Source: Dehalococcoidia bacterium
Lineage (GTDB): Bacteria > Chloroflexota > Dehalococcoidia > Tepidiformales > Tepidiformaceae
Assembly: GCA_022827945.1 (NCBI GenBank)
Contig: JAJEIT010000094.1
Location: 1 to 64,000, forward strand
Reading direction: 5' to 3'
DNA: 64,000 bases
A model generated the notes under the pieces. That model saw only the letters and a program-made list of their open reading frames with translations. It made no database searches and was not told where the DNA came from. Made by a program: the position numbers and the translations under genes. Positions 1-64,000 of this stretch are shown one piece after another (positions within the stretch are counted from its first letter, which is position 1; each line of letters starts with the position of its first letter).

Positions 1-1359
1 CTGCCCGACCTCCTCTACATCGACCTCCACCTCGTCCACGAGGTCACCTCCCCCCAGGCCTTCGAGTCCCTGCGGCTCGCCGGACGTCCCGTTCGCCGCC
101 CCGAGCGCACCCTCGCTACCGTGGACCACAACGTCCCCACCGAGGGCCGCGAGCGCCCCTGGGACGACCCCCTCTCCATCCAGCAGGTCGAGACCCTGCG
201 CGCCAACTGCGCCGAGTTCGAGGTGCCCTTCTACGACATCGACGACCCCCGCCAGGGCATCGTCCACGTCGTCGGCCCCGAGCAGGGCCTCAGCCAGCCC
301 GGCATGACCATCGTCTGCGGCGACAGCCACACCTCCACCCACGGCGCCCTCGGCGCCCTCGCCTTCGGCATCGGCACCTCCGAGGTCGAGCACGTGCTCG
401 CCACCCAGACCCTTCCCCAGGCCGCCCAGAAGACGATGGCCATCGAGGTCGACGGCGAGCTCGCCCCCGGCGTCACCGCCAAGGACGTCATCCTCACCAT
501 CATCAACACGATCGGCGTCGGCGGCGGCACCGGCCACATCGTCGAGTACTGCGGCGAGGTCATCCGCGCCCTCTCCATGGAGGGCCGCATGACCATCTGC
601 AACATGAGCATCGAGGCGGGCGCTCGCGCCGGCCTCGTCGCCCCCGACGAAACCACCTTCGCCTACCTCGAAGGCCGCCCGTCCAGCCCGGCCGGGGCGG
701 CCTGGGAGCGCGCTCTCGACCACTGGCGCGGCCTCGCCACCGACGAGGACGCTCACTTCGACACGACCGTCACCCTCGACGGCGCCGACATCGAGCCCTG
801 CGTCACCTGGGGAACGAACCCTGCCCAGAGCGTGCCCGTCTCCGGGCGCGTCCCCGACCCCGGCGACGCCCCCACCGAGGCCGCCCGCGAGCAGACCGAG
901 CGTGCCCTCCGCTACATGGATCTCGAGGCCGGCACCGCCCTCGCGGACGTTCCCCTCGACCGCGTCTTCATCGGCTCCTGCACCAACTCGCGCCTCGCCG
1001 ACCTGCGTGACGCCGCCGCCACCGTGCGCGGCCGCCAGGTCGCCTCCGGCGTGCGCGCCATGGTCGTGCCCGGCTCCGGGCTGGTGAAGGCCGCCGCCGA
1101 GGCCGAGGGCCTCGACGAGGTCTTCCGCGCCGCCGGCTTCGAGTGGCGCGACGCCGGCTGCTCCATGTGCCTCGGCATGAATCCCGACATCCTTCTCCCC
1201 GGCGAGCGCTGCGCCTCCACCTCGAACCGCAACTTCGAGGGCCGCCAGGGACCCGGCGGCCGCACCCACCTCGTCAGCCCCCAGATGGCCGCAGCCGCCG
1301 CCATCGCCGGCCACTTCGTCGACATCCGCGACTGGGAGATGCGCGATGCCTCATCCTGA
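1..1359 (+). CDS. leuC: 3-isopropylmalate dehydratase large subunit (5' truncated by window)
   Basis: Frame open from base 1; aconitase-family motifs [49 protein letters not shown]. Confidence 0.95.
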
Positions 1360-1452
1360 GGAAGCCGTTCCGATGAGCAGGCTTGCAAAACCGCAACGGG
1401 GAGGCGCCCGCGTGAGCACCTGCGACAGGAGTGGCAACGAGGGGGCGCCCGC

Positions 1453-2067
1453 ATGAGAAAATTCGAAGCCGTTCGCAGCAAGGCCCTGCCCCTCAACCGC
1501 GCCGACGTCGATACCGACCAGATCATCCCCGCCAAGTACCTCAAGCGGATCGAACGCAGCGGCTTCGGCCAGTTCCTCTTCGATGACTGGCGCAAGGATC
1601 CCGAATTCATCCTCAATGAGGGCGTCTTCCAGGGTTCCCGCATCCTCCTGGCGGGCGATAACTTCGGCTGTGGCTCCTCCCGCGAGCACGCCCCCTGGGC
1701 CCTCGAGGACTACGGCTTCCGCGCCCTCATCGCCCCCTCCTTCGCCGACATCTTCCGCAACAACTGCGCCAAGATTGGCCTGCTCACCATCACCCTCGCC
1801 CCCGAAGACGTGCAGTTCCTGATGGCGCGCGCCGAGGAGCTGCCCGAGGCCGAGACCATCGTCGATCTCGAGTCGCAGACCGTCGCCACCGCCGATGGCT
1901 CCTTCGTGCGCTCCTTCGAGATCGACCCGGCGGTGAAGCGCAACCTGCTCGAAGGGCTCGACGCCATCGGCCTCACGCTGGAGCATGAGGACCAGATCGC
2001 CGCTTTCGAGGCCACCCGTCCCGACGACCGCTACCCGTCCACCGCTCCCACGGAAGCGCCGGCATGA
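1453..2067 (+). CDS. leuD: 3-isopropylmalate dehydratase small subunit
   Basis: LNRADVDTDQIIPAKYLKRI, GDNFGCGSSREHAPWAL; directly after leuC. Confidence 0.95.
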   Translation: MRKFEAVRSKALPLNRADVDTDQIIPAKYLKRIERSGFGQFLFDDWRKDPEFILNEGVFQGSRILLAGDNFGCGSSREHAPWALEDYGFRALIAPSFADIFRNNCAKIGLLTITLAPEDVQFLMARAEELPEAETIVDLESQTVATADGSFVRSFEIDPAVKRNLLEGLDAIGLTLEHEDQIAAFEATRPDDRYPSTAPTEAPA

Positions 2068-2234
2068 GTCAGCGCGGCCGTCATCCTCGTCCCAGCCCCG
2101 TCTGGTACTGGCGCAACTGGTACTACTCCACCATCGAGTTCATGGAGCGCACTCGCATTGCCGCCGGCAACCACTGGATCAAGCTCCGGCGCCTGGACAG
2201 TTGCTGCGGGAACTACGGCCAGCCCGGCTGTTGA
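2064..2234 (+). CDS. Small Cys-rich protein, 56 aa, unknown function
   Basis: ATGA overlap with leuD stop; [56 protein letters not shown]; below the size cutoff of the ORF track. Confidence 0.6.
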
Positions 2235-2291
2235 GCGCCCGCTCCGCCGTCCGGTACGGACGGCCCCGGAAACCAGGCAAGCTAGCCGGGT

Positions 2292-2978
2292 ATGTCCTCC
2301 CCGCCCGAGGTGGAGCTCCACGTCCACACGCGGCTCCCGCCCCAGCCCCTCCCGCCCAACCGTTTCCGCTTTCCCGACCCCCGTGGCGCGCCCCGCAGCG
2401 GCTTCGTCGCCGCCGGCGGCAACCTCGCCCCGGAGACGATCGTGGGCGCCTACCGCGCCGGCCTCTTCCCCTGGCCGCACGATGGCGTCGATACCCTCTG
2501 GTGGTCCCCCGACCCCCGCGCCGTCCTTCCCCCCGATCGCTTTCATGTGTCCCGCCGCCTCGCCCGACGTGTCCGTCAGGGCCGCTTCCGCGTCACCCTC
2601 GATGCCGCCTTCGCCCAGGTCATCGCCGCCTGCGCCGTCCGCCCCGAGGGCACCTGGATCACCCCCGGCATCATGCGCGCCTACCTTCGCCTTCACACCC
2701 TCGGCTGGGCGCACAGCTTCGAGGTCTGGAATCCCGAGGGAGCGCTCGTGGGCGGCCTCTACGGACTCCGCGTGGGCGCGCTCTTCGGGGCCGAGTCGAT
2801 GTTCCACCGCGCCACCGACGCTTCCAAGATCGCCCTCCTCGCCCTCTGCCAGTTCGCCCCCCGAGACGGCATCGCCCTCATCGACGTGCAGCTCCCCACG
2901 CCTCATCTCGACTCCCTCGGCGCCGAGGCCATCCCCCGCGACGCCTACCTCCGGCGTCTCGCCGCAGCGGGCCTCTGA
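2292..2978 (+). CDS. aat: Leucyl/phenylalanyl-tRNA--protein transferase
   Basis: [53 protein letters not shown]. Confidence 0.93.
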
Positions 2979-3003
2979 ACGGGCGAACCAGTACACTCGA
3001 AGC

Positions 3004-4098
3004 ATGCCTGCCTACCCGATTCTCCTTGCACCCGGAGACGGCATCGGCCCCGAGGTTCTCGAAGAAGGACTGAAGGTGCTCGGCGCCGTCGAACGCCGCT
3101 TCGGCCACGAGTTCCAGTACGAGAACGCCCTCGTCGGTGGCGCCGCCATCGACGAGTACGGCATCGCCCTGCGTGACGACACGCTCGAGGCCGCCGCCCG
3201 CTCCCGCGCCGTCCTCTTCGGCGCCGTGGGCGGCCCCAAATGGGACGACCCCCAGGCTTCCGTCCGTCCCGAGCAGGCCATCCTCGGCCTGCGCAAGGGC
3301 CTCGGCCTCTTCGCCAACATCCGCCCCGTGCGCGTCAACCCCCTCCTCCTCGCCGACAGCTCCATCAAGTCCGAGGTCCTCGAGGGCGTCGACATGGTCG
3401 TCATCCGCGAGCTCACCGGCGGCATCTACTTCGGCAAGCCCCAGAAGCGCTGGGAGAATACCCGCGGGCGCCAGGCGGTCGACACCATGCGCTACAGCGA
3501 ACGCGAGATCGAGCGCATCCTGCGCACCGGCTTCGAGCTCGCCCGCGGCCGTCGCGGCAAGCTCACCAGCGTCGACAAGGCCAACGTCCTCGATACCAGC
3601 CGCCTCTGGCGCGAGATCGCGACCGAGCTCGCCGCCGAGTACCCCGATGTCGAGCTCGATCACGTCCTCGTCGACGCCTGCGCCATGCATCTCATCAGCC
3701 ATCCCGCCACCTTCGACGTCATCGTCACCGGCAACATGTTCGGCGACATCCTCACCGACGAGGCCTCCGTGCTCGCCGGCTCCATGGGGATGCTTCCCTC
3801 CGCCAGCCTCGGCCGCCGCCGTCGCAACGGCACTGGCATCGGCATGTACGAGCCCATCCACGGCACCGCTCCCGACATTGCCGGTCAGGGCATCGCCAAT
3901 CCCCTCGCCATGATCCTCAGCGTGGCCCTCATGCTGCGGCACTCCCTCGCCCTCGAGGACGAGGCCGCGGCCATCGAGGAGGCCGTCGACGGCGTCCTCG
4001 CCGAGGGCTACCGCACCGCCGATATCGAGTCCGGGAGCGGTTCAACCGTCGACACCGCCCGCATGGGCACGCTCGTCGCCGAGCGCCTTGCCACCTGA
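3004..4098 (+). CDS. leuB: 3-isopropylmalate dehydrogenase
   Basis: [26 protein letters not shown]..., [42 protein letters not shown]. Confidence 0.95.
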
Positions 4099-4207
4099 TC
4101 AAACGTAACGCCACGCCCCCTGCCAAATTGGTAGGATAGGGCGCTCGACTCATCCACCGGCGCGCAGGGCCGCGCCGCGGCACCCCGCCAGTGAGAGAGA
4201 GGTTTCT

Positions 4208-5371
4208 GTGACCACTGCCGAAATCCAGCGCGGCCTTGAAGGCGTAAACGTCGCTGCCACCAAGCTTTGCACCATCGACGGCCAGAAGGGCCAGCTCATC
4301 TACGCCGGCTACGACATCTACGACCTGGCCGAGCACGCCTCTTTCGAAGAGACCGCCTACCTCCTCTGGAACCTCGATCTCCCCACCCGCAGGCAGCTCA
4401 ATGACCTGAACGCGCTCCTCATCGAGGAACGCCCCCTCTCCGACCTCAACCGCACGCTCATCCACGAGCTCGCCGGCAAGTGCCTGCCCATGCGCGGCCT
4501 TGAGATCTGCGTGACGGCCCTTGGCGCCCTTGACCCCAAGGCCAGTGATTTCTCGCAGGAGCAGCTCAAGTGGACGGCCGCGCGCCTCACGGCCCGCATG
4601 CCCTCCGTCGTCGCCGCCTTCCACCGCCAGCGACAGGGCCTCGACATCCTCGCCCCCCGCGATGACCTCGGCCACGCTGCCAACTTCCTCTACACCCTCA
4701 CCGGCGAGGAGCCCTCCGAACTCCAGGCCAAGGTGTTCGACGTCGCCATGACGCTCCATGCCGAGCACGAGATGAACGCGTCGACGTTCTCGGCCATCGT
4801 CACCGCCTCCACCATGAGCGACATGTACTCCGCCATTGCCTCCGCCATCGGGACCCTCAAGGGGCCCCTCCATGGCGGTGCCAACAGCGCCGTCTTCGAG
4901 ATGCTCGAGGAGATCGGCGACGAGTCGAACATCGAGAGCCACATCGAAGCCATGCTCGCCCGCGGCGAGCGCGTCATGGGCATCGGCCACCGCGTCTACA
5001 AGACCACCGACCCCCGCGCCATCATCCTCGAGGAGCTCGGCGAGGAGCTCGCCGAGACCTCCCCCGACCGCAAGTACTTCGACCTCTCCCGCAAGGTGCG
5101 CGACTACCTCGCCGAGCGCCTGAGCGGCCGACCCCTCTACCCCAACGTCGACTTCTTCAGCGCCTCCGTCTACCGGATGCTGGGTATTCCCCACGACCTC
5201 TACACGCCCATCTTCGCCGTCGCTCGTATTGCCGGCTGGAGCGCCCATCTGCTCGAGCAGTACGCCGACAACCGGCTCGTGCGGCCGAACGCCGTCTACG
5301 CCGGCGAGAAGTTCCGCGTGTACGAACCGATCGAGGCCCGTGGTCAGGGCGAGAGCTCTACTCCTCGCTGA
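4208..5371 (+). CDS. gltA: Citrate synthase family protein (citrate/2-methylcitrate synthase)
   Basis: GPLHGGANSAVFEMLEEIG, RVMGIGHRVYKTTDPRA, YPNVDFFSASVYRMLGIP. Confidence 0.93.
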   Translation: MTTAEIQRGLEGVNVAATKLCTIDGQKGQLIYAGYDIYDLAEHASFEETAYLLWNLDLPTRRQLNDLNALLIEERPLSDLNRTLIHELAGKCLPMRGLEICVTALGALDPKASDFSQEQLKWTAARLTARMPSVVAAFHRQRQGLDILAPRDDLGHAANFLYTLTGEEPSELQAKVFDVAMTLHAEHEMNASTFSAIVTASTMSDMYSAIASAIGTLKGPLHGGANSAVFEMLEEIGDESNIESHIEAMLARGERVMGIGHRVYKTTDPRAIILEELGEELAETSPDRKYFDLSRKVRDYLAERLSGRPLYPNVDFFSASVYRMLGIPHDLYTPIFAVARIAGWSAHLLEQYADNRLVRPNAVYAGEKFRVYEPIEARGQGESSTPR

Positions 5372-6047
5372 CCATCTCCTCGTAGCCCTCGTCGCCTTCC
5401 TGCTCGCGCAGCTCGGCTTCGCGCGCCTCCAGCTCCTCGCGCTCCTCGCGCTGCTCGGCGCTCTCCGCGAGCAGGCCGCCCTGCGCGTCCACCTCGAACT
5501 CCGCCTCCCGCGCCTCGCGCACCCGCGCGTACCAGCTGCCCCCCAGGAACGTGAGCGGGCTGAAGTTCCGCTCCTCCAGCAGCCAGCGCTCGGCGTAGGC
5601 CTCGTCCAGCGCCTGCACCGCCACCACTTCGCCCACGAACAGCACGTGGTCCCCCGTGGGGATCACGTCCCGCAGCCCGCACTCGATCCATGCCAGGCAG
5701 CCATCCAGCAGCGGCGCGTCCACGCGCAGCGCCGTGAACGCATCCAGCTTGCTGCCCTCGACCTTGTTCTCGTCGACCCCCGAGCGGCTTCCGAAGTACG
5801 CCGTCTCCCGCATGAGCTCCGGTCCGGGGATGTTGAGCGCGAACTCCTCGCTGAAGCGGATCATGTCCGCGGTGTGCCGGATCGGGTGCAGGACCACCCC
5901 CACCATCGGCGGCGACATCGAGAGCGGCGCCGTCCAGGCTACCGGGGCCGCGTTCGCGTCCCCGCGCCAGCTCGCGGTGACGATGCTGACCGGCCCGGGA
6001 TTCAGCAGTCTCCGGGCATCCGTGGGATCGTAGACGCGACGCCCCAC
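5358..6047 (-). CDS. Flavin reductase-like FMN-binding protein
   Basis: GPVSIVTASWRGDANAAPVAWTAPLSMSPPMVGVVLHP; ETAYFGSRSGVDENK. Confidence 0.8.
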   Translation of the reverse strand: MGRRVYDPTDARRLLNPGPVSIVTASWRGDANAAPVAWTAPLSMSPPMVGVVLHPIRHTADMIRFSEEFALNIPGPELMRETAYFGSRSGVDENKVEGSKLDAFTALRVDAPLLDGCLAWIECGLRDVIPTGDHVLFVGEVVAVQALDEAYAERWLLEERNFSPLTFLGGSWYARVREAREAEFEVDAQGGLLAESAEQREEREELEAREAELREQEGDEGYEEMVSEE

Positions 6048-6102
6048 CTTGGTGCTCCTGGCTTGGTCTCGGACCCCGCCTCACGCGGGGTGTGCGGCTA
6101 TG

Positions 6103-6489
6103 TTAGCTGCCGCCGACCAGCTCCAACCCCTGCTCGTGCTCCTGCGCGTTCCGCCAGCGGATGAACTCCCAGTACTCGAGGAGCTCCTCGATGTCCTGCG
6201 GCCGCTTCTCCAGCTCGTTCGCCAGGTTCGCGATGCGGCTGTCGCGCACGTACAGCACCTCGTCGATCGCGCCCAGGAAGTAGTGCAGGGGCCGGTTCAG
6301 GATGCGCGCCACGTTCAGCAGCATGTCGATGCCTACTGCCCGCTGCCCCGCCTCATAGAGGCTGATCGCGCTCTGTGTCGTGTTCAGCATCTGCGCCAGC
6401 CGCACCTGGCTCAGGCCCGCGTCCTTGCGCGCCTGCCGGATGCGATTGCCCAGTACCGCCGAAGTGAAGTCCTTGCCGTTCTCGGTCAC
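6103..6489 (-). CDS. XRE-family HTH transcriptional regulator
   Basis: LGNRIRQARKDAGLSQVRLAQMLNTTQSAISLYEAGQRAVGIDMLLNVARIL. Confidence 0.9.
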   Translation of the reverse strand: MTENGKDFTSAVLGNRIRQARKDAGLSQVRLAQMLNTTQSAISLYEAGQRAVGIDMLLNVARILNRPLHYFLGAIDEVLYVRDSRIANLANELEKRPQDIEELLEYWEFIRWRNAQEHEQGLELVGGS

Positions 6490-6619
6490 TGTCGCTCACC
6501 GTCGTCCCTCGGGCTGTGTGAAGCCTCCCGGCCATTCGCTCCGAGGGGTAGAGAAGATTGTGAAATAGGGTACAAAGAGGCTCGGTACTGTCAACCTCGG
6601 AAGTTGCCAAACCTCCTGC

Positions 6620-7348
6620 TCAGCGCCCGAACCGCAGGCGCTCCGCCAGCGCCCGGGGAAGTCCCGCCTCCTCCATCCGGCGCTGCGTCTCGCCGATGTC
6701 ATAGGCAACGCGATGGTGCGTGACCGTTCCCGCCCCCGTATCGACCAGCGCATACGAAGAGCGTGGGTCGCCGTCCCGCGGTTGGCCCACCGAACCCGGA
6801 TTCACGCACAGCGGCCCCTCCCCGAGTTCCGCGCCCTCGCCCGCAACCGGCGTCTCCCCCTCCACGCCCGCTGTCCCCCGGCGCACCAGCAGCGGAACGT
6901 GCGTGTGCCCCACGGCGCTGTACGGCGTTTCCTGCATCTCGAAGTGCCCTGCCGCCGCCTCTTCCGTGATCAGGTATTCCCATAGCGGCTGGCGCAGCGT
7001 TCCGTGCGCGAGGCTCCACTCCCCCTCCCGTGCGACCTCCCCCAGCCCCGCGAGCGTGGCCGCCGTCTCCGGCTCCAGGTGCGCGCGTGTCCACTCCGCC
7101 GCCTCCGCCGCCAGCGAGTTGAACCATTCCGTCCCGATCACCCCCGTCGCCGCCGCGTCGTGGTTCCCCAGCACCGAGACCGCCCCCGCCTCCGCCAGCC
7201 GCGCGACCACCCCGTTCGGGTCCGGCCCGTACCCCACCGTGTCCCCCATGTTCCAGATCGCCTCGGCGCCGCGCCCCTCCGCGTCCGCCACCACCGCCTC
7301 CAGCGCGACAAGGTTCGCGTGTACGTCCGAGATGAGCGCGACTCGCAC
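6620..7348 (-). CDS. Metallophosphoesterase (YfcE/calcineurin-like)
   Basis: VRVALISDVHANLVALEAVVADA, GDTVGYGPDPN, GNHDAAATG, GHTHVPLLV. Confidence 0.88.
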   Translation of the reverse strand: MRVALISDVHANLVALEAVVADAEGRGAEAIWNMGDTVGYGPDPNGVVARLAEAGAVSVLGNHDAAATGVIGTEWFNSLAAEAAEWTRAHLEPETAATLAGLGEVAREGEWSLAHGTLRQPLWEYLITEEAAAGHFEMQETPYSAVGHTHVPLLVRRGTAGVEGETPVAGEGAELGEGPLCVNPGSVGQPRDGDPRSSYALVDTGAGTVTHHRVAYDIGETQRRMEEAGLPRALAERLRFGR

Positions 7349-7406
7349 GACTGCCTCCCGCCGCGGGATAGGGCGCAGCAACGCCCCTCCCTATACTGGA
7401 CCAGCG

Positions 7407-7877
7407 ATGACCGCCGCCGTCGAGACGAGTCTCACGACCAGCAGCGAGGAGGCCACGCGCGCTCTCGGCGAGCGCCTCGGCGCCCGCCTTCGCGCCGGCG
7501 ACGTGGTCCTGCTCAGCGGCGACCTCGGGACCGGCAAGACGCGCCTCGCGCAGGGCATCGGCCGTGGCCTCGACTGCCCCGGCCCCGTCACCAGCCCCAC
7601 CTTCGTCCTGGTGAATACCCACGTCGGGCGCGAACGCCTCTTCCACGCCGACCTCTACCGCATCGCCGGCGCCGGCGACCTCTCCGAGCTTGGCCTCTGG
7701 GAAGAAGCGGAACGCGGCGTCCTCGTCGTCGAATGGCCCGACCGGGCCGAGGGCCACCTCCCCGCCGCCACCCTCACCGTCGAGATCGCTGGCAACGAGG
7801 GCAACGAACGCAGCTTCCGCCTGCGCGCCGGCGACGCCCGTGGCCGTGAGCTGCTCGCCTCCCTGGAGCTCGCGTGA
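7407..7877 (+). CDS. tsaE: tRNA threonylcarbamoyladenosine biosynthesis ATPase TsaE
   Basis: LLSGDLGTGKTRLAQGIGRGL, VTSPTFVLVN, HADLYRI. Confidence 0.93.
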   Translation: MTAAVETSLTTSSEEATRALGERLGARLRAGDVVLLSGDLGTGKTRLAQGIGRGLDCPGPVTSPTFVLVNTHVGRERLFHADLYRIAGAGDLSELGLWEEAERGVLVVEWPDRAEGHLPAATLTVEIAGNEGNERSFRLRAGDARGRELLASLELA

Positions 7878-8512
7878 GCGCCGTCCTCGTCATCGACACC
7901 GCCTCCCCCGCCTTCGCCCTCGCCTTCGACGAGGGGCCCGGTGGGGAACCCCGTGTCGTCGAGAGCGCCACCGACTTCACCCACGCCTCCCTCCTCGCGG
8001 CCGTCGAGGAGCACCTTCGCGGCGTCTCCCTCGGCGCCGTCGTGGCCGTGTGCGGTCCCGGCAGCTACTCGGGACTGCGCGCCGGGATCGCCACCGCGCA
8101 CGGACTCGCCCTTGCACAGGGTTGCGATCTGGCGGGTGTCTCCACGCTCGCGGCGGTCGCCGCTGCCTGCGAGGTTGAGACGGATGCGCCCGTCCTCACC
8201 GCCGTCCACCCCGCCGGTCGCGGTGAGTTCGCCGTCCAGGACTTCCGCGCGCTCGTCCCGGAGGGTCCGATGCACATCGTCGCCCCCGCCGACCTCCCCG
8301 CCGCCGCCCTGGCCGGCGAGGGCGCAGCCGCACTCGGAGGCCGCGAGGTGCTTCCTCGCGAGCGGGCCGTCGCGGCTCTGGCGCGCTTCCGCGCCGGCGC
8401 CCTCGAACCCGTCGCCGAGCTGACGGCCATCTACCTTCGCGACCCCAACATCACCGCCCCGCGCCGCCCCTTTGGTCCCGCTGGCGCGCAGGACCGTCTG
8501 CCAGCACGATAG
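7874..8512 (+). CDS. tsaB: tRNA threonylcarbamoyladenosine biosynthesis protein TsaB
   Basis: VLVIDTASPAFALAF, GPGSYSGLRAGIATAHGLA; overlaps tsaE stop. Confidence 0.92.
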   Translation: MSAVLVIDTASPAFALAFDEGPGGEPRVVESATDFTHASLLAAVEEHLRGVSLGAVVAVCGPGSYSGLRAGIATAHGLALAQGCDLAGVSTLAAVAAACEVETDAPVLTAVHPAGRGEFAVQDFRALVPEGPMHIVAPADLPAAALAGEGAAALGGREVLPRERAVAALARFRAGALEPVAELTAIYLRDPNITAPRRPFGPAGAQDRLPAR

Positions 8513-8516
8513 CCGC

Positions 8517-8978
8517 ATGGCAACTGAACGCACCCTCGTCCTCGTCAAGCCCGACGCCATGCAGCGCGGCCTCGCCGGCACCATCCTTCAGCGCCTGGAG
8601 AACCGCGGTCTCCGCGTCATCGGCCTCAAGCTCATGCAGGTCGACACCGACCTCGCCCGCCGCCACTACGGCGAACACGAAGGCAAGCCTTTCTTCGAGG
8701 GCCTCGTCGACTACATCACCAGCAGTCCCATCATCGCCGCCGTGTTCGAGGGCGACTCCGCCACCGGCGCGGTCCGCAACAGCGTCGGCGCGACCAACCC
8801 TTCCCAGGCGGCGGCCGGCACCATCCGGGGCGACTATGGCCTCGAAGTTGGTCGCAATCTCGTGCACGCCAGCGACAGCCCCGAGAGCGGCGAGCGCGAG
8901 ACCGCCCTCTTCTTCACCCCCGAAGAGCTTGTTGCCTGGTCCCGCGACACCGACCGCTGGATCTCCGAGGACGCCTGA
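8517..8978 (+). CDS. ndk: Nucleoside diphosphate kinase
   Basis: ERTLVLVKPDAMQRGLAG; GTIRGDYGLEVGRNLVHASDSPESGERE. Confidence 0.95.
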   Translation: MATERTLVLVKPDAMQRGLAGTILQRLENRGLRVIGLKLMQVDTDLARRHYGEHEGKPFFEGLVDYITSSPIIAAVFEGDSATGAVRNSVGATNPSQAAAGTIRGDYGLEVGRNLVHASDSPESGERETALFFTPEELVAWSRDTDRWISEDA

Positions 8979-9039
8979 GCGCGAGCGAAACGCCGCGCTC
9001 TCGTATGCTTGCCCCACCCCCACACCGAACGGAGCACCC

Positions 9040-9543
9040 GTGAAGCAGTACGACTCGCCCCCTGCCCTTTCCATCGACGCCGAAAAGAGCTACACCGCCA
9101 CCATCGAGACATCGGCCGGCTCGATGACGGCCGAGCTCTTTCCCGGCGACGCCCCCAACACCGTCAACAACTTCGTTTTCCTCGCCCGCGACGGCTTCTA
9201 CGACGACGTCATCTTCCACCGCGTCATCAGCGGCTTCATGATCCAGGGCGGCGACCCCACCGGCACCGGCCGCGGCGGTCCCGGCTACCGCTTCGACGAC
9301 GAGCCCGTCACCCGCTCCTACGACCGCGGGACGCTGGCCATGGCCAACGCCGGCCCCAACACGAACGGCAGCCAGTTCTTCATCATGCACGCCGACTACC
9401 CGCTGCCCCCGAACTACACCATCTTCGGCAAACTCACGGCGGGCGAGGATGTCGTCGACGCCATCGCCGGCGCCCAGACCGGCGCCAACGACCGGCCCGT
9501 CGACCCCGTCGCGATCAGCGGCGTCACCATCGCCGAGAGCTAA
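9040..9543 (+). CDS. Cyclophilin-type peptidyl-prolyl cis-trans isomerase
   Basis: GTG start; FHRVISGFMIQGGDPTGTGRGGPGYRF, MANAGPNTNGSQFFI. Confidence 0.94.
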   Translation: MKQYDSPPALSIDAEKSYTATIETSAGSMTAELFPGDAPNTVNNFVFLARDGFYDDVIFHRVISGFMIQGGDPTGTGRGGPGYRFDDEPVTRSYDRGTLAMANAGPNTNGSQFFIMHADYPLPPNYTIFGKLTAGEDVVDAIAGAQTGANDRPVDPVAISGVTIAES

Positions 9544-9546
9544 CCC

Positions 9547-10782
9547 TCAGCGCTCCGCCGGCTTCCCCTCCGGCTCCGCCTCGTCCGGGTGTGTCGGCCG
9601 CGCGTATCCGTACACGAGTCCGTAGGCGATCGTCAGCACGGCCGTGAACCCGGCCACCATCGCCCCGGTCTGGAACGCCATCGGGGCGTCGTAGGCGTCC
9701 ACCACTGCCCCCCCGAGGGCGGGCCCGACGGCCAGCCCCAGCCCGCTCAGGGCCACCGACCACCCGATCAGCGTGCCCCGGTACGACTCCGGCGCCAGGT
9801 CCATCATCGAGGCGTTCAGGGCGGGCACCTGCTGCACGTGCCCGCTGAAGATTACCGCTGTCGCCGCCGCCGCCAGGAAGATGTTCGTCGTCGCCGCGGC
9901 GGTCATCGCCCCCGCGATGATCAGGAACTGCCCCAGCAGGAGCGGGAGCGTCCGCCCGATTCGGTCCGATAGGTGCCCCGACGGCACGTACAGGATTCCG
10001 CCCGCCACGACCGCAGGGATCAGAAAGACGGTCAGCTGCGCGAACGAGATGTCGAGCACGTTGTCGCCGTACGGCCGGATCGCGGGCACGAGCGAGCTAA
10101 TCCCGATCGTCGCCGAGAGGATCAGCGCGCTCAGGAACACCAGCCGTTTTGAGAAGACGCTGCGCAGCGGAGGGCGTTGCTCGTGCACCATCCCCAGTTC
10201 CCGCCGGTAAGCGGGGACGCCCATCTGGCCGGTGAGCAGTGCGCCCGCTACCGCCACGATCCCGATGATGAAGAGTGAGTCCGGGAAGGTCTCCACCAGC
10301 AGCGCTCCTATCAGCGCGCCCAGTCCGAACCCCAGCAACTGCCCCACGTTCAGGAACCCCACCACCTTGCCCCGTTCGCTCGGTGGGTAGAGATCCGCCC
10401 CGATGGCGTACGTGGCCGGCCAGATGAAGGCCGTCGAGATGCCCAGCAGCGCCGAGAACCCGAGATAGGCCCACTCCTGCTGGATCCCGCCCATGAGGGC
10501 CAGGGCCGGGACCATCAGCGCGAATCCCAGCAGGAGCGCGTACTTCCGCTCGATGCGGTCGCTGATCGCTCCCGCCGGGGTTTCGGAGAGGAAGCGGGCC
10601 CCTCCGTAGAGCGCCAGCAGATACCCTCCGAACCCATCGCTCGCCCCCAGGTTGTTCGGGACGAACTCCTGGAAGATCGCGAAGATCACGATCCCCAGCG
10701 CCACCTGCGCGCAGAAGATGCTGAACCCGAGGGCATGCGGCGCCCCCGTCAGCCAGGTGCGCAAGGCCAGCCACAGCCGCAT
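9547..10782 (-). CDS. MFS transporter
   Basis: About 12 hydrophobic segments; SDRIGRTLPLLLGQFL and SDRIERKYALLLGF motifs. Confidence 0.88.
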   Translation of the reverse strand: MRLWLALRTWLTGAPHALGFSIFCAQVALGIVIFAIFQEFVPNNLGASDGFGGYLLALYGGARFLSETPAGAISDRIERKYALLLGFALMVPALALMGGIQQEWAYLGFSALLGISTAFIWPATYAIGADLYPPSERGKVVGFLNVGQLLGFGLGALIGALLVETFPDSLFIIGIVAVAGALLTGQMGVPAYRRELGMVHEQRPPLRSVFSKRLVFLSALILSATIGISSLVPAIRPYGDNVLDISFAQLTVFLIPAVVAGGILYVPSGHLSDRIGRTLPLLLGQFLIIAGAMTAAATTNIFLAAAATAVIFSGHVQQVPALNASMMDLAPESYRGTLIGWSVALSGLGLAVGPALGGAVVDAYDAPMAFQTGAMVAGFTAVLTIAYGLVYGYARPTHPDEAEPEGKPAER

Positions 10783-10873
10783 CCCGAGACTCTACCGGTG
10801 CGTACCGCTGTGGGCCTTGTCCTCCGCACACTCTCTGGTCCGTTGTCCCCACCGCGCCTATCCTGAACTCGCG

Positions 10874-11707
10874 GTGGAGAACACCCCCGAGAGCGATTTT
10901 GCCCAGGCGATCGCTGGACACGACCACGAGGTCGACCTCTTCGGCGGCGCCGTTGCCATCGCCCGTCTTGGACGTGACGACGTAGACGCGCACGCCCTCG
11001 CCCGCGAGCTCGACCTCATCGCCGAGACGGTCCGTGAGCGTGACGCCGAGCGCTCCGGGCCCGGGCAGCTGGCCCGCGCCGTCACCGCCGAGCTTTTCGA
11101 GACGCTCGGCTATCGCGGCAACCGCGAGCACTACACCGACCCCGAGAACAGCTACATCGATCGCGTCATCGAGCGCCGTCTCGGCATCCCCATCACCCTC
11201 TCCCTCGTCTACATGGAGATTGCCCAGCGCGTCGGTCTGGAGTGCGACGGCATCGGCTTCCCCGGCCACTTTCTTGTGCGCTGCGGGGGCGACGACGGCT
11301 TTTTCCTCGACCCCTTCAACGCCGGGGAACAGCTCACCCGCGAGGACCTCGAGGGACGCCTCGAAGGCCACACATCCGACCTCCCCAGCATCGACTCGCT
11401 CCTCGCCGCCGTCACTCGTCGCCAGATTCTCCAGCGCATGCTCGTCAACCTCTGCGGGGCCTACCAGGGCACGGGTGATGCCCCCCGCTGGATCGACGCC
11501 CTCGGCTTCCGTCTGCGCCTCGAGCCATGGAACGCGGCGCTCTATCTGGAGCGGGGTCTTCTCTACTACCAGCAGGGAGAGGAAGCGCTTGCCTTGGCTG
11601 ATCTCGAACGGTACGTTGGCAGCGGTGAAACGAATCTGAGTCCGCAAGCGCTCCGCGTACTCGATGACCTCCGAATGCGGCTTGGACGGGAAGGGGGGAC
11701 TTCATGA
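10874..11707 (+). CDS. SirB1 / transglutaminase-like TPR protein
   Basis: NSYIDRVIERRLGIPITLSLVYMEIAQRVGLECDGIGFPGHFLVR; C-terminal TPR-like region. Confidence 0.82.
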   Translation: MENTPESDFAQAIAGHDHEVDLFGGAVAIARLGRDDVDAHALARELDLIAETVRERDAERSGPGQLARAVTAELFETLGYRGNREHYTDPENSYIDRVIERRLGIPITLSLVYMEIAQRVGLECDGIGFPGHFLVRCGGDDGFFLDPFNAGEQLTREDLEGRLEGHTSDLPSIDSLLAAVTRRQILQRMLVNLCGAYQGTGDAPRWIDALGFRLRLEPWNAALYLERGLLYYQQGEEALALADLERYVGSGETNLSPQALRVLDDLRMRLGREGGTS

Positions 11708-12498
11708 CGGGCGTTCTGCCCTGCGCCCCCTCTGGCAGCCAGCCGCCCCGGCGCCGCCAGATCCAGATCGATGCCTACCTGCGCATCGCCCGCTCGTTGC
11801 GCCGCATCTCGCGCATCATGAACGTCCTCACGGACGCCGAGCTGGACCGCCTTATCCCCCTCCTCACCGAGCGTCGCTTCTCCTCCCGCCAGCTGCTCTT
11901 TTCCGCCGGGGAGGTTCCCGAACGGGTCTTCCTCCTCCTCAAGGGCCGCGTCAAGCTTTACCACACCTCCGACAACGGCAAGGAGGTCATCATCGACATC
12001 GCCGGCAAGGGCGACCTGGTGGGCGATGTGGCCATCCTCGAGGGAGAAGACCACACCATCTATGCCCGCGCCCTCGAGGAGACCGTCGTCGTCGCGATCT
12101 GTTGGGACGACTTCTTTTACCTCGTGCAGCACTCCCCGGGGCTGGCCTTCACCATGGCCGAGATCATGGCCCGCCGCCTCTCCGGCGTGCAGCGCACCCT
12201 CATGAACCTGGTCTCCAAGCCCGTCTCCGGGCGACTCGCCGACGCGCTCCTCGATCGTGTCGATGGCGACGATGTGCGCCTCGGCCTCACCCATGAGGAG
12301 CTCGGCCAGACCATCGGCACGAGCCGCGAGACCGTTACCGCGCTTCTCAGCCGCTTCGTCACCCTCGGCGCCATCGAACACGGCGACGGCGGCTACCGTC
12401 TCGTCGATGAGGAGCTGCTGCGCAAGATCGCCAGCGGTGCGGTCGCCGTCTCGCCGCGCCACCCCGTTCGAGGCCAGCCGACCGCCCCCAAGTCTTGA
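11704..12498 (+). CDS. Crp/Fnr-family transcriptional regulator
   Basis: cNMP-binding-like domain (LLLKGRVKLYHTSDNGKEVIIDIAGKGDLVGDVAIL) and HTH (THEELGQTIGTSRETVTALLSRF). Confidence 0.92.
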   Translation: MTGVLPCAPSGSQPPRRRQIQIDAYLRIARSLRRISRIMNVLTDAELDRLIPLLTERRFSSRQLLFSAGEVPERVFLLLKGRVKLYHTSDNGKEVIIDIAGKGDLVGDVAILEGEDHTIYARALEETVVVAICWDDFFYLVQHSPGLAFTMAEIMARRLSGVQRTLMNLVSKPVSGRLADALLDRVDGDDVRLGLTHEELGQTIGTSRETVTALLSRFVTLGAIEHGDGGYRLVDEELLRKIASGAVAVSPRHPVRGQPTAPKS

Positions 12499-13202
12499 GC
12501 GCCCCCGGTGGCAGCGGCGCGCAGGCATTCGCCGGCGTGTCGTCGCGCCCCGCCCTCATCGCCCACGGAGGCGGGAACGGTCCCGGCGCCGTCCGCGACG
12601 CGCTCGCCGCCAGCGCCCCCTTCATCGAGGTCGACCTCTGGCTCCACCACGGACGCCTGGAGGCCCGCCACGAGCGCCGCCTCCCCGGCCCCCTGCCTAT
12701 CCTCTATGAACTCTGGTACCTCATGCCCGCACCCCGCCCGCCCTACTACCTCGAGGATCTGCTGCTCGCCTGCGAAGGCCGAGCCAGCGTCCTGCTCGAC
12801 CTGAAGAACGGTCTCGGCAAGCTTGCGCCCATCCTCCGCCAGGCCCTCGCGGCCTTCGGGAAGAGCGTCGACGTGGTCGCCTCCTCGCCGAACTGGCCCC
12901 TGCTCCGCGAGGTCAAGGTCGCATGCCCCTGGCTCGACCTGTACTACTCAATCGACACTCCCGACCAGTTCGACCTGTTCCAGTCCGTGATGCTGCACGA
13001 CCCCCTGCCCGCCGGCGTCTCCTGCCGCCACACGCTGCTCGACCGGAACACCGTTCGCGACTTTCACGATGCCGGGCTCGCCGTAGCTGCCTGGACCGTC
13101 GATGACGGCGACCGTGCCCGCGACCTCCTGCGGTGGGGCGTCGACGCCATCACCACCAACCGGGTCGAGGAGATACGCGCCGCGCTCCCCCAGTCCCCGT
13201 GA
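12495..13202 (+). CDS. Glycerophosphodiester phosphodiesterase-like protein
   Basis: ALIAHGGGNGP, IEVDLWLHHGRLEARHERRL, AWTVDDGDRARDLLRWGVDAITTNRV. Confidence 0.72.
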   Translation: MSAPGGSGAQAFAGVSSRPALIAHGGGNGPGAVRDALAASAPFIEVDLWLHHGRLEARHERRLPGPLPILYELWYLMPAPRPPYYLEDLLLACEGRASVLLDLKNGLGKLAPILRQALAAFGKSVDVVASSPNWPLLREVKVACPWLDLYYSIDTPDQFDLFQSVMLHDPLPAGVSCRHTLLDRNTVRDFHDAGLAVAAWTVDDGDRARDLLRWGVDAITTNRVEEIRAALPQSP

Positions 13203-14407
13203 GCGCTGCTCGCCCCCTCGCCGTCTACGTCCACATCCCCTTCTGCGTGCGCGTCTGCGGCTACTGCGACTTCAACACCTACGCCGGAATGGACGCCGTC
13301 AAGGACGCCTACACCGCCGCCGTCGTCGCCGAGATCGAGGCCTGGGCGCCCCGCATCGCCGGCCGCGAGGTGACATCCGTCTCCTTCGGCGGAGGCACTC
13401 CCGGCGAGATGGCGGCCGGCTCGCTGGTCGCCATCATCGATGCCGTCCGCGCTGCCGCCGCCCTTGCCCCCGCCGCCGAGATCAGCCTTGAGGCCAACCC
13501 CGGCACTACCTCCGCCCCGGCCCTCCGCGACCTTGCCCGTGCCGGTGTGAATCGCATCTCCTTCGGCGCCCAGAGCTTCGACGCCTCGGAGCTCGCCTTC
13601 CTCGACCGCGTCCACACCCCCGAAGCCACCTCCGCCTCCCTCCACCTCGCCCGCGAGGCCGGCATTCGCAGCGTCAACCTCGACCTGATGTACGGCCTCC
13701 CCGACCAGACCCCGGCGGCCTGGCAGGCGACCCTCGGGCGGGCCCTCGACCTCGCCCCGGAACACCTCTCCCTGTACGCCCTCACCGTGGAGCCGGGCAC
13801 GCCCCTCGACGGGCGGGTCGAACGCGGCGAGGTCGCCCCTCTCGACCCCGACGCGGTGGCCGCCATGTATGAGGACGCTGCCGAACGTCTAGCCGCCTCC
13901 GGCTATCGCCAGTACGAGCTTTCGAACTGGGCTCGACCCGGCCACGAGAGCCGTCACAACCTCGTCTACTGGACCTGGGGCGACTACCTCGGCATCGGCG
14001 CGGGCGCTCACGGTTTCCTCGATGGCGAGCGCTTCGAGAATGTCGCCCACCCTCGCGCCTACATCGACGCCGTCCGCCACGATGGACGCGCCATCGCCGA
14101 GGCCGTCCGCCCCGACGCCGCCACCTCCATGTCGGACTGGCTCGCCCTCCGCCTGCGCCTCGTCGAAGGCTTCAACGCAGCCGCGTTCGCCACGACCTTC
14201 GGCGAGTCCCTCGAGGCCGCCGCCGGACCGCCCCTCGACGCCTGCCGCGCCGCCGGCATCCTCGAAGACTCCGGTGGCCGCCTGCGCCTCACCCCCCGGG
14301 GCCGCCTCCTCCACAACGAGGTTGCGGTGCAGGTCATGCTCCACCTTCAGGAACGCGCTGAAGAGTCCCCCTCCGTCACGCGAGGTGGCGCCTCAGGCGT
14401 GGCATAA
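13199..14407 (+). CDS. hemW: Radical SAM heme chaperone / oxygen-independent coproporphyrinogen oxidase-like
   Basis: VYVHIPFCVRVCGYCDFNTY, SFGGGTPG, EANPGT, ISFGAQSF, NLDLMYGLPDQT. Confidence 0.93.
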   Translation: MSAARPLAVYVHIPFCVRVCGYCDFNTYAGMDAVKDAYTAAVVAEIEAWAPRIAGREVTSVSFGGGTPGEMAAGSLVAIIDAVRAAAALAPAAEISLEANPGTTSAPALRDLARAGVNRISFGAQSFDASELAFLDRVHTPEATSASLHLAREAGIRSVNLDLMYGLPDQTPAAWQATLGRALDLAPEHLSLYALTVEPGTPLDGRVERGEVAPLDPDAVAAMYEDAAERLAASGYRQYELSNWARPGHESRHNLVYWTWGDYLGIGAGAHGFLDGERFENVAHPRAYIDAVRHDGRAIAEAVRPDAATSMSDWLALRLRLVEGFNAAAFATTFGESLEAAAGPPLDACRAAGILEDSGGRLRLTPRGRLLHNEVAVQVMLHLQERAEESPSVTRGGASGVA

Positions 14408-14420
14408 TCGCTGCACGCCC

Positions 14421-16283
14421 ATGTACGTCGTTGGTACCGCTGGTCACGTCGACCACGGCAAGAGCGCCCTCGTGCGCGCCCTCACCAACATCGACCCCGA
14501 CCGCCTCCGTGAGGAGAAGGAACGCGGACTCACCATCGACCTCGGCTTCGCCTGGCTTGCCCTGCCCTCGGGACGCGACATAAGCATCGTGGACGTCCCC
14601 GGGCACGAGCGTTTCATCAAGAACATGCTCGCCGGCGCCGGTGGCGTCGATCTCGCCCTCCTCGTCGTCGCCGCCGACGAGGGTCCCATGCCCCAGACCC
14701 GCGAGCACCTCGCCATCCTCGACCTGCTCGACGTCCCTGCAGGTGTCGTCGCCATCACCAAGTGCGACCTCGCCGAGGAGGAGTACGTCGACCTCGTGGA
14801 GGAGGAGATCGCCGACACGCTCGCCGGCTCCCGCCTCGAAGGAGCCCCCATCGTGCGCACCTCCGCGACGACCGGCGATGGCCTCGACGACCTAGTCGCC
14901 ACCCTCGACACGGCGCTCGACGCCACGCCCCCGAAACGCGACCTCGGTCGCCCCCGCCTCCCCATCGATCGCGCCTTCACCATCCAGGGGTTCGGCGCCG
15001 TCGTCACCGGCACGCTGCTGGACGGTAGCCTCGAAGTGGGCCAGGAGATCGAGGTCCAGCCCGGCGGCCTCCGGGGACGCATCCGCGGCCTCCAGCGTCA
15101 CGGCGAGAAGGTCGAGCGCCTCGCGCCCGGAACGCGCGCCGCCGTCAACGTGAGCGGCATCCGCACGGAGCAGCTGCGGCGCGGCATGGTGCTCGCCGCT
15201 CGCGACGTGCTCAAACCCGCCTACGCCCTCGACGTTCGCCTCAAGGCGACCGACATCCTCACCCACCCCCTAGCCCACGACGCGGGCGTGACCTTCCTCT
15301 CCGCCACCGCCGAGTCCGAGGCGAAGGTTCGCTTCCTCGACCGCGAAGAGCTTGCCCCCGCGGAGACGGGCTGGGCCCAGCTCGTGCTCGAGACCCCCGT
15401 CGCCGTCCTCGCGCACGATAGCTGCATCGTGCGTACCCCCAACGAGACCGTCGCCGGCGGGCCCATCGCCGCCGTCAACCCGCGCCGCCACCGCCGCAAC
15501 CACCTCCCGACGCTCGAAGGGCTGGAGCGCCAGCTCGAAGCGCCCCCCGCCGAGCGTCTCGCCGACCTCCTCGCCGCCGGCCCCCAGCCCCGCGCCGCCC
15601 TCGGCGCCGCCCTCGGTCTCGAGTCTGACGAAGCCAGCGCTGCCGCCGCCGACCTCGTGGCCTCCGGCCGCGCCAGCGACCACGGCCCCCTCCTCGCCGG
15701 CCGCCCCTGGCTCGCCGCCGCCGCCGCTGACCTCGCTGCGGCCGTCCGCGACTACCTCGCGGAGCATCCCCTCCGCCCCGCCGCTCCCCGCGAGCATCTT
15801 CGCAGCCGACTCGCCCTCGAACCGCAGCTCTTCGAGCTCGTCGCCGCCGAGGGTGTCGCTACCGGCGACCTCGTCGAGCGCCCGGGTGGCGGGTTCCACC
15901 CGCCCGGCTACACCGTCAGCCTCACCGCCGCCCAGCAGGAGCAGGCCGACGCGTTCATCGACGCCGTCAGGGCCGGGGGCGCCAGCCCCCCCACCGAGTC
16001 CCTCCCCCCTTCCGACCTGCTCGCTTACCTCGCCGGTGCGGGACTGGTCGAGGACACGGGCTCGGGCGTCGTCTTCGAGTCCGGGGTCTACGCGGACCTT
16101 GTCGGGCGGATCCGCGAGCACATCGAGGCGAACGGCTCTGTCAGCCTCGCCGAGGTGCGGGACCTCTTCGGCACGAGCCGCAAGTACGCTCAGGCCCTGC
16201 TTGAGCACCTCGACGCAACCCACGTGACCCGCCGCACCGGCGATGTCCGAGTCCTCCGCTCCCCCCTGGAGGCCCGCCGGTGA
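14421..16283 (+). CDS. selB: Selenocysteine-specific translation elongation factor
   Basis: GTAGHVDHGKSALVRALTNIDPDRLREEKERGLTIDLGFAWL; long C-terminal winged-helix region ending SLAEVRDLFGTSRKYAQALLEHLD. Confidence 0.92.
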   Translation: MYVVGTAGHVDHGKSALVRALTNIDPDRLREEKERGLTIDLGFAWLALPSGRDISIVDVPGHERFIKNMLAGAGGVDLALLVVAADEGPMPQTREHLAILDLLDVPAGVVAITKCDLAEEEYVDLVEEEIADTLAGSRLEGAPIVRTSATTGDGLDDLVATLDTALDATPPKRDLGRPRLPIDRAFTIQGFGAVVTGTLLDGSLEVGQEIEVQPGGLRGRIRGLQRHGEKVERLAPGTRAAVNVSGIRTEQLRRGMVLAARDVLKPAYALDVRLKATDILTHPLAHDAGVTFLSATAESEAKVRFLDREELAPAETGWAQLVLETPVAVLAHDSCIVRTPNETVAGGPIAAVNPRRHRRNHLPTLEGLERQLEAPPAERLADLLAAGPQPRAALGAALGLESDEASAAAADLVASGRASDHGPLLAGRPWLAAAAADLAAAVRDYLAEHPLRPAAPREHLRSRLALEPQLFELVAAEGVATGDLVERPGGGFHPPGYTVSLTAAQQEQADAFIDAVRAGGASPPTESLPPSDLLAYLAGAGLVEDTGSGVVFESGVYADLVGRIREHIEANGSVSLAEVRDLFGTSRKYAQALLEHLDATHVTRRTGDVRVLRSPLEARR

Positions 16284-17422
16284 CGCTGCGCATGGATACC
16301 GTCGCCGCCGAGCTTCCGGCCCTCATCGCCCGCCACGAGGAGACTCGCGCTGCGGCCGGCGAGGCCATCGAGGGTGCCCGCAATGCCCTCCGCGAGTGGA
16401 GCGACGACCCCGTGGCCGCCTCCGCCCGCATCGAGCAGGCGCTCGGCGGGCAGGCCGTTCCCTACGCCCTCGCCGAGGACGACCCCGCCGCCACCTGCCC
16501 CACCCCCTCCCTCGGCCCCGTCACCGTCATCGGCGTCGATGGCTCCTCCATCACCCCCAATCGCTTCTCCACCGTCCGCTGTTACGCCATCAACATCGGT
16601 CACGCCCTCCTCCCCTACGGCGTCCCCGTCGAGCCTTCCCTCGACGCCGTCGCCGAGGTCGGCCTCGATGGCGACCTCCTCGAAGGCTCGGCCGGCATGC
16701 GCCAGGCCCCGCGTGGCCTCGCCACGCGTCTCCTCCGCGACGTGCGTGAGCTGGAGTGCGGCGTCGAGCTCGCTGTCCCGGCTGCCGAGGCCGGCCCCGC
16801 CGTCCTCCTCCTCGATGGCACCCTCCTCCCCTGGGACCTCCACACCCGCCAGGCGTCCGATGAGGCCCTCGCTCCCTACCGCAACCGCACGATCGAAGCC
16901 CTCGACCGCATTCGCGCCTGTGGCGAACCCCTCAGCATGGGCGCCTATATCTCCGCATCCGCCGCCCGCGAGGTCGTGGCTGCCCTCGACGTGCTCGCCC
17001 CGTCCCCGCCCTCCGCCCCGCCCCTCACCGATGGCGACGTGTTTCGCGGCCTGCTGCAGCCCGGCGAACGCAGCGCCATCTTCCACTCGCGCAGCAGCCG
17101 CCGTGGGAGCGTCGAGTCCCTGCTTCCCGGCCACGAGGTCGCCCTCTTCTACCTCCGCGTCGGCGACGACATTGCCCGCGTCGAGCTCCCCGCCTGGGCG
17201 GCCACGCCCACCCAGGTCGACCGCCTCCACGCCACCCTCGTCGACCAGTGCGAGCGCTGCGAGGGATACCCGCGCGCCCTACAGGAGGCGCACGAGCAGG
17301 CCGTCATCTCTGCCTCGGACCGTGAGCAGTTCGAGCGCCTGCTTGACCGCCTCGCCGGCGACGCTGGCATTCGCGCGCCCCTCAACGGCAAGCAGCAGAG
17401 CAAGCGGAGGAGGTCGATCTGA
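16280..17422 (+). CDS. nurA: NurA-family DNA repair nuclease
   Basis: VIGVDGSSITPNRF, LLLDGTLLPWDLH, YPRALQEAHEQAVIS; GTGA overlap with selB; alternative ATG at 16292. Confidence 0.82.
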   Translation: MTLRMDTVAAELPALIARHEETRAAAGEAIEGARNALREWSDDPVAASARIEQALGGQAVPYALAEDDPAATCPTPSLGPVTVIGVDGSSITPNRFSTVRCYAINIGHALLPYGVPVEPSLDAVAEVGLDGDLLEGSAGMRQAPRGLATRLLRDVRELECGVELAVPAAEAGPAVLLLDGTLLPWDLHTRQASDEALAPYRNRTIEALDRIRACGEPLSMGAYISASAAREVVAALDVLAPSPPSAPPLTDGDVFRGLLQPGERSAIFHSRSSRRGSVESLLPGHEVALFYLRVGDDIARVELPAWAATPTQVDRLHATLVDQCERCEGYPRALQEAHEQAVISASDREQFERLLDRLAGDAGIRAPLNGKQQSKRRRSI

Positions 17423-17451
17423 GCGAGACTTGCCGCGTCGTCAACGCCAGC

Positions 17452-18003
17452 GTGCGCGCCTTCGAGTGCGCCTACTCCCGCTACACGAGCGAGCCCTTCG
17501 CCCTCGGCCAGATGCTCGTCGTGCGCGAAGGGCGCTGTGACACTTTCGGCGTCGTGACCGGCAGCGAGAGCGGCCCCGACGACCCCTCCCGTCCCCTCGT
17601 CCCCCGTGGCGATCCCGGGCAGAGCGCTGCCGCCGTCATGGCGGACAACCCCGAGATCGAGATGCTCCTGCGCACAACCCTCACCGTCGCCATCTGCGGG
17701 CACATCGACCGCGAGGTCGCCCGCCCCGCCCTCCCGCCCATGCCCCCGCCCCTTCTCGCCGAGGTGCAGGCCGCTACCGACGAGGAGAAGGTCCGCATCG
17801 CCGACGAGGGGCGCTTCCTCGTCCCCCTCCTCGCCAACCCCGCCGCCGACGATGCCGTCGTCGCCGCCGCCATCCGCGAGGTCGCCCGCGCTGCCGGTCC
17901 CGGGGAGCGCCCCTTCCTCGTCGCGGCCGGCAAGGAGCTCGCGCGCCTCCTCAAGGCCGAACCTTCCCGCCTCACGAGTATCCTCCGAGCGGTGGAACCA
18001 TGA
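17452..18003 (+). CDS. HAS-barrel-like HerA-associated protein
   Basis: FECAYSRYTSEPFALGQMLVVREGRCDTFGVVTGSESG resembles a HAS barrel; sits between nurA and herA; frame extends upstream to a possible CTG start at 17419 overlapping the nurA stop. Confidence 0.6.
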   Translation: MRAFECAYSRYTSEPFALGQMLVVREGRCDTFGVVTGSESGPDDPSRPLVPRGDPGQSAAAVMADNPEIEMLLRTTLTVAICGHIDREVARPALPPMPPPLLAEVQAATDEEKVRIADEGRFLVPLLANPAADDAVVAAAIREVARAAGPGERPFLVAAGKELARLLKAEPSRLTSILRAVEP

Positions 18004-19712
18004 GTGACGCGAACCCCGACGCCACCCGGCCCCTCGGCGTCGTCGTCGGAGGCTCCCTCACGAAGGGCCTCAAGGTGCGGCTCGACCCCGGCCAGACCGC
18101 CCAGCTGGGCCAGTACGCGAAAACCGATGTGGGCGGCGGCCTCAGCATCCTCGGCATGGTCACCGACATCACCCTCAAGTCCGTCGATTCCGGTCCCACC
18201 GTCTGGCCCCCCGGCGACGACGAACCGGCGCTGTTGCGCGAGGTCCTGCAGGACACCGGCGTCTACACCGCCCTCGCCGTCGACCCCTACCTCGAACTCG
18301 GCGAGAACGGCGAGGAGCCGGCCCGCGCCCGCCGCCTCCCCAGCCACTTCTCCGCCGTCCATCCCGCCGACCAGGACACCCTCGACCGCGCCTTCGCCAC
18401 CGACGGCCCCAACATCCCCGTGGGCGCCCCCCTCGGCATGGACGAGCTCCAGGTGGGAGTGGACTTCGAGCGCCTCTTTGAGCGCTCCGCCGGCGTCTTC
18501 GGCAAGAGCGGCACGGGCAAGAGCGTCCTCGTCCTCCACCTGCTCGACGCCATGCTCACGCGCTCGACTGCCGCCGCAACCAACAGCGACCGCACCGTCG
18601 CCCTCGTCTTCGACATGCACAACGACTACGGCTGGGAGATGAAGTTCCAGGGCCCCTCGACCAGCCGCCTGCGCTCCCTCAAGCAGCGCCACCAGACCGA
18701 CATCGAGCTCTACACCCTCGAGTCCCGCGCCGCCCGCTCCGACGGCCAGATCCTCATCGGCACGCGCGACATCCAGCCCGACGACCTCGAAGTCCTGCGC
18801 GAGACCCTCGACCTCTCCGACCTCGCCGTCGATGCCGCCCATGCCTGCCGCCGCCGCTTCGGCCCCGGCTGGATCGACGAGATCCTCGCCGACGAGCCTG
18901 CCGCCGCCCTCGTCGACAGGCTCTGGCGCGAGCCTCCCGAGGGCGACGTCAACTGGTCGCAGGTCGCCGCCCAGATGGGGTACCCCGGCTCCCTCGAGAG
19001 CCTTCGCCGCCGCATGGAGCGCCTCACCCGCCGCGAGTTCGTCCGCACCGAGGGCTCCCAGTTCGGCGACGTCATCGAGCACGTCGTGCGCTCCCTCCAG
19101 GGCGGCAAGAGCGTCGTCGTCCAGTTCGGTCGCTTCGGGAACGACCTCGTCAGCTACATGCTCGTCGCCAACATGCTCTCCCGCCGTATCTGGGAGCGGT
19201 ATCGCGACAGCACCGAGCGCTCCGAGGAGCGCGAAGCCCCCAACCGCCTCGTCATCGTCATCGAGGAAGCCCACAAGTTCGTCGACCGCTCCCTCGCCGG
19301 CCAGAGCATCTTCGGCCAGATCGCCCGCGAGCTGCGCAAGTACAACGTCACCCTTCTCGTGATCGACCAGCGTCCCAGCCAGATAGACCCGGAGGTCCTC
19401 TCCCAGATCGGCACGAAGTTCACGCTCCAGCTCGACAGCGACAACGACGTCGAGGCCATCGTCGGTGGCGTTGCCGGCAGGAGCGGCCTCCGCCAGGTCA
19501 TCGCCGCCCTCGAGAGCAAGCGCCAGGCGCTCGTCTTCGGCCACGCCCTGCCCATGCCCGTCGTCGTCCAGACCCCCGAGGCCACCAACGCCGACTCCGC
19601 CCGCGCCTCCCTGCGCGCCCGGCTCGGCCTCCCCGAGCAGGAAGAAACGAGCCCCGCCGCCGCCCTCTTTGGCGCTCCGCCCGATTCCGCGCCGCCGGCG
19701 GACGAGCGGTGA
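18000..19712 (+). CDS. herA: HerA-family DNA translocase (DUF87 ATPase)
   Basis: Walker A FGKSGTGKSVLV; Walker B-like RLVIVIEEAHKFVD; FGQIARELRKYNVTLLVIDQRPSQIDPEVLSQIGTKF. Confidence 0.92.
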   Translation: MSDANPDATRPLGVVVGGSLTKGLKVRLDPGQTAQLGQYAKTDVGGGLSILGMVTDITLKSVDSGPTVWPPGDDEPALLREVLQDTGVYTALAVDPYLELGENGEEPARARRLPSHFSAVHPADQDTLDRAFATDGPNIPVGAPLGMDELQVGVDFERLFERSAGVFGKSGTGKSVLVLHLLDAMLTRSTAAATNSDRTVALVFDMHNDYGWEMKFQGPSTSRLRSLKQRHQTDIELYTLESRAARSDGQILIGTRDIQPDDLEVLRETLDLSDLAVDAAHACRRRFGPGWIDEILADEPAAALVDRLWREPPEGDVNWSQVAAQMGYPGSLESLRRRMERLTRREFVRTEGSQFGDVIEHVVRSLQGGKSVVVQFGRFGNDLVSYMLVANMLSRRIWERYRDSTERSEEREAPNRLVIVIEEAHKFVDRSLAGQSIFGQIARELRKYNVTLLVIDQRPSQIDPEVLSQIGTKFTLQLDSDNDVEAIVGGVAGRSGLRQVIAALESKRQALVFGHALPMPVVVQTPEATNADSARASLRARLGLPEQEETSPAAALFGAPPDSAPPADER

Positions 19713-19945
19713 GCGACGTTCCCCGCGCCCACGCCGAGTGGGACGCTGGCGACATGGGCTGCGGCGAGGTTATCGTGATGCTTCGATCCCGCATGAGGGG
19801 ACTGGCCGCGGGCGAGGTGCTGAAGCTCACCGTGCGCGACCTTGGCGCTCCCGAGGACATGCCAGCATGGTGCCGCATGACTGAACGCCGCCTCCTCCGC
19901 GCCGACCACCCCCACTACTGGATCGAACAGCGCCAAAACCCCTGA
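19709..19945 (+). CDS. TusA-like sulfurtransferase, variant (CG instead of CP)
   Basis: AEWDAGDMGCGEVIVMLRSRMRGLAAGEVLKLTVRDLGAPEDMPAWCRMTERRLL; GTGA overlap with herA stop. Confidence 0.78.
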   Translation: MSDVPRAHAEWDAGDMGCGEVIVMLRSRMRGLAAGEVLKLTVRDLGAPEDMPAWCRMTERRLLRADHPHYWIEQRQNP

Positions 19946-19966
19946 ATCAAGGAGACACCCGCTCCC

Positions 19967-20329
19967 GTGCCAGGCAAGTTCTGCGTCAACCTCACCTCTT
20001 CCGGCAACGACCCCGACAAGGCGACCGTCGGCTTCGTCGTCGCCAACGCCGCCCTCGGCTCCGAGAAGGAGACCCTCGTGTTCCTCAGCACCGAGGGCGT
20101 CCGCCTCGCCGAGAAGGGCTACGCCGACGCCATCCGCGAGGACGGCTTCCTGCCGCTCACCGAGCTCATGGACGCCTTCACCGGCGGCGGCGGGACCATC
20201 TACGTCTGCGCGCCCTGCTTCAAGAAGCGCGGGCTCGACGAGAACAACCTCGTCGAAGGCGCGACCATCGTCGGTGGGGCGATGCTCGTGGAGTTCCTCT
20301 CCGACGGCGCCCCCAGCGTCACGTACTAG
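19967..20329 (+). CDS. DsrE-family protein
   Basis: GGTIYVCAPCFKKRGLDENNLVEGATIVGGAMLVEFLSDGAPSVTY. Confidence 0.8.
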   Translation: MPGKFCVNLTSSGNDPDKATVGFVVANAALGSEKETLVFLSTEGVRLAEKGYADAIREDGFLPLTELMDAFTGGGGTIYVCAPCFKKRGLDENNLVEGATIVGGAMLVEFLSDGAPSVTY

Positions 20330-20345
20330 GCGCGAAACCCACCCC

Positions 20346-21890
20346 GTGAGCGGTTCGGCCAGTCCCGGCGATCCAGTCGAGCGCCACCCGTTCGCGCCCG
20401 ACGCCGGCTTCGACGGCGGCGACCTGGACTGCGGCGGCGGCCTGCTGCTGCTGATCCGCCGCAATATCGACCCCCTCGCCCCCGGCGGCCTCCTCGAAAT
20501 CCGCTCGACCGAATCCACGGTCGAGATCGAGCTGCCCGCCTGGTGCCGGATGACCGGTAACGAGCTCGTCTCCTGGACGAAGCAGGGCGAACAGCGCAGC
20601 TACCTCGTATCGAAGGGCCCCCTCGCCGAGCGGCGGCCGGCCACCCCGCCGCCGTCCCCCGGCCCGGTTCGCGACCGGCCCCTTGTCGAAGTCTCCGTCC
20701 CCGACTCGCTCCCCGAACCGGCCCCCGCCCCCGCCGTCGAGCCGCTCTCCGTCATGGGCATCGGCAGCTGGCCCCGCCCCCGCTGGATGCTCCAGGCCAT
20801 GCACGACCACCTCGAAGGCCGCCTCGACGGCGACGCTTTCCACGAGACCGCCGACGACGCCGTCCGCCTCGTCCTCGACGCCCAGCGTCGCGCCGGCGTC
20901 GATGTCGTTACGGACGGCGAGCAGCGGCGCGACAACTACGCCAGCTTCGTCGGTGGCCTCCTCGATAACTGCCAGCTCATCCCCCTCAGCGACCTCACCG
21001 CCATGGTCGACGACCCCGACGAGTTCCACCGCGAGCTGCGCGCCCTCGACGTGCCCGCCGAGGACGTGCGCCACCCCGTCGTCCACGGCCCCCTGGGCCG
21101 CAGCCGCCCCCTCGCCGCCCACGAGCTCGCCTTCGCCCGCTCCTGCGCCGGTACGCCCGTCAAGGTCGCCCTCCCCGGCCCCTACCTGCTGACCCGCACC
21201 ATGTGGCTCGACTGCCTGCGCGAGCGCCCCTACGCGACCCGCGACGACCTGGCCGTCGATGTCGTGCGCGTCCTGCGCGAGGAGTTGCACGCCCTCCTCG
21301 CCGGCGGCGCCGCGCTCGTGCAGTTCGACGAGCCCGTGCTCACCGAGGTCGTCTACGGCGAGGTCGGGGCGAAGCGCAGCTTCATGTGCGGCGCTCTCAG
21401 CGAGAAGCTCACGCCCGAGCGCGAGCTCGCCTTCGCCGCCGACCTCCTCCGCGAGACCGTGCGCGGCCTCCCCGCCGAGCGGCTCGGCCTGCACGTGTGT
21501 CGCGGCAACTGGACGCCGGACGAGTCCGCCGCCCTCTCCGGCGACTACCGGCCCCTGCTCGGGTTCCTCGGCGACGCTCCCGTCGGGAGCCTGTTCCTTG
21601 AGCTCTGCACCCCCCGCGCCGGCGAACTGGAGCTCCTGCGCGACCTCCCCGGCGACAAGCGCATCGGCGTGGGCGTGGTGAACCCGAAGGATCCCGCGGT
21701 CGAGTCCGTCGAGGTGATCCGGGAGGGCATCGCCCGCGCCGTCAACCTCTTCGGGAAGGAGCGCGTCCTGCTGGCGCCCGACTGCGGCTTCGCCACGTTC
21801 GCCGACAACCCGGTCGCTTCCGCCCGCACCGCCGAGGCGAAGCTTGCCGCCGTCGTCGAGGCCCGGGACGGGGTCGTGGATAGTGAATAG
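20346..21890 (+). CDS. Fusion of TusA-like domain and MetE-type (cobalamin-independent methionine synthase C-terminal) Zn methyl/alkyltransferase domain
   Basis: N-term GGDLDCGGGLLLLIRRNIDPLAPGGLLEIRST...ELPAWCRMTGNELV; C-term IGSWPRPRWM, DGEQRRDNYASFV, HVCRGNW, LFLELCTPRAGELE, LLAPDCGFATF. Confidence 0.82.
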   Translation: MSGSASPGDPVERHPFAPDAGFDGGDLDCGGGLLLLIRRNIDPLAPGGLLEIRSTESTVEIELPAWCRMTGNELVSWTKQGEQRSYLVSKGPLAERRPATPPPSPGPVRDRPLVEVSVPDSLPEPAPAPAVEPLSVMGIGSWPRPRWMLQAMHDHLEGRLDGDAFHETADDAVRLVLDAQRRAGVDVVTDGEQRRDNYASFVGGLLDNCQLIPLSDLTAMVDDPDEFHRELRALDVPAEDVRHPVVHGPLGRSRPLAAHELAFARSCAGTPVKVALPGPYLLTRTMWLDCLRERPYATRDDLAVDVVRVLREELHALLAGGAALVQFDEPVLTEVVYGEVGAKRSFMCGALSEKLTPERELAFAADLLRETVRGLPAERLGLHVCRGNWTPDESAALSGDYRPLLGFLGDAPVGSLFLELCTPRAGELELLRDLPGDKRIGVGVVNPKDPAVESVEVIREGIARAVNLFGKERVLLAPDCGFATFADNPVASARTAEAKLAAVVEARDGVVDSE

Positions 21891-21958
21891 TGAGTGGTGA
21901 ATGGTGAGTAGCCGGACGAAGTCACCATCCACTATCCACTAGTCACTATCCACTACTA
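21876..21958 (+). repeat. 7-bp-period repeat (TAGTGAR/TGGTGAR) followed by inverted copies
   Basis: gtggatagtgaatagtgagtggtgaatggtgagtag ... caccatccactatccactagtcactatccactac. Confidence 0.85.
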
Positions 21959-22246
21959 CCCACCCCTCCTCCGCCAGTAGTCCTCTCGCTTGCGCGCGGC
22001 CTCTGCTTGCAGGAATCGCGGGTCCCGCGCTTTTCTGCGGTACCGCTCCGCGTTGGTCTGCTGGATGCGCCTGCGCTGGGCGGGCTTCGTGTCGTACGCC
22101 TCGCGCTTTTCGTTGCGGTTGTGCTCGCGGTAATGGTCCGTCTTGCGCCAGCAGTCGTAGCAGAGACCCTCCGGCCGTGGGGAGTTGATTCGCGGCGGAC
22201 GTGTCTCCTCGCCGCACTCTGCACAGCTAGACATAGAGCTAGACAT
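21956..22246 (-). CDS. Small basic CxxC zinc-ribbon-like protein
   Basis: MSSSMSSCAECGEETRPPRINSPRPEGLCYDCWRKTDHYREHNRNEKREAYDTKPAQRRRIQQTNAERYRRKARDPRFL...; start chosen at the internal ATG. Confidence 0.6.
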   Translation of the reverse strand: MSSSMSSCAECGEETRPPRINSPRPEGLCYDCWRKTDHYREHNRNEKREAYDTKPAQRRRIQQTNAERYRRKARDPRFLQAEAARKREDYWRRRGG

Positions 22247-22260
22247 AGAGGAAGACACGA

Positions 22261-22285
22261 GGGGAACCGCCTGAAGGCGGTCCCC
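22261..22285 (-). terminator. Hairpin downstream of the 22320-23066 gene
   Basis: ggggaaccgcc-tgaa-ggcggtcccc. Confidence 0.5.
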
Positions 22286-22319
22286 CTCGCGAGGTGGCAC
22301 TTGGTTTAGGGCCGTCGGG

Positions 22320-23066
22320 CTAGCGCCGGCGGCGGGCGAAGGTGTAGCTGCCCAGCAGGATTGCCAGGGCGGTCACACCGAGGATGGCAGCCAGCGAGGT
22401 GCTGGTGCTGGTCGTGCTGGTGGCGAGGCCGGTGCCGGTGTCGCCGGCTTCCGGAGCCATGTCGTCCATGTCATCCATGTCGTCCATGGGCTCCTCGGGC
22501 ATTTCGCCCATGTCGTCGTCGCCCATGTCCTCGTCGCCCATGTCGTCCGTCGGGCAGTCGTCGCCCATGTCATCCATGGGCTCCGCAGGCTCGGACGGCT
22601 CCGCGGGCTCCGCGGGCTCGTCGGGCATGTCGCCCCCGCCCATCTCGTCCGGGCACTCGTCGCCCATGTCATCCATGGGCTCCTCGGGCATGGCGGAAGA
22701 GACGGTCAGGTTGAGGTCGGTGCGGCCGCCACCGCTCCAGGTTCCAGATTCAGCGGCGTCGTAGCCCATGACCTGGAAGGAAACGGTGTCGCCGGCATCG
22801 GCGCAGGTGTCGGGAACGTCGACCGCGTAGGTCGATCCGGCGGCGCTTTCGATGACGGTGGCAGAACCACACTCGGCGCCGTTGACGATAGCGGTGACCG
22901 ACGTGCCGGCGGCCGCGGCTTCACCATCGATGGTGACGGCGCCGGCGAAGCGGTGAGGCGGGCCAGACGGCTGGGCCTCGGCCACCTCTCCGCTGAAGAG
23001 GCCGGCGAGGCCGAGCAGCATGACTGCCGCAACGCCTCCCCCGAGCCACTTGAGAATCCTGGTCAT
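22320..23066 (-). CDS. Secreted, membrane-anchored protein with acidic Met/Asp repeat region
   Basis: N-terminal signal sequence, Ig-like domain (GTSVTAIVNGAECGSATV), MDDMGDECPDEMGGGDMPDEP... repeats, C-terminal TM plus RRRR. Confidence 0.75.
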   Translation of the reverse strand: MTRILKWLGGGVAAVMLLGLAGLFSGEVAEAQPSGPPHRFAGAVTIDGEAAAAGTSVTAIVNGAECGSATVIESAAGSTYAVDVPDTCADAGDTVSFQVMGYDAAESGTWSGGGRTDLNLTVSSAMPEEPMDDMGDECPDEMGGGDMPDEPAEPAEPSEPAEPMDDMGDDCPTDDMGDEDMGDDDMGEMPEEPMDDMDDMDDMAPEAGDTGTGLATSTTSTSTSLAAILGVTALAILLGSYTFARRRR

Positions 23067-23112
23067 TCGGTTTTGCTCCTTTAGCTGTCCGTATGGCTGA
23101 CGCCCGGGACCC

Positions 23113-23156
23113 CTCCCGTGCCCCCGCCCCCGCTCGAGGCGGGGACGGGGACGGGA
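23113..23156 (-). terminator. GC-rich hairpin between the two surface-protein genes
   Basis: tcccgtgcccccgcccccgctcgaggcggggacggggacggga. Confidence 0.45.
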
Positions 23157-23170
23157 GTGGTGGCGGACAG

Positions 23171-25228
23171 TTACTCGACGATCACGAAGTACGCGTCGCC
23201 GTTGCTGAGCGATGTGAGGGTGTTGCCACCCGGGACATCGGCCGCATTCGGGAAGTAGCCGTCCCAGGTGCCGGACCCGGTGTTGTACGACCAGATGGCC
23301 GAAACACCCATGTCGGAGCCGGCGGACGGATCAGCTCCGTCCTCACCGTTCCAGACCACGAGGTTCTGGCCGGAAACGAGCTGGTTGTTCCACGTGGCCG
23401 GTGGGGCCTCGGGCTCGGGCTCTTCCTCGACCACGGGCTCGGGGCCGACGGCCACGGTGATGACCGCACGGGCATCGCCGGACCTGACGACGAACACCAC
23501 GTTCCCCTCAAGGGAGGAAGCCAGGAAGGTGAACTTCGCCTCGCCGTTCGCCGTGTCTCCCTTCTCACCATCGAGGATGGCGCCGCCGCCCTCGACCTTG
23601 GTGACGGAGACCGGCTGCGTGCCGACGCGGTTACCCGCGTCGTCCGTGACAGTGAGGGTGACCTCGATCTCGTCCAGCGCGTCGATGCGCGAGGGCGCGT
23701 CGTGGCTGATGGAGTCCGAGGGGCCTGCGACCGTCATGACGACCTCGGCCTTCAGGGTCGTGGTCGCGTCAACAACCAGCTGGAAGTTGAGGGTGTGATC
23801 GCCACGGGTGGCGGCAGCGGGCGCCTCAGCGGCGCTGCTGACACGAACCACGCACTGGCCAGCAGCGTTGGTCCCGGCGTCGTTACCGCAGTACACGGCA
23901 CCCTTCGGAGGGTCGTCGGCGGTGTTGGCGTCGTCGTCCTGTACGAGAGCAACGGCCACAGCGACAGCATCGTCCACGTCAGGCGTGATGACCTTGTCGA
24001 CGACCGGCTGCGTGATGTCCGCGCCCTTGACGGGGCGGTCATCGGCGTCGGTCACGGTGAAGGTCACGAAGGCCCCGCCACCAAGGTTGATGGAGCTCTG
24101 CGGAGCATCGGCAGCGAGATTCGCGGCCTCACCGAAGAAGGTCACCTCGGTGGAACCGGCACCCAGCTTCCCGACCAGGACGGTGATGGTAGCCGTCCCC
24201 GGAACCCCACCACTCAGAGTGGCGGTCGCCTGCCCATCAGCGTTGGTCTCGGAGGTGGAGCAAGTGTTCTGGGGGTCGGCGTCTTCAGCACACACGACCT
24301 TGCCGTTCGGCGTGATGAAGCTGACATTGATGTCACCCACGTAGGGCTTCGCCACTGGCGTCGTGTCGTCCATCACGGTCACGACGATGGTCGATGTACC
24401 CGTACCGGCCGCGGCAGTCTCGTCGCCCTTCGCCGGAGCAACAGAGAAGGAAGCCGGCTGCGGCTCAGGATCCGCAACGGTCAAAACGATGTCTGAGGTA
24501 GTTGTGGCACCGGGAGTCTGGTGGGTGAAGTAGAGGTGCTGGCCCGTCTTGGACTCTTCTCCCACGGCAACCCGGATGGTCATCAGACCCGTCGCGACGT
24601 TGCGATCACAGTTATCGCCGTCGCTGCAGGTGAGGGTGGTCTTCCCGTTCGCTGCGAAGGAGCCGGTGGCCCCGTCGTCACTCAGTGAGAACCGCTGGCG
24701 GCCCGTGAGGTTGACGGTCACATCCTTGTCTTCGCCAGGGGTGACAGTGCCATCTTCCGTGAGGGTGACTGATGGCGTCGTGATCTGCGCGGTTGCTATC
24801 GCGTCGTCGGCGCAGGAGCTGTCATCACTTGCATACGCCGTGATGTCGTACTTTGTGCTCGACTTCAGGTCATTCGCCGCGTAGGTCCCTACGGAACCGT
24901 CCGTTCCATCCACAGCCCCCGTCTGACAGGTAGGGGTGGTGTCGTCGCCATCCTCTACCACCGTCAGATACCACGCGGTGATGGCTGGATCCGCAGGCGC
25001 GGGCGCGAGGTAGCCCGTGAGGGTGACCGTGACGTCGAGGTCGTTGTCGGTGTCGTCATTGGAGAATTCGTACGCATACTCCGCGGACAGGGCCGGCCCG
25101 TTCTGGGCGTCGGCCGCATTCGAGTTGGTGAGGACGCCGCTGAAGGCGACGGCCGCCACCATTGCTACGAGCGCCAGGAGCGCGGCGGACTTCCAGCCGG
25201 CAATGGCGCTAATTGGGTTCTTCTTCAA
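23171..25228 (-). CDS. Secreted surface protein with invasin-type (Big_1-like) Ig domains
   Basis: TTG start with AAGGAG SD; signal peptide; NADGQATATLSGGVPGTATITVLVG; DSISHDAPSRIDALDEIEVTLTVTDDAGNRVGTQPVSV; C-term GQNLVVWNGEDGADP...GDAYFVIVE. Confidence 0.8.
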   Translation of the reverse strand: MKKNPISAIAGWKSAALLALVAMVAAVAFSGVLTNSNAADAQNGPALSAEYAYEFSNDDTDNDLDVTVTLTGYLAPAPADPAITAWYLTVVEDGDDTTPTCQTGAVDGTDGSVGTYAANDLKSSTKYDITAYASDDSSCADDAIATAQITTPSVTLTEDGTVTPGEDKDVTVNLTGRQRFSLSDDGATGSFAANGKTTLTCSDGDNCDRNVATGLMTIRVAVGEESKTGQHLYFTHQTPGATTTSDIVLTVADPEPQPASFSVAPAKGDETAAAGTGTSTIVVTVMDDTTPVAKPYVGDINVSFITPNGKVVCAEDADPQNTCSTSETNADGQATATLSGGVPGTATITVLVGKLGAGSTEVTFFGEAANLAADAPQSSINLGGGAFVTFTVTDADDRPVKGADITQPVVDKVITPDVDDAVAVAVALVQDDDANTADDPPKGAVYCGNDAGTNAAGQCVVRVSSAAEAPAAATRGDHTLNFQLVVDATTTLKAEVVMTVAGPSDSISHDAPSRIDALDEIEVTLTVTDDAGNRVGTQPVSVTKVEGGGAILDGEKGDTANGEAKFTFLASSLEGNVVFVVRSGDARAVITVAVGPEPVVEEEPEPEAPPATWNNQLVSGQNLVVWNGEDGADPSAGSDMGVSAIWSYNTGSGTWDGYFPNAADVPGGNTLTSLSNGDAYFVIVE

Positions 25229-25427
25229 TCCAAACTCCTTGGAGTTGTGTGGTGGGCCGGTGGCCCGGGTGCGTGAAACTAGGCGTTAGCTCGTCCCTGG
25301 GGCGCTCCTCCTCTCGTGCCGATCTGTCGTGAGTACCAATCGTTCACAACGCCCGGATGTGGAAAAGGTTGCTCAATCTTCGCGCCATTCTACGCAAACT
25401 ACTTACGAACCGGTCAACCCATAACAC

Positions 25428-25762
25428 TACCACTGAGAAAGGAGATAGTACGGCTACTAGTGACGACTAACGGTCTCGTATTCCTGCCACGGATAAAAAT
25501 CATTTGTAGGAAATAGACGACAAATGATAGGGGCACCTGGTCGCGGGGGTGTTACCACGGAGAAAGGAGGGGCGTAGTGAATAGTGAGTAGTGAATAGTG
25601 ACTGGTGATCAGTGCCCGTCGGGGATTTGACACGGAGAAAGGAGAAGGGGGCTCGCGAAGGTGGTGGCCGGCGCCCGGCGGAGCTTTAACACGGAGAAAG
25701 GAGGAGGCACCGGCTACAGGGAGGGGGATGGCCGGCTGGTGTCTACCACGGAGAAAGGAGGG
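25428..25762. repeat. Five interspersed copies of (C)ACGGAGAAAGGAG
   Basis: cactgagaaaggag (about 25432), ccacggagaaaggagg (about 25556), cacggagaaaggag (about 25630), aacacggagaaaggagg (about 25690), ccacggagaaaggagg (about 25747). Confidence 0.8.
25574..25614 (+). repeat. 7-bp-period repeat TAGTGAA
   Basis: gtagtgaatagtgagtagtgaatagtgactggtgatcagtg. Confidence 0.85.
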
Positions 25763-25765
25763 AAC

Positions 25766-25930
25766 GTAGTGAATAGTGAATCGTGGGCGGGGCGGTTCAC
25801 TACTCACTACGCACCATCCACTACCCACTACGCGCGGTGGGCTCGCTCCGCTCGCCGGGGGTCGGGCCGGGGCGGGCTATTCACTACTCACTAAGCACCA
25901 TCCACTACCCCACTACGCGCGGTGGGCCGT
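25766..25930. repeat. Composite repeat: heptads, GC-rich core, inverted heptads
   Basis: gtagtgaatagtgaa...cactactcactac...gtgggctcgctccgctcgccgggggtcggg...ctattcactactcacta...cactacgcgcggtgggc. Confidence 0.8.
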
Positions 25931-25970
25931 CCCCCTTGCCAGCCGCAACCGTCTCCCCTCACACTCCTGT

Positions 25971-26249
25971 ATGGCCCGTGCCTTCGACCCTCTTGCCGCC
26001 GCCCGCAAGCTCCGCGAAAACGGCGCCGGAGAGTCCCTCGCCACCGCCACCGTCGAGGTCGTCCAGGACGCCACCTCCGACCTCGTCACCCGCGACTTCT
26101 TCCGCGCCGAGATCTCCGAGGTCCGTGGCGAGATTTCCCAGCTCCGTGGCGAGTTGTACCGCGCCCTCTGGATCCAGGGCGGCGCCATCATCACCATCAA
26201 CCTCACCGCCCTCGGCGTCGCCACCGGGATCATCGTCGCGCTGGGGTAG
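25971..26249 (+). CDS. Small coiled-coil plus TM protein (DUF1640/CCDC90-like)
   Basis: MARAFDPLAAARKLRENGAGESLATATVEVVQDATSDLVTRDFFRAEISEVRGEISQLRGELYRALWIQGGAIITINLTALGVATGIIVALG. Confidence 0.65.
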   Translation: MARAFDPLAAARKLRENGAGESLATATVEVVQDATSDLVTRDFFRAEISEVRGEISQLRGELYRALWIQGGAIITINLTALGVATGIIVALG

Positions 26250-26253
26250 CGGC

Positions 26254-26362
26254 GTAGTGAATGGTGGATAGTGAATAGTGGGTAGTGGATGGTGGGCTCG
26301 CTCCGCTCGCTGGGGGTCGGGGCGGGGCGGGCTATTCACTACGCACCAGTCACTATTCACCC
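26254..26362. repeat. Second copy of the composite heptad/GC-core repeat
   Basis: gtagtgaatggtggatagtgaatagtgggtagtggatggtgggctcgctccgctcgctgggggtcgg...ctattcactacgcaccagtcactattcac. Confidence 0.85.
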
Positions 26363-26376
26363 CCGGTGGCCGTCCC

Positions 26377-26402
26377 CCAACAGCCAATAGCCAACAGCCA
26401 GG
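26377..26402. repeat. Different 7-bp-period repeat, CAAYAGC
   Basis: ccaacagccaatagccaacagccagg. Confidence 0.7.
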
Positions 26403-26466
26403 ACCGCCAACAAGCCGCGACGGGGGCTTGCTGTCCTTACGCAACTTGAGGTAAGGTCGCGATAGA

Positions 26467-26564
26467 GGTGGTGATGGGAATCGAACCCACTTCGGGCGAA
26501 GGTTGTCGCTTCGTCCAAGCCTAGGGTTGCTAACACAGCGCCTTTACCAATCGGCCACACCACC
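26467..26564 (-). other. tRNA-like element (98 nt) with acceptor, D and T arms but no clear anticodon arm
   Basis: GGTGGTG/CACCACC acceptor; GCCGATTGGTAAAGGC D arm; GTGGG-TTCGATT-CCCAT T arm; CTTC-GCCC-GAAG variable-arm-like hairpin. Confidence 0.6.
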
Positions 26565-26572
26565 GAAGAAGG

Positions 26573-26735
26573 CCCCGGCTGCTAACCGGGGTCGTTCTTT
26601 ATCTACGATGAGCCTTGCCAAACTAAGCCAGGGCCTACGGTGACGGGCCGCGCTATGGGCGGCCTACGGTAGCTGGCGCGAGTGGTACCGACAAGGCTCC
26701 CGACTCGGTAGCCGGTGACCCCCGTCCTGTCCCCT
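26573..26735. ncRNA. Candidate structured RNA, class unknown, strand uncertain
   Basis: Helices CCCCGG/CCGGGG, GAGCCTTG/CAAGGCTC, GCCAG/CTGGC, GGCCGC/GCGGCC and two CCTACGGT copies. Confidence 0.35.
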
Positions 26736-26754
26736 GGTCACCATCCGCCGGTCA

Positions 26755-26795
26755 CGAGCCACTACCCACCATCCACTATCCACTATCCACTACCC
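26755..26795. repeat. 7-bp-period repeat at the secDF 3' end
   Basis: cgagccactacccaccatccactatccactatccactaccccc. Confidence 0.8.
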
Positions 26796-29271
26796 CCGCC
26801 GCCGCCTCCTGCGGCTCGCCCTCGCCCTCACCCCGCGACGTGACCCGCCGGAAGAAGCGGCCGATGTCGTGGTTCTCCCACGCCACCAGCACCTGCGCCG
26901 CCACGAAGATGCTGCTGTACGTCCCCGCGATCACCCCCACCAGCAGCACCAGCAGGAAGTTCTGGATGGTCACGCCGCCGATCAGGAACATCGCGATGAT
27001 CGTCAGCACCGTCACGAACGAGGTGTTGATGGAACGCACGAGCGTCTCCGTCAGGCTCACGTTCACCGCCTCCGCGAACGGCACTAGCGTGTCCCGCGAA
27101 GTCACCTCGCGCACGCGGTCGAACACGACGATCGTGTCGTGAACGGAGAAGCCGATCACCGTCAGGATCGCCACGATGAAGGCCGCATCGACCTCCGTGC
27201 CCGCCACCTTCGCCAGCAGTGAGAAGAGCCCCAGCACGATCACCGAGTCGTGTACGAGCGCGATCACCGCGCAGAGTCCGTACCGCCACGCCGCCCGCTG
27301 CCGCCGGAAGGCGAACGCCACGTAGATCAGGATCGCCACCGCGGCCGCCGCCACCGCCAGCGTCGCGTCGCGCGCGATCTCCGTCGAGACCGTTCCCGAG
27401 ACTGTCGCGAAGTCCAGCCGCCGAACCGTCCCGAACTCCTCCTCCAGCGCCGCCAGGATGTCGTCGATCTCGCCGGGCGGCACGGGACCCTCCCCCGCCT
27501 CCAGCGGAGGCGCGCCCTCCAGCTCGATCGTCCGCACCAGGTACGTGTTGAACCCCGCCCCCTGCACGCGCGCCTCCTCGTGCCCGAGCCGGGCCAGCGC
27601 ATCGCGCAGCTCCTCCGGCTCCACCACGCGCACGGGTTCCGGCACCGGCGGCTCCGCCTCTTCCGTCCCCTCTTCGCCGTCTGTCTCCGCCACCGCCGCC
27701 TCTTCCTGCGCGAACTGCAGCGTGAACGTCGACCCGCCCGTGAACTCGATGCCCGCCTTCAGCGGGGGCGGCACCAGCAGCATCACCGCCGCCGCCACGA
27801 ACACGACCAGCGAGAGCCCCAGCGTGACCCAGCGGCGCTGGGCGAACGCGATGAACGTCGAGCGCGGGGTGGCCGGCGCTGGTTGGTCCTCGTCCTCGTC
27901 CTCGGCGGCCTGCGCCGACAGCGGCTCGGCGTTGAAGAGCCAGCGCGAACGCGAGATCCGCGTTCCCACGAACAGCCGCAGGAATGTCCGCGTCACCACG
28001 ATCGCCGAGAACATGCTCACGGCCACGCCGATCGCCAGCGTGATCGCGAACCCGCGCACGAACGATGCCCCGAACTGGTCGCCGAACCAGAACAGGATGG
28101 CGCACGTGATGAACGTCGCGATGTTCGAGTCGCGGATGGATGGCCACGCCCGCCGGAAGCCCGTCTCGATCGCCGTCGCCAGCGGCCGGCCCCGGCGCAG
28201 CTCCTCCTTCATCCGTTCGAAGATGAGGATGTTCGCGTCGACGGCCATGCCCACCGAGAGGATGAACGCCGCGATCCCCGAGAGCGTGAGCGTGACCGGC
28301 CACAGCTTGAACACCGTCAGCGTGATCAGCGCGTAGACGATCAGGGCGAACGCCGCCAGCACCCCCGGCAGGCGGTAGTACAGGATCATGAACGCCAGCA
28401 CCGCCAGCAGCCCGATCTCCGCCGCGTTCACCGAGGCCTTGACCGAGTCGTCGCCCAGCGAGGCGCTCACCTCGTTCGCCTGGATCGTGCGCAGCGGGAC
28501 CGGCAGGGCGCCCGCGTTCAGCTGCCGCGAGAGGTCGTTCGCCTCCGTGAAGGTGTCCAGCCCCGTGATCGTTCCCTGGTCCTCGATCACGCCCTGCACG
28601 ACCGCGTCCGATATCAGCTCGTTGTCGAGATAGACGAGCAGCCGTCTCCGCGGGTCCCCGATCGGGTGCTGGAGCGCCCTCGACGTGATCTGCCGCATGA
28701 GCTCGTTGCCCACGCCGGTGGTCTCGAAGTTCACGGCGTAGGTGGTGCCCCGGCGCTCCGGGTAGGTGTTGCTCTTCAGGTGCTGGCCCGTCATCGCGAT
28801 CTCGACCCCGTCGATGATCCCGCTGGCGGCCACGAGCTGGCTCTCGTCGTTGAAGATGCGGTACGACAGCGTCGCCGTGCGGCCGATGAGCCGCTCCGCG
28901 TCGGGAAGGCTCATCCCCGGCACCTGCACATCGAGCCGGTTCCCGCTCGCGATCTGGATCTCCGGCTCAACGACGCCGAAGGCGTCCACGCGCCGCTCGA
29001 TCACCTCCTTGGCGACCTCCAGCGACTCGGTCAGGTCACCCTCGAAGTCCGGCGGCGGCTCCGCCTGCAGCACGAGGTGCGCGCCGCCCTGGAGGTCGAG
29101 GCCCAGCCGCATCGTCTTGCGCTCGTAGTCGCCGATGCTGATGCCCCGGCCTTCCGGCCAGAAGTCGCCGGGCAGGTAGCGGCTCGGGGCGCTCGGCCAG
29201 ACCGCGAACAGGCAGAAGACGCTGACCGCGAGGATCGCCAGGAAGACGAAGGTGGTTGTGGGACTACGCAT
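26776..29271 (-). CDS. secDF: Protein translocase subunit SecDF (fused)
   Basis: SecD (GLDLQGGAHLVLQ, GMAVDANILIFERMKEE) and SecF (GIEFTGGSTFTLQF, GFSVHDTIVVFDRVRE) in one ORF. Confidence 0.93.
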   Translation of the reverse strand: MRSPTTTFVFLAILAVSVFCLFAVWPSAPSRYLPGDFWPEGRGISIGDYERKTMRLGLDLQGGAHLVLQAEPPPDFEGDLTESLEVAKEVIERRVDAFGVVEPEIQIASGNRLDVQVPGMSLPDAERLIGRTATLSYRIFNDESQLVAASGIIDGVEIAMTGQHLKSNTYPERRGTTYAVNFETTGVGNELMRQITSRALQHPIGDPRRRLLVYLDNELISDAVVQGVIEDQGTITGLDTFTEANDLSRQLNAGALPVPLRTIQANEVSASLGDDSVKASVNAAEIGLLAVLAFMILYYRLPGVLAAFALIVYALITLTVFKLWPVTLTLSGIAAFILSVGMAVDANILIFERMKEELRRGRPLATAIETGFRRAWPSIRDSNIATFITCAILFWFGDQFGASFVRGFAITLAIGVAVSMFSAIVVTRTFLRLFVGTRISRSRWLFNAEPLSAQAAEDEDEDQPAPATPRSTFIAFAQRRWVTLGLSLVVFVAAAVMLLVPPPLKAGIEFTGGSTFTLQFAQEEAAVAETDGEEGTEEAEPPVPEPVRVVEPEELRDALARLGHEEARVQGAGFNTYLVRTIELEGAPPLEAGEGPVPPGEIDDILAALEEEFGTVRRLDFATVSGTVSTEIARDATLAVAAAAVAILIYVAFAFRRQRAAWRYGLCAVIALVHDSVIVLGLFSLLAKVAGTEVDAAFIVAILTVIGFSVHDTIVVFDRVREVTSRDTLVPFAEAVNVSLTETLVRSINTSFVTVLTIIAMFLIGGVTIQNFLLVLLVGVIAGTYSSIFVAAQVLVAWENHDIGRFFRRVTSRGEGEGEPQEAAAGVVDSG

Positions 29272-29614
29272 TCGGGTCGCCGGACTCGCCGGCGCCCGCC
29301 GCCACCGTCTCGAGCGCCTCTTCGGGCGCGGGCTCCAGGGTCGTGAGCCGCCGCTCGATAGCGTCGGTCAGTGCGCGCACGTGGATGCCGGGCGCGTTCT
29401 CCAGGATCAGCTCCGTCGGGCCGTCGTCCGGGGCCTGGACGTCCTTCACCTCGGCGATGATGCCGCCGGTCGTCACCACTTCGTCGCCGATCTGCAGCTC
29501 GCGCACGGCCTTCTTGCGCTGCCGCTGCTGCTTCAACACCGGCTGCAGCAGGATGAAGTAGAACGCCGCCACGGCAAGCACCGTGTAGAAGATGACGCTG
29601 AACATCACAGCCAT
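29264..29614 (-). CDS. yajC: Preprotein translocase subunit YajC
   Basis: FYFILLQPVLKQQRQRKKAVRELQIGDEVVTTGGIIAEV; overlaps secDF start. Confidence 0.93.
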   Translation of the reverse strand: MAVMFSVIFYTVLAVAAFYFILLQPVLKQQRQRKKAVRELQIGDEVVTTGGIIAEVKDVQAPDDGPTELILENAPGIHVRALTDAIERRLTTLEPAPEEALETVAAGAGESGDPNA

Positions 29615-29629
29615 GGCAGCACCCCGGGC

Positions 29630-30514
29630 CTAGCCCTCGGCGGTCAGCCGTTCGAGAGATTGGCGCGCCAGCGCGAGCGCGGTCGCGCGATCGTCCACCT
29701 CACCCGCCAGCTGAGCTTCGCGAACCGATGTTAGGACAGCCCCCAGAAGCCGTCCACTTGAAAGCCCCAGCTCCCGCATCAGCTCCTCCCCGTCCACCAG
29801 CGCCGGTTCCTCCTCCCGCAGCGCCTCCTCCGTGCGCGTCACGATGTGCCCGAGGAAGGCGATGTGCCGCTCGAAGTGCTCGCGCCGGTAGGCCGGTCCC
29901 CGCGTCGCCATGCCGTCCGCGAGCTGGAGCAGCAGGAGCGGCAGCGTCTGCCCGTCCAGGTCCCGCGCGAACCGGCGCAGTGCCCGATCCGTCGGCGGCC
30001 ACGAGCGCGCGAACTCCCCCGGCCGCAGGTGGTAGCGGACCATGGTCGTCACGAAGTCGATGCTCGCCTGCTCGAACCCCAGCGCCGCCAGCCGCCCCTC
30101 CAGCAGCTCCGCCCCCACCGGGCCGTGCCGGGGGAATCGCAGCTTCCCCTCGCGCACCTCCGCCGTTCGCGGCTTCGCGATGTCGTGTACGAGGCACGAG
30201 AGGCGCAGGAGGTGCACCAGCGGCCGCCCGTCGATCTCCCTGGCCAGCCACTCCGCCATCGGAATCTCCGGCGAGGGGTCCGGCATCCGCAGCCCATCGA
30301 CCCCTTCCCCCAGCGCCCGGTCGAGCGCCCCGACCGCCGAGAGGTTGTGCTCCAGCACCGTGTAGTGGTGCAGCGCCGGCTGATCGAATCCCCGCCCCTC
30401 CTCCAGCTCCGGCAGCAGCCCCGATGTCAGCGTGCCGTCCGCGTCGAGGGCGCGTAACCGCGACTCCGCGTCATCGCGCGCGATCGCCTCGATCAGATCC
30501 CTGGGGGGTGTCAC
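29630..30514 (-). CDS. Stand-alone HD-domain phosphohydrolase (like the HD region of tRNA nucleotidyltransferases)
   Basis: LSCLVHDIAKPRTAEVREGKLRFPRHGPVGAELLEGRLAALGF; no nucleotidyltransferase motif in the ORF. Confidence 0.7.
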   Translation of the reverse strand: MTPPRDLIEAIARDDAESRLRALDADGTLTSGLLPELEEGRGFDQPALHHYTVLEHNLSAVGALDRALGEGVDGLRMPDPSPEIPMAEWLAREIDGRPLVHLLRLSCLVHDIAKPRTAEVREGKLRFPRHGPVGAELLEGRLAALGFEQASIDFVTTMVRYHLRPGEFARSWPPTDRALRRFARDLDGQTLPLLLLQLADGMATRGPAYRREHFERHIAFLGHIVTRTEEALREEEPALVDGEELMRELGLSSGRLLGAVLTSVREAQLAGEVDDRATALALARQSLERLTAEG

Positions 30515-30539
30515 GGGGGCAGTCTACCGCCCCGTGGAC

Positions 30540-31442
30540 TCAGGCCCGCGGGTGCGCCTGGTCGTACTGCTCTCGCTTCTGCTGATCGGTCAGCTGCGTG
30601 TAGATCTGCGTCGTCGAGATGCTGGCGTGGCCGAGCGCCTCCTGCACGTTCCGCAGCGGCATCCCGCCCGAGAGCATGTGCGTGGCGTACGTGTGCCGCA
30701 GCGTGTGCGGCGTAATCCCGTCCAGCCCCGCCTCCCGCGCGTAGTTCTTCAGGATCAGCCAGAACCCCTGGCGTGTCAGCCGTCCCCCGCGGCGGTTCAC
30801 GAACAGGGCACCCTCGTTCCGGTTGCGCACCATCTTCGGCCGCACGTGGAAGATGTACTGACGCAGCTCGTCCACCGAGCGCTGGTACAGTGGCAGCGCC
30901 CGCTCCTGGTCACCCTTCCCGATGCCGCGAACGGTGACCGGATCGCTCTCCAGCGCCACGTGTCCGACATCCAGCGACACCAGCTCGGTCACCCGCATGC
31001 CGGTCGCGTAGGCCAGTTCCAGCATCGCCTTGTCGCGCTGGGCGACGGGCGTGCTCTTGCGCGCCGGCTGCTCGAGCAATTCGTCCACTTCCTCGGGCGT
31101 CAGCGTGCGCGGCAGGGCCTTTCCGACCTGCGGGGAACGCAGCTCCTCCGTCGGATCGCACGTGAGAATGCCCTCCGCGGCCATGAAGCTGAAGAACGAC
31201 TTCACGGCGGCCACCTTCCGGGCCACCGTCGCCGCCTTGTAGCGCCGTTCCCGCAACTCCTCGACGAACGCCAGCAGCATCTGGTCCGTGATCGCCTCCC
31301 ACGAGGCGCCGTTGTCGGAGGTCTGGCGAGCCACGCTCTTCTCGAACTGCGCGAGGTCGCTGCGGTAGGCGGAGATCGTGTTCTCGGAGGCGTTCTTCTC
31401 GACTGCGAGGAACGTCAGGAACTCGGAAATGCGGGTATCCAC
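30540..31442 (-). CDS. xerD: Tyrosine recombinase XerC/XerD
   Basis: ATGMRVTELVSLDVGH; ITPHTLRHTYATHMLSGGMPLRNVQEALGHASISTTQIYTQL. Confidence 0.92.
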   Translation of the reverse strand: MDTRISEFLTFLAVEKNASENTISAYRSDLAQFEKSVARQTSDNGASWEAITDQMLLAFVEELRERRYKAATVARKVAAVKSFFSFMAAEGILTCDPTEELRSPQVGKALPRTLTPEEVDELLEQPARKSTPVAQRDKAMLELAYATGMRVTELVSLDVGHVALESDPVTVRGIGKGDQERALPLYQRSVDELRQYIFHVRPKMVRNRNEGALFVNRRGGRLTRQGFWLILKNYAREAGLDGITPHTLRHTYATHMLSGGMPLRNVQEALGHASISTTQIYTQLTDQQKREQYDQAHPRA

Positions 31443-31667
31443 TCCAGGCCCCCCTCCAGGACACGGTTCGGAACTCGTACAAGTGCGGAGGGCTCATCCT
31501 AGGCGGACGCGCCGCTCTTCGCCATATGAAACCGCGACCTTCCGGTGAAGATTTCGCAGAGTCCGAAAAACTGCGTAGGAACGCTCACAGGGGACCGCCA
31601 ATCACGCCGCCGATCACGCAGAGGACTTTCCCGGGATCGCGCGAATCTGGGGGGAGGCCTGCCCGGC

Positions 31668-32885
31668 TCAGCCGTGGTCGCCGGCCCCGACGATGCGCAG
31701 CCAGCGACGCTTCCCCACCCGCACCCGCGACCCCACCCGCGCCGGCTCCCGCCCGTCCCCGACCGCCTCGCCGTCAACCGTCACCGCCCCCTGGTCGAAC
31801 AAGCGTCGCGCTTCCCGCCGCGACGGCGCCGCTCCCGCCTCCACGATCACGTCGATGAGCGGCTGGCCCTCGTGCGCCGCCGCTTCCGGCATCTCCTCAG
31901 GCTCCTCGCGCCGCTGCACGGTCCGCTCGAAGTGCGCCTCCGCCTGCGTTGCCGCCTCCTCGCCGTGCAGTTCCGTCACGATTGTGCGCGCCAGCCGCTT
32001 CTTTTCGGTCATCGGGTCGCGCTCGTTGTTCGCGAGCCCTTCGATCGTCGCCACCACGTCGCCCCGGTCGAGGTTCGTCGCCAGCTGGAAGTAGTTCGCC
32101 AGCGCCCCGTCCGGGATCGACATCGCCTTGCCGTACTGTTCTTCCGGCGCCTCGTCCAGCCCGATGAAGTTCCCCGTCGACTTCGACATCCGCATCGCGC
32201 CGTCGATCCCCACGAGGATCGGCACCGTGACGGGCACGTGCTTCCGCTGCCCGGCGTCCTCCTGGATCTTCCGCCCAGCCATCAGGTTGAAGAGCTGCTC
32301 CGTCGCCCCAACCTGGACGTCACACTCCAGCGCCAGCGCGTCGTATCCCTGCATGAGCGCATAGAGAAATTCGTGCAGGTAGACAGCGTCGCCCCGCAGC
32401 TGCCGCTCCCGGAAATTGTCGCGGCTGAGCATTTCCGCGACCGTGAAGCGCGACATCAACGCGATCAGGTCGCTCAGGTCGAGCGAGCCAAGCCACTCCG
32501 AGTTGTGCCGGATTGTGGTCTTGTCCGGATCCAGGATCCTGGCTGCCTGCGCGAAGTACGTGGCTTCGTTCGCCTTTACGTCCTCGACCGTCAATTGCGG
32601 CCGCAGGGTGTTCTTGTCCGAGGGATCCCCGATCAGCGCGGTCGTGTCGCCGATCAGGAGCACCGTGTCGTGGCCAAAGTCCTGGAACTGCCGCAGCTTC
32701 CGCAGCGGCACCGCGTGCCCCAGCGTCAGCGACGTGGCCGTCGGGTCGATCCCCAGGTAGACCCGAAGCGGGCGGTCCTCCTCCAGCAGCTCCCGCAGCT
32801 CCGCCTCGAACGCCCGCCGCAGGCCCCCGTCCCCGTACTCCACCCCGCTCATGAGCACGAACAGCTGCTCGTCGACGGGCGCCAT
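31668..32885 (-). CDS. tyrS: Tyrosyl-tRNA synthetase
   Basis: YLGIDPTATSLTLGHAVPLRKL; GAMRMSKSTGN; C-terminal S4 domain; possible GTG start at 32897. Confidence 0.93.
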   Translation of the reverse strand: MAPVDEQLFVLMSGVEYGDGGLRRAFEAELRELLEEDRPLRVYLGIDPTATSLTLGHAVPLRKLRQFQDFGHDTVLLIGDTTALIGDPSDKNTLRPQLTVEDVKANEATYFAQAARILDPDKTTIRHNSEWLGSLDLSDLIALMSRFTVAEMLSRDNFRERQLRGDAVYLHEFLYALMQGYDALALECDVQVGATEQLFNLMAGRKIQEDAGQRKHVPVTVPILVGIDGAMRMSKSTGNFIGLDEAPEEQYGKAMSIPDGALANYFQLATNLDRGDVVATIEGLANNERDPMTEKKRLARTIVTELHGEEAATQAEAHFERTVQRREEPEEMPEAAAHEGQPLIDVIVEAGAAPSRREARRLFDQGAVTVDGEAVGDGREPARVGSRVRVGKRRWLRIVGAGDHG

Positions 32886-32893
32886 CGTGCGGC

Positions 32894-33832
32894 TCACGCC
32901 AGCACCCCCCGCACGTGCTCGACGTCCGCCGTGATCTGCGCCCGCAGCTCCTCCGGTCCCGAGAACGCCTGCTCGGGACGCACCCGGTCCACGATCGCGA
33001 TCTCCATGCGCTCGCCGTACAGGTCGCCCTCGAAGTCGAGCAGGTGCGTCTCGATCGAGATGTGCCCCTCGTCGAAGGTCGGCCGCCGCCCGATATTCGT
33101 CGCCCCCCGCAGCTCCCGCCCCGCAACCGTCGCGACGGTTGCGTACACGCCCAGCGCCGGCAGCGCCCGGTCGGCTGCGACGGAGATATTCGCGGTCGGG
33201 AACCCGATCGTGCGTCCCCGCTCGAACCCGCGGACGACCGGCCCCGCCAGCCGGTAGGGCCGTCCCAGCAGGTCGGTTACGGCTCGCATATCGCCTTCGC
33301 CCAGCGCCTTTCGCACCATCGTCGAGCTGCACCGTTCGCCGCCCGCCATCAGCGGCTCGATCTGCACCACCTCGAACCCCAGCTCCTCGCCCGTCCGGCG
33401 CATCCGCTCCGGGGTGTCGGCCGGCGCCCCCCGCCCGAAGGCGGCGTCGGGGCCGAGCACCATCACCTGCATGTCCAGCAACCGGTGGAACGCCTCCGCC
33501 AGCTCCTCCGCCGTCACCTCCGAAAGCTCCGACGTGAACGTCAGCGGCAGCACCCACGAGGCGCCCGCCTCGCGCATGAGTCGCAGCCGGTCCTCCAGCG
33601 AGGTCAGGTAGCTCGGCATGATGTCGGGCCGGAGCACCGTCGCCGGGTGCGGGTGCAGCGTCACGACGCCGGGCGCGAGCCCGCGTGCGTCCCCCTCTTC
33701 CCGCAGCCGCGCCAGCAGCGCCTGGTGGCCCCGATGCACGCCGTCGAAGACGCCCATCACGAGCGCGCTCCCACCGGCGGGGGTGGCCATCTCCAGTTGG
33801 GCCAGCGTCAGCGATGGCAGCGTCACGGTCAT
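32894..33832 (-). CDS. ribF: Bifunctional riboflavin kinase/FAD synthetase
   Basis: VMGVFDGVHRGHQALLARL; GRTIGFPTANI; GATNIGRRPTFDEG. Confidence 0.93.
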   Translation of the reverse strand: MTVTLPSLTLAQLEMATPAGGSALVMGVFDGVHRGHQALLARLREEGDARGLAPGVVTLHPHPATVLRPDIMPSYLTSLEDRLRLMREAGASWVLPLTFTSELSEVTAEELAEAFHRLLDMQVMVLGPDAAFGRGAPADTPERMRRTGEELGFEVVQIEPLMAGGERCSSTMVRKALGEGDMRAVTDLLGRPYRLAGPVVRGFERGRTIGFPTANISVAADRALPALGVYATVATVAGRELRGATNIGRRPTFDEGHISIETHLLDFEGDLYGERMEIAIVDRVRPEQAFSGPEELRAQITADVEHVRGVLA

Positions 33833-33903
33833 GGCTCTCGCGAGGGACGCCCCGGCCCCCCTGCTCCCCACTCTCGCACGATGCCGCCAGCTACACTAGC
33901 CAC

Positions 33904-34290
33904 ATGCGCCTCCGGCTCTTGCTGGCGCTCCTCTGGCTCGGCGCCATGGTCGGACTGGCGAGCACGCCCAGCCCGGAGGACCCCTCCAGCGGGGCGCTCG
34001 CGAACGCCGTCCACGCCGTCCAGTACGCCGTCTTCGTGCTCATCCTGCTCAGTTTGGCCCGAGCCGTGCTTCCACGCCTTCCCGCGACCGTCCTCTTCGT
34101 GCCCATCCTGGGGGTCGCCCTGCTCGTGGGCGCCGGGCAGGAGTGGTACCAGTCGTTCCTTCCCTACCGCTCCGCCGACCCCAACGACATACTCTTCGAC
34201 GCAGTCGGGGCTGTCGGTGGTCTGCTCTTCGGGACTCTTGTCGCGACCCTGTGGCAGCGCCGCCTCCGACGTCAGCTCGCCGCCTTCTGA
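33904..34290 (+). CDS. VanZ-like family protein
   Basis: Hydrophobic; GAGQEWYQSFLPYRSADPNDILFDAVGAVGG. Confidence 0.78.
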   Translation: MRLRLLLALLWLGAMVGLASTPSPEDPSSGALANAVHAVQYAVFVLILLSLARAVLPRLPATVLFVPILGVALLVGAGQEWYQSFLPYRSADPNDILFDAVGAVGGLLFGTLVATLWQRRLRRQLAAF

Positions 34291-34994
34291 ACCAGCGCCC
34301 GCACGCGGATGTCCCCCCACGCCTGGGACTGCTCCACCTCGCACGTTCCCCGCTTCAGCAGCTCCAGCAGCGCGATGAAGGTCACCACCAGCTCGACCCG
34401 GGACGTGCAGGACTCGATCACCTGCCGGAACGAGAACGACCGCCCCCTTCCCCGCAGCCGCCCCTCCAGCATCGCGATCTGGTCCGCCAGGCTCACGTCG
34501 CTGCGCTCGACCGTGCCGTCGGGCTCCTCCGGCATCCGCTCCAGCACTTCCATCATCACCGCGTAGAGGGCATCCAGCGTCACGCCGGCAAGGGCGTTCC
34601 CCTCCGGGGGCTCCGGCGGGGGCGCGCCCCGCGGATAGGTGCGCCACCCCGCTTGCATCCGCTCCCCCAGCGCATCCGCCGCCTCCCGGTAGCGCTGGTA
34701 CTCGAGCAGCAGCGCCACCAGCTCCTCGCCCGGATCCTCTTCCTCGGGCTCCTCTTCGTCCTCGTCCCGTCCCGGCAGCAGCGCGCGCGACTTCAGCTGC
34801 AGCAGCTTCGCCCCGATCGACACGAACTCCGCCAGCGCCCCCGCGTCCAGCGAGTCGTCGGCGTGAACCGCCTCCAGGTACTGGTCGGCAACCGCCACCA
34901 GCGACACCGTCGTGATGTCGAGGTCGCGACGCTGGATTAGCGTCAGCAGAAGGTCCAGGGGCCCCTCGAACGTCGGCAGGCGGATCTCGTGCAT
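34272..34994 (-). CDS. scpA: Segregation and condensation protein A
   Basis: IRLPTFEGPLDLLLTLIQRRDLDITTVSLVAVADQYL. Confidence 0.9.
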   Translation of the reverse strand: MHEIRLPTFEGPLDLLLTLIQRRDLDITTVSLVAVADQYLEAVHADDSLDAGALAEFVSIGAKLLQLKSRALLPGRDEDEEEPEEEDPGEELVALLLEYQRYREAADALGERMQAGWRTYPRGAPPPEPPEGNALAGVTLDALYAVMMEVLERMPEEPDGTVERSDVSLADQIAMLEGRLRGRGRSFSFRQVIESCTSRVELVVTFIALLELLKRGTCEVEQSQAWGDIRVRALVQKAAS

Positions 34995-35148
34995 GGCCTC
35001 CCGAAGGCCGCTCCCCGCCAGTGCGCCTCGTACCGACTCGTCCCGCTGCCCCGGCCCCGACTCCGAGGCCGTGTGCTCGACTGCAGCGTCTTGACGAGCG
35101 GATTGCATGATCTCGCGGCTCGCGCCTACGGCAAAGCGCGAAGGCGCC

Positions 35149-35553
35149 TCACTCTCCCGCCGGCGACTCTGCTCCGTTCGCCGGCGTCAGGTCCGTTCGT
35201 AGTCGTACCGCGTCACGAAGGTAGATGTGCTGGATGTCCTGCGGAGCCGCATCGGTGTTCACGTGCAGCAGGATGCGCACGCACTTCTGCATCGATCCCG
35301 GCACGTTCATCTCGTGCCCGCACAGCAGCGGCACGTACTTCCAGCCCTCCAGCCGGCGGGTCGCCTCCGCCGGGAACTCCGCGTTCAGATCGGGCGAGGT
35401 CGTGAAGTGGCAGGAGGCGATGTCGTCCGCCTGCACGCCGTTCGCCTCGACCATTGCCTCAAGCAGTTCGCGCGTCCCGTCGAGGATCGCCTCGCGGTCA
35501 TTCTCGCCAACCGTGATCGCTCCGCGGATGCCGCGAACCGCCATCAATGTCAC
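35149..35553 (-). CDS. aroH: Chorismate mutase, AroH type
   Basis: MAVRGIRGAITVGENDREAILDGTRELLEAMVEANGV; HIYLRDAVRLRTDL. Confidence 0.92.
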   Translation of the reverse strand: MTLMAVRGIRGAITVGENDREAILDGTRELLEAMVEANGVQADDIASCHFTTSPDLNAEFPAEATRRLEGWKYVPLLCGHEMNVPGSMQKCVRILLHVNTDAAPQDIQHIYLRDAVRLRTDLTPANGAESPAGE

Positions 35554-35566
35554 TCCCGGGGACCAG

Positions 35567-36370
35567 CTATGCGCCCGCTCCGCTGCGCCCCGTAACCCGT
35601 TCGACGTACGAACGGACGCGGTCGACGCAGCCCTCGACGCTCCCCCCTTCGATGGCCGCGATGATAGCAGAGCCGACGATCACGCCCTCGGCCACCCGCC
35701 CCACCCGGGCCACCTGCTCCTCCGTCGAGACCCCGAATCCGACCGCGATCGGCAGCTCCGTGTGCCGCCGGATCGTCGCCACGAGGTCGCCCACCTCCTC
35801 CGGGACTTCCGCGCCTCCCGTCGTCGCCGTCACGCTCACGCAGTAGATGAACGAGTCCGCCACCGCCGCGACCTCCCCCATCCGCTCCTCCGCCGTCGTC
35901 GGCGCGACCAGCGGCACGAAGCTCACGCCGTTCGCCGCGCAGGCCTCCCGGAACGTCCCCGCCTCGTCCGGCGGGAGATCCACCACGATGAATCCGTCCG
36001 CGCCCGCCGCCGCCGCGTCCGCCGCCGCCCGCTCCTCGCCATAGGCGAGCAGGGGGTTGTCGTATCCCATCAGGACCAGCGGGACCGACAGCCCCTGCGC
36101 CCGCGCCTCTCGCACCATCCCGAGGCAGTCCGCGAACGTGACCCCCGCCGCCACCGCCACCTCGTTCGCGCGCTGGATCGTCGCTCCGTCGGCCAGCGGG
36201 TCCGTGAACGGCACGCCCAGCTCGATGACGTCGGTGCCTCCCGCCTCCAGCCCCAGCAGCAGCGGCACCGTCTGGCCGGGCTCGGGGAACCCCGCCATCA
36301 CGTACCCCACGAACGCCGCCCGACCCTCGCCGTTCGCCTGTGCGAACCGCGCCCGCAACCGTTCCGACAT
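35567..36370 (-). CDS. trpA: Tryptophan synthase alpha chain
   Basis: AFVGYVMAGFPEPGQTVPLLLGLEAGGTDVIELGVPFTDPLADGATIQRANE. Confidence 0.95.
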   Translation of the reverse strand: MSERLRARFAQANGEGRAAFVGYVMAGFPEPGQTVPLLLGLEAGGTDVIELGVPFTDPLADGATIQRANEVAVAAGVTFADCLGMVREARAQGLSVPLVLMGYDNPLLAYGEERAAADAAAAGADGFIVVDLPPDEAGTFREACAANGVSFVPLVAPTTAEERMGEVAAVADSFIYCVSVTATTGGAEVPEEVGDLVATIRRHTELPIAVGFGVSTEEQVARVGRVAEGVIVGSAIIAAIEGGSVEGCVDRVRSYVERVTGRSGAGA

Positions 36371-36373
36371 CCG

Positions 36374-37201
36374 CTACGCCTCCGTTACCAGCAGCAGGGA
36401 GAAGCTGGCCGCGTTGAACAGCACGTGGAAGGCCACGCTCTCCCAGAGATTCCCGCGCCGCCAGAACAGCCACGCGAGCACCACGCCGATGATAAAGAAT
36501 GGAATCAGGCTGCCCGGGTCCAGGTGCACCCCGCTGAAGACCGCCCCCGAGAACAGCGCCGCCGGCCAGAATCCCCACCGCTGCAGCCCCCCGAAGATGA
36601 GCCCCCGGTAGAAGATCTCTTCCGAGAGCGGCGCCGTCACGATCACGGCGATCCCCGTCAGGGCGATCGTCGCCGGGTGGCGCATCACTTCGAACGGCAC
36701 CGTACTCTCGGGCTGCAGCACCCCGATGTCGAGGGCGTTCACGATCGCGGCGTAGACCGCCACCATCACGTAGCAGCCAACGACCGCCAGGGCCGGCCGC
36801 CACAGCCCGAAGGCGCTGAACCCCGTCAGCCTCAGGCGCTGTGCCAACTCCCCCATGTTGTGCCGCGTGACCCCCAGCACCACCCCCACGAACGCCGCCT
36901 GGAGCCCAAGGGTGATGATGAGCGCCAGTGAGAGCGCCGCCTGGTCCCCGCGGATCTGGGGAGGTTCGGGCAGTTCGCCGCCCTTCGCCGCCGCCGCCAG
37001 CCGCTCGTCGGCGTAGGCGGCGATCTCCCGTGCCTTGACGAACACGTCGCCGACGTCCCGCGACTCGCCGAGGGTCTCGATGACGAGCGCGGAGAGCAGG
37101 AGCGTGACCGCGAGCGCCGCGAGCCCTCCGAGTATCCCGAACGCGACCTGGGGCGGTCCCCAGGGCAGACGCCCTCGCCGCCCCCCGGCGGGCTCCGGCA
37201 T
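36374..37201 (-). CDS. CPBP-family intramembrane protease
   Basis: APLSEEIFYRGLIFGGLQRW; SGVHLDPGSLIPFFIIGVVLAWLFWRRGNLWESVAFHVLFNA. Confidence 0.88.
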   Translation of the reverse strand: MPEPAGGRRGRLPWGPPQVAFGILGGLAALAVTLLLSALVIETLGESRDVGDVFVKAREIAAYADERLAAAAKGGELPEPPQIRGDQAALSLALIITLGLQAAFVGVVLGVTRHNMGELAQRLRLTGFSAFGLWRPALAVVGCYVMVAVYAAIVNALDIGVLQPESTVPFEVMRHPATIALTGIAVIVTAPLSEEIFYRGLIFGGLQRWGFWPAALFSGAVFSGVHLDPGSLIPFFIIGVVLAWLFWRRGNLWESVAFHVLFNAASFSLLLVTEA

Positions 37202-37215
37202 CACCACCTGCGCGC

Positions 37216-38415
37216 TCAGAGCGTGACGCCCAGCGCCTCGGCGACCGTGTGCATGTCCTTGTCGCCGCGGCCGCTCAAGCCGATCAGCACGTCGCCGCCC
37301 TCGCCCAGCTCCTCCGCCAGCCGGATCGCTGGCAGGATGGCGTGCGCCGGCTCCAGCGCCGGGATGATGCCCTCGCTCCGCGTCAGCCGCTGGAACCCTT
37401 CGAGCGCCTCCGCGTCGTCCGTCGCGATGTACTCCGCCCGTTCGCTCGTCTTCAGCCATGAGTGCTCCGGCCCGACCCCCGGATAGTCGAGCCCCGCCGA
37501 GATGCTGTGCGTATCGAGGATCTGTCCCGCCTCGTCCTGCAGCAGGTACGTGCGCGTCCCGTGGAGGACTCCCGGGCTCCCCGCGACCAGCGTAGCCGCG
37601 TTCCGGCCCGGAGCCGACAGGCCTTCGCCGGCGGCCTCCACCCCCACCAGCCGCACCGGGTCGTCGATGAACGGGTGGAACAGTCCGATGGCGTTGCTGC
37701 CGCCTCCCACGCAGGCGACTGCGACGTCCGGCAGGCGTCCCGCCTGCTCCAGCATCTGGTCCCGCGCCTCCTTGCCGATGACCGCCTGGAAGTCCCGCAC
37801 CATGGTCGGGAAGGGATGCGGCCCGATCGCCGAGCCGATCAGGTAGTGCGTCGTGCGCACGTTCGTGACCCAGTCCCGCATCGCCTCGTTGATCGCGTCC
37901 TTCAGCGTGCGGCTCCCGGAGTCCACGGGCACCACTTCCGCGCCCAGCATCTTCATGCGGAACACGTTCAGCGACTGCCGCCGGATGTCCTCCGTGCCCA
38001 TGTAGACCACGCACTCGAGGTTCAGCTTCGCGCACACCGTCGCCGTCGCCACGCCGTGCTGCCCCGCCCCCGTCTCCGCGATGATGCGCGGCTTCCCGAT
38101 CCGCTTCGCCAGCAGGGCCTGCCCCAGGGCGTTGTTGATCTTGTGCGCCCCCGTGTGCGCCAGGTCCTCCCGCTTCAGCCAGATGCGCGCCCCGCCCACC
38201 TCCGCCGTCAGGCGCTCCGTCAGGTAGAGCGGCGTGGGCCGCCCCGCGTAGTGGCGCTGGAGATCCGCCAGTTCCTCGGTGAAGGCGGGATCGTTCCGGG
38301 CCGCCTTGTACGCTTCCTCAAGCTCCTCGTGCGCCGCTACCAGCACCTCGGGGATGTAGCGCCCGCCGAACTCCCCGAAACGCGGCGCGAGGTCGCTCCC
38401 TGTGTCCGTGCTCAT
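37216..38415 (-). CDS. trpB: Tryptophan synthase beta chain
   Basis: [52 protein letters not shown]. Confidence 0.96.
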
Positions 38416-39149
38416 CGTCCTGACCCCTTCGCCGCGCGGATGAACGCGCGCACCTTCTCGATGTCCTTGACTCCGTCCGTCTCGACGCCGCTGGAGACGT
38501 CGACCGCCCACGGGTCGACCGCTCCCACGGCGTCCGCCACGTTCTCCGGTGAGAGCCCGCCCGCCAGCATCAGCGGCAGCCGCCGCCCCACCTCGGCCGC
38601 GACCTCCCAGTCGAACGTCTCTCCCGTGCCGCCGCGCGCCGTCGCCTTCCCGGTGTCGAGCATGATGCCTGCCGCCACGCCCGGCGTTGCGGTGCCGATC
38701 ACGTCCTCGGCCGTCGTCTCCGGGTGAACGTGGATCGCCTTCATCACAGGCGGTCGCACCTGCCGCACGAACGACTCGTCCTCCCCGCCCGAGAGCTGGA
38801 TCAGCTCCAGTCCCGCCGCCTCCGCGATCTCATTCGCGTCCTCGACCTCCTGGTCGGCGAACACCCCCACGATGAGGGGTTTCCAGCGCGCCAGCGCGTC
38901 GTCGATCGCCTCGTTCCACGCCCCGAACCAGCTCGCGCCCCGCACCTCGCCCCGCCCGGGCCCCTCGATTCGCGCCACCTCCGGGCTCCGGCGCGTCTCC
39001 CGCACCGCCTCGATGATGTCGTAGCACTGCTGCGGCGTGACCTGGCGCCGTGACTCCGCGAACATCAACCCGATGAAGTCGGCGCCCGCCTTCACCGCCT
39101 CCCGCGCCGTCTCCGCGTCGCGCACGCCGCAGATCTTGACCCGCGTCAT
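38412..39149 (-). CDS. trpF: Phosphoribosylanthranilate isomerase with internal insertion
   Basis: [67 protein letters not shown]. Confidence 0.9.
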
Positions 39150-39949
39150 CGTCCCCGCAACTCCGCGATCATCGCCGCCGGGTCGTCCGCCCGCATGAGC
39201 GCCTCGCCCACGAGCACCGCCTTCGCCCCCACCCCCTCGAAGCGCTCGACGTCCTCGCGTGTGCTGATGCCGCTCAGGGCCGCCAGCAGCGCCGCCTCGG
39301 GCGCGCCCCCCGCCAGCCGATCCGTCGTCCCCAGGTCGACGTCGAAGCTGCGCAGATCGCGGTTGTTGATCCCCACCAGCCGGGCTCCCACCGCCCCCGC
39401 GCGCGCCATCTCCTCGGCGCTGTTCACCTCGACCAGCGCCTCCATGCCGAGCTCCCGCGAGCACGCCAGCAGCCGCCCCAGTGCCTCGTCGTCGAGGCAG
39501 GCGACGATCAGCAGGATCGCATCCGCCCCATGGGCGCGCGCCTCCAGCAGCTGGTACTCGTCGATCAGGAAGTCCTTGCGCAGCAACCCTGGCCGCTCCG
39601 TGCCCAGCTCCCCCACTGCCTCCCGCGCCCCCCGCAGGTCCTCCAGCGTCCCCTTGAACCACGTTGGCTCCGTCAGCACCGAGATGCCCGCCGCCCCGCC
39701 CCGCGCGTAGCGCAGCGCCTGCTCCGCAGCGTCCATCCCCGGTGCGATGTCGCCCTTGCTCGGCGAGGCGCGCTTGATCTCCGCGATCACGGCCGGTGGC
39801 GCTTTAGCAAGCCGCGCGACGAAATCGATCGGCGGCGGCGCGGCGCGCGCCGCGCGCTGCAGCTCGCCGGCGGGAACTGCGGCCTTCGCTTCGGCCACGT
39901 CCTCGCGGCGCTTCGCCACGATCGTCTCCAGGATGCTCGGCGAGCTCAC
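39146..39949 (-). CDS. trpC: Indole-3-glycerol phosphate synthase
   Basis: VIAEIKRASPSKGDIAPGMD; LLRKDFLIDEYQLLEARAHGADAILLI; VGINNRDLRSFDVDL. Confidence 0.95.
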   Translation of the reverse strand: MSSPSILETIVAKRREDVAEAKAAVPAGELQRAARAAPPPIDFVARLAKAPPAVIAEIKRASPSKGDIAPGMDAAEQALRYARGGAAGISVLTEPTWFKGTLEDLRGAREAVGELGTERPGLLRKDFLIDEYQLLEARAHGADAILLIVACLDDEALGRLLACSRELGMEALVEVNSAEEMARAGAVGARLVGINNRDLRSFDVDLGTTDRLAGGAPEAALLAALSGISTREDVERFEGVGAKAVLVGEALMRADDPAAMIAELRGR

Positions 39950-40962
39950 GCGACCTCCTGTGTCAGCCTCACGTACGACTCTGCCACGACCCGGGCTCGC
40001 CCCGACTCCAGGGACTCCCGCGCCAGCGCTGCCCCCTCGGCGAAGCTGTCCGCCAGCCCCGCCGCCCAGCACCCCGCCGCGGCGTTCAGCGTGATGAAGT
40101 CCGCCACCGGTCCTCCCTGCCCCGCCAGCACCGCCCGTAGCGTCGCCGCGTTCTCTTCCGGCGATCCCCCCGCGACCTCGTCGAGCGAGCACCCGTCGAC
40201 CCCGAAGGTGGCGGGCGTCAGCTCCTCCTCCCGCACCTCGCCTCCCTCCAGGACCCAGGCGTGCGTCGATGCCGCCGGACTGATTTCGTCGAGCCCGTCC
40301 TCCGAGTGCACGATCACCGCCCGGTCGAGCCCGCGGATGCGAAACGCCTCCGCGAACAGAGGCCCAAGGTGGGCTGACCCGACCCCCGTCAGCTGCGCCC
40401 GCGGCTGGGCCGGGTTCGAGATAGGCCCCAGCACGTTGAAGATGGTGCGCGTTCCCAGCTCCCGCCGCGGACCGCCCACATGCCGCATCGCCGGGTGGAA
40501 GCGCTGCGCGAACAGGAACCCGAACCCGCACTGCTCGATTACCCGCCCGACGGCCTCGCCCCCCAGGTCGATGCGCGCCCCCAGAGCCTCCAGCAGGTCC
40601 GCCGAGCCGCAGTTCGAGGATGCCGCCCGGTTCCCATGCTTGGCCACGCGCCCTCCCGCCCCTGCCACGACGAATCCCGCCGCCGTCGACACGTTGAACG
40701 TATCCGCGCCGTCCCCGCCCGTGCCGCACAGGTCGACCACGTTGCCCGCCGCGCACGGTTCTGCGTGCTGCTCCATCACCGCCCAGCAGGCCGCGACGAT
40801 CTCGGGCGTCTCGCCGTGCAGCCGCATCCCCGCGAGGAACGCTCCGATCTGCGCCGGTGTCGCGTCGCCCGACATGATCGCTTCGAGTGCTGCCGCCGCC
40901 TCTTCCGGCTCGATACCGCCCCCGTCCAGCAGGGCCCCGATGGCCGCCTGTATCGCCGTCAT
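39946..40962 (-). CDS. trpD: Anthranilate phosphoribosyltransferase
   Basis: [58 protein letters not shown]. Confidence 0.95.
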
Positions 40963-41546
40963 CGCTCCCACGTCCCTCCCTGCAGGTCGAGGAAATTCTG
41001 CAGCAGCGCCTTCCCGTGCTCCGTCGCGATCGACTCCGGGTGGAACTGCACGCCCTCGACCGTGTACCGCTCGTGCCGCACTCCCATGATGACCCCGCTC
41101 TCCGACCGCGCCGTCACTTCCAGCGAGTCGGGCAACTCGGCCGGATTCGCCGCTAGCGAGTGGTAGCGCACCGCCGTGAAGGGGTCGGGCAGTCCCGCGA
41201 ACACCCCCTGCCCGTCGTGGCTGATCGATGAGGTCTTGCCGTGCTTGATCTCTCCCGCCCCCACGATCTCGCCGCCGAACGCTTCCGAGATGCACTGGTG
41301 CCCGAGGCACACCCCCAGCACCGGCGTCCGCCCCGCGAAGCGCCGCACGATCTCGATCGAGATCCCCGCGCCCGCCGGCCTCCCCGGCCCCGGCGAGATC
41401 ACCACCCGGTTCGGCGCCAGCGCCTCGCACTCCTCGACCGTCACCTGGTCGTTCCGGTGCACGACGATCTCCGCCCCCAGCTCCGAGAGGTACTGGTAGA
41501 GGTTGTAGGTGAAGCTGTCGTAGTTATCGATCAGCAGCGTCGTCAT
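40959..41546 (-). CDS. trpG: Anthranilate synthase component II
   Basis: [59 protein letters not shown]. Confidence 0.95.
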
Positions 41547-41875
41547 CGGTCCAGGCTCCCTTCCGCCGCCAGGTCCTCCGCCACCTCCCGCAGCGCCATC
41601 GACAGCTCTTCCGGCGTGTAGCCGTACCCCCGGCGGTCCAGGTGGAACTTCTCCGCGAGGTACTCGGTGTCGAACACGCTCGGCGACCCCAGGTCGAGGG
41701 GGTAGGCAGTCCCCGGCTCGCCCAGCAGCACGACGAGGAAGTAGCCGTCGCCCGCGCCGCGTGCGTACCGGGCCGTCTCCTCCAGCAGCGGCACGAGCGC
41801 CAGGTCGAGGGTGTTCGCCCGATAGAAGCGCGCCGCCACGTGCGTGACGGCCTTCGCCGGAGCCGCGCCCGTCAC
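41543..41875 (-). CDS. Uncharacterised 110 aa protein embedded in the trp operon
   Basis: GTGA overlap with the preceding gene; [77 protein letters not shown]. Confidence 0.6.
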
Positions 41876-42531
41876 GAGGTTGCCCCCGCCGCCACCCGGC
41901 GCACGTAGGCCAGCACCTCGGAGGGGTGCTCCGCCAGCAGGTCCGGGCTTTCCGCCCGCACGCGCTCCGCGTCCAGCGATCCCCACGCCGCGCCGATCGC
42001 GTGACAGCCCGCCGCCCGCCCTGCCTTCACGTCCGCGGGCGTGTCTCCGACATATGCAATCTGGCCCGGCTCGTCGAGGCACATTCGCTCCATCGCCACG
42101 AAGAGGGGGTCGGGCTCCGGCTTGTGCGCCTCGCAGTCGTCGTGCCCGACGACCGTCGCGAATCGGTCCAGGAGCCCCGTCTTCGTCAGCTCCCCCGTCG
42201 CGCCCCACGAGATCTTCGAGGTCACGACGGCGAGTTCGAGCCCGTCCGCCCGCATCGCGTCGAGCGTCTCGACGATGCCGGGGAACGGCTCCAGTACGAA
42301 GTCGATGGCGTAGTACCGCTCGCGGTAGCGCTCCGCGAAGCGCAGCCAGTCGTCCCCCAGCAGGTTCCTTGCCATCTGCTCGAGCGTCCGGCCGTTGTGC
42401 TCCCGCCAGAGCGCCTCCGGGTCCGCCGGCCGGATGCCGAGGCAGTCCTCGTACGTCCCCGCGAGCGCGTCCATCCGCCCGGGAAGCGTGTTCAGCACCG
42501 TGTCGTCGAGGTCCCAGAACACCGCTCTCAT
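41872..42531 (-). CDS. HAD-superfamily hydrolase (phosphoglycolate phosphatase-like)
   Basis: [55 protein letters not shown]. Confidence 0.88.
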
Positions 42532-43388
42532 GACGGCCGCTCCGGTCGCGGAACGCCCCGCTCCGCGAAGACTTCCTCCATCACCGGCCACGCCGTCAGC
42601 GCCGCCGGGAATCCCGCGTAGACCGCCACCATGCGCAGCGTCTCGACTACCTCCTCGGGCGTCGCGCCGTGGTTGAGCGCCCCGTTGATGTGCGACCGAA
42701 GCTGGTTCGGCCGTCCCGTGAGCGCTGCCAGCATCGCGACCACCTCGAGGCTGCGCGTGCGCCGGTCGAGCCGGTCCGTGCCCCACACCTCGCCCAGCGC
42801 GAAATCGACCACGTCGTCGGCCAGCTCCGGCGAGTTCGCCCGCAGCCCCGCGTGGCGCGCGTCCGGATCGCCGCCGCCCGAGAGCGTGCGCAGCACATCC
42901 CGCCCCGCCTCCCGCCGCGACGCGAACCCGCCGCCCGCCTCCTCAGCCTTGACCCCCATCTCGCGCTGGAGCGCCTGCAGGACCGCGGCGCTGTCATCGC
43001 GGGGCTCGGCCAGCCCGAATGCCGCCAGAACGCCCGCCCGCACATGCTCGTCCATCGGCATCTCGGCCAGCGCCCCCACCTCCGTCCAGAGGTGCTCAAC
43101 TCCGTCCGCCAACGCCGGCTCCCCCTCCCACGCGCTCGTCGCGAACACGTTGTAGACCATGTGCCCCTCTGCCGTCGGGATGAACAGCGTCTCGTAGAAC
43201 GCCTCTTCTATCCCCTCCACCGTGACCCCCATCCCCGCCAGGATCGCCGCCATCCCCACGTCCACGTCGTCGTGTTCCGGCAGCAGGTCGCCGCCGGGCA
43301 GCCGCCACCGCTCTTCCCCGGGACCCCGCAGCAGCAGGAGCTTCCCCTCCCGCTCGAGGATCGCCGCCAGGTGGATGCGCTGCGCCAT
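42528..43388 (-). CDS. NUDIX domain fused to carboxymuconolactone decarboxylase (CMD)-like domain
   Basis: N-term LLLLRGPGEERWRLPGGDLLPEHDDVDVGMAAILAGMGV; C-term SLEVVAMLAALTGRPNQLRSHINGALNHGATPEEVVETLRMVAVYAGFPAA. Confidence 0.72.
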   Translation of the reverse strand: MAQRIHLAAILEREGKLLLLRGPGEERWRLPGGDLLPEHDDVDVGMAAILAGMGVTVEGIEEAFYETLFIPTAEGHMVYNVFATSAWEGEPALADGVEHLWTEVGALAEMPMDEHVRAGVLAAFGLAEPRDDSAAVLQALQREMGVKAEEAGGGFASRREAGRDVLRTLSGGGDPDARHAGLRANSPELADDVVDFALGEVWGTDRLDRRTRSLEVVAMLAALTGRPNQLRSHINGALNHGATPEEVVETLRMVAVYAGFPAALTAWPVMEEVFAERGVPRPERPS

Positions 43389-43390
43389 CG

Positions 43391-44872
43391 CTAGCCCCCC
43401 ACCCGCTCCGGCGCCTGCTGCGCCGCGGCCAGCTCCGCCTGGTCGATGGCCCGCTCCAGCGCCAGCATCTTGTTCACGCTCTCCTGGTACTCCGTCGGCG
43501 GCTCCGAGTCGTACACGATGCCCCCGCCCGCCTGCAGGTAGGCGTTCCCGTCCTTCACCACCATCGTGCGGATGGCGATGCACGTGTCGAGGCTTCCCGC
43601 GAAGCTCGCGTACCCCACAGCCCCTGCGTAGATGCCCCGGCGCTCCCGTTCCAACTCCGCGATGATCTCCATCGCCCGCACCTTTGGCGCCCCCGAGACC
43701 GTTCCCGCCGGGAACACCGAGCGGAACGCGTCGTACGGCGTGCGGTCCTCGCGCAGCCGCCCCGAGACCCGCGAGACGATGTGCATCACGTGCGAGTACC
43801 GCTCGATCTCCATGAGCTGGTCCACCCGCACCGTCCCCGGTTCCGCCACCCGCCCCACGTCGTTTCGCCCCAGGTCGACTAGCATGATGTGTTCCGCCCG
43901 CTCCTTCTCGTCCGCGAGCAACTCCTCCGCGAGCGCGTCGTCCTCCTCGGGCGTCGCCCCGCGCGGACGCGTCCCCGCGATCGGGTGCGTCGTCACCACA
44001 CCGTCCTCCACCCGCACCAGCATCTCCGGCGAGGCGCCCACGATCTGAAAGTCGTCCAGGTCGAGATAGAACATGTACGGCGACGGGTTCACGGTTCGCA
44101 GCTGCCGGTAGATCGTGAACGGGTGGACGGACGTGGGCCGCTTGATCCGCTGCGAGGGCACCGCCTGGATAATCTCCCCATCGACCACGTCCTCGCGAAT
44201 GCGCTCGACCATCAGCTCGTACCCCTCGCGCCCCACGTTCGAGACCCCCTGGCCGCTCACCCGTGCGACCTCTTCCACTTCTTCCACCGGGAGCGCCAGC
44301 GGCTGGCTCAACCGACCCAGAATCCTGTCGATCTTCGCCGATGCCTCCTCGTAGGAAGCCTCGATGTCGCCGTCGAGCCGGCAGTGCGCAACCGCCCGGA
44401 TCGTGTGACGGACGTGGTCGAACACGACCATCGAATCGCACAGCAGGAACATCGCTTCGGGGATACCGACAGGGTCGGCCTCGTTCGCGGGAACGCGCGG
44501 CTCGAAGTGGCGGATAGCCTCGTAGCTCACGTAGCCAACCGCCCCGCCCGTCAGCCGCGGCAGACCGGGAAGCTCGACCGCCTTCAACCCCGCGAGCGCT
44601 TCCTCGAGCGGCTTCAGCGGGTCGCCCTCGTACGCCTCCCCCGGGCCCGTGCGGATGACCTGGTACGGGTTCGCCCCGATGAACGAGTAGCGCGCCAGCC
44701 GCTCGCCCCCCTCCACGGACTCCAGCAGGAACGAGTACCGCCCCTCGCGCACCTTCAGGTACGCCGAGACCGGCGTCTCCAGGTCGGCCGCCACCTCGCG
44801 GTAGACGGGCGCCAGGTTCCCCCCGCCCGCCGCTGCGAGTGCCTTCACCTCGTCGAGCGTCGGGTGCAGCAC
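43391..44872 (-). CDS. trpE: Anthranilate synthase component I
   Basis: GGAVGYVSYEAIRHFE; SPSPYMFYLDL-like NPSPYMFYLDLDDFQIVGASPEMLVR; HPIAGTRPRGATPEED; GAPKVRAMEII. Confidence 0.95.
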   Translation of the reverse strand: MLHPTLDEVKALAAAGGGNLAPVYREVAADLETPVSAYLKVREGRYSFLLESVEGGERLARYSFIGANPYQVIRTGPGEAYEGDPLKPLEEALAGLKAVELPGLPRLTGGAVGYVSYEAIRHFEPRVPANEADPVGIPEAMFLLCDSMVVFDHVRHTIRAVAHCRLDGDIEASYEEASAKIDRILGRLSQPLALPVEEVEEVARVSGQGVSNVGREGYELMVERIREDVVDGEIIQAVPSQRIKRPTSVHPFTIYRQLRTVNPSPYMFYLDLDDFQIVGASPEMLVRVEDGVVTTHPIAGTRPRGATPEEDDALAEELLADEKERAEHIMLVDLGRNDVGRVAEPGTVRVDQLMEIERYSHVMHIVSRVSGRLREDRTPYDAFRSVFPAGTVSGAPKVRAMEIIAELERERRGIYAGAVGYASFAGSLDTCIAIRTMVVKDGNAYLQAGGGIVYDSEPPTEYQESVNKMLALERAIDQAELAAAQQAPERVGG

Positions 44873-44874
44873 GT

Positions 44875-45891
44875 TCAGCCCCCTCGCGGCGGCCCGTTCA
44901 GGTAGTTGATCGCCATCGCGTCGCGCACCAGCGCCATCGTCTCCTGTGCCACAGTCCGCGCCCGCGCCGTCCCCGACTCCAGCGCCTCCCGGACCTCGTC
45001 CATGTGCGCCTCGTAGTACGCGCGCCGCTCGCGGAACGGGTCGAGCAGGTTGTTCACCGCGACCGTCAGCTTCTGCTTCACCTCGACGTCGCCCACCCGA
45101 CCCTCGACGTACCGCTCCTTCAGGTCGTTCACCTCGTCCGTGTCCGGGTTGAACGCGTCGTGGTACATGAACACGGGGTTCCCCTCGACGTGCCCCGGGT
45201 CGGTCGCCCGCAGCCGCGTCGGGTCGGTGAACATGCTTCGCACCTTCTTCGCGACCGTGTCCGCGTCGTCTTTGAGCTCGATCGTGTTGCCCAGCGACTT
45301 GCTCATCTTCGACTGCCCGTCGAGCCCCACCAGCCGCGGGACGCGTCCCACCAGCCCCTCGGGCTCGGGGAACACCTCGCGGAACTGCCGGTTGAAGCGC
45401 CGCGCCAGCTCCCGCGTCATCTCGATGTGCGGCAGCTGGTCCTCGCCGACCGGCACCAGGTGCGCCCGCGGCATCAGGATGTTCGCGACCTGCATCACCG
45501 GGTAGGTGAAGAACGCCACCGGCACCGACTTCTTGCCGAAGTCGTCCATCTCCGCTTTCAGCGTCGGGTTCCGCTGCAGCATTCCCAGCGGCAGGTACCA
45601 GCTTAGCCAGGCCGTCAGCTCCGCGTGTTCCGGCACGAGGCTCTCGATGACGAAGCAGCTCTCCTCCGGGTCGAGCCCCACGGCGAGCCAGTCCAGCGCC
45701 ACCTCCCAGACCGACTCGCGCACGCGCTCGAAGTCGTCCGCGTAATCCGAGACCTGGTAGTCCGCAATCAGGAAGTGGCAGTCGTACTCCCGCTGCAGGC
45801 GGATCCAGTTCTCGAGCGCCCCGGCGTAGTGGCCCAGGTGCAGCGACCCGGTCGGCCGGATGCCGGTCAGGATGCGCTTTCGCTCGCTCAT
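44875..45891 (-). CDS. trpS: Tryptophanyl-tRNA synthetase
   Basis: ILTGIRPTGSLHLGHYAGALENW; GEDQLPHIEMTRELARRFN; GLDGQSKMSKSLGNTI. Confidence 0.95.
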   Translation of the reverse strand: MSERKRILTGIRPTGSLHLGHYAGALENWIRLQREYDCHFLIADYQVSDYADDFERVRESVWEVALDWLAVGLDPEESCFVIESLVPEHAELTAWLSWYLPLGMLQRNPTLKAEMDDFGKKSVPVAFFTYPVMQVANILMPRAHLVPVGEDQLPHIEMTRELARRFNRQFREVFPEPEGLVGRVPRLVGLDGQSKMSKSLGNTIELKDDADTVAKKVRSMFTDPTRLRATDPGHVEGNPVFMYHDAFNPDTDEVNDLKERYVEGRVGDVEVKQKLTVAVNNLLDPFRERRAYYEAHMDEVREALESGTARARTVAQETMALVRDAMAINYLNGPPRGG

Positions 45892-45916
45892 CAGGATCCT
45901 CCCCCGGCGGTCGGCA

Positions 45917-46588
45917 CTAGGCCGCCGCTCCGTAGCAGCCGTCCAGGAACCCCAGCAGCCGCTCGCCCGCACGCTCGGCTGCCGCGACCACGGCGTCGCC
46001 GTCCTCGCACAGCTCCTCGATCGCGGCTAGCTCGGCGCCCGAGTGGGCCACGTCCGAGACCAGGTGAACCGAGAAGAACTCGAACTGCTCGGGAAGCAGG
46101 TCGTAGTGCTCCATCAGTCCCTTGATCTTCTCCCACGCGATCGCCGGCACCTGCGATTCGTAGGCGAACAGCGTTGCCAGCGCCTCCGCCACCGGGGCCT
46201 CCCGTGCCACGTCCGCGAAGTGCTCGATCAGCGCCGTTGTCTCCGGGTGCGGCGTCGACCCCTCGACCTCCTTGTCCGGGACGCCCAGCGCCGCTGCGAA
46301 CTCCAGCCACAGGGCCGGGTGGTTCCGCTCGCCGTGCTCCTCGTCCCAGAGGTTGTTCAGCAGCAGCTGCCGGATCGCCGGCGACTCCGTGCGCGCGTGG
46401 ATCGCGCTCAGGAAGCGCGGAAACGCCCGCTCGAAGTGGTAGTACTGTCGCGCGTAGTCCTGCAGCCGCTCGACCTCGAGCGTGCCCGCGCTCCACGCCT
46501 GGTAGAACGGGTGCTGCAGCAGCGACCGCTCCGCGATCGCCTCTCGCATGCGCGGCTCCAGCGCCGTCCCTGATTCCGTCATCGTCAT
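45917..46588 (-). CDS. TenA/PqqC/CADD-like heme-oxygenase-fold protein
   Basis: LLQHPFYQAWSAGTLEVERLQDYARQYYHFERAFPRFLSAIHAR; NNLWDEEHGERNHPALWLEFAAALG; SD GGAGGT before ATG. Confidence 0.78.
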   Translation of the reverse strand: MTMTESGTALEPRMREAIAERSLLQHPFYQAWSAGTLEVERLQDYARQYYHFERAFPRFLSAIHARTESPAIRQLLLNNLWDEEHGERNHPALWLEFAAALGVPDKEVEGSTPHPETTALIEHFADVAREAPVAEALATLFAYESQVPAIAWEKIKGLMEHYDLLPEQFEFFSVHLVSDVAHSGAELAAIEELCEDGDAVVAAAERAGERLLGFLDGCYGAAA

Positions 46589-46698
46589 TGCCGACCTCCC
46601 TGGTCCCTTGTTCGCACGTTCTTGCTCGCTTCCTGGAGCCGCCACTCCGCCCCTCGCGGCGCTGTCGGTACCGCTCGGTACGGTGAGGGCCGGCCCAG

Positions 46699-46990
46699 AA
46701 AAAAACCCCCGGTCCTAAAGGACGGGAGTTCCCGCGGTGCCACCTTCGTTCCCCGGCCGTGGTGGCCGGAGCGCTCAGCGGGCGTGCCTCCGTTTCCGGA
46801 CGGAGCGCCCGGGGCCGCTAACGGGGCCCATCCCGCCCCCGCCTACCCACCGTTGCCGGCTTCAGCGAGGGAGCTCCCGGGTCCATTTGCCGCTCTCGTA
46901 CCTGCCGGGCTCTCACTGTCCCCGGTTCGCTGCAAGGCCGCCTGAGCGGGTACTCCTCCCGATCGACGCTTCTTCGATTCAGTTGTCGTT
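46699..46990 (-). promoter_or_regulatory. T-box riboswitch leader, UGG (Trp) specifier
   Basis: Minus strand: GGGAG-GAGTAC-CCGCTC...GAGCGG-CAAATGGACCC...; GAAGGTGGCACCGCGGGAACTCCCGTCCTTTAGGACCGGGGGTTTTTTT. Confidence 0.92.
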
Positions 46991-46992
46991 CG

Positions 46993-47021
46993 AGCCTAGG
47001 TGCGCCGGCCCGACCGGTCAA
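46993..47021 (-). promoter_or_regulatory. Candidate sigma-70-type promoter of the T-box/trp transcript
   Basis: Minus strand TTGACC, 17-bp spacer, TAGGCT. Confidence 0.55.
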
Positions 47022-47034
47022 TACGCGGAACGCC

Positions 47035-47880
47035 CTAATCCCCCGGCAGGAACTGGTTGAGCGCCGACAGCGCGTCTGCCTCCGTGAGCAGCGGCGGATG
47101 CGCCGCTCCCGTGACCTCGACCACCCGCGCGTCCGGATGCTCGCGACCCATCTTCGCGGCCGTCTCCTTGCTCAGGATGTCGCTGTGCTCGCCGCGCAGC
47201 ACGAGGATCGGGCACTTGATCGAGCGGTACTGCCGCCAGAGCTCGTCCTGCTCGGGCACGCCCATCCCCACGTGGCGGGCCGCCGGGTCCATCTTCCAGA
47301 CGTACAGCCCGTTATCGCTCAGCCGCACGTTCCAGCGCGCGTAGTCCTCGACCCGCTGGCTCGAGAGCCTCGCCGCTGCGGGGAAGTTCTCCTTGTAGTA
47401 GTTCACGACCGCCTTCAGATCGGGGAAGGCCGTGGGCGTCGAGTCGGTCCGGTCGCTGATGCGGTTGACGCCGCCGCCATCCACGTCCGGACCGATGTCG
47501 TTCATCACGAGCGCGGTCACGCGCTCCGGGTGGTGCGCCGCGTAGGCCATCGCGACCCCGCCGCCCATCGCCGTCCCCACAAGCGCGAAGCGCTGTATCC
47601 CCAGCGCCTCCCGCACGGCCTCGACGTCGGAGACGTAGACGCTCTGCGTGTACTCGTCGTGCGGTCCCCAGGCCGATTCGCCCCGGCCCCGGAAGTCCAG
47701 CGCGAACACCTGGAAGCGTTCCGCAAGCTCCGCGGCGGCGCGGTCGAACATCCGCGCCTGTCCCACCAGGTTGTGCAGCAGCACCACGCTGGGCGCCGAC
47801 GCTGAACCTCGCGCGATAAGGTGCTGCCGCAGCCCATTCGCTTCGACGAAAATGTCCCGGACCCCGAACGCACTCGTCAT
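47035..47880 (-). CDS. Alpha/beta-fold hydrolase
   Basis: VVLLHNLVGQARMFD; LDFRGRGES; ALVGTAMGGGVAMAYA. Confidence 0.85.
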   Translation of the reverse strand: MTSAFGVRDIFVEANGLRQHLIARGSASAPSVVLLHNLVGQARMFDRAAAELAERFQVFALDFRGRGESAWGPHDEYTQSVYVSDVEAVREALGIQRFALVGTAMGGGVAMAYAAHHPERVTALVMNDIGPDVDGGGVNRISDRTDSTPTAFPDLKAVVNYYKENFPAAARLSSQRVEDYARWNVRLSDNGLYVWKMDPAARHVGMGVPEQDELWRQYRSIKCPILVLRGEHSDILSKETAAKMGREHPDARVVEVTGAAHPPLLTEADALSALNQFLPGD

Positions 47881-47950
47881 GGCTCACCCCTACGACTATC
47901 GCTGCCTCGATTGTACGGAATCCCCGGCCGCCGGCATGTAAGCGCCCCGC

Positions 47951-48340
47951 TCAGAGCGGCTGCCGTCCTGCGTACCCCGTCTCGACCGGGTGCCAGTAGG
48001 CCAGCTCCGTCTCGCTCAGCTCGTAGCAGAGGAGCACGACGGCCCCGTCCCGCTCGTGGGGGAAGTCGATCAGCCCACGCTCCGGGTCCTTCATCTGGAT
48101 GCCCCAGCCGTCGAGCATCTCCATGCACTCCCGCAGCGTCTCCTCGTGGCGTTCCCTCGCCTCCTCGTCTCCTGGCGAGGGCAGCGCGATAGGGTGCCCG
48201 TCCGCCAGCGACGCCCGCCGCTGCGCCGCCTCCGCCGCCCGCGATCCACGCAGCTCCACGAACGCCTCGCGCAGCCGTTCCAGCACCGGCCGCACCTGCG
48301 GCAGCAGCGCCCGCGCCTCCTCCACGCTGAAGAGCCGCAC
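47951..48340 (-). CDS. DUF2203-like protein
   Basis: MRLFSVEEARALLPQVRPVLERL; GWGIQMKDPERGLIDFPHERDGAVVLLCYELSETELAYWHPVETGYAGRQPL. Confidence 0.75.
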   Translation of the reverse strand: MRLFSVEEARALLPQVRPVLERLREAFVELRGSRAAEAAQRRASLADGHPIALPSPGDEEARERHEETLRECMEMLDGWGIQMKDPERGLIDFPHERDGAVVLLCYELSETELAYWHPVETGYAGRQPL

Positions 48341-48341
48341 G

Positions 48342-49637
48342 TCAGACGAAGAGGTGGAGCGGCATCTGCTCCGGCAGGACCGTCTCCCCCGACTCGACCG
48401 CGTCCAGCCCCGCCAGCTCCTCCTCCACCCCCGGACCGACGATGACGTTCCGCCCGATCGTCATCCCCTCCGGCACCACCGCCCGCTTCCCCACGATCGA
48501 GATGCCGCAGTTCACGATGTCCGGGCGCTCCCGGTTCACCACCGACTCGTCCCCTGCCCCTACCGTTGCTCCCGCCCCCACGACCACGTCCTTGTCGAGA
48601 ATCGCCCGGTCCACCACCGCCCCCGAACGAACGACGGCGTCGTGGCAGACGATCGAGTCCCGCACGGTCGCCCCCGCCTCCACCACCACCCCCGGCGAGA
48701 TCACCGAGCGCTCCACGGCCCCGTCGATCTGCGCTCCCGGGGAGATGAGCGCGTCGTTCGGCGACGCTTTCGCTCCGAACCGCGCCGGTGTCTGGGAAAC
48801 CCGTGACGTTCGCAGGGGCGCGTCCGCATTCGCCAGGTTCAGCGGTGGGTACCGCTCGATCAGGTCCATGTTCGCCTGCCAGTACGCCTCGATCGTCCCC
48901 ACGTCCCGCCAGTAGTCGAGGTACTGGTACCCGAATACGCGCTTGCTCCCGAAGATGCGCGGCACGATGTCCCGGCCGAAGTCGTGCGAGCTTGCCGCAA
49001 GGCTCGCGTCCTCCTGGAGCGCCTCGATCAGCACGTCCCGCTTGAAGCAGTAGATCCCCATCGACACCCACGTCGACTTCGGCTTCGGTGGCTTCTCCTG
49101 GAAGTCGACCATCCGCCCGCTCGCGTCCAGCTCCAGCACGCCGAAGCGGTGCGCTTCCTCGATCGGCACGGAGTACACCCCGATCGTCACGTCTGCCTGC
49201 TGCCGCCGGTGGTAAGCCACCATGTTCCGGTACGACATCAGGTAGACATGGTCCGCCGAGAGGATCAGCACCTCCTCCGCGCGCGACTGCGCGATCAGGT
49301 AGAGGTTCTGGTAGACCGCATCCGCCGTGCCCTGGTACCAGTCCATGTCCGCCCGTCCCAGGTACGGCTGCAGGATCTCGATGTGGCGGTCCGGCGTGTC
49401 GTAGCCCCACGCCCGACCCGATCCGATGTGGTTCACCAGCGACCGCGGCCGGTACTGCGTCAGCACTGCCAGCTGGTCGATGTCACTCGCCGCGCAGTTG
49501 CTCAGCGCGAAGTCCACGATCCGGTACTGCCCGCCGAACACCACCGCCGGCTTCGCCCGCTGCTCCGAGAGCACCGAGAGCCGGTCGCCCTGCCCGCCCG
49601 CCAGGATCAGCGCGAGCACGTCCTGCATGGCCCGCAT
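48342..49637 (-). CDS. glgC: Glucose-1-phosphate adenylyltransferase
   Basis: ALILAGGQGDRLSVLSEQRAKPAVVFGGQYRIVDFALSNC; YLGRADMDWYQGTADAVYQNL. Confidence 0.92.
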   Translation of the reverse strand: MRAMQDVLALILAGGQGDRLSVLSEQRAKPAVVFGGQYRIVDFALSNCAASDIDQLAVLTQYRPRSLVNHIGSGRAWGYDTPDRHIEILQPYLGRADMDWYQGTADAVYQNLYLIAQSRAEEVLILSADHVYLMSYRNMVAYHRRQQADVTIGVYSVPIEEAHRFGVLELDASGRMVDFQEKPPKPKSTWVSMGIYCFKRDVLIEALQEDASLAASSHDFGRDIVPRIFGSKRVFGYQYLDYWRDVGTIEAYWQANMDLIERYPPLNLANADAPLRTSRVSQTPARFGAKASPNDALISPGAQIDGAVERSVISPGVVVEAGATVRDSIVCHDAVVRSGAVVDRAILDKDVVVGAGATVGAGDESVVNRERPDIVNCGISIVGKRAVVPEGMTIGRNVIVGPGVEEELAGLDAVESGETVLPEQMPLHLFV

Positions 49638-49689
49638 TGTAGACGCCTCGAACGGCGGACCTTGTGCCCCGAACGGCTATGCTGAAGCA

Positions 49690-51393
49690 GTGAGGTTCTG
49701 CCGAGTCGCCCTCGCCCAGCTCAACACCACCGTCGGCGACATCGATGGCAACTGCGCGCGCATCCGCGACGCCATCGCCGCCGCCCGCGAGGCCGACGCT
49801 GCCATCGTCGCCTTCCCCGAGCTCGCCGTGACGGGCTACCCCCCCGAGGACCTGCTCCTGCGCCCCTCCTTCTGCGAGGCCTCCCGCCGGGCCACCGCCG
49901 CCCTCGCCCCCGAGACCGACGGCATCGTCGCCGTCGTCGGCTTCGTCGACCCTGCTGATGACGCCCCCTTCAACGCCGCTGCTGTCTTCGTCGACGGCCG
50001 CTGGGCCGACACGTACCACAAGCGCCTCCTGCCGAACTACGGCGTCTTCGACGAGGAGCGCTACTTCGCGCCGGGGAGCACGACGCCCGTGTACCGCGCC
50101 GGTGACCTCACCTTCGGCGTCAGCATCTGCGAGGACATCTGGGAGGCGGACGGCCCCGTCTCCGGCATGGCCCTCGGCGGCGCCGAGCTCTGCGTCAACA
50201 TCAACGCCTCCCCCTACCACCGCGGGCGCGGCGCCGAGCGAGCGCGCATGCTCTCAACCCGCGCCGCCGACAACGGCATTGCCATCGCCTACGTCAACGC
50301 CGTCGGCGGGCAGGACGAGCTGGTGTTCGATGGGGATTCCATCGTCCTCGACGCCCGCGGCGAGGTGGTCGCTACCGCCCCCCAGTTCCGCGACGAGCTC
50401 ACCGTCGTCGATGTCGAGCTGGGCGAAGCCGTCCAGTCCCGGGAGGGCGGTGACCTGGGCGGTATTCGAGAGGTCGACTTGGCCTTCTCGCCGAACCTCA
50501 CAGCCCCCGCCGAGCCCGCCCGCCCCCACACCCCGCCCCTTCCCGACGAGGCCGAGGTCTGGGAGGCGCTCGTCCTCGGCACGCGCGACTACCTCCACAA
50601 GACAGGCTTCACCCGCGCCTACATCGGCCTCTCCGGCGGCATCGACTCCAGCGTCGTCGCCGCCGTAGCCGTCGACGCGCTCGGCCCCGAGAACGTGACC
50701 GGTGTCTCCATGCCCAGCCGCTTCTCCAGCGACCACTCCCGCAACGACGCCCGCGACCTCGCCGCGAACCTCGGCATCGAGTACCTCAGCATCCCCATCG
50801 AGCCCGCCCACGCCGCCATGCTCGAGATGCTCGCCGGCGCCTTCGACGGCTCCGAGCCCGGCCTCGCCGAGGAGAACCTCCAGTCGCGTCAGCGCGGGAA
50901 CATCCTCATGAGTCTGGCCAACAAGTTCGGCGCGCTCGTCCTCACCACCGGCAACAAGAGCGAGATGGCCACCGGCTACGCCACCCTCTACGGCGACATG
51001 GCCGGCGGCTTCGCCGTCCTCAAGGACGTGCCCAAGACGCTCACCTACGCCATCGCCCGCTGGCGCAACGAGGCCGCCGGACGCTCCCTCATCCCCCAGT
51101 CGGTGCTCGACAAGCCTCCCAGCGCCGAGCTCCGCCCCGATCAGCTCGACGCCGACTCCCTGCCCCCCTACGACGTGCTCGACCCCATCCTCGAGGCCTA
51201 CGTCGAAGGCGACCGGAGCGGCCCCGAGATCGTCGCCATGGGCTTCGACGAGGCCACCGTTCGCCACATCCTCGCCCTCGTCGACGGCAACGAGTACAAG
51301 CGCCGCCAGTCCCCACCCGGCGTCAAGATCACCCCCCGCGCCTTCGGCCGCGACCGCCGCCTTCCCATCGCCAACCGCTACCGCGACTGGTAG
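49690..51393 (+). CDS. nadE: Glutamine-dependent NAD+ synthetase
   Basis: Nitrilase domain (FPELAVTGYPPEDLL) plus synthetase domain (GLSGGIDSSVVAAVAVDALG); LTTGNKSEMATGYATLYGDMAGGFAVLKD. Confidence 0.95.
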   Translation: MRFCRVALAQLNTTVGDIDGNCARIRDAIAAAREADAAIVAFPELAVTGYPPEDLLLRPSFCEASRRATAALAPETDGIVAVVGFVDPADDAPFNAAAVFVDGRWADTYHKRLLPNYGVFDEERYFAPGSTTPVYRAGDLTFGVSICEDIWEADGPVSGMALGGAELCVNINASPYHRGRGAERARMLSTRAADNGIAIAYVNAVGGQDELVFDGDSIVLDARGEVVATAPQFRDELTVVDVELGEAVQSREGGDLGGIREVDLAFSPNLTAPAEPARPHTPPLPDEAEVWEALVLGTRDYLHKTGFTRAYIGLSGGIDSSVVAAVAVDALGPENVTGVSMPSRFSSDHSRNDARDLAANLGIEYLSIPIEPAHAAMLEMLAGAFDGSEPGLAEENLQSRQRGNILMSLANKFGALVLTTGNKSEMATGYATLYGDMAGGFAVLKDVPKTLTYAIARWRNEAAGRSLIPQSVLDKPPSAELRPDQLDADSLPPYDVLDPILEAYVEGDRSGPEIVAMGFDEATVRHILALVDGNEYKRRQSPPGVKITPRAFGRDRRLPIANRYRDW

Positions 51394-51400
51394 CCCCGAC

Positions 51401-51811
51401 CTACGCCTCCAGACGCCCCGCCAGCTCCTCCCCCGACACCCCGAGGTCCTCCCAGAACGCCGGGTTCACCTCGCCCGACGCGATCATTCCCCGTGCAATG
51501 ACCAGCGCGTCGATCGTCGTGCCGCCCTCGGCGCGTAGCGCCCCCGCCGTCATGTTCAGCGCCTGACGCAGGTTCGGTGCCGGCATCACCCGGTCGGAGA
51601 GCGGTGAGCTTCCCTCACCGTGGACCGCCCGCAGCGCGTTCTCGAGTGCATGCGGCTCGGGCAGCCCCGGTCGCCCCTCCTCGCGCAGTACGCTCAGCGC
51701 CCCCGCCAGCAGGAACTCGACACTCTCGATGGCGACGTTCAGGTCCGCCGCCATCCGCTCGCCTTCCGCCAGCGCCAGCTCGCCGTCCGCCGAGAGCCGT
51801 ATCTCCGCCAT
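51401..51811 (-). CDS. Conserved-looking hypothetical protein
   Basis: Intact 136 aa ORF between nadE and recJ; no family recognised. Confidence 0.45.
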   Translation of the reverse strand: MAEIRLSADGELALAEGERMAADLNVAIESVEFLLAGALSVLREEGRPGLPEPHALENALRAVHGEGSSPLSDRVMPAPNLRQALNMTAGALRAEGGTTIDALVIARGMIASGEVNPAFWEDLGVSGEELAGRLEA

Positions 51812-51842
51812 GCCCCGAGTCTACCGCCTGCGCAGCGGCGGT

Positions 51843-51872
51843 CATTCACCGCCTACTAACCACCAACCACCA
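51843..51872. repeat. Third 7-bp-period repeat (AACCACC type) at the recJ 3' end
   Basis: cattcaccgcctactaaccaccaaccaccagc. Confidence 0.6.
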
Positions 51873-53559
51873 GCGGCCTCCGCTCGGCGCTCGGCGCGAA
51901 GTCCAGCACTTCCAGCTCCATCCGCTCCCCCCGCCACTCGCGGCTCAGCGAGTAGACGATGTCCAGCTCGTCCGCGAGCTCCGCCTCCCCCATGCGGAAC
52001 GCGATTCCCGGCCACGTCGACGCGCCCTCGCGCACCTTCAGCTTCAGGTGGCTCCCGTCCGACCCCACCCGGCGGCTGTCGCGAAGCTCCACGTTGCGGC
52101 TCAGCAGCACCGGGCGCCGGTTGCCGTGGCCGCACGGTTCGAACTGCGTCAGCCCCCGGATCTCGACGCCCGACAGGTCCGCAAGGGACGCCTCCGCATC
52201 GATCGTCATCGAGGGGCGCAGGTCCTCCGGCGCGAGCTGCTCCGCCGCCGTGTTCACGATGCGCGCCTTGAATTCCTCCAGGTGCTCGTTCCGGATCGTG
52301 AACCCCGCCGCCGCCCGGTGGCCGCCGTGACGGACCAGCAGATCCGCCTCTTTCCGGATCGCCTTCACGATGTCGAAGTCGCCGAAGGTGCGCGCGCTCG
52401 CCCGGCTCGTCTCCGGGCCCTGCTCGTACACGATCGCCGGGCGGCTGCGCGCCTCCACCAGCCTCCCCGCGATGATCCCAATGATTCCCGCGTGCATCCG
52501 CTCGCTCCCGACCATCGTCAGCGGGTCGTCGCTCGCCCCCAGCAGCGCCTCCGCTTCCAGCAACCCCTGTTCGCACTCCTCCTGGCGCTGCCGGTTGAGC
52601 ACGTCCAGCTCCTCCGCGATCTGCCGCGCCGCCAGCGGGTTGTCCGCCAGCAGCAGGTCGAGCGCCGTGCGCGCGTGCTTCATCCGGCCCGCCGCGTTCA
52701 GCCGCGGGCCCAGCCCGAACCCGAGCGTCTCCGAACGGATGCGGTCCGCGCTCGTGCCTGCGATTCCCGCCAGCGCCTCCACCCCGGGGCGTGGCGACGT
52801 CCGCATGAACTCCAGCCCCGACGCCACGATCGCGCGGTTCTCGTCTTCCAGCGGCGCCACGTCCACCACCGTCCCCAGCGCCACCAGGTCGAGGAAGTCC
52901 CGCTCCGGTAGCTCCCGCCCCAGCGACCCGTACAGCGCCTGCAGGAAGCGGTAGGACACGCCCACCGCCGCCAATTCCGTGAACGGGTACGGGGACCCCT
53001 CCCGCTTCGGGTTGATGACCGCCAGCGCCTCCGGCAGCTCCGAGGGCACCGTGTGGTGATCGAGCACGATTGCGTCCATCCCCAGGCTGTTCGCGTGCGC
53101 CACCTCCGCCACCGAGCTCGTGCCGCAGTCCGCGCTGATGAGCAGCCCGGCCCCCGCCTCCCGCAGCTCGTCCACTGCCCCGACGTTCAGGCCGTACCCC
53201 TCGCGGAAGCGGTCCGGCAGGTACGGGATGGTGATCGCCCCGAGCCGTTCCAGCGCCAGCTTCAGGAGCGCGATCGACGTCACCCCGTCGACATCGAAGT
53301 CGCCGAACAGCGCGATCGGCTCGCGTGCGTCGATCGCGTCTCGCGTGCGCCGCAGCGCGGACTCCATCCCCGGCAGCAGGAGGGGGTCGTGCCGCGCCTC
53401 CAGGTGGGGCTTGTAGAAGCGCTCCGCCGCCTCCCGCGTCGTAATCCCGCGCGCCGCCAGCACCGTGCCCACGACGGGAGGCAGGTTGGGGAGCCGTTCC
53501 TGGTGGGCGAATGCGCGGCGCAGCTTCCAGTGCGGGGTTGGCTGCGCCGGCCCTGTCAT
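51856..53559 (-). CDS. recJ: Single-stranded-DNA-specific exonuclease RecJ
   Basis: ALFGDFDVDGVTSIALL; LISADCGTSS; DAIVLDHHTVPSELP; HGGHRAAAGFTI. Confidence 0.94.
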   Translation of the reverse strand: MTGPAQPTPHWKLRRAFAHQERLPNLPPVVGTVLAARGITTREAAERFYKPHLEARHDPLLLPGMESALRRTRDAIDAREPIALFGDFDVDGVTSIALLKLALERLGAITIPYLPDRFREGYGLNVGAVDELREAGAGLLISADCGTSSVAEVAHANSLGMDAIVLDHHTVPSELPEALAVINPKREGSPYPFTELAAVGVSYRFLQALYGSLGRELPERDFLDLVALGTVVDVAPLEDENRAIVASGLEFMRTSPRPGVEALAGIAGTSADRIRSETLGFGLGPRLNAAGRMKHARTALDLLLADNPLAARQIAEELDVLNRQRQEECEQGLLEAEALLGASDDPLTMVGSERMHAGIIGIIAGRLVEARSRPAIVYEQGPETSRASARTFGDFDIVKAIRKEADLLVRHGGHRAAAGFTIRNEHLEEFKARIVNTAAEQLAPEDLRPSMTIDAEASLADLSGVEIRGLTQFEPCGHGNRRPVLLSRNVELRDSRRVGSDGSHLKLKVREGASTWPGIAFRMGEAELADELDIVYSLSREWRGERMELEVLDFAPSAERRPLVVGG

Positions 53560-54800
53560 GTCGAGCGCGCGTGCTGGCGGAAGACGAGCGAGCTGTTGTG
53601 CCCCCCGAACCCGAACGCGTTCGTCATCACCGCCCGCAGCGGCGCCGATCGCGCGGTGTTCGGGACGTAGTCAAGGTCGCAGTCCGGGTCGGGTGTCTCG
53701 TAGTTGATCGTGGGCGGAATGGCGCTGTGCTGGAGCGCCAGCACCGAGATGCCCGCCTCCACCGCGCCCGCCGCCCCCAGCAGGTGCCCCATCGCCGACT
53801 TCGTCGAGCTCATCGGGAGCGTGTACGCGTACTCCCCGAAGACCCGCTTCGCCGCCATCGTCTCGAACTTGTCGTTGAGCGGGGTCGAGGTGCCGTGTGC
53901 GTTCAGGTAGTCGATGTCGTCGGGTGTCGCCCCCGCATCCTCCAGCGCGGCCTGCATCGCCAGCACCGCCCCCGAGGCGTTCTCCGCCGGCTGCGTCACG
54001 TGGAAGGCGTCGCTCGTCGCGCCGTAGCCCGCCAGTTCGGCCAGCACCGGCGCCCCGCGCGCCAGCGCATGCTCCTCGTCCTCCAGCAACAGGACGCCCG
54101 CCCCCTCGCCGATGACAAAACCGTCGCGGTTCAGGTCGAAGGGCCGCGAAGCCGTCTCCGGGTCGCGCGATTCCGTCAGCGCCTTCGCCGCCGCGAAGCC
54201 CGCCACCACCAGCGGTGAGATCGCCGCTTCCGTGCCTCCCGCGACCGCCACGTCCACGTCCCCGCGCCTGATCATCGCCGCGCCCGTCCCGATCGCGTCG
54301 GCGCCGCTCGCGCAGGCGCTCGTCACGGAGAAGTTCACGCCCTTCGCTCCGAGCCGGATGCTGAGCTGGCCCGAGGCCATGTCCGGCAGCATCTGCGTCA
54401 TCAAGAACGGGCTTACGCGGTTGGGCCCGCGCTCGCGCAGGACTACCTCCTCCCGCGCCATCGACAGCACGCCTCCGACCGCCGTCCCGATGATCGTCGC
54501 TACCCGATGTCCGTCGTCGCCGGGCGTCTCGTAGTCGGCCTGCCGCAGGGCCTCGTCGGCGGCCACGAACGCAAGCTGCGTGAAGCGGTCCGCGCGCCGC
54601 GCTTCCTTGCGCTGCATGAAGTCGGTGGGGTCGAAGTCCTTGACCTCCCCCGCCACCACGTCCCCGAAGCGCTCGTCTTCGAATTGTGTGACAAGCCCCA
54701 CGCCCGAACGCCCCGCCAGGAGCGCATCCCAGGTGGCATGTGAGTCAAGGCCGAGCGGCGTGACCATGCCCAGACCGGTAACGACGACGCGTCTGCTCAT
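53556..54800 (-). CDS. fabF: Beta-ketoacyl-ACP synthase II
   Basis: RRVVVTGLGMVTPLG; VTSACASGADAIGTGAAMIRRGD; NAHGTSTPLNDKFE; STKSAMGHLLGAAGAVEA. Confidence 0.95.
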   Translation of the reverse strand: MSRRVVVTGLGMVTPLGLDSHATWDALLAGRSGVGLVTQFEDERFGDVVAGEVKDFDPTDFMQRKEARRADRFTQLAFVAADEALRQADYETPGDDGHRVATIIGTAVGGVLSMAREEVVLRERGPNRVSPFLMTQMLPDMASGQLSIRLGAKGVNFSVTSACASGADAIGTGAAMIRRGDVDVAVAGGTEAAISPLVVAGFAAAKALTESRDPETASRPFDLNRDGFVIGEGAGVLLLEDEEHALARGAPVLAELAGYGATSDAFHVTQPAENASGAVLAMQAALEDAGATPDDIDYLNAHGTSTPLNDKFETMAAKRVFGEYAYTLPMSSTKSAMGHLLGAAGAVEAGISVLALQHSAIPPTINYETPDPDCDLDYVPNTARSAPLRAVMTNAFGFGGHNSSLVFRQHARST

Positions 54801-54828
54801 GCCTGCCCTGCCGGGGCGCGAGTATACA

Positions 54829-56391
54829 TCAGCCCTCGCCGAGCTCCCGGACGACACCGGGAAGCCGCGCGGCGATTTCCCCCGCCAGCAGGCCGCCACC
54901 GCCGTACTCGCTGCGCAGCGCCTCGCCCACGGCCGCGTGCAGGTACACCCCGAGGCTGGCTGCGTCGAAGGGACTCAATCCCTGCCCCAGGTACGCGCCG
55001 ATCATTCCCGCGAGCACGTCGCCGCTGCCGGCCGTGGCCAGCAACGGGTTCGCGAACGGCGAGATGCGCGCCCGCCCTTCCGCGTTCGCCACCACCGTGT
55101 GCGCCCCCTTCAGCACGACCGTGCAGCCGTACCGCCCTGCTGCCTCCCGCGCCGCCCCGACGCGGTTGGCCTGCACCTCGGCCACGCTCGACCCCAGCAG
55201 CCGCGCCATCTCCCCCGGGTGCGGTGTGAGCACGGCGTCGTCGGGGGTGCGTTCGGCTCCGTCCTCCAGGACCGCCAGCACGTTCAGCGCGTCCGCGTCG
55301 ATCACGACCCGTCCCGCCACGTCCTCCGCCGTGTCCGGCAGCAGCGCCCAGACCAGCGCCTGCGTCTCACCCGTGTGCCCCAGCCCCGGTCCGACCACGC
55401 CCGCATCGAACCCCGTCCACTCTCGCCGCAGTGCCACCGCCGCCTCCCCCGCGAGTCCGCCGTCGTCCGCCGCTTCCTGCGGGAGCCACGTCGCTTCCGC
55501 CGCCCCCGCCGCGATCGAGTCGATGACCGGCTCCGGGCAGGCGATCGTCACGAGTCCCGCCCCCGCCCGGTAGGCCGCCGTCGCGGCCAGCGCGGGGGCG
55601 CCCCGGTACCGTGAGCAGCCCCCCACCACGAGCACCTTCCCGAACGTACCCTTGTTCGCGTCCTCCGGGCGCGCGGGCAGCGCCTCGCGCGTCCACCGCG
55701 ACGTGATCAGCTCAAGCGACGCCGCCTCCATCGCCTCCGCCGGAATCCCGATGTCGACCACCTGTACCCGCCCCACCACGCCGCTCCCCATCGCCTGGTA
55801 CATCCCGACTTTCGGGAGCCCGAACGTGACCGTCACGTCCGCCGCCACCGTCAATTCGTCGACCCCGCCCCCATCCGCGTCCAGCCCCGTGGGCAGGTCG
55901 ACCGCAAGCACCTTCGGCGGCTGCGAGCCCGCCCGGGCGCCGGCCAGCGCCGCCAGCGCCTCGCCGATCGGCTCGTCTGCCGTCAGTGGGCGCGCCTTCC
56001 CCACCCCCAGCAACGCGTCGACCACGAGGTCGGCGTCTCGCATGCGTTCAAGCGCCGCCGCGACATCATCCCCTTCCGCGATCGCCATCTCCCGCACTGT
56101 CAGTTGCTCCCGGTTCGAGTCCTCCGAGCGCCCCCGTGGCGCGACCACCACAACCTCCGCCCCCCAGTCGTGCAGGTGTCGCGCCGCCACGAGCCCGTCC
56201 CCGCCGTTGTTCCCCGGCCCCGCCAGCACGACGATCTGCCGGCCCTCGAGCGTTCCCAGCAGCATCCAGGCTTCCTGGGCGGAAGCCAGCCCCGCCTCCT
56301 CCATGAGCTGCGCCTCGCTCGCCCCAGCCTCGATGGCGGCGCGCTCCATCGCACGCATCTCCGCGACGGTTACCAGCTTCACGAGAGGCAC
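54829..56391 (-). CDS. nnrD: Bifunctional NAD(P)H-hydrate epimerase/dehydratase
   Basis: VLAGPGNNGGDGLVAARHLHDWG; VGGCSRYRGAPALAATAAYRAGAGLVT; LTPHPGEMARLLG; TAGSGDVLAGMIGAYLGQGL. Confidence 0.94.
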   Translation of the reverse strand: MPLVKLVTVAEMRAMERAAIEAGASEAQLMEEAGLASAQEAWMLLGTLEGRQIVVLAGPGNNGGDGLVAARHLHDWGAEVVVVAPRGRSEDSNREQLTVREMAIAEGDDVAAALERMRDADLVVDALLGVGKARPLTADEPIGEALAALAGARAGSQPPKVLAVDLPTGLDADGGGVDELTVAADVTVTFGLPKVGMYQAMGSGVVGRVQVVDIGIPAEAMEAASLELITSRWTREALPARPEDANKGTFGKVLVVGGCSRYRGAPALAATAAYRAGAGLVTIACPEPVIDSIAAGAAEATWLPQEAADDGGLAGEAAVALRREWTGFDAGVVGPGLGHTGETQALVWALLPDTAEDVAGRVVIDADALNVLAVLEDGAERTPDDAVLTPHPGEMARLLGSSVAEVQANRVGAAREAAGRYGCTVVLKGAHTVVANAEGRARISPFANPLLATAGSGDVLAGMIGAYLGQGLSPFDAASLGVYLHAAVGEALRSEYGGGGLLAGEIAARLPGVVRELGEG

Positions 56392-56449
56392 TCCTTGCCT
56401 GACCCAGGCTTGAGTCGGGCGATGGCGCCAACAGATGGTGCTTGGAGGT

Positions 56450-56896
56450 TCAACGCAGACCCTCCTCGCGCACGAGCCGTTGCGCGGTCTCGCCCATGCG
56501 CGGCGTGTCCTCCGCCTCGGTCAGCGCCCGTTCCCCCACGACCGAGGCCATCGCGAACTCCTTCGAGTGCGTCAGGCTGATGTCGAGTCCCCGCAATTCG
56601 ATGCGTTCCGCCCGGCCCGCGCCCCGCCGGTACAGGAACACGAGCGGCTTCCCCCGGCGGTTGGGCAGGATCTCGATGTCGCGCCACCCGACGCCGCGCA
56701 CCCCCGTGCCCAGCGCCTTCATCACCGCCTCCTTGGCGGCGAACCGGGCTGCGAGCTCCGGCACGCGGCCGCGGCAGTGGCGCACCTCGTCCTCGGTGTA
56801 GACGCGCCGCAGGAAGCGCTCGCCGTGCCGGTCGAGCACCGCCCGCACGCGCGCGATCTCGATGATGTCGATGCCGTGGGCGAACTTTCGGGCCAC
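56450..56896 (-). CDS. acpS: Holo-[acyl-carrier-protein] synthase
   Basis: HGIDIIEIARVRAVLDRHGERFLRRVYTEDE; ARFAAKEAVMKALGTG; ISLTHSKEFAMASVV. Confidence 0.92.
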   Translation of the reverse strand: MARKFAHGIDIIEIARVRAVLDRHGERFLRRVYTEDEVRHCRGRVPELAARFAAKEAVMKALGTGVRGVGWRDIEILPNRRGKPLVFLYRRGAGRAERIELRGLDISLTHSKEFAMASVVGERALTEAEDTPRMGETAQRLVREEGLR

Positions 56897-56949
56897 GGAA
56901 TGATCCTAGCCCCTCGCCCTTCCCCACGCCCGGACCGTACCCTTGGCGC

Positions 56950-57837
56950 ATGACCGCCGACATCATCGACGGACGCGCCATCGCCGCCGAACTCCGCGCC
57001 GATCTGGCCGGCGAGGTCGCCGAACTCGCTGCGGGCGGTGTCACGCCCGGCCTCGCCGCTGTGCTCGTCGGCGACGACCCCGGCTCCGTCAGCTACGTCA
57101 CCGCCAAGGCCGAGGCCTGCGCCGAGATTGGCATCTTCTCCGAGACCGTCCGCCTCCCCGCCGACATCTCCCAGGACGCCCTCCTCGACCGCATCGACGA
57201 GCTCAACGCCGACCCCCGCTTCCACGCCATCCTCCAGCAGCTCCCCCTCCCCTCCCACATCGACGAGCGCGCCATCCTCGACGCGATCACCCCCGTCAAG
57301 GACGTCGACGGCCTCCACCCCACCAACCTCGGCCGCCTCCTCCGCGGCGAGACCAGCGGCCCCATCCCCTGCACCCCCCAGGGCGTCATGCACCTGCTCG
57401 CCCGCTCCGGCGTCGACCCCGCAGCCACGCACGCCGTCGTCGTTGGCCGCTCCTCGCTGGTGGGGAGACCCCTTGCGGTCCTGCTCTCGAACAAGGCCGC
57501 CGGCGCGAACGCGACCGTCACCCTCTGCCACACCGGCACCACCGACCTCGGCGGCCACACCCGCACCGCCGACATCCTCGTTGTCGCCGCCGGACGCCCC
57601 GGGACCGTCACCGCGGACATGGTCAAGCCCGGCGCGACCGTCATCGACGTCGGCACGAACCGTATCGATGACGCCTCCCGCAAACGCGGCTGGCGGCTCG
57701 TCGGTGATGTCGACTTCGTGGGCGTCTCCGAGGTTGCAGGGCGTATCACGAGGGTGCCCGGCGGCGTCGGCCCGATGACTATCGCCATGCTCCTCGCCAA
57801 CACGGTCCGCGCCGCCCGCGTCGCCGCCGAAAGCTAG
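56950..57837 (+). CDS. folD: Methylenetetrahydrofolate dehydrogenase/cyclohydrolase
   Basis: LVGDDPGSVSYVTAKAEACAEIGI; VVGRSSLVGRPLAVLL; ILVVAAGRPGTVTADMVKPGATVIDVG; VPGGVGPMTIAMLLANT. Confidence 0.95.
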   Translation: MTADIIDGRAIAAELRADLAGEVAELAAGGVTPGLAAVLVGDDPGSVSYVTAKAEACAEIGIFSETVRLPADISQDALLDRIDELNADPRFHAILQQLPLPSHIDERAILDAITPVKDVDGLHPTNLGRLLRGETSGPIPCTPQGVMHLLARSGVDPAATHAVVVGRSSLVGRPLAVLLSNKAAGANATVTLCHTGTTDLGGHTRTADILVVAAGRPGTVTADMVKPGATVIDVGTNRIDDASRKRGWRLVGDVDFVGVSEVAGRITRVPGGVGPMTIAMLLANTVRAARVAAES

Positions 57838-57869
57838 CCCCTCACCCCGATCCTTGGGACACTGGCGCC

Positions 57870-58973
57870 ATGCACCAGCTCCTGAGCCAGGCCCGAGACC
57901 TTCTCCTGCGCATCTCCGACACCCTGGTGCGTCTTTGACCTCCCCGTAGCGGAAGAACGACTCGCCGAGCTCGAAGCCCGGTCCTCCGAAGCCTCCTTCT
58001 GGGACGACGCCGAGGCGGCGCGTGCCGTCATGCAGGAGAGCGCTTCCCTGCGCGAGCGCGTCGAGACCTGGCGCGGCCTCGAGCGACGCGCCCGCGACAG
58101 GTCGAGCTCCTGGAGCTTGCCGCCGAAGAGGACGATTCCTCCTTCGCCGACCACGCCGCCGAGGATCTGGGCGCCCTCGAACGCGAGCTGGAGAAGCTCG
58201 AGTTTGAGCTCCAGCTCTCGGGCGAGTACGACCACCGCGACGCCATCCTCGCCATCCACGCGGGCGCCGGCGGCACCGAGTCGCAGGACTGGGCCGAGAT
58301 GCTCCTGCGCATGTACCTGCGCTGGGCCGAGGCCCACGGCTACGCCACCGAGATCCTCGACACCACCGAGGGTGAGGAGGCCGGCATCAAGAGCACTACT
58401 GTCGAGATCCGCGGACCCCTCGCCTACGGCTACCTCGCCAGCGAACGCGGCGTCCACCGCCTCGTCCGCCTCTCTCCCTTCGACCAGGCCCACGCCCGCC
58501 ATACCAGCTTCGCCAAGGTCGAAGTCATGCCTGAAGTCGCCTCCACCAGCGAGGTCGAGATCAGCCCCGACGACATTCGCGTTGATGTCTTCCGCGCCAG
58601 CGGCCACGGCGGCCAGAACGTCCAGAAGAACTCGACCGCCATCCGCATCACCCACCTCCCCACCGGCATCGTCGTGACCTGCCAGAACGAGCGTTCCCAG
58701 CACCGCAACCGCACCAGCGCCATGAAGGTCCTCGAGTCCCGTCTCCTCGAGCAGGAGCTGCTCGCCCAGGAGGAGGAGCGCGCCCGCCTCAAAGGTAAAC
58801 ATGTGGATATGGGCTGGGGAAACCAGATCCGAAGCTATGTCCTGCACCCCTATAAGATGGTCAAGGACCACCGCACGGACTTCGAGACGAGCAACACCAC
58901 CGCAGTGCTGGACGGAGACCTGGACGACTTGATGGGAGCCTACCTGCGCGCAGGCATGGGAGAAGACGCTTGA
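57870..58973 (+). CDS. prfB: Peptide chain release factor 2 with programmed +1 frameshift and a second apparent frame disruption
   Basis: MHQLLSQARDLLLRISDTLVRL-TGA at CTTTGAC (57933-57939), then DLPVAEERLAELEARSSEASFWDD...; GGQNVQKNSTAIRITHLPTGI; frame change near 58098-58101. Confidence 0.9.
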
Positions 58974-60535
58974 GGCGCTTGTTCCTCCTGCCCGTGCTGA
59001 CGCTCCTCGTGGGCCTGCTGCTCGGCCTCCCCGCGCCGTCCTCCGCCCAGTCCCCCGACTTCACCACGACCATCGACACCGACTTTCCCCAGTTCCTGCG
59101 CTTCCGGCTGACCGGAGACGCGCCGGGGACGGTCACCGACGTCAGCCTCCGCTACCGCATCATCGGGTCCGGCTCCCTCGCCCGCGCCAAGCCGGAGCAG
59201 TTCGAGACCGTGCCCGCCGATTCCGCCCTGCGGGTTGAGGTGCGCGTTGCCACCGGCACACTCGGCTTCATCCCCGTCGGCAGCGAGTTCGACTATCACT
59301 GGGAGATCCTCCTCGAGGACGGCACGATCATCGAGACCGAGAGCGCCGACTTCCTCTACCTGCCTCCCGGCGAGGACTGGAAGAGCGTCCACAACGACTT
59401 CATGCGCGTCTACTTCCACGGCGACCGCGAGAGCATCGCCCTGCGCTACCTCGAAGCCGCCGAGCGCACCTACGCGCGCATGGGCCGCCTCCTCCAGACG
59501 GAGCTCGAGGTGGTGCCCGTGAAGACCGTGCTCTTCGCCTCCGAGGCCGATCTGGAGGCGGCCCAGCCCAATCGCAGCGAGGTCTACGACGCCGCCACCT
59601 TCCTCTGCGGCAGCCAGGTCGCGAACAACATCATCTTCGTCATCGACCGAAGCTGCGGGACGCGCGACCGCAGCGACACCCTCCGCCACGAGTTCACCCA
59701 CATCCTCGTCGAGGCTGCCGGCGAGAGCGCCCTCGGCAAAATCCCCTCCTGGCTCAACGAAGGCACGGCCGTCTACTCCCAGACCGAGCCCGGCCGGGGC
59801 TTCAGCGACCCCTTCGAGGTCGCCCTCGCCATCGATCGCCTCATCCCCTTCAGCACCATGTTCTCCTCGGCCGGCGACCCCAGCGACGTCGGTCTCTTCT
59901 ACGGGCAGTCCTACGCGATGGTCCGCTTCCTGATTGACGAGGGCGGCGAGGAGGATTTCGCTCGCCTCTTCGCCACCATCAAGGCGGGGAACCGCTTCGA
60001 TCGCGCCATCGAGATGGTCTACGGCTGGACGCTCGACGAGTTCGAGAACGAGTTTCGCGCCTACCACGAGCTCCCCACCAGGGAGCCGGCGACCCCCGAG
60101 CCCGCTCGCGAGCAGCCCACCCCCACCCCCGAGGCCACCCCCGAACCTGAGCGCCCGCAGGAGACCCCCGCTCCCACCGAGGCGCCCGAGCAGGCCGAGC
60201 CCGAGCCCACCGCTGCCCAGCCTGCCGCGGCCGCTTCCACGGGCGACGACGGCGGCCGCGACCTCAGCAACATCGCCCTCGGGGCCATCGCCGGTGGGGC
60301 CATTCTCGCGCTCCTCGCCGTCTTCGCCTTCCTGCTCTCGGTCATGCTCGGCAACCGCGGTCCACAGCCCGAGCCCGCCGCCGCGGAAGTCGCCGAGGCT
60401 CCGCAGGAACCGGGGCCGGCGGCGAGCTCGTCCGGGGCATCGACCTTCGCCGCCAGCTCGCGTTCTGAGGAACCCGAGCCGGAACCCGAACCAGAGGAAC
60501 CCGAATACGACGAGTGGGGCCCGCCCCCGACCTAA
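58970..60535 (+). CDS. Secreted/membrane-anchored HExxH metalloprotease-like protein
   Basis: Signal peptide; DTLRHEFTHILVEAAG...IPSWLNEGTAVYSQ; Pro/Glu-rich linker then TM helix. Confidence 0.78.
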   Translation: MRRLFLLPVLTLLVGLLLGLPAPSSAQSPDFTTTIDTDFPQFLRFRLTGDAPGTVTDVSLRYRIIGSGSLARAKPEQFETVPADSALRVEVRVATGTLGFIPVGSEFDYHWEILLEDGTIIETESADFLYLPPGEDWKSVHNDFMRVYFHGDRESIALRYLEAAERTYARMGRLLQTELEVVPVKTVLFASEADLEAAQPNRSEVYDAATFLCGSQVANNIIFVIDRSCGTRDRSDTLRHEFTHILVEAAGESALGKIPSWLNEGTAVYSQTEPGRGFSDPFEVALAIDRLIPFSTMFSSAGDPSDVGLFYGQSYAMVRFLIDEGGEEDFARLFATIKAGNRFDRAIEMVYGWTLDEFENEFRAYHELPTREPATPEPAREQPTPTPEATPEPERPQETPAPTEAPEQAEPEPTAAQPAAAASTGDDGGRDLSNIALGAIAGGAILALLAVFAFLLSVMLGNRGPQPEPAAAEVAEAPQEPGPAASSSGASTFAASSRSEEPEPEPEPEEPEYDEWGPPPT

Positions 60536-61146
60536 GAGCCCGCCTCCTCCCGGTCCTGCTCCTGGAGCGCCTTCCCCACGATCCACCAGCGCTGGAGGGC
60601 CGTCAGGTTTGCCAGCACAGCCAGGATGATGATCACCACCGTGAGTCCGTTCGCCAGCAGCCCGATGCCCAGCAGGATCACCCGTTCCTGGCGCCGGAAC
60701 AGTCCCTCGCGCGTGGTCACCCCCAGCGCCTCCCCCCGCGCCCGCACGTAGCTCACCGCGATGCTCCCGAAGAGCGCCGCGTACCCGAACCCCGCCTGCA
60801 CGTCCTCCCCCCGCTCGGTGAAGTACCAGACGCACGCCGCCAGCACGAGCGCCTCCCCCACGCGGTCCATCACGGCGTCCAGCAGCGCCCCGTACGGTGT
60901 CGCCTGCCCCGTTGCCCGCGCCACCGCCCCGTCGACGAAATCCATGGCGCTGAACCCGAGGAACACTGCCCCCGCAATCAGCAGCCGCTCCTCCGTGATC
61001 AGCCAGGCCGCCACCCCGCTCCCGACCACGCCAGCCAGCGTGATCATGTTCGGCGTGATGCCGAGCCTGCCCACGCCCCGCCCGATGGCGGCGCTCGCCG
61101 AGGCCGGGATGCGCTCGGGCAGGAGCTGGCGCTTCCGCTGGCTCAC
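60532..61146 (-). CDS. CDP-alcohol phosphatidyltransferase
   Basis: MDFVDGAVARATGQATPYGALLDAVMDRVGEALVL (D-G-x2-A-R-x8-G-x3-D-x3-D motif). Confidence 0.9.
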   Translation of the reverse strand: MSQRKRQLLPERIPASASAAIGRGVGRLGITPNMITLAGVVGSGVAAWLITEERLLIAGAVFLGFSAMDFVDGAVARATGQATPYGALLDAVMDRVGEALVLAACVWYFTERGEDVQAGFGYAALFGSIAVSYVRARGEALGVTTREGLFRRQERVILLGIGLLANGLTVVIIILAVLANLTALQRWWIVGKALQEQDREEAGS

Positions 61147-62291
61147 GCCCGTGTCAGCTCCCGCTGGCTCGCCTGCGCCTCCGCCACCTGCCCGCGCTCG
61201 TAGAGCAGCCGCTCGTAGTACGCCATCACGCGGCGCGCCACGTTCTCCCAACTGTAGTGCGATGCCTGGGCCTGGCCCTGCTCCGCCAGCGCCTCGCGCA
61301 GGTCGTGGTCGTGCTGCAGACGCAACACCGCATCGGCGAGCGCTGCGTCGTCCTTGGGCGGGACCAGCAGCCCGTCGACTTCGTTCGTGATCACCCCCGC
61401 GAATCCCTCGATGTTGCTCGCGACCACTGGGAGCCGCGCCGCCATCGCCTCCAGCAGCGCGATTCCCTGGCTCTCGTTGCCCGTCGCCGGCGAGCAGAAG
61501 GCGTGCGCGCTGTGGTGGTACCGCGGCAGCTCGCCGTAAGGCACGTTCGAGCGGAACACCACGTTCTCGTCCGGCCCCACGATCCGCTCGTACCTGCGGA
61601 AGCTGCCTGCGCCCACTACGATCAGCCGGCTCCGGGGCTCCGCCTCGCGGATGCGCCGGAACGCCCGCAAGGCGTACTTCAGCCCCTTGCGCTTCTCCGG
61701 GCGCCCCACGAAGAGCAGGTTGAAGCAGTCGTCGTCGAACTCCGGCAGGGGCTCGTGCTCCGCGGCAAAGTGCCCGAAGTCGATGCCGTTCGGGATCAGG
61801 TTGAAATACCCGGGGAAGTACCGCCCGACCAGCCGCGCGGCGGCCGGCGATACCGCGATCTTTCCTTCCAGCTGCCGGAACCAGCGCCGGATCAGCGGCC
61901 GCGAGTACCCGTACAGCCGGTTGCCGCCCTCCTTCGCCGCATGGAACGTCCCCACGTTCACCGCCTGCGAGTGGCGGAGCACCTGGTACGGCAGCAGCGG
62001 CATCAGCGGCTCGTGCAGGTGAACGATCTCGAACGCCCCCTCGCCCAGCAGACTCTCGATCGCCCGCCCCTTCCAGGTGAAGCTGATGCGCGCCATCGAG
62101 CCGCTCGCTGGCACGGCCCGCGGCCGCCCCATCACGACGCAGTCCTCCTCCGCCCCCTCCGGGTCCGACGCCGGCGCGAGGATGGTGATCTCGTGCCCCC
62201 ACTCGCGGAATTGCGCCCCGAGCTGGCCGATGTGGCGGTTGACCCCGCTCGGCACGGACCAGTCGTACGGCGATACGAGCGCGATCCTCAT
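61143..62291 (-). CDS. GT4-family glycosyltransferase (PimA-like)
   Basis: MRIALVSPYDWSVPSGVNRHIGQLGAQFREWGHEITILAP; FVGRPEKRKGLKYALRAF; ESQGIALLEAMAARLPVVASNIEGF. Confidence 0.88.
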   Translation of the reverse strand: MRIALVSPYDWSVPSGVNRHIGQLGAQFREWGHEITILAPASDPEGAEEDCVVMGRPRAVPASGSMARISFTWKGRAIESLLGEGAFEIVHLHEPLMPLLPYQVLRHSQAVNVGTFHAAKEGGNRLYGYSRPLIRRWFRQLEGKIAVSPAAARLVGRYFPGYFNLIPNGIDFGHFAAEHEPLPEFDDDCFNLLFVGRPEKRKGLKYALRAFRRIREAEPRSRLIVVGAGSFRRYERIVGPDENVVFRSNVPYGELPRYHHSAHAFCSPATGNESQGIALLEAMAARLPVVASNIEGFAGVITNEVDGLLVPPKDDAALADAVLRLQHDHDLREALAEQGQAQASHYSWENVARRVMAYYERLLYERGQVAEAQASQRELTRA

Positions 62292-63028
62292 CGTCCGCTC
62301 ACCCACGTTCCTCGCCGTACCATCTTACGGGGCGTCGCCGAGAACCCCCACGCCAGCCCCAGCAGCGACTGCCCCAGCCCGATTTCCCGCAGCGTCGGCG
62401 GCCGTGAGTGCCCCTCGCGCACCGTCCCCGAGGCCAGCGCCGCGTGCAGTTCCTCCGCCGTACTCCCCTCGAACTCCGTCCAGCCCGTGCCCAGCTGTGG
62501 CAGGTGATGGCAGTCGCTTCCCCCGCACACCGGCAGCCCCCAGATTGCTGCGTTGCGCTCCGCCGTCTGGCGTGCGGTTACCCGACCCGCCGGACTCAGG
62601 TTCGCCTCGATCGCATCGAACATGACCCCCTCCTCCTCCCGCGCCACTACCCGGTCGATCGTGCGCCGGCTCAATGAGCGTGTTAGCCAGCTCATCGGGT
62701 GCGCCGCGATCGCGATTCCGCCCTGCGCGTGGATCGCCTCGATCGTCGCCTCCACCGACCGGAAGATCGGCGGCGTCTCCTCGATGAAGAGCGCGAGCAG
62801 GTGACCGTGCCGCGTCGTCATCTCCGCCCCCGGAACCACCTCCACCCGCCGCCCCCGCTTCGCCGCCAGCTCCCGCGCCTCCAGCCCGCCCCGCACGTCC
62901 TCGTGGTCGGTGATCGCGATCACGTCCAGGTCCGTCTCGTGCTCCGCCCGCTCCAAGACCGTCTCGACTGATGCCATCCCGTCCGAGATGCGGGTATGGA
63001 TGTGCAGATCCGCCTTACCCACAGCCAT
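62288..63028 (-). CDS. PHP-domain phosphoesterase
   Basis: KADLHIHTRISDGMAS; IAITDHEDVRGG; GAEMTTRHGHLLALFI; GGSDCHHLPQLG. Confidence 0.88.
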   Translation of the reverse strand: MAVGKADLHIHTRISDGMASVETVLERAEHETDLDVIAITDHEDVRGGLEARELAAKRGRRVEVVPGAEMTTRHGHLLALFIEETPPIFRSVEATIEAIHAQGGIAIAAHPMSWLTRSLSRRTIDRVVAREEEGVMFDAIEANLSPAGRVTARQTAERNAAIWGLPVCGGSDCHHLPQLGTGWTEFEGSTAEELHAALASGTVREGHSRPPTLREIGLGQSLLGLAWGFSATPRKMVRRGTWVSGR

Positions 63029-63857
63029 GCACCTCCCAGTACGCCTCCAGCACCGTCCACTGTGAGGGATCACGGCGCAGGTGCGCTCCGAAGAGGTCCG
63101 CCCACCGCTGCGCCGCCGCGGCGATGGCCTCCTCCCGGTCTCCCTCCGACGGCACCGTGAACGGCTCGTGGACCCACGCCGTCTGATCGCGGGTTCCCCG
63201 CCGCGAGAGGAACAGCGGTATCACCGTCGCTCCGGAGCGGCGCGCCAGCTCCCAGGGGCCGCGCGGGAGCCGCACCCGTCGCCCCAGCAGCGTCGTGCAG
63301 ACGCCCCCGCCCGCCAGGTCGCGGTCCGCCAGCAGGGTCACCATGCCTCCCGCCCGCAGCTCGCGCAGCGCCTCCCGCGTGCCCCCCATGTCGACCTCCA
63401 CCACCCGTCCGCCCGCAATCTCCCGCAGCCGCGCCATCTCCCGCCCCAGCGCGGGCGGCTGCAGCGCTTCCACCATCTCCACCCAGCGCCGCCCGCGCTG
63501 CGCGACGGCCACCAGCGCCAGCTCCGGGTTTCCCGTGTGCGCGCTGGCGACGAGTACAGGGCCCGGCTCGAACAGTGCCGGGACGTGCTCCTCACCCACG
63601 ACTTGCAGGTGCTCCCGCTCGTAGCTGGCGTGGTCCCGGTAGGCCAGCGTGGCCAGGTCCACGTGATAGTTGGCCGCGTTTCGGAATGCCCTGCGGGATG
63701 CCTCCCGGGCCCGCTCCCGGTCCCCGTCGCAGGCCGGCAGCAAGTTCTCCTCGAGCCGCTCCCTCGCATTGGTCCGCATCGTCCACGCGACCCACGCGGC
63801 CGCCCGCGCCATCGCGTACCCCAGCCGCGGGAAACGTCCCGCCAGTGGCGCCCCCAC
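63015..63857 (-). CDS. Lysophospholipid/lipid A-type acyltransferase (HtrB/PatA-like)
   Basis: LVASAHTGNPELALVAVAQRG; LLADRDLAGGGVCTTLLGRRVRLPRGPWELARRSGATVIPLF; start uncertain. Confidence 0.8.
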   Translation of the reverse strand: MGAPLAGRFPRLGYAMARAAAWVAWTMRTNARERLEENLLPACDGDRERAREASRRAFRNAANYHVDLATLAYRDHASYEREHLQVVGEEHVPALFEPGPVLVASAHTGNPELALVAVAQRGRRWVEMVEALQPPALGREMARLREIAGGRVVEVDMGGTREALRELRAGGMVTLLADRDLAGGGVCTTLLGRRVRLPRGPWELARRSGATVIPLFLSRRGTRDQTAWVHEPFTVPSEGDREEAIAAAAQRWADLFGAHLRRDPSQWTVLEAYWEVHGCG

Positions 63858-63874
63858 CTTGAGAGCGGTCAGCG

Positions 63875-64000
63875 TCAGGCTTCCTTCGAAGGTCCGTCCG
63901 AGGTAGGTGCTTCCCAAAACTCCCGGAACATATACCACTGCTCGGGGTACCGGCGGACGTACGCCTCGTGCGCGATCATGATCGCCTGTGTCAGAACCTG
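63875..64000 (-). CDS. C-terminal fragment of a second acyltransferase (runs off window)
   Basis: Minus-strand frame from 64000: QVLTQAIMIAHEAYVRRYPEQWYMFREFWEAPTSDGPSKEA*. Confidence 0.65.
   Translation of the reverse strand, partial: QVLTQAIMIAHEAYVRRYPEQWYMFREFWEAPTSDGPSKEA

Follow-up and report, generated by a model that had tools for sequence, protein, structure and literature searches.

HerA and NurA are described as a DNA end-processing pair, and the locus analysed here resembles it in that nurA, a gene for a HAS-barrel-like protein and herA occur in one cluster with the expected domains. Nothing in the pair itself is new, and the sulfur genes that follow it are a later addition. These begin with small TusA- and DsrE-family cysteine carriers in one operon, as in the known TusA/DsrE relays (TusA-TusBCD of E. 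coli; DsrE3A-TusA of Metallosphaera, PMC4175335), but here the TusA has CG in place of CPxP, a single DsrE-family gene is present and the final acceptor is probably an enzyme, of the MetE type and with zinc. The enzyme shares with the core methionine synthases (MesA-MesD/core-MetE; PMC7857596, PMC7005905) a MetE barrel without the folate domain and the same zinc and homocysteine residues. It differs from them by an N-terminal TusA domain, by travelling with tusA and dsrE, and by scoring below every curated methionine-synthase cut-off. A MetE-fusion of Phaeocystis antarctica (Rao et al. 2024 PNAS, cited in PMC12478193) is, going by its title, likewise a MetE-type fusion, for which the title claims widespread homologues. 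In the part of the literature covered, no paper was found joining TusA, DsrE and MetE as one system. The cassette of tusA, dsrE and TusA::metE (the trio) is a new combination of known parts, namely TusA, DsrE and core-MetE.

Organization of the locus

The window is the whole stretch of 64,000 nucleotides that was analysed and is part of a 2.85-Mb assembly. The features considered are the following, in window coordinates.

13202-14407, + strand: hemW (context); TIGR00539 at 302 bits, above cut-off, and synteny; opens the conserved hemW-selB-nurA-X-herA block
14418-16283, + strand: selB (context); TIGR00475 at 323 bits, above cut-off; 4-bp overlap with nurA
16280-17422, + strand: nurA nuclease; PF09376 at 8e-23
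17452-18003, + strand: 183-aa HAS-barrel-like protein (weakly supported label); class homologues match PF09378; hhalign against the HerA N-terminus; synteny
18000-19712, + strand: herA helicase with its own N-terminal HAS barrel; DUF87 PF01935 at 3e-20, PF09378 at 5e-6
19709-19945, + strand: tusA, variant carrier; PF01206 at 3e-7; alignment of 24
19967-20329, + strand: dsrE; PF02635 at 2e-13; alignment of 27
20346-21890, + strand: TusA::core-MetE fusion; PF01717 (Meth_synt_2) at 1e-25, PF01206 at 1e-5; alignments of 13 and 24; fold match to MetE and MesD
20403-20615, + strand: TusA domain of the fusion, residues about 20-90, with Cys29 at 20430-20432; alignment of 24 fusions; predicted secondary structure
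20745-21875, + strand: MetE catalytic barrel of the fusion, residues about 134-510; alignment of 24 fusions; residue roles per PMC7857596, matched by motif
21873-21956, no strand: REP-like palindrome at the 3' end of the cassette; 35-nt arms, 83% complementary; dispersed copies
26776-29271, - strand: a gene taken to be secD/F (context); meets herA directly in genomes without the cassette

By ORF coordinates, 4-bp overlaps join selB to nurA (GTGA, 16280-16283), the HAS-like gene to herA (ATGA, 18000-18003) and herA to tusA (GTGA, 19709-19712), after which gaps of 21 bp and 16 bp separate tusA from dsrE and dsrE from TusA::metE. Together with the Pfam matches these coordinates bear out the arrangement given in an earlier sequence-only reading, which had described the three overlaps and the trio following within about 20 bp. 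The herA/tusA overlap is common to all 7 of the 7 trio-carrying genomes of the genus and is therefore not an assembly accident. It may be noted that an in-frame CTG at 17419 could lengthen the HAS-like ORF.

The name HAS-barrel-like comes from the same reading and stands as a weakly supported one. The window protein itself has no Pfam match over cut-off, but 4 of 22 class homologues match the HAS barrel PF09378 (best 4e-5), and the profile of the protein aligns with the HerA N-terminus in hhalign (P 5e-4, probability 30%). By synteny the protein is a regular neighbour of herA within the class. Its profile found no convincing relative among solved structures, and the single-sequence structure model (pLDDT 51) was too poor for use.

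The REP-like palindromic repeat is dispersed, with copies at 21873-21956, where it lies at the 3' end of the cassette, at 25575-25608 and at 26762-26791. For a 20-mer, 9 matches were counted genome-wide, with 0 for the reversed control. The interval from the cassette to secD holds, at 22320-25228 on the - strand, genes for two probably exported, repetitive proteins with a lower GC content and an altered skew. Of the genus loci that were checked, G005 alone has homologues of these proteins at the same place.

Separability of the nurA-herA block and the sulfur genes

Synteny of nurA, the HAS-like gene and herA, without the sulfur genes, extends across many families of the class (Chloroflexota, Dehalococcoidia), and in several class genomes hemW and selB lie just upstream of them. 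We read these three genes as a class-wide DNA-end-processing block. In several genera of the same family with a syntenic locus (e.g. G025, G021 and G030) herA directly meets a convergent secD, and the same order, with no trio in between, is found in the congeners G004 and G008. The trio stands between herA and secD only in the subclade of the window, that is in 7 of 9 genus genomes, and a full-length fusion (at least 60% identity) was not found in the sampled same-family genomes outside the genus. The fusion is found again at 60-74% identity in the families f2, f7, f15, f79 and f96 of the class, where tusA and dsrE adjoin it wherever the contig permits. The gene contexts of the trio in f2, f15, f79 and f96 are unrelated to the herA block, family f7 being the exception, and neither herA nor nurA was found near the trio in the other named loci. 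Also, PF09376 detected no NurA in the trio-bearing genomes G309 (one contig) and G250 (98% complete), and in G377 about 0.5 Mb lies between selB-nurA and the trio.

In family f7 (L039, L117 and L118) the trio immediately precedes hemW, on the other side of the hemW-selB-nurA-herA block, or, at a contig end, the fusion is found there alone. In L039 and L117 the overlap between fusion and hemW is about 4 bp. The f7 fusions are 67-71% identical to that of the window as against 72-74% for the other families, and since they are no closer to it, the f7 arrangement appears to stem from another insertion close to this block. Its placement there possibly reflects chance or selection for co-expression.

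The sequence-only reading had raised a sulfur-dependent nucleic-acid modification system tied to HerA/NurA. That the two gene sets form one functional system of this kind, acting on DNA or RNA, would agree with the retained herA/tusA overlap in the genus and with the f7 trio adjoining the same block. But the trio occurs without detectable NurA or half a megabase away from it, the other named loci have neither gene near the trio, and nurA-herA is found without the trio throughout the class, which makes a single system very improbable and is the kind of outcome that the reading itself had named as refuting the link. The fallback of that reading, a housekeeping thiol pathway sharing a transcript with repair genes, fits the evidence as regards the shared transcript, but a patchy mobile cassette is not housekeeping. 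We therefore regard nurA-HAS-like-herA and tusA-dsrE-TusA::metE as very probably two independent modules on one shared transcript.

One of the two congeners without the trio, G008 (locus L072), also lacks nurA and the HAS-like gene beside herA, and PF09376 finds no NurA in its genome. Its HerA is 63-64% identical to that of the window and the flanking genes are 66-92% identical, which suggests replacement or decay.

A selenium link was considered for the window and rejected, since the SelB next to the cassette in the window and in f7 is part of the conserved block, whether or not the trio is present. SelB scores above cut-off in 14 of 15 genomes checked, including relatives with and without the trio.

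Distribution and probable mobility of the cassette

At least 507 relatives came out of a scan of named genomes. In 72 of the 80 best named loci among these, tusA, dsrE and the fusion lie on the same strand in the same order; the record titles of these loci span about ten phyla, some of which may be due to mis-binned MAGs. Those of the best 80 that depart from this are L144 (contig end), L168, L148 (tusA reversed) and five Binatota loci in which tusA was not detected. The cassette is also present in the culturable Duganella, Paraburkholderia, Nitrospirillum and Paracoccus. Identity between the window and G041 (family f7) is 71% for the fusion, as against about 41% for HerA and 47% for SelB, which points to horizontal transfer. 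A horizontally mobile cassette would then have been inserted behind herA in one subclade.

The fusion protein and its carriers

The zinc ligands H383, C385, E419 and C480 of the fusion follow the MetE-type HxC...E...C pattern and are invariant in the alignment of 24 fusions, as are S141, E192 and D328 of the amino-acid (homocysteine) pocket and the carrier Cys29 of the fused TusA domain. The roles of the zinc and homocysteine residues are those described for MetE (PMC7857596), with the correspondence to the fusion made by motif. By the same alignment and source, the Glu of the fusion matches MetE and not the Gln of MesA/MesC. All scores against the curated methionine-synthase families of NCBIfam are below cut-off, with 157 of 406 bits for PRK04326, 96 of 392 for PRK09121 and 78 of 258 for PRK00957. 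The AlphaFold model (pLDDT 74) has a TusA-like strand/helix arrangement, a poorly ordered linker and a barrel. The PDB entry that it matches best is 3rpd, a methionine synthase containing selenomethionine, and the fold also matches MetE and MesD. DUF1852 (MesX, the partner of MesD) had no match among the eight window proteins scanned with Pfam. In the fusion a TusA domain without CPxP stands in place of the MetE folate domain.

The small TusA scores 30.8 bits against PF01206 (cut-off 28.6), and the fused TusA domain 25.4 bits in the whole fusion and 29.3 in the genome search. In the small TusA, C18 and C55 are invariant in 24 sequences. The canonical CPxP motif is absent, with C followed by G in 24 of 24 small TusA and 24 of 24 fusions, so that persulfide carriage by these domains is not assured. 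The DsrE has a CxPC motif with C81 and C84 invariant in 27 sequences. As opposed to the three subunits of TusBCD/DsrEFH, the cassette has one DsrE-family gene, and the TusC model gives 14 bits (cut-off 94).

In L121, L122, L124, L125 and L040 we also observed shorter MetE homologues without TusA, about 39-46% identical, which by eye appear to be adjoined by OsmC-like and, in some cases, rhodanese-like genes. These are possibly a second sulfur-linked MetE branch.

Neighbouring genes and possible reactions

The partners of the cassette vary between lineages and the trio is constant. On pFER4 of Paracoccus ferrooxidans a SufS-type cysteine desulfurase, selA and trxB lie beside the cassette. The selA in this locus (L225, 9587-11955) is genuine by TIGR00474 and, with trxB, directly follows the fusion, and L193 has a SelB gene. 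In Binatota a Cys/Met-metabolism PLP enzyme and an alpha/beta hydrolase, which we take to be metY and metX, lie next to dsrE-TusA::metE; these loci are close relatives of one another and are counted as one case. A PhnD-type binding protein is found in 16 loci, in many Proteobacteria between dsrE and the fusion, and in L159, where the genes were tested, it is accompanied by a permease and an ATPase. Other loci have a transglutaminase-like exported protein, or an exported protein of unknown type with a small membrane protein.

The fusion could be a further core methionine synthase, in which a non-folate methyl donor would reach homocysteine via the TusA domain or DsrE. The invariance of every MetE zinc and homocysteine residue, the MetE-type Glu, the fold matches to MetE and MesD and the metX-like and metY-like neighbours in Binatota are all in line with this. 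But no methyl source is seen near the cassette, and a different candidate for methionine synthase is often present in carriers, namely MetH in the genome of the window, full MetE in G277 and S-methyl_trans proteins in 8 of 8 carriers checked. We consider a further methionine synthase possible but on the unlikely side. Its stricter form, the fusion as sole methionine synthase, is not supported in view of the other candidates and is unlikely in the window genome with its MetH.

Alternatively, the fusion may make homocysteine at the zinc site from TusA-borne sulfur and activated homoserine. No convincing Cys/Met gamma-synthase was found in ten Chloroflexota genomes, only weak aminotransferase-like matches, and the HcyBio route was not found in ten genomes. 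Relatives without the trio give the same weak matches, so that the missing classical gamma-synthase shows no correlation with the cassette. Homocysteine formation would suit a sulfur relay fused to a homocysteine pocket, the SufS-type desulfurase in Paracoccus and the metX-like gene (O-acetylhomoserine synthesis) in Binatota, but the Binatota loci also have a metY-like gene, and we give this reaction little probability. The exported and transport partners (PhnD-type in 16 loci, the transglutaminase-like and the other exported protein) would instead agree with a cassette that serves the import of an organosulfur or related compound and its dealkylation or detoxification. Yet these partners change between lineages, none is seen beside the trio in the Chloroflexota loci read, and the amino-acid pocket is kept in full, so that uptake and detoxification also appears rather improbable.

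We prefer to read the cassette as a system that moves horizontally and in which sulfur carriers are coupled to a zinc thiol transferase with a substrate of the homocysteine/methionine type. Sulfur from a desulfurase would be held as persulfide on the TusA and DsrE cysteines, which would pass it to the fused TusA domain. This domain, in place of the MetE folate domain, would be the carrier of the second substrate, and the MetE-type zinc site would move sulfur or a methyl/methylthio group to or from a homocysteine/methionine-type amino-acid thiol. For this scheme as a whole, in which relay, substrate and reaction are all inferred, we see somewhat less than an even chance. Against it stand the MetH of the window genome, which makes the fusion dispensable for methionine there, and the missing CPxP of the TusA domains. 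The wider proposal of a new zinc thiol transferase family, with fused and free TusA-type carriers delivering sulfur or methyl in a persulfide-dependent homocysteine/methionine route across about ten phyla, is made tentatively and is less likely than not.

Implications

Setting aside the link to DNA repair saves effort. In the cassette, sulfur carriers and a MetE-type enzyme keep together in a tightly conserved way; every catalytic residue of the enzyme is kept, no function assigned to the cassette was found, and it is testable in culturable hosts. If the group it transfers were shown, the MetE superfamily would gain a further type of second-substrate delivery, and the cassette could explain the supply of sulfur or methyl to methionine in some uncultured lineages.
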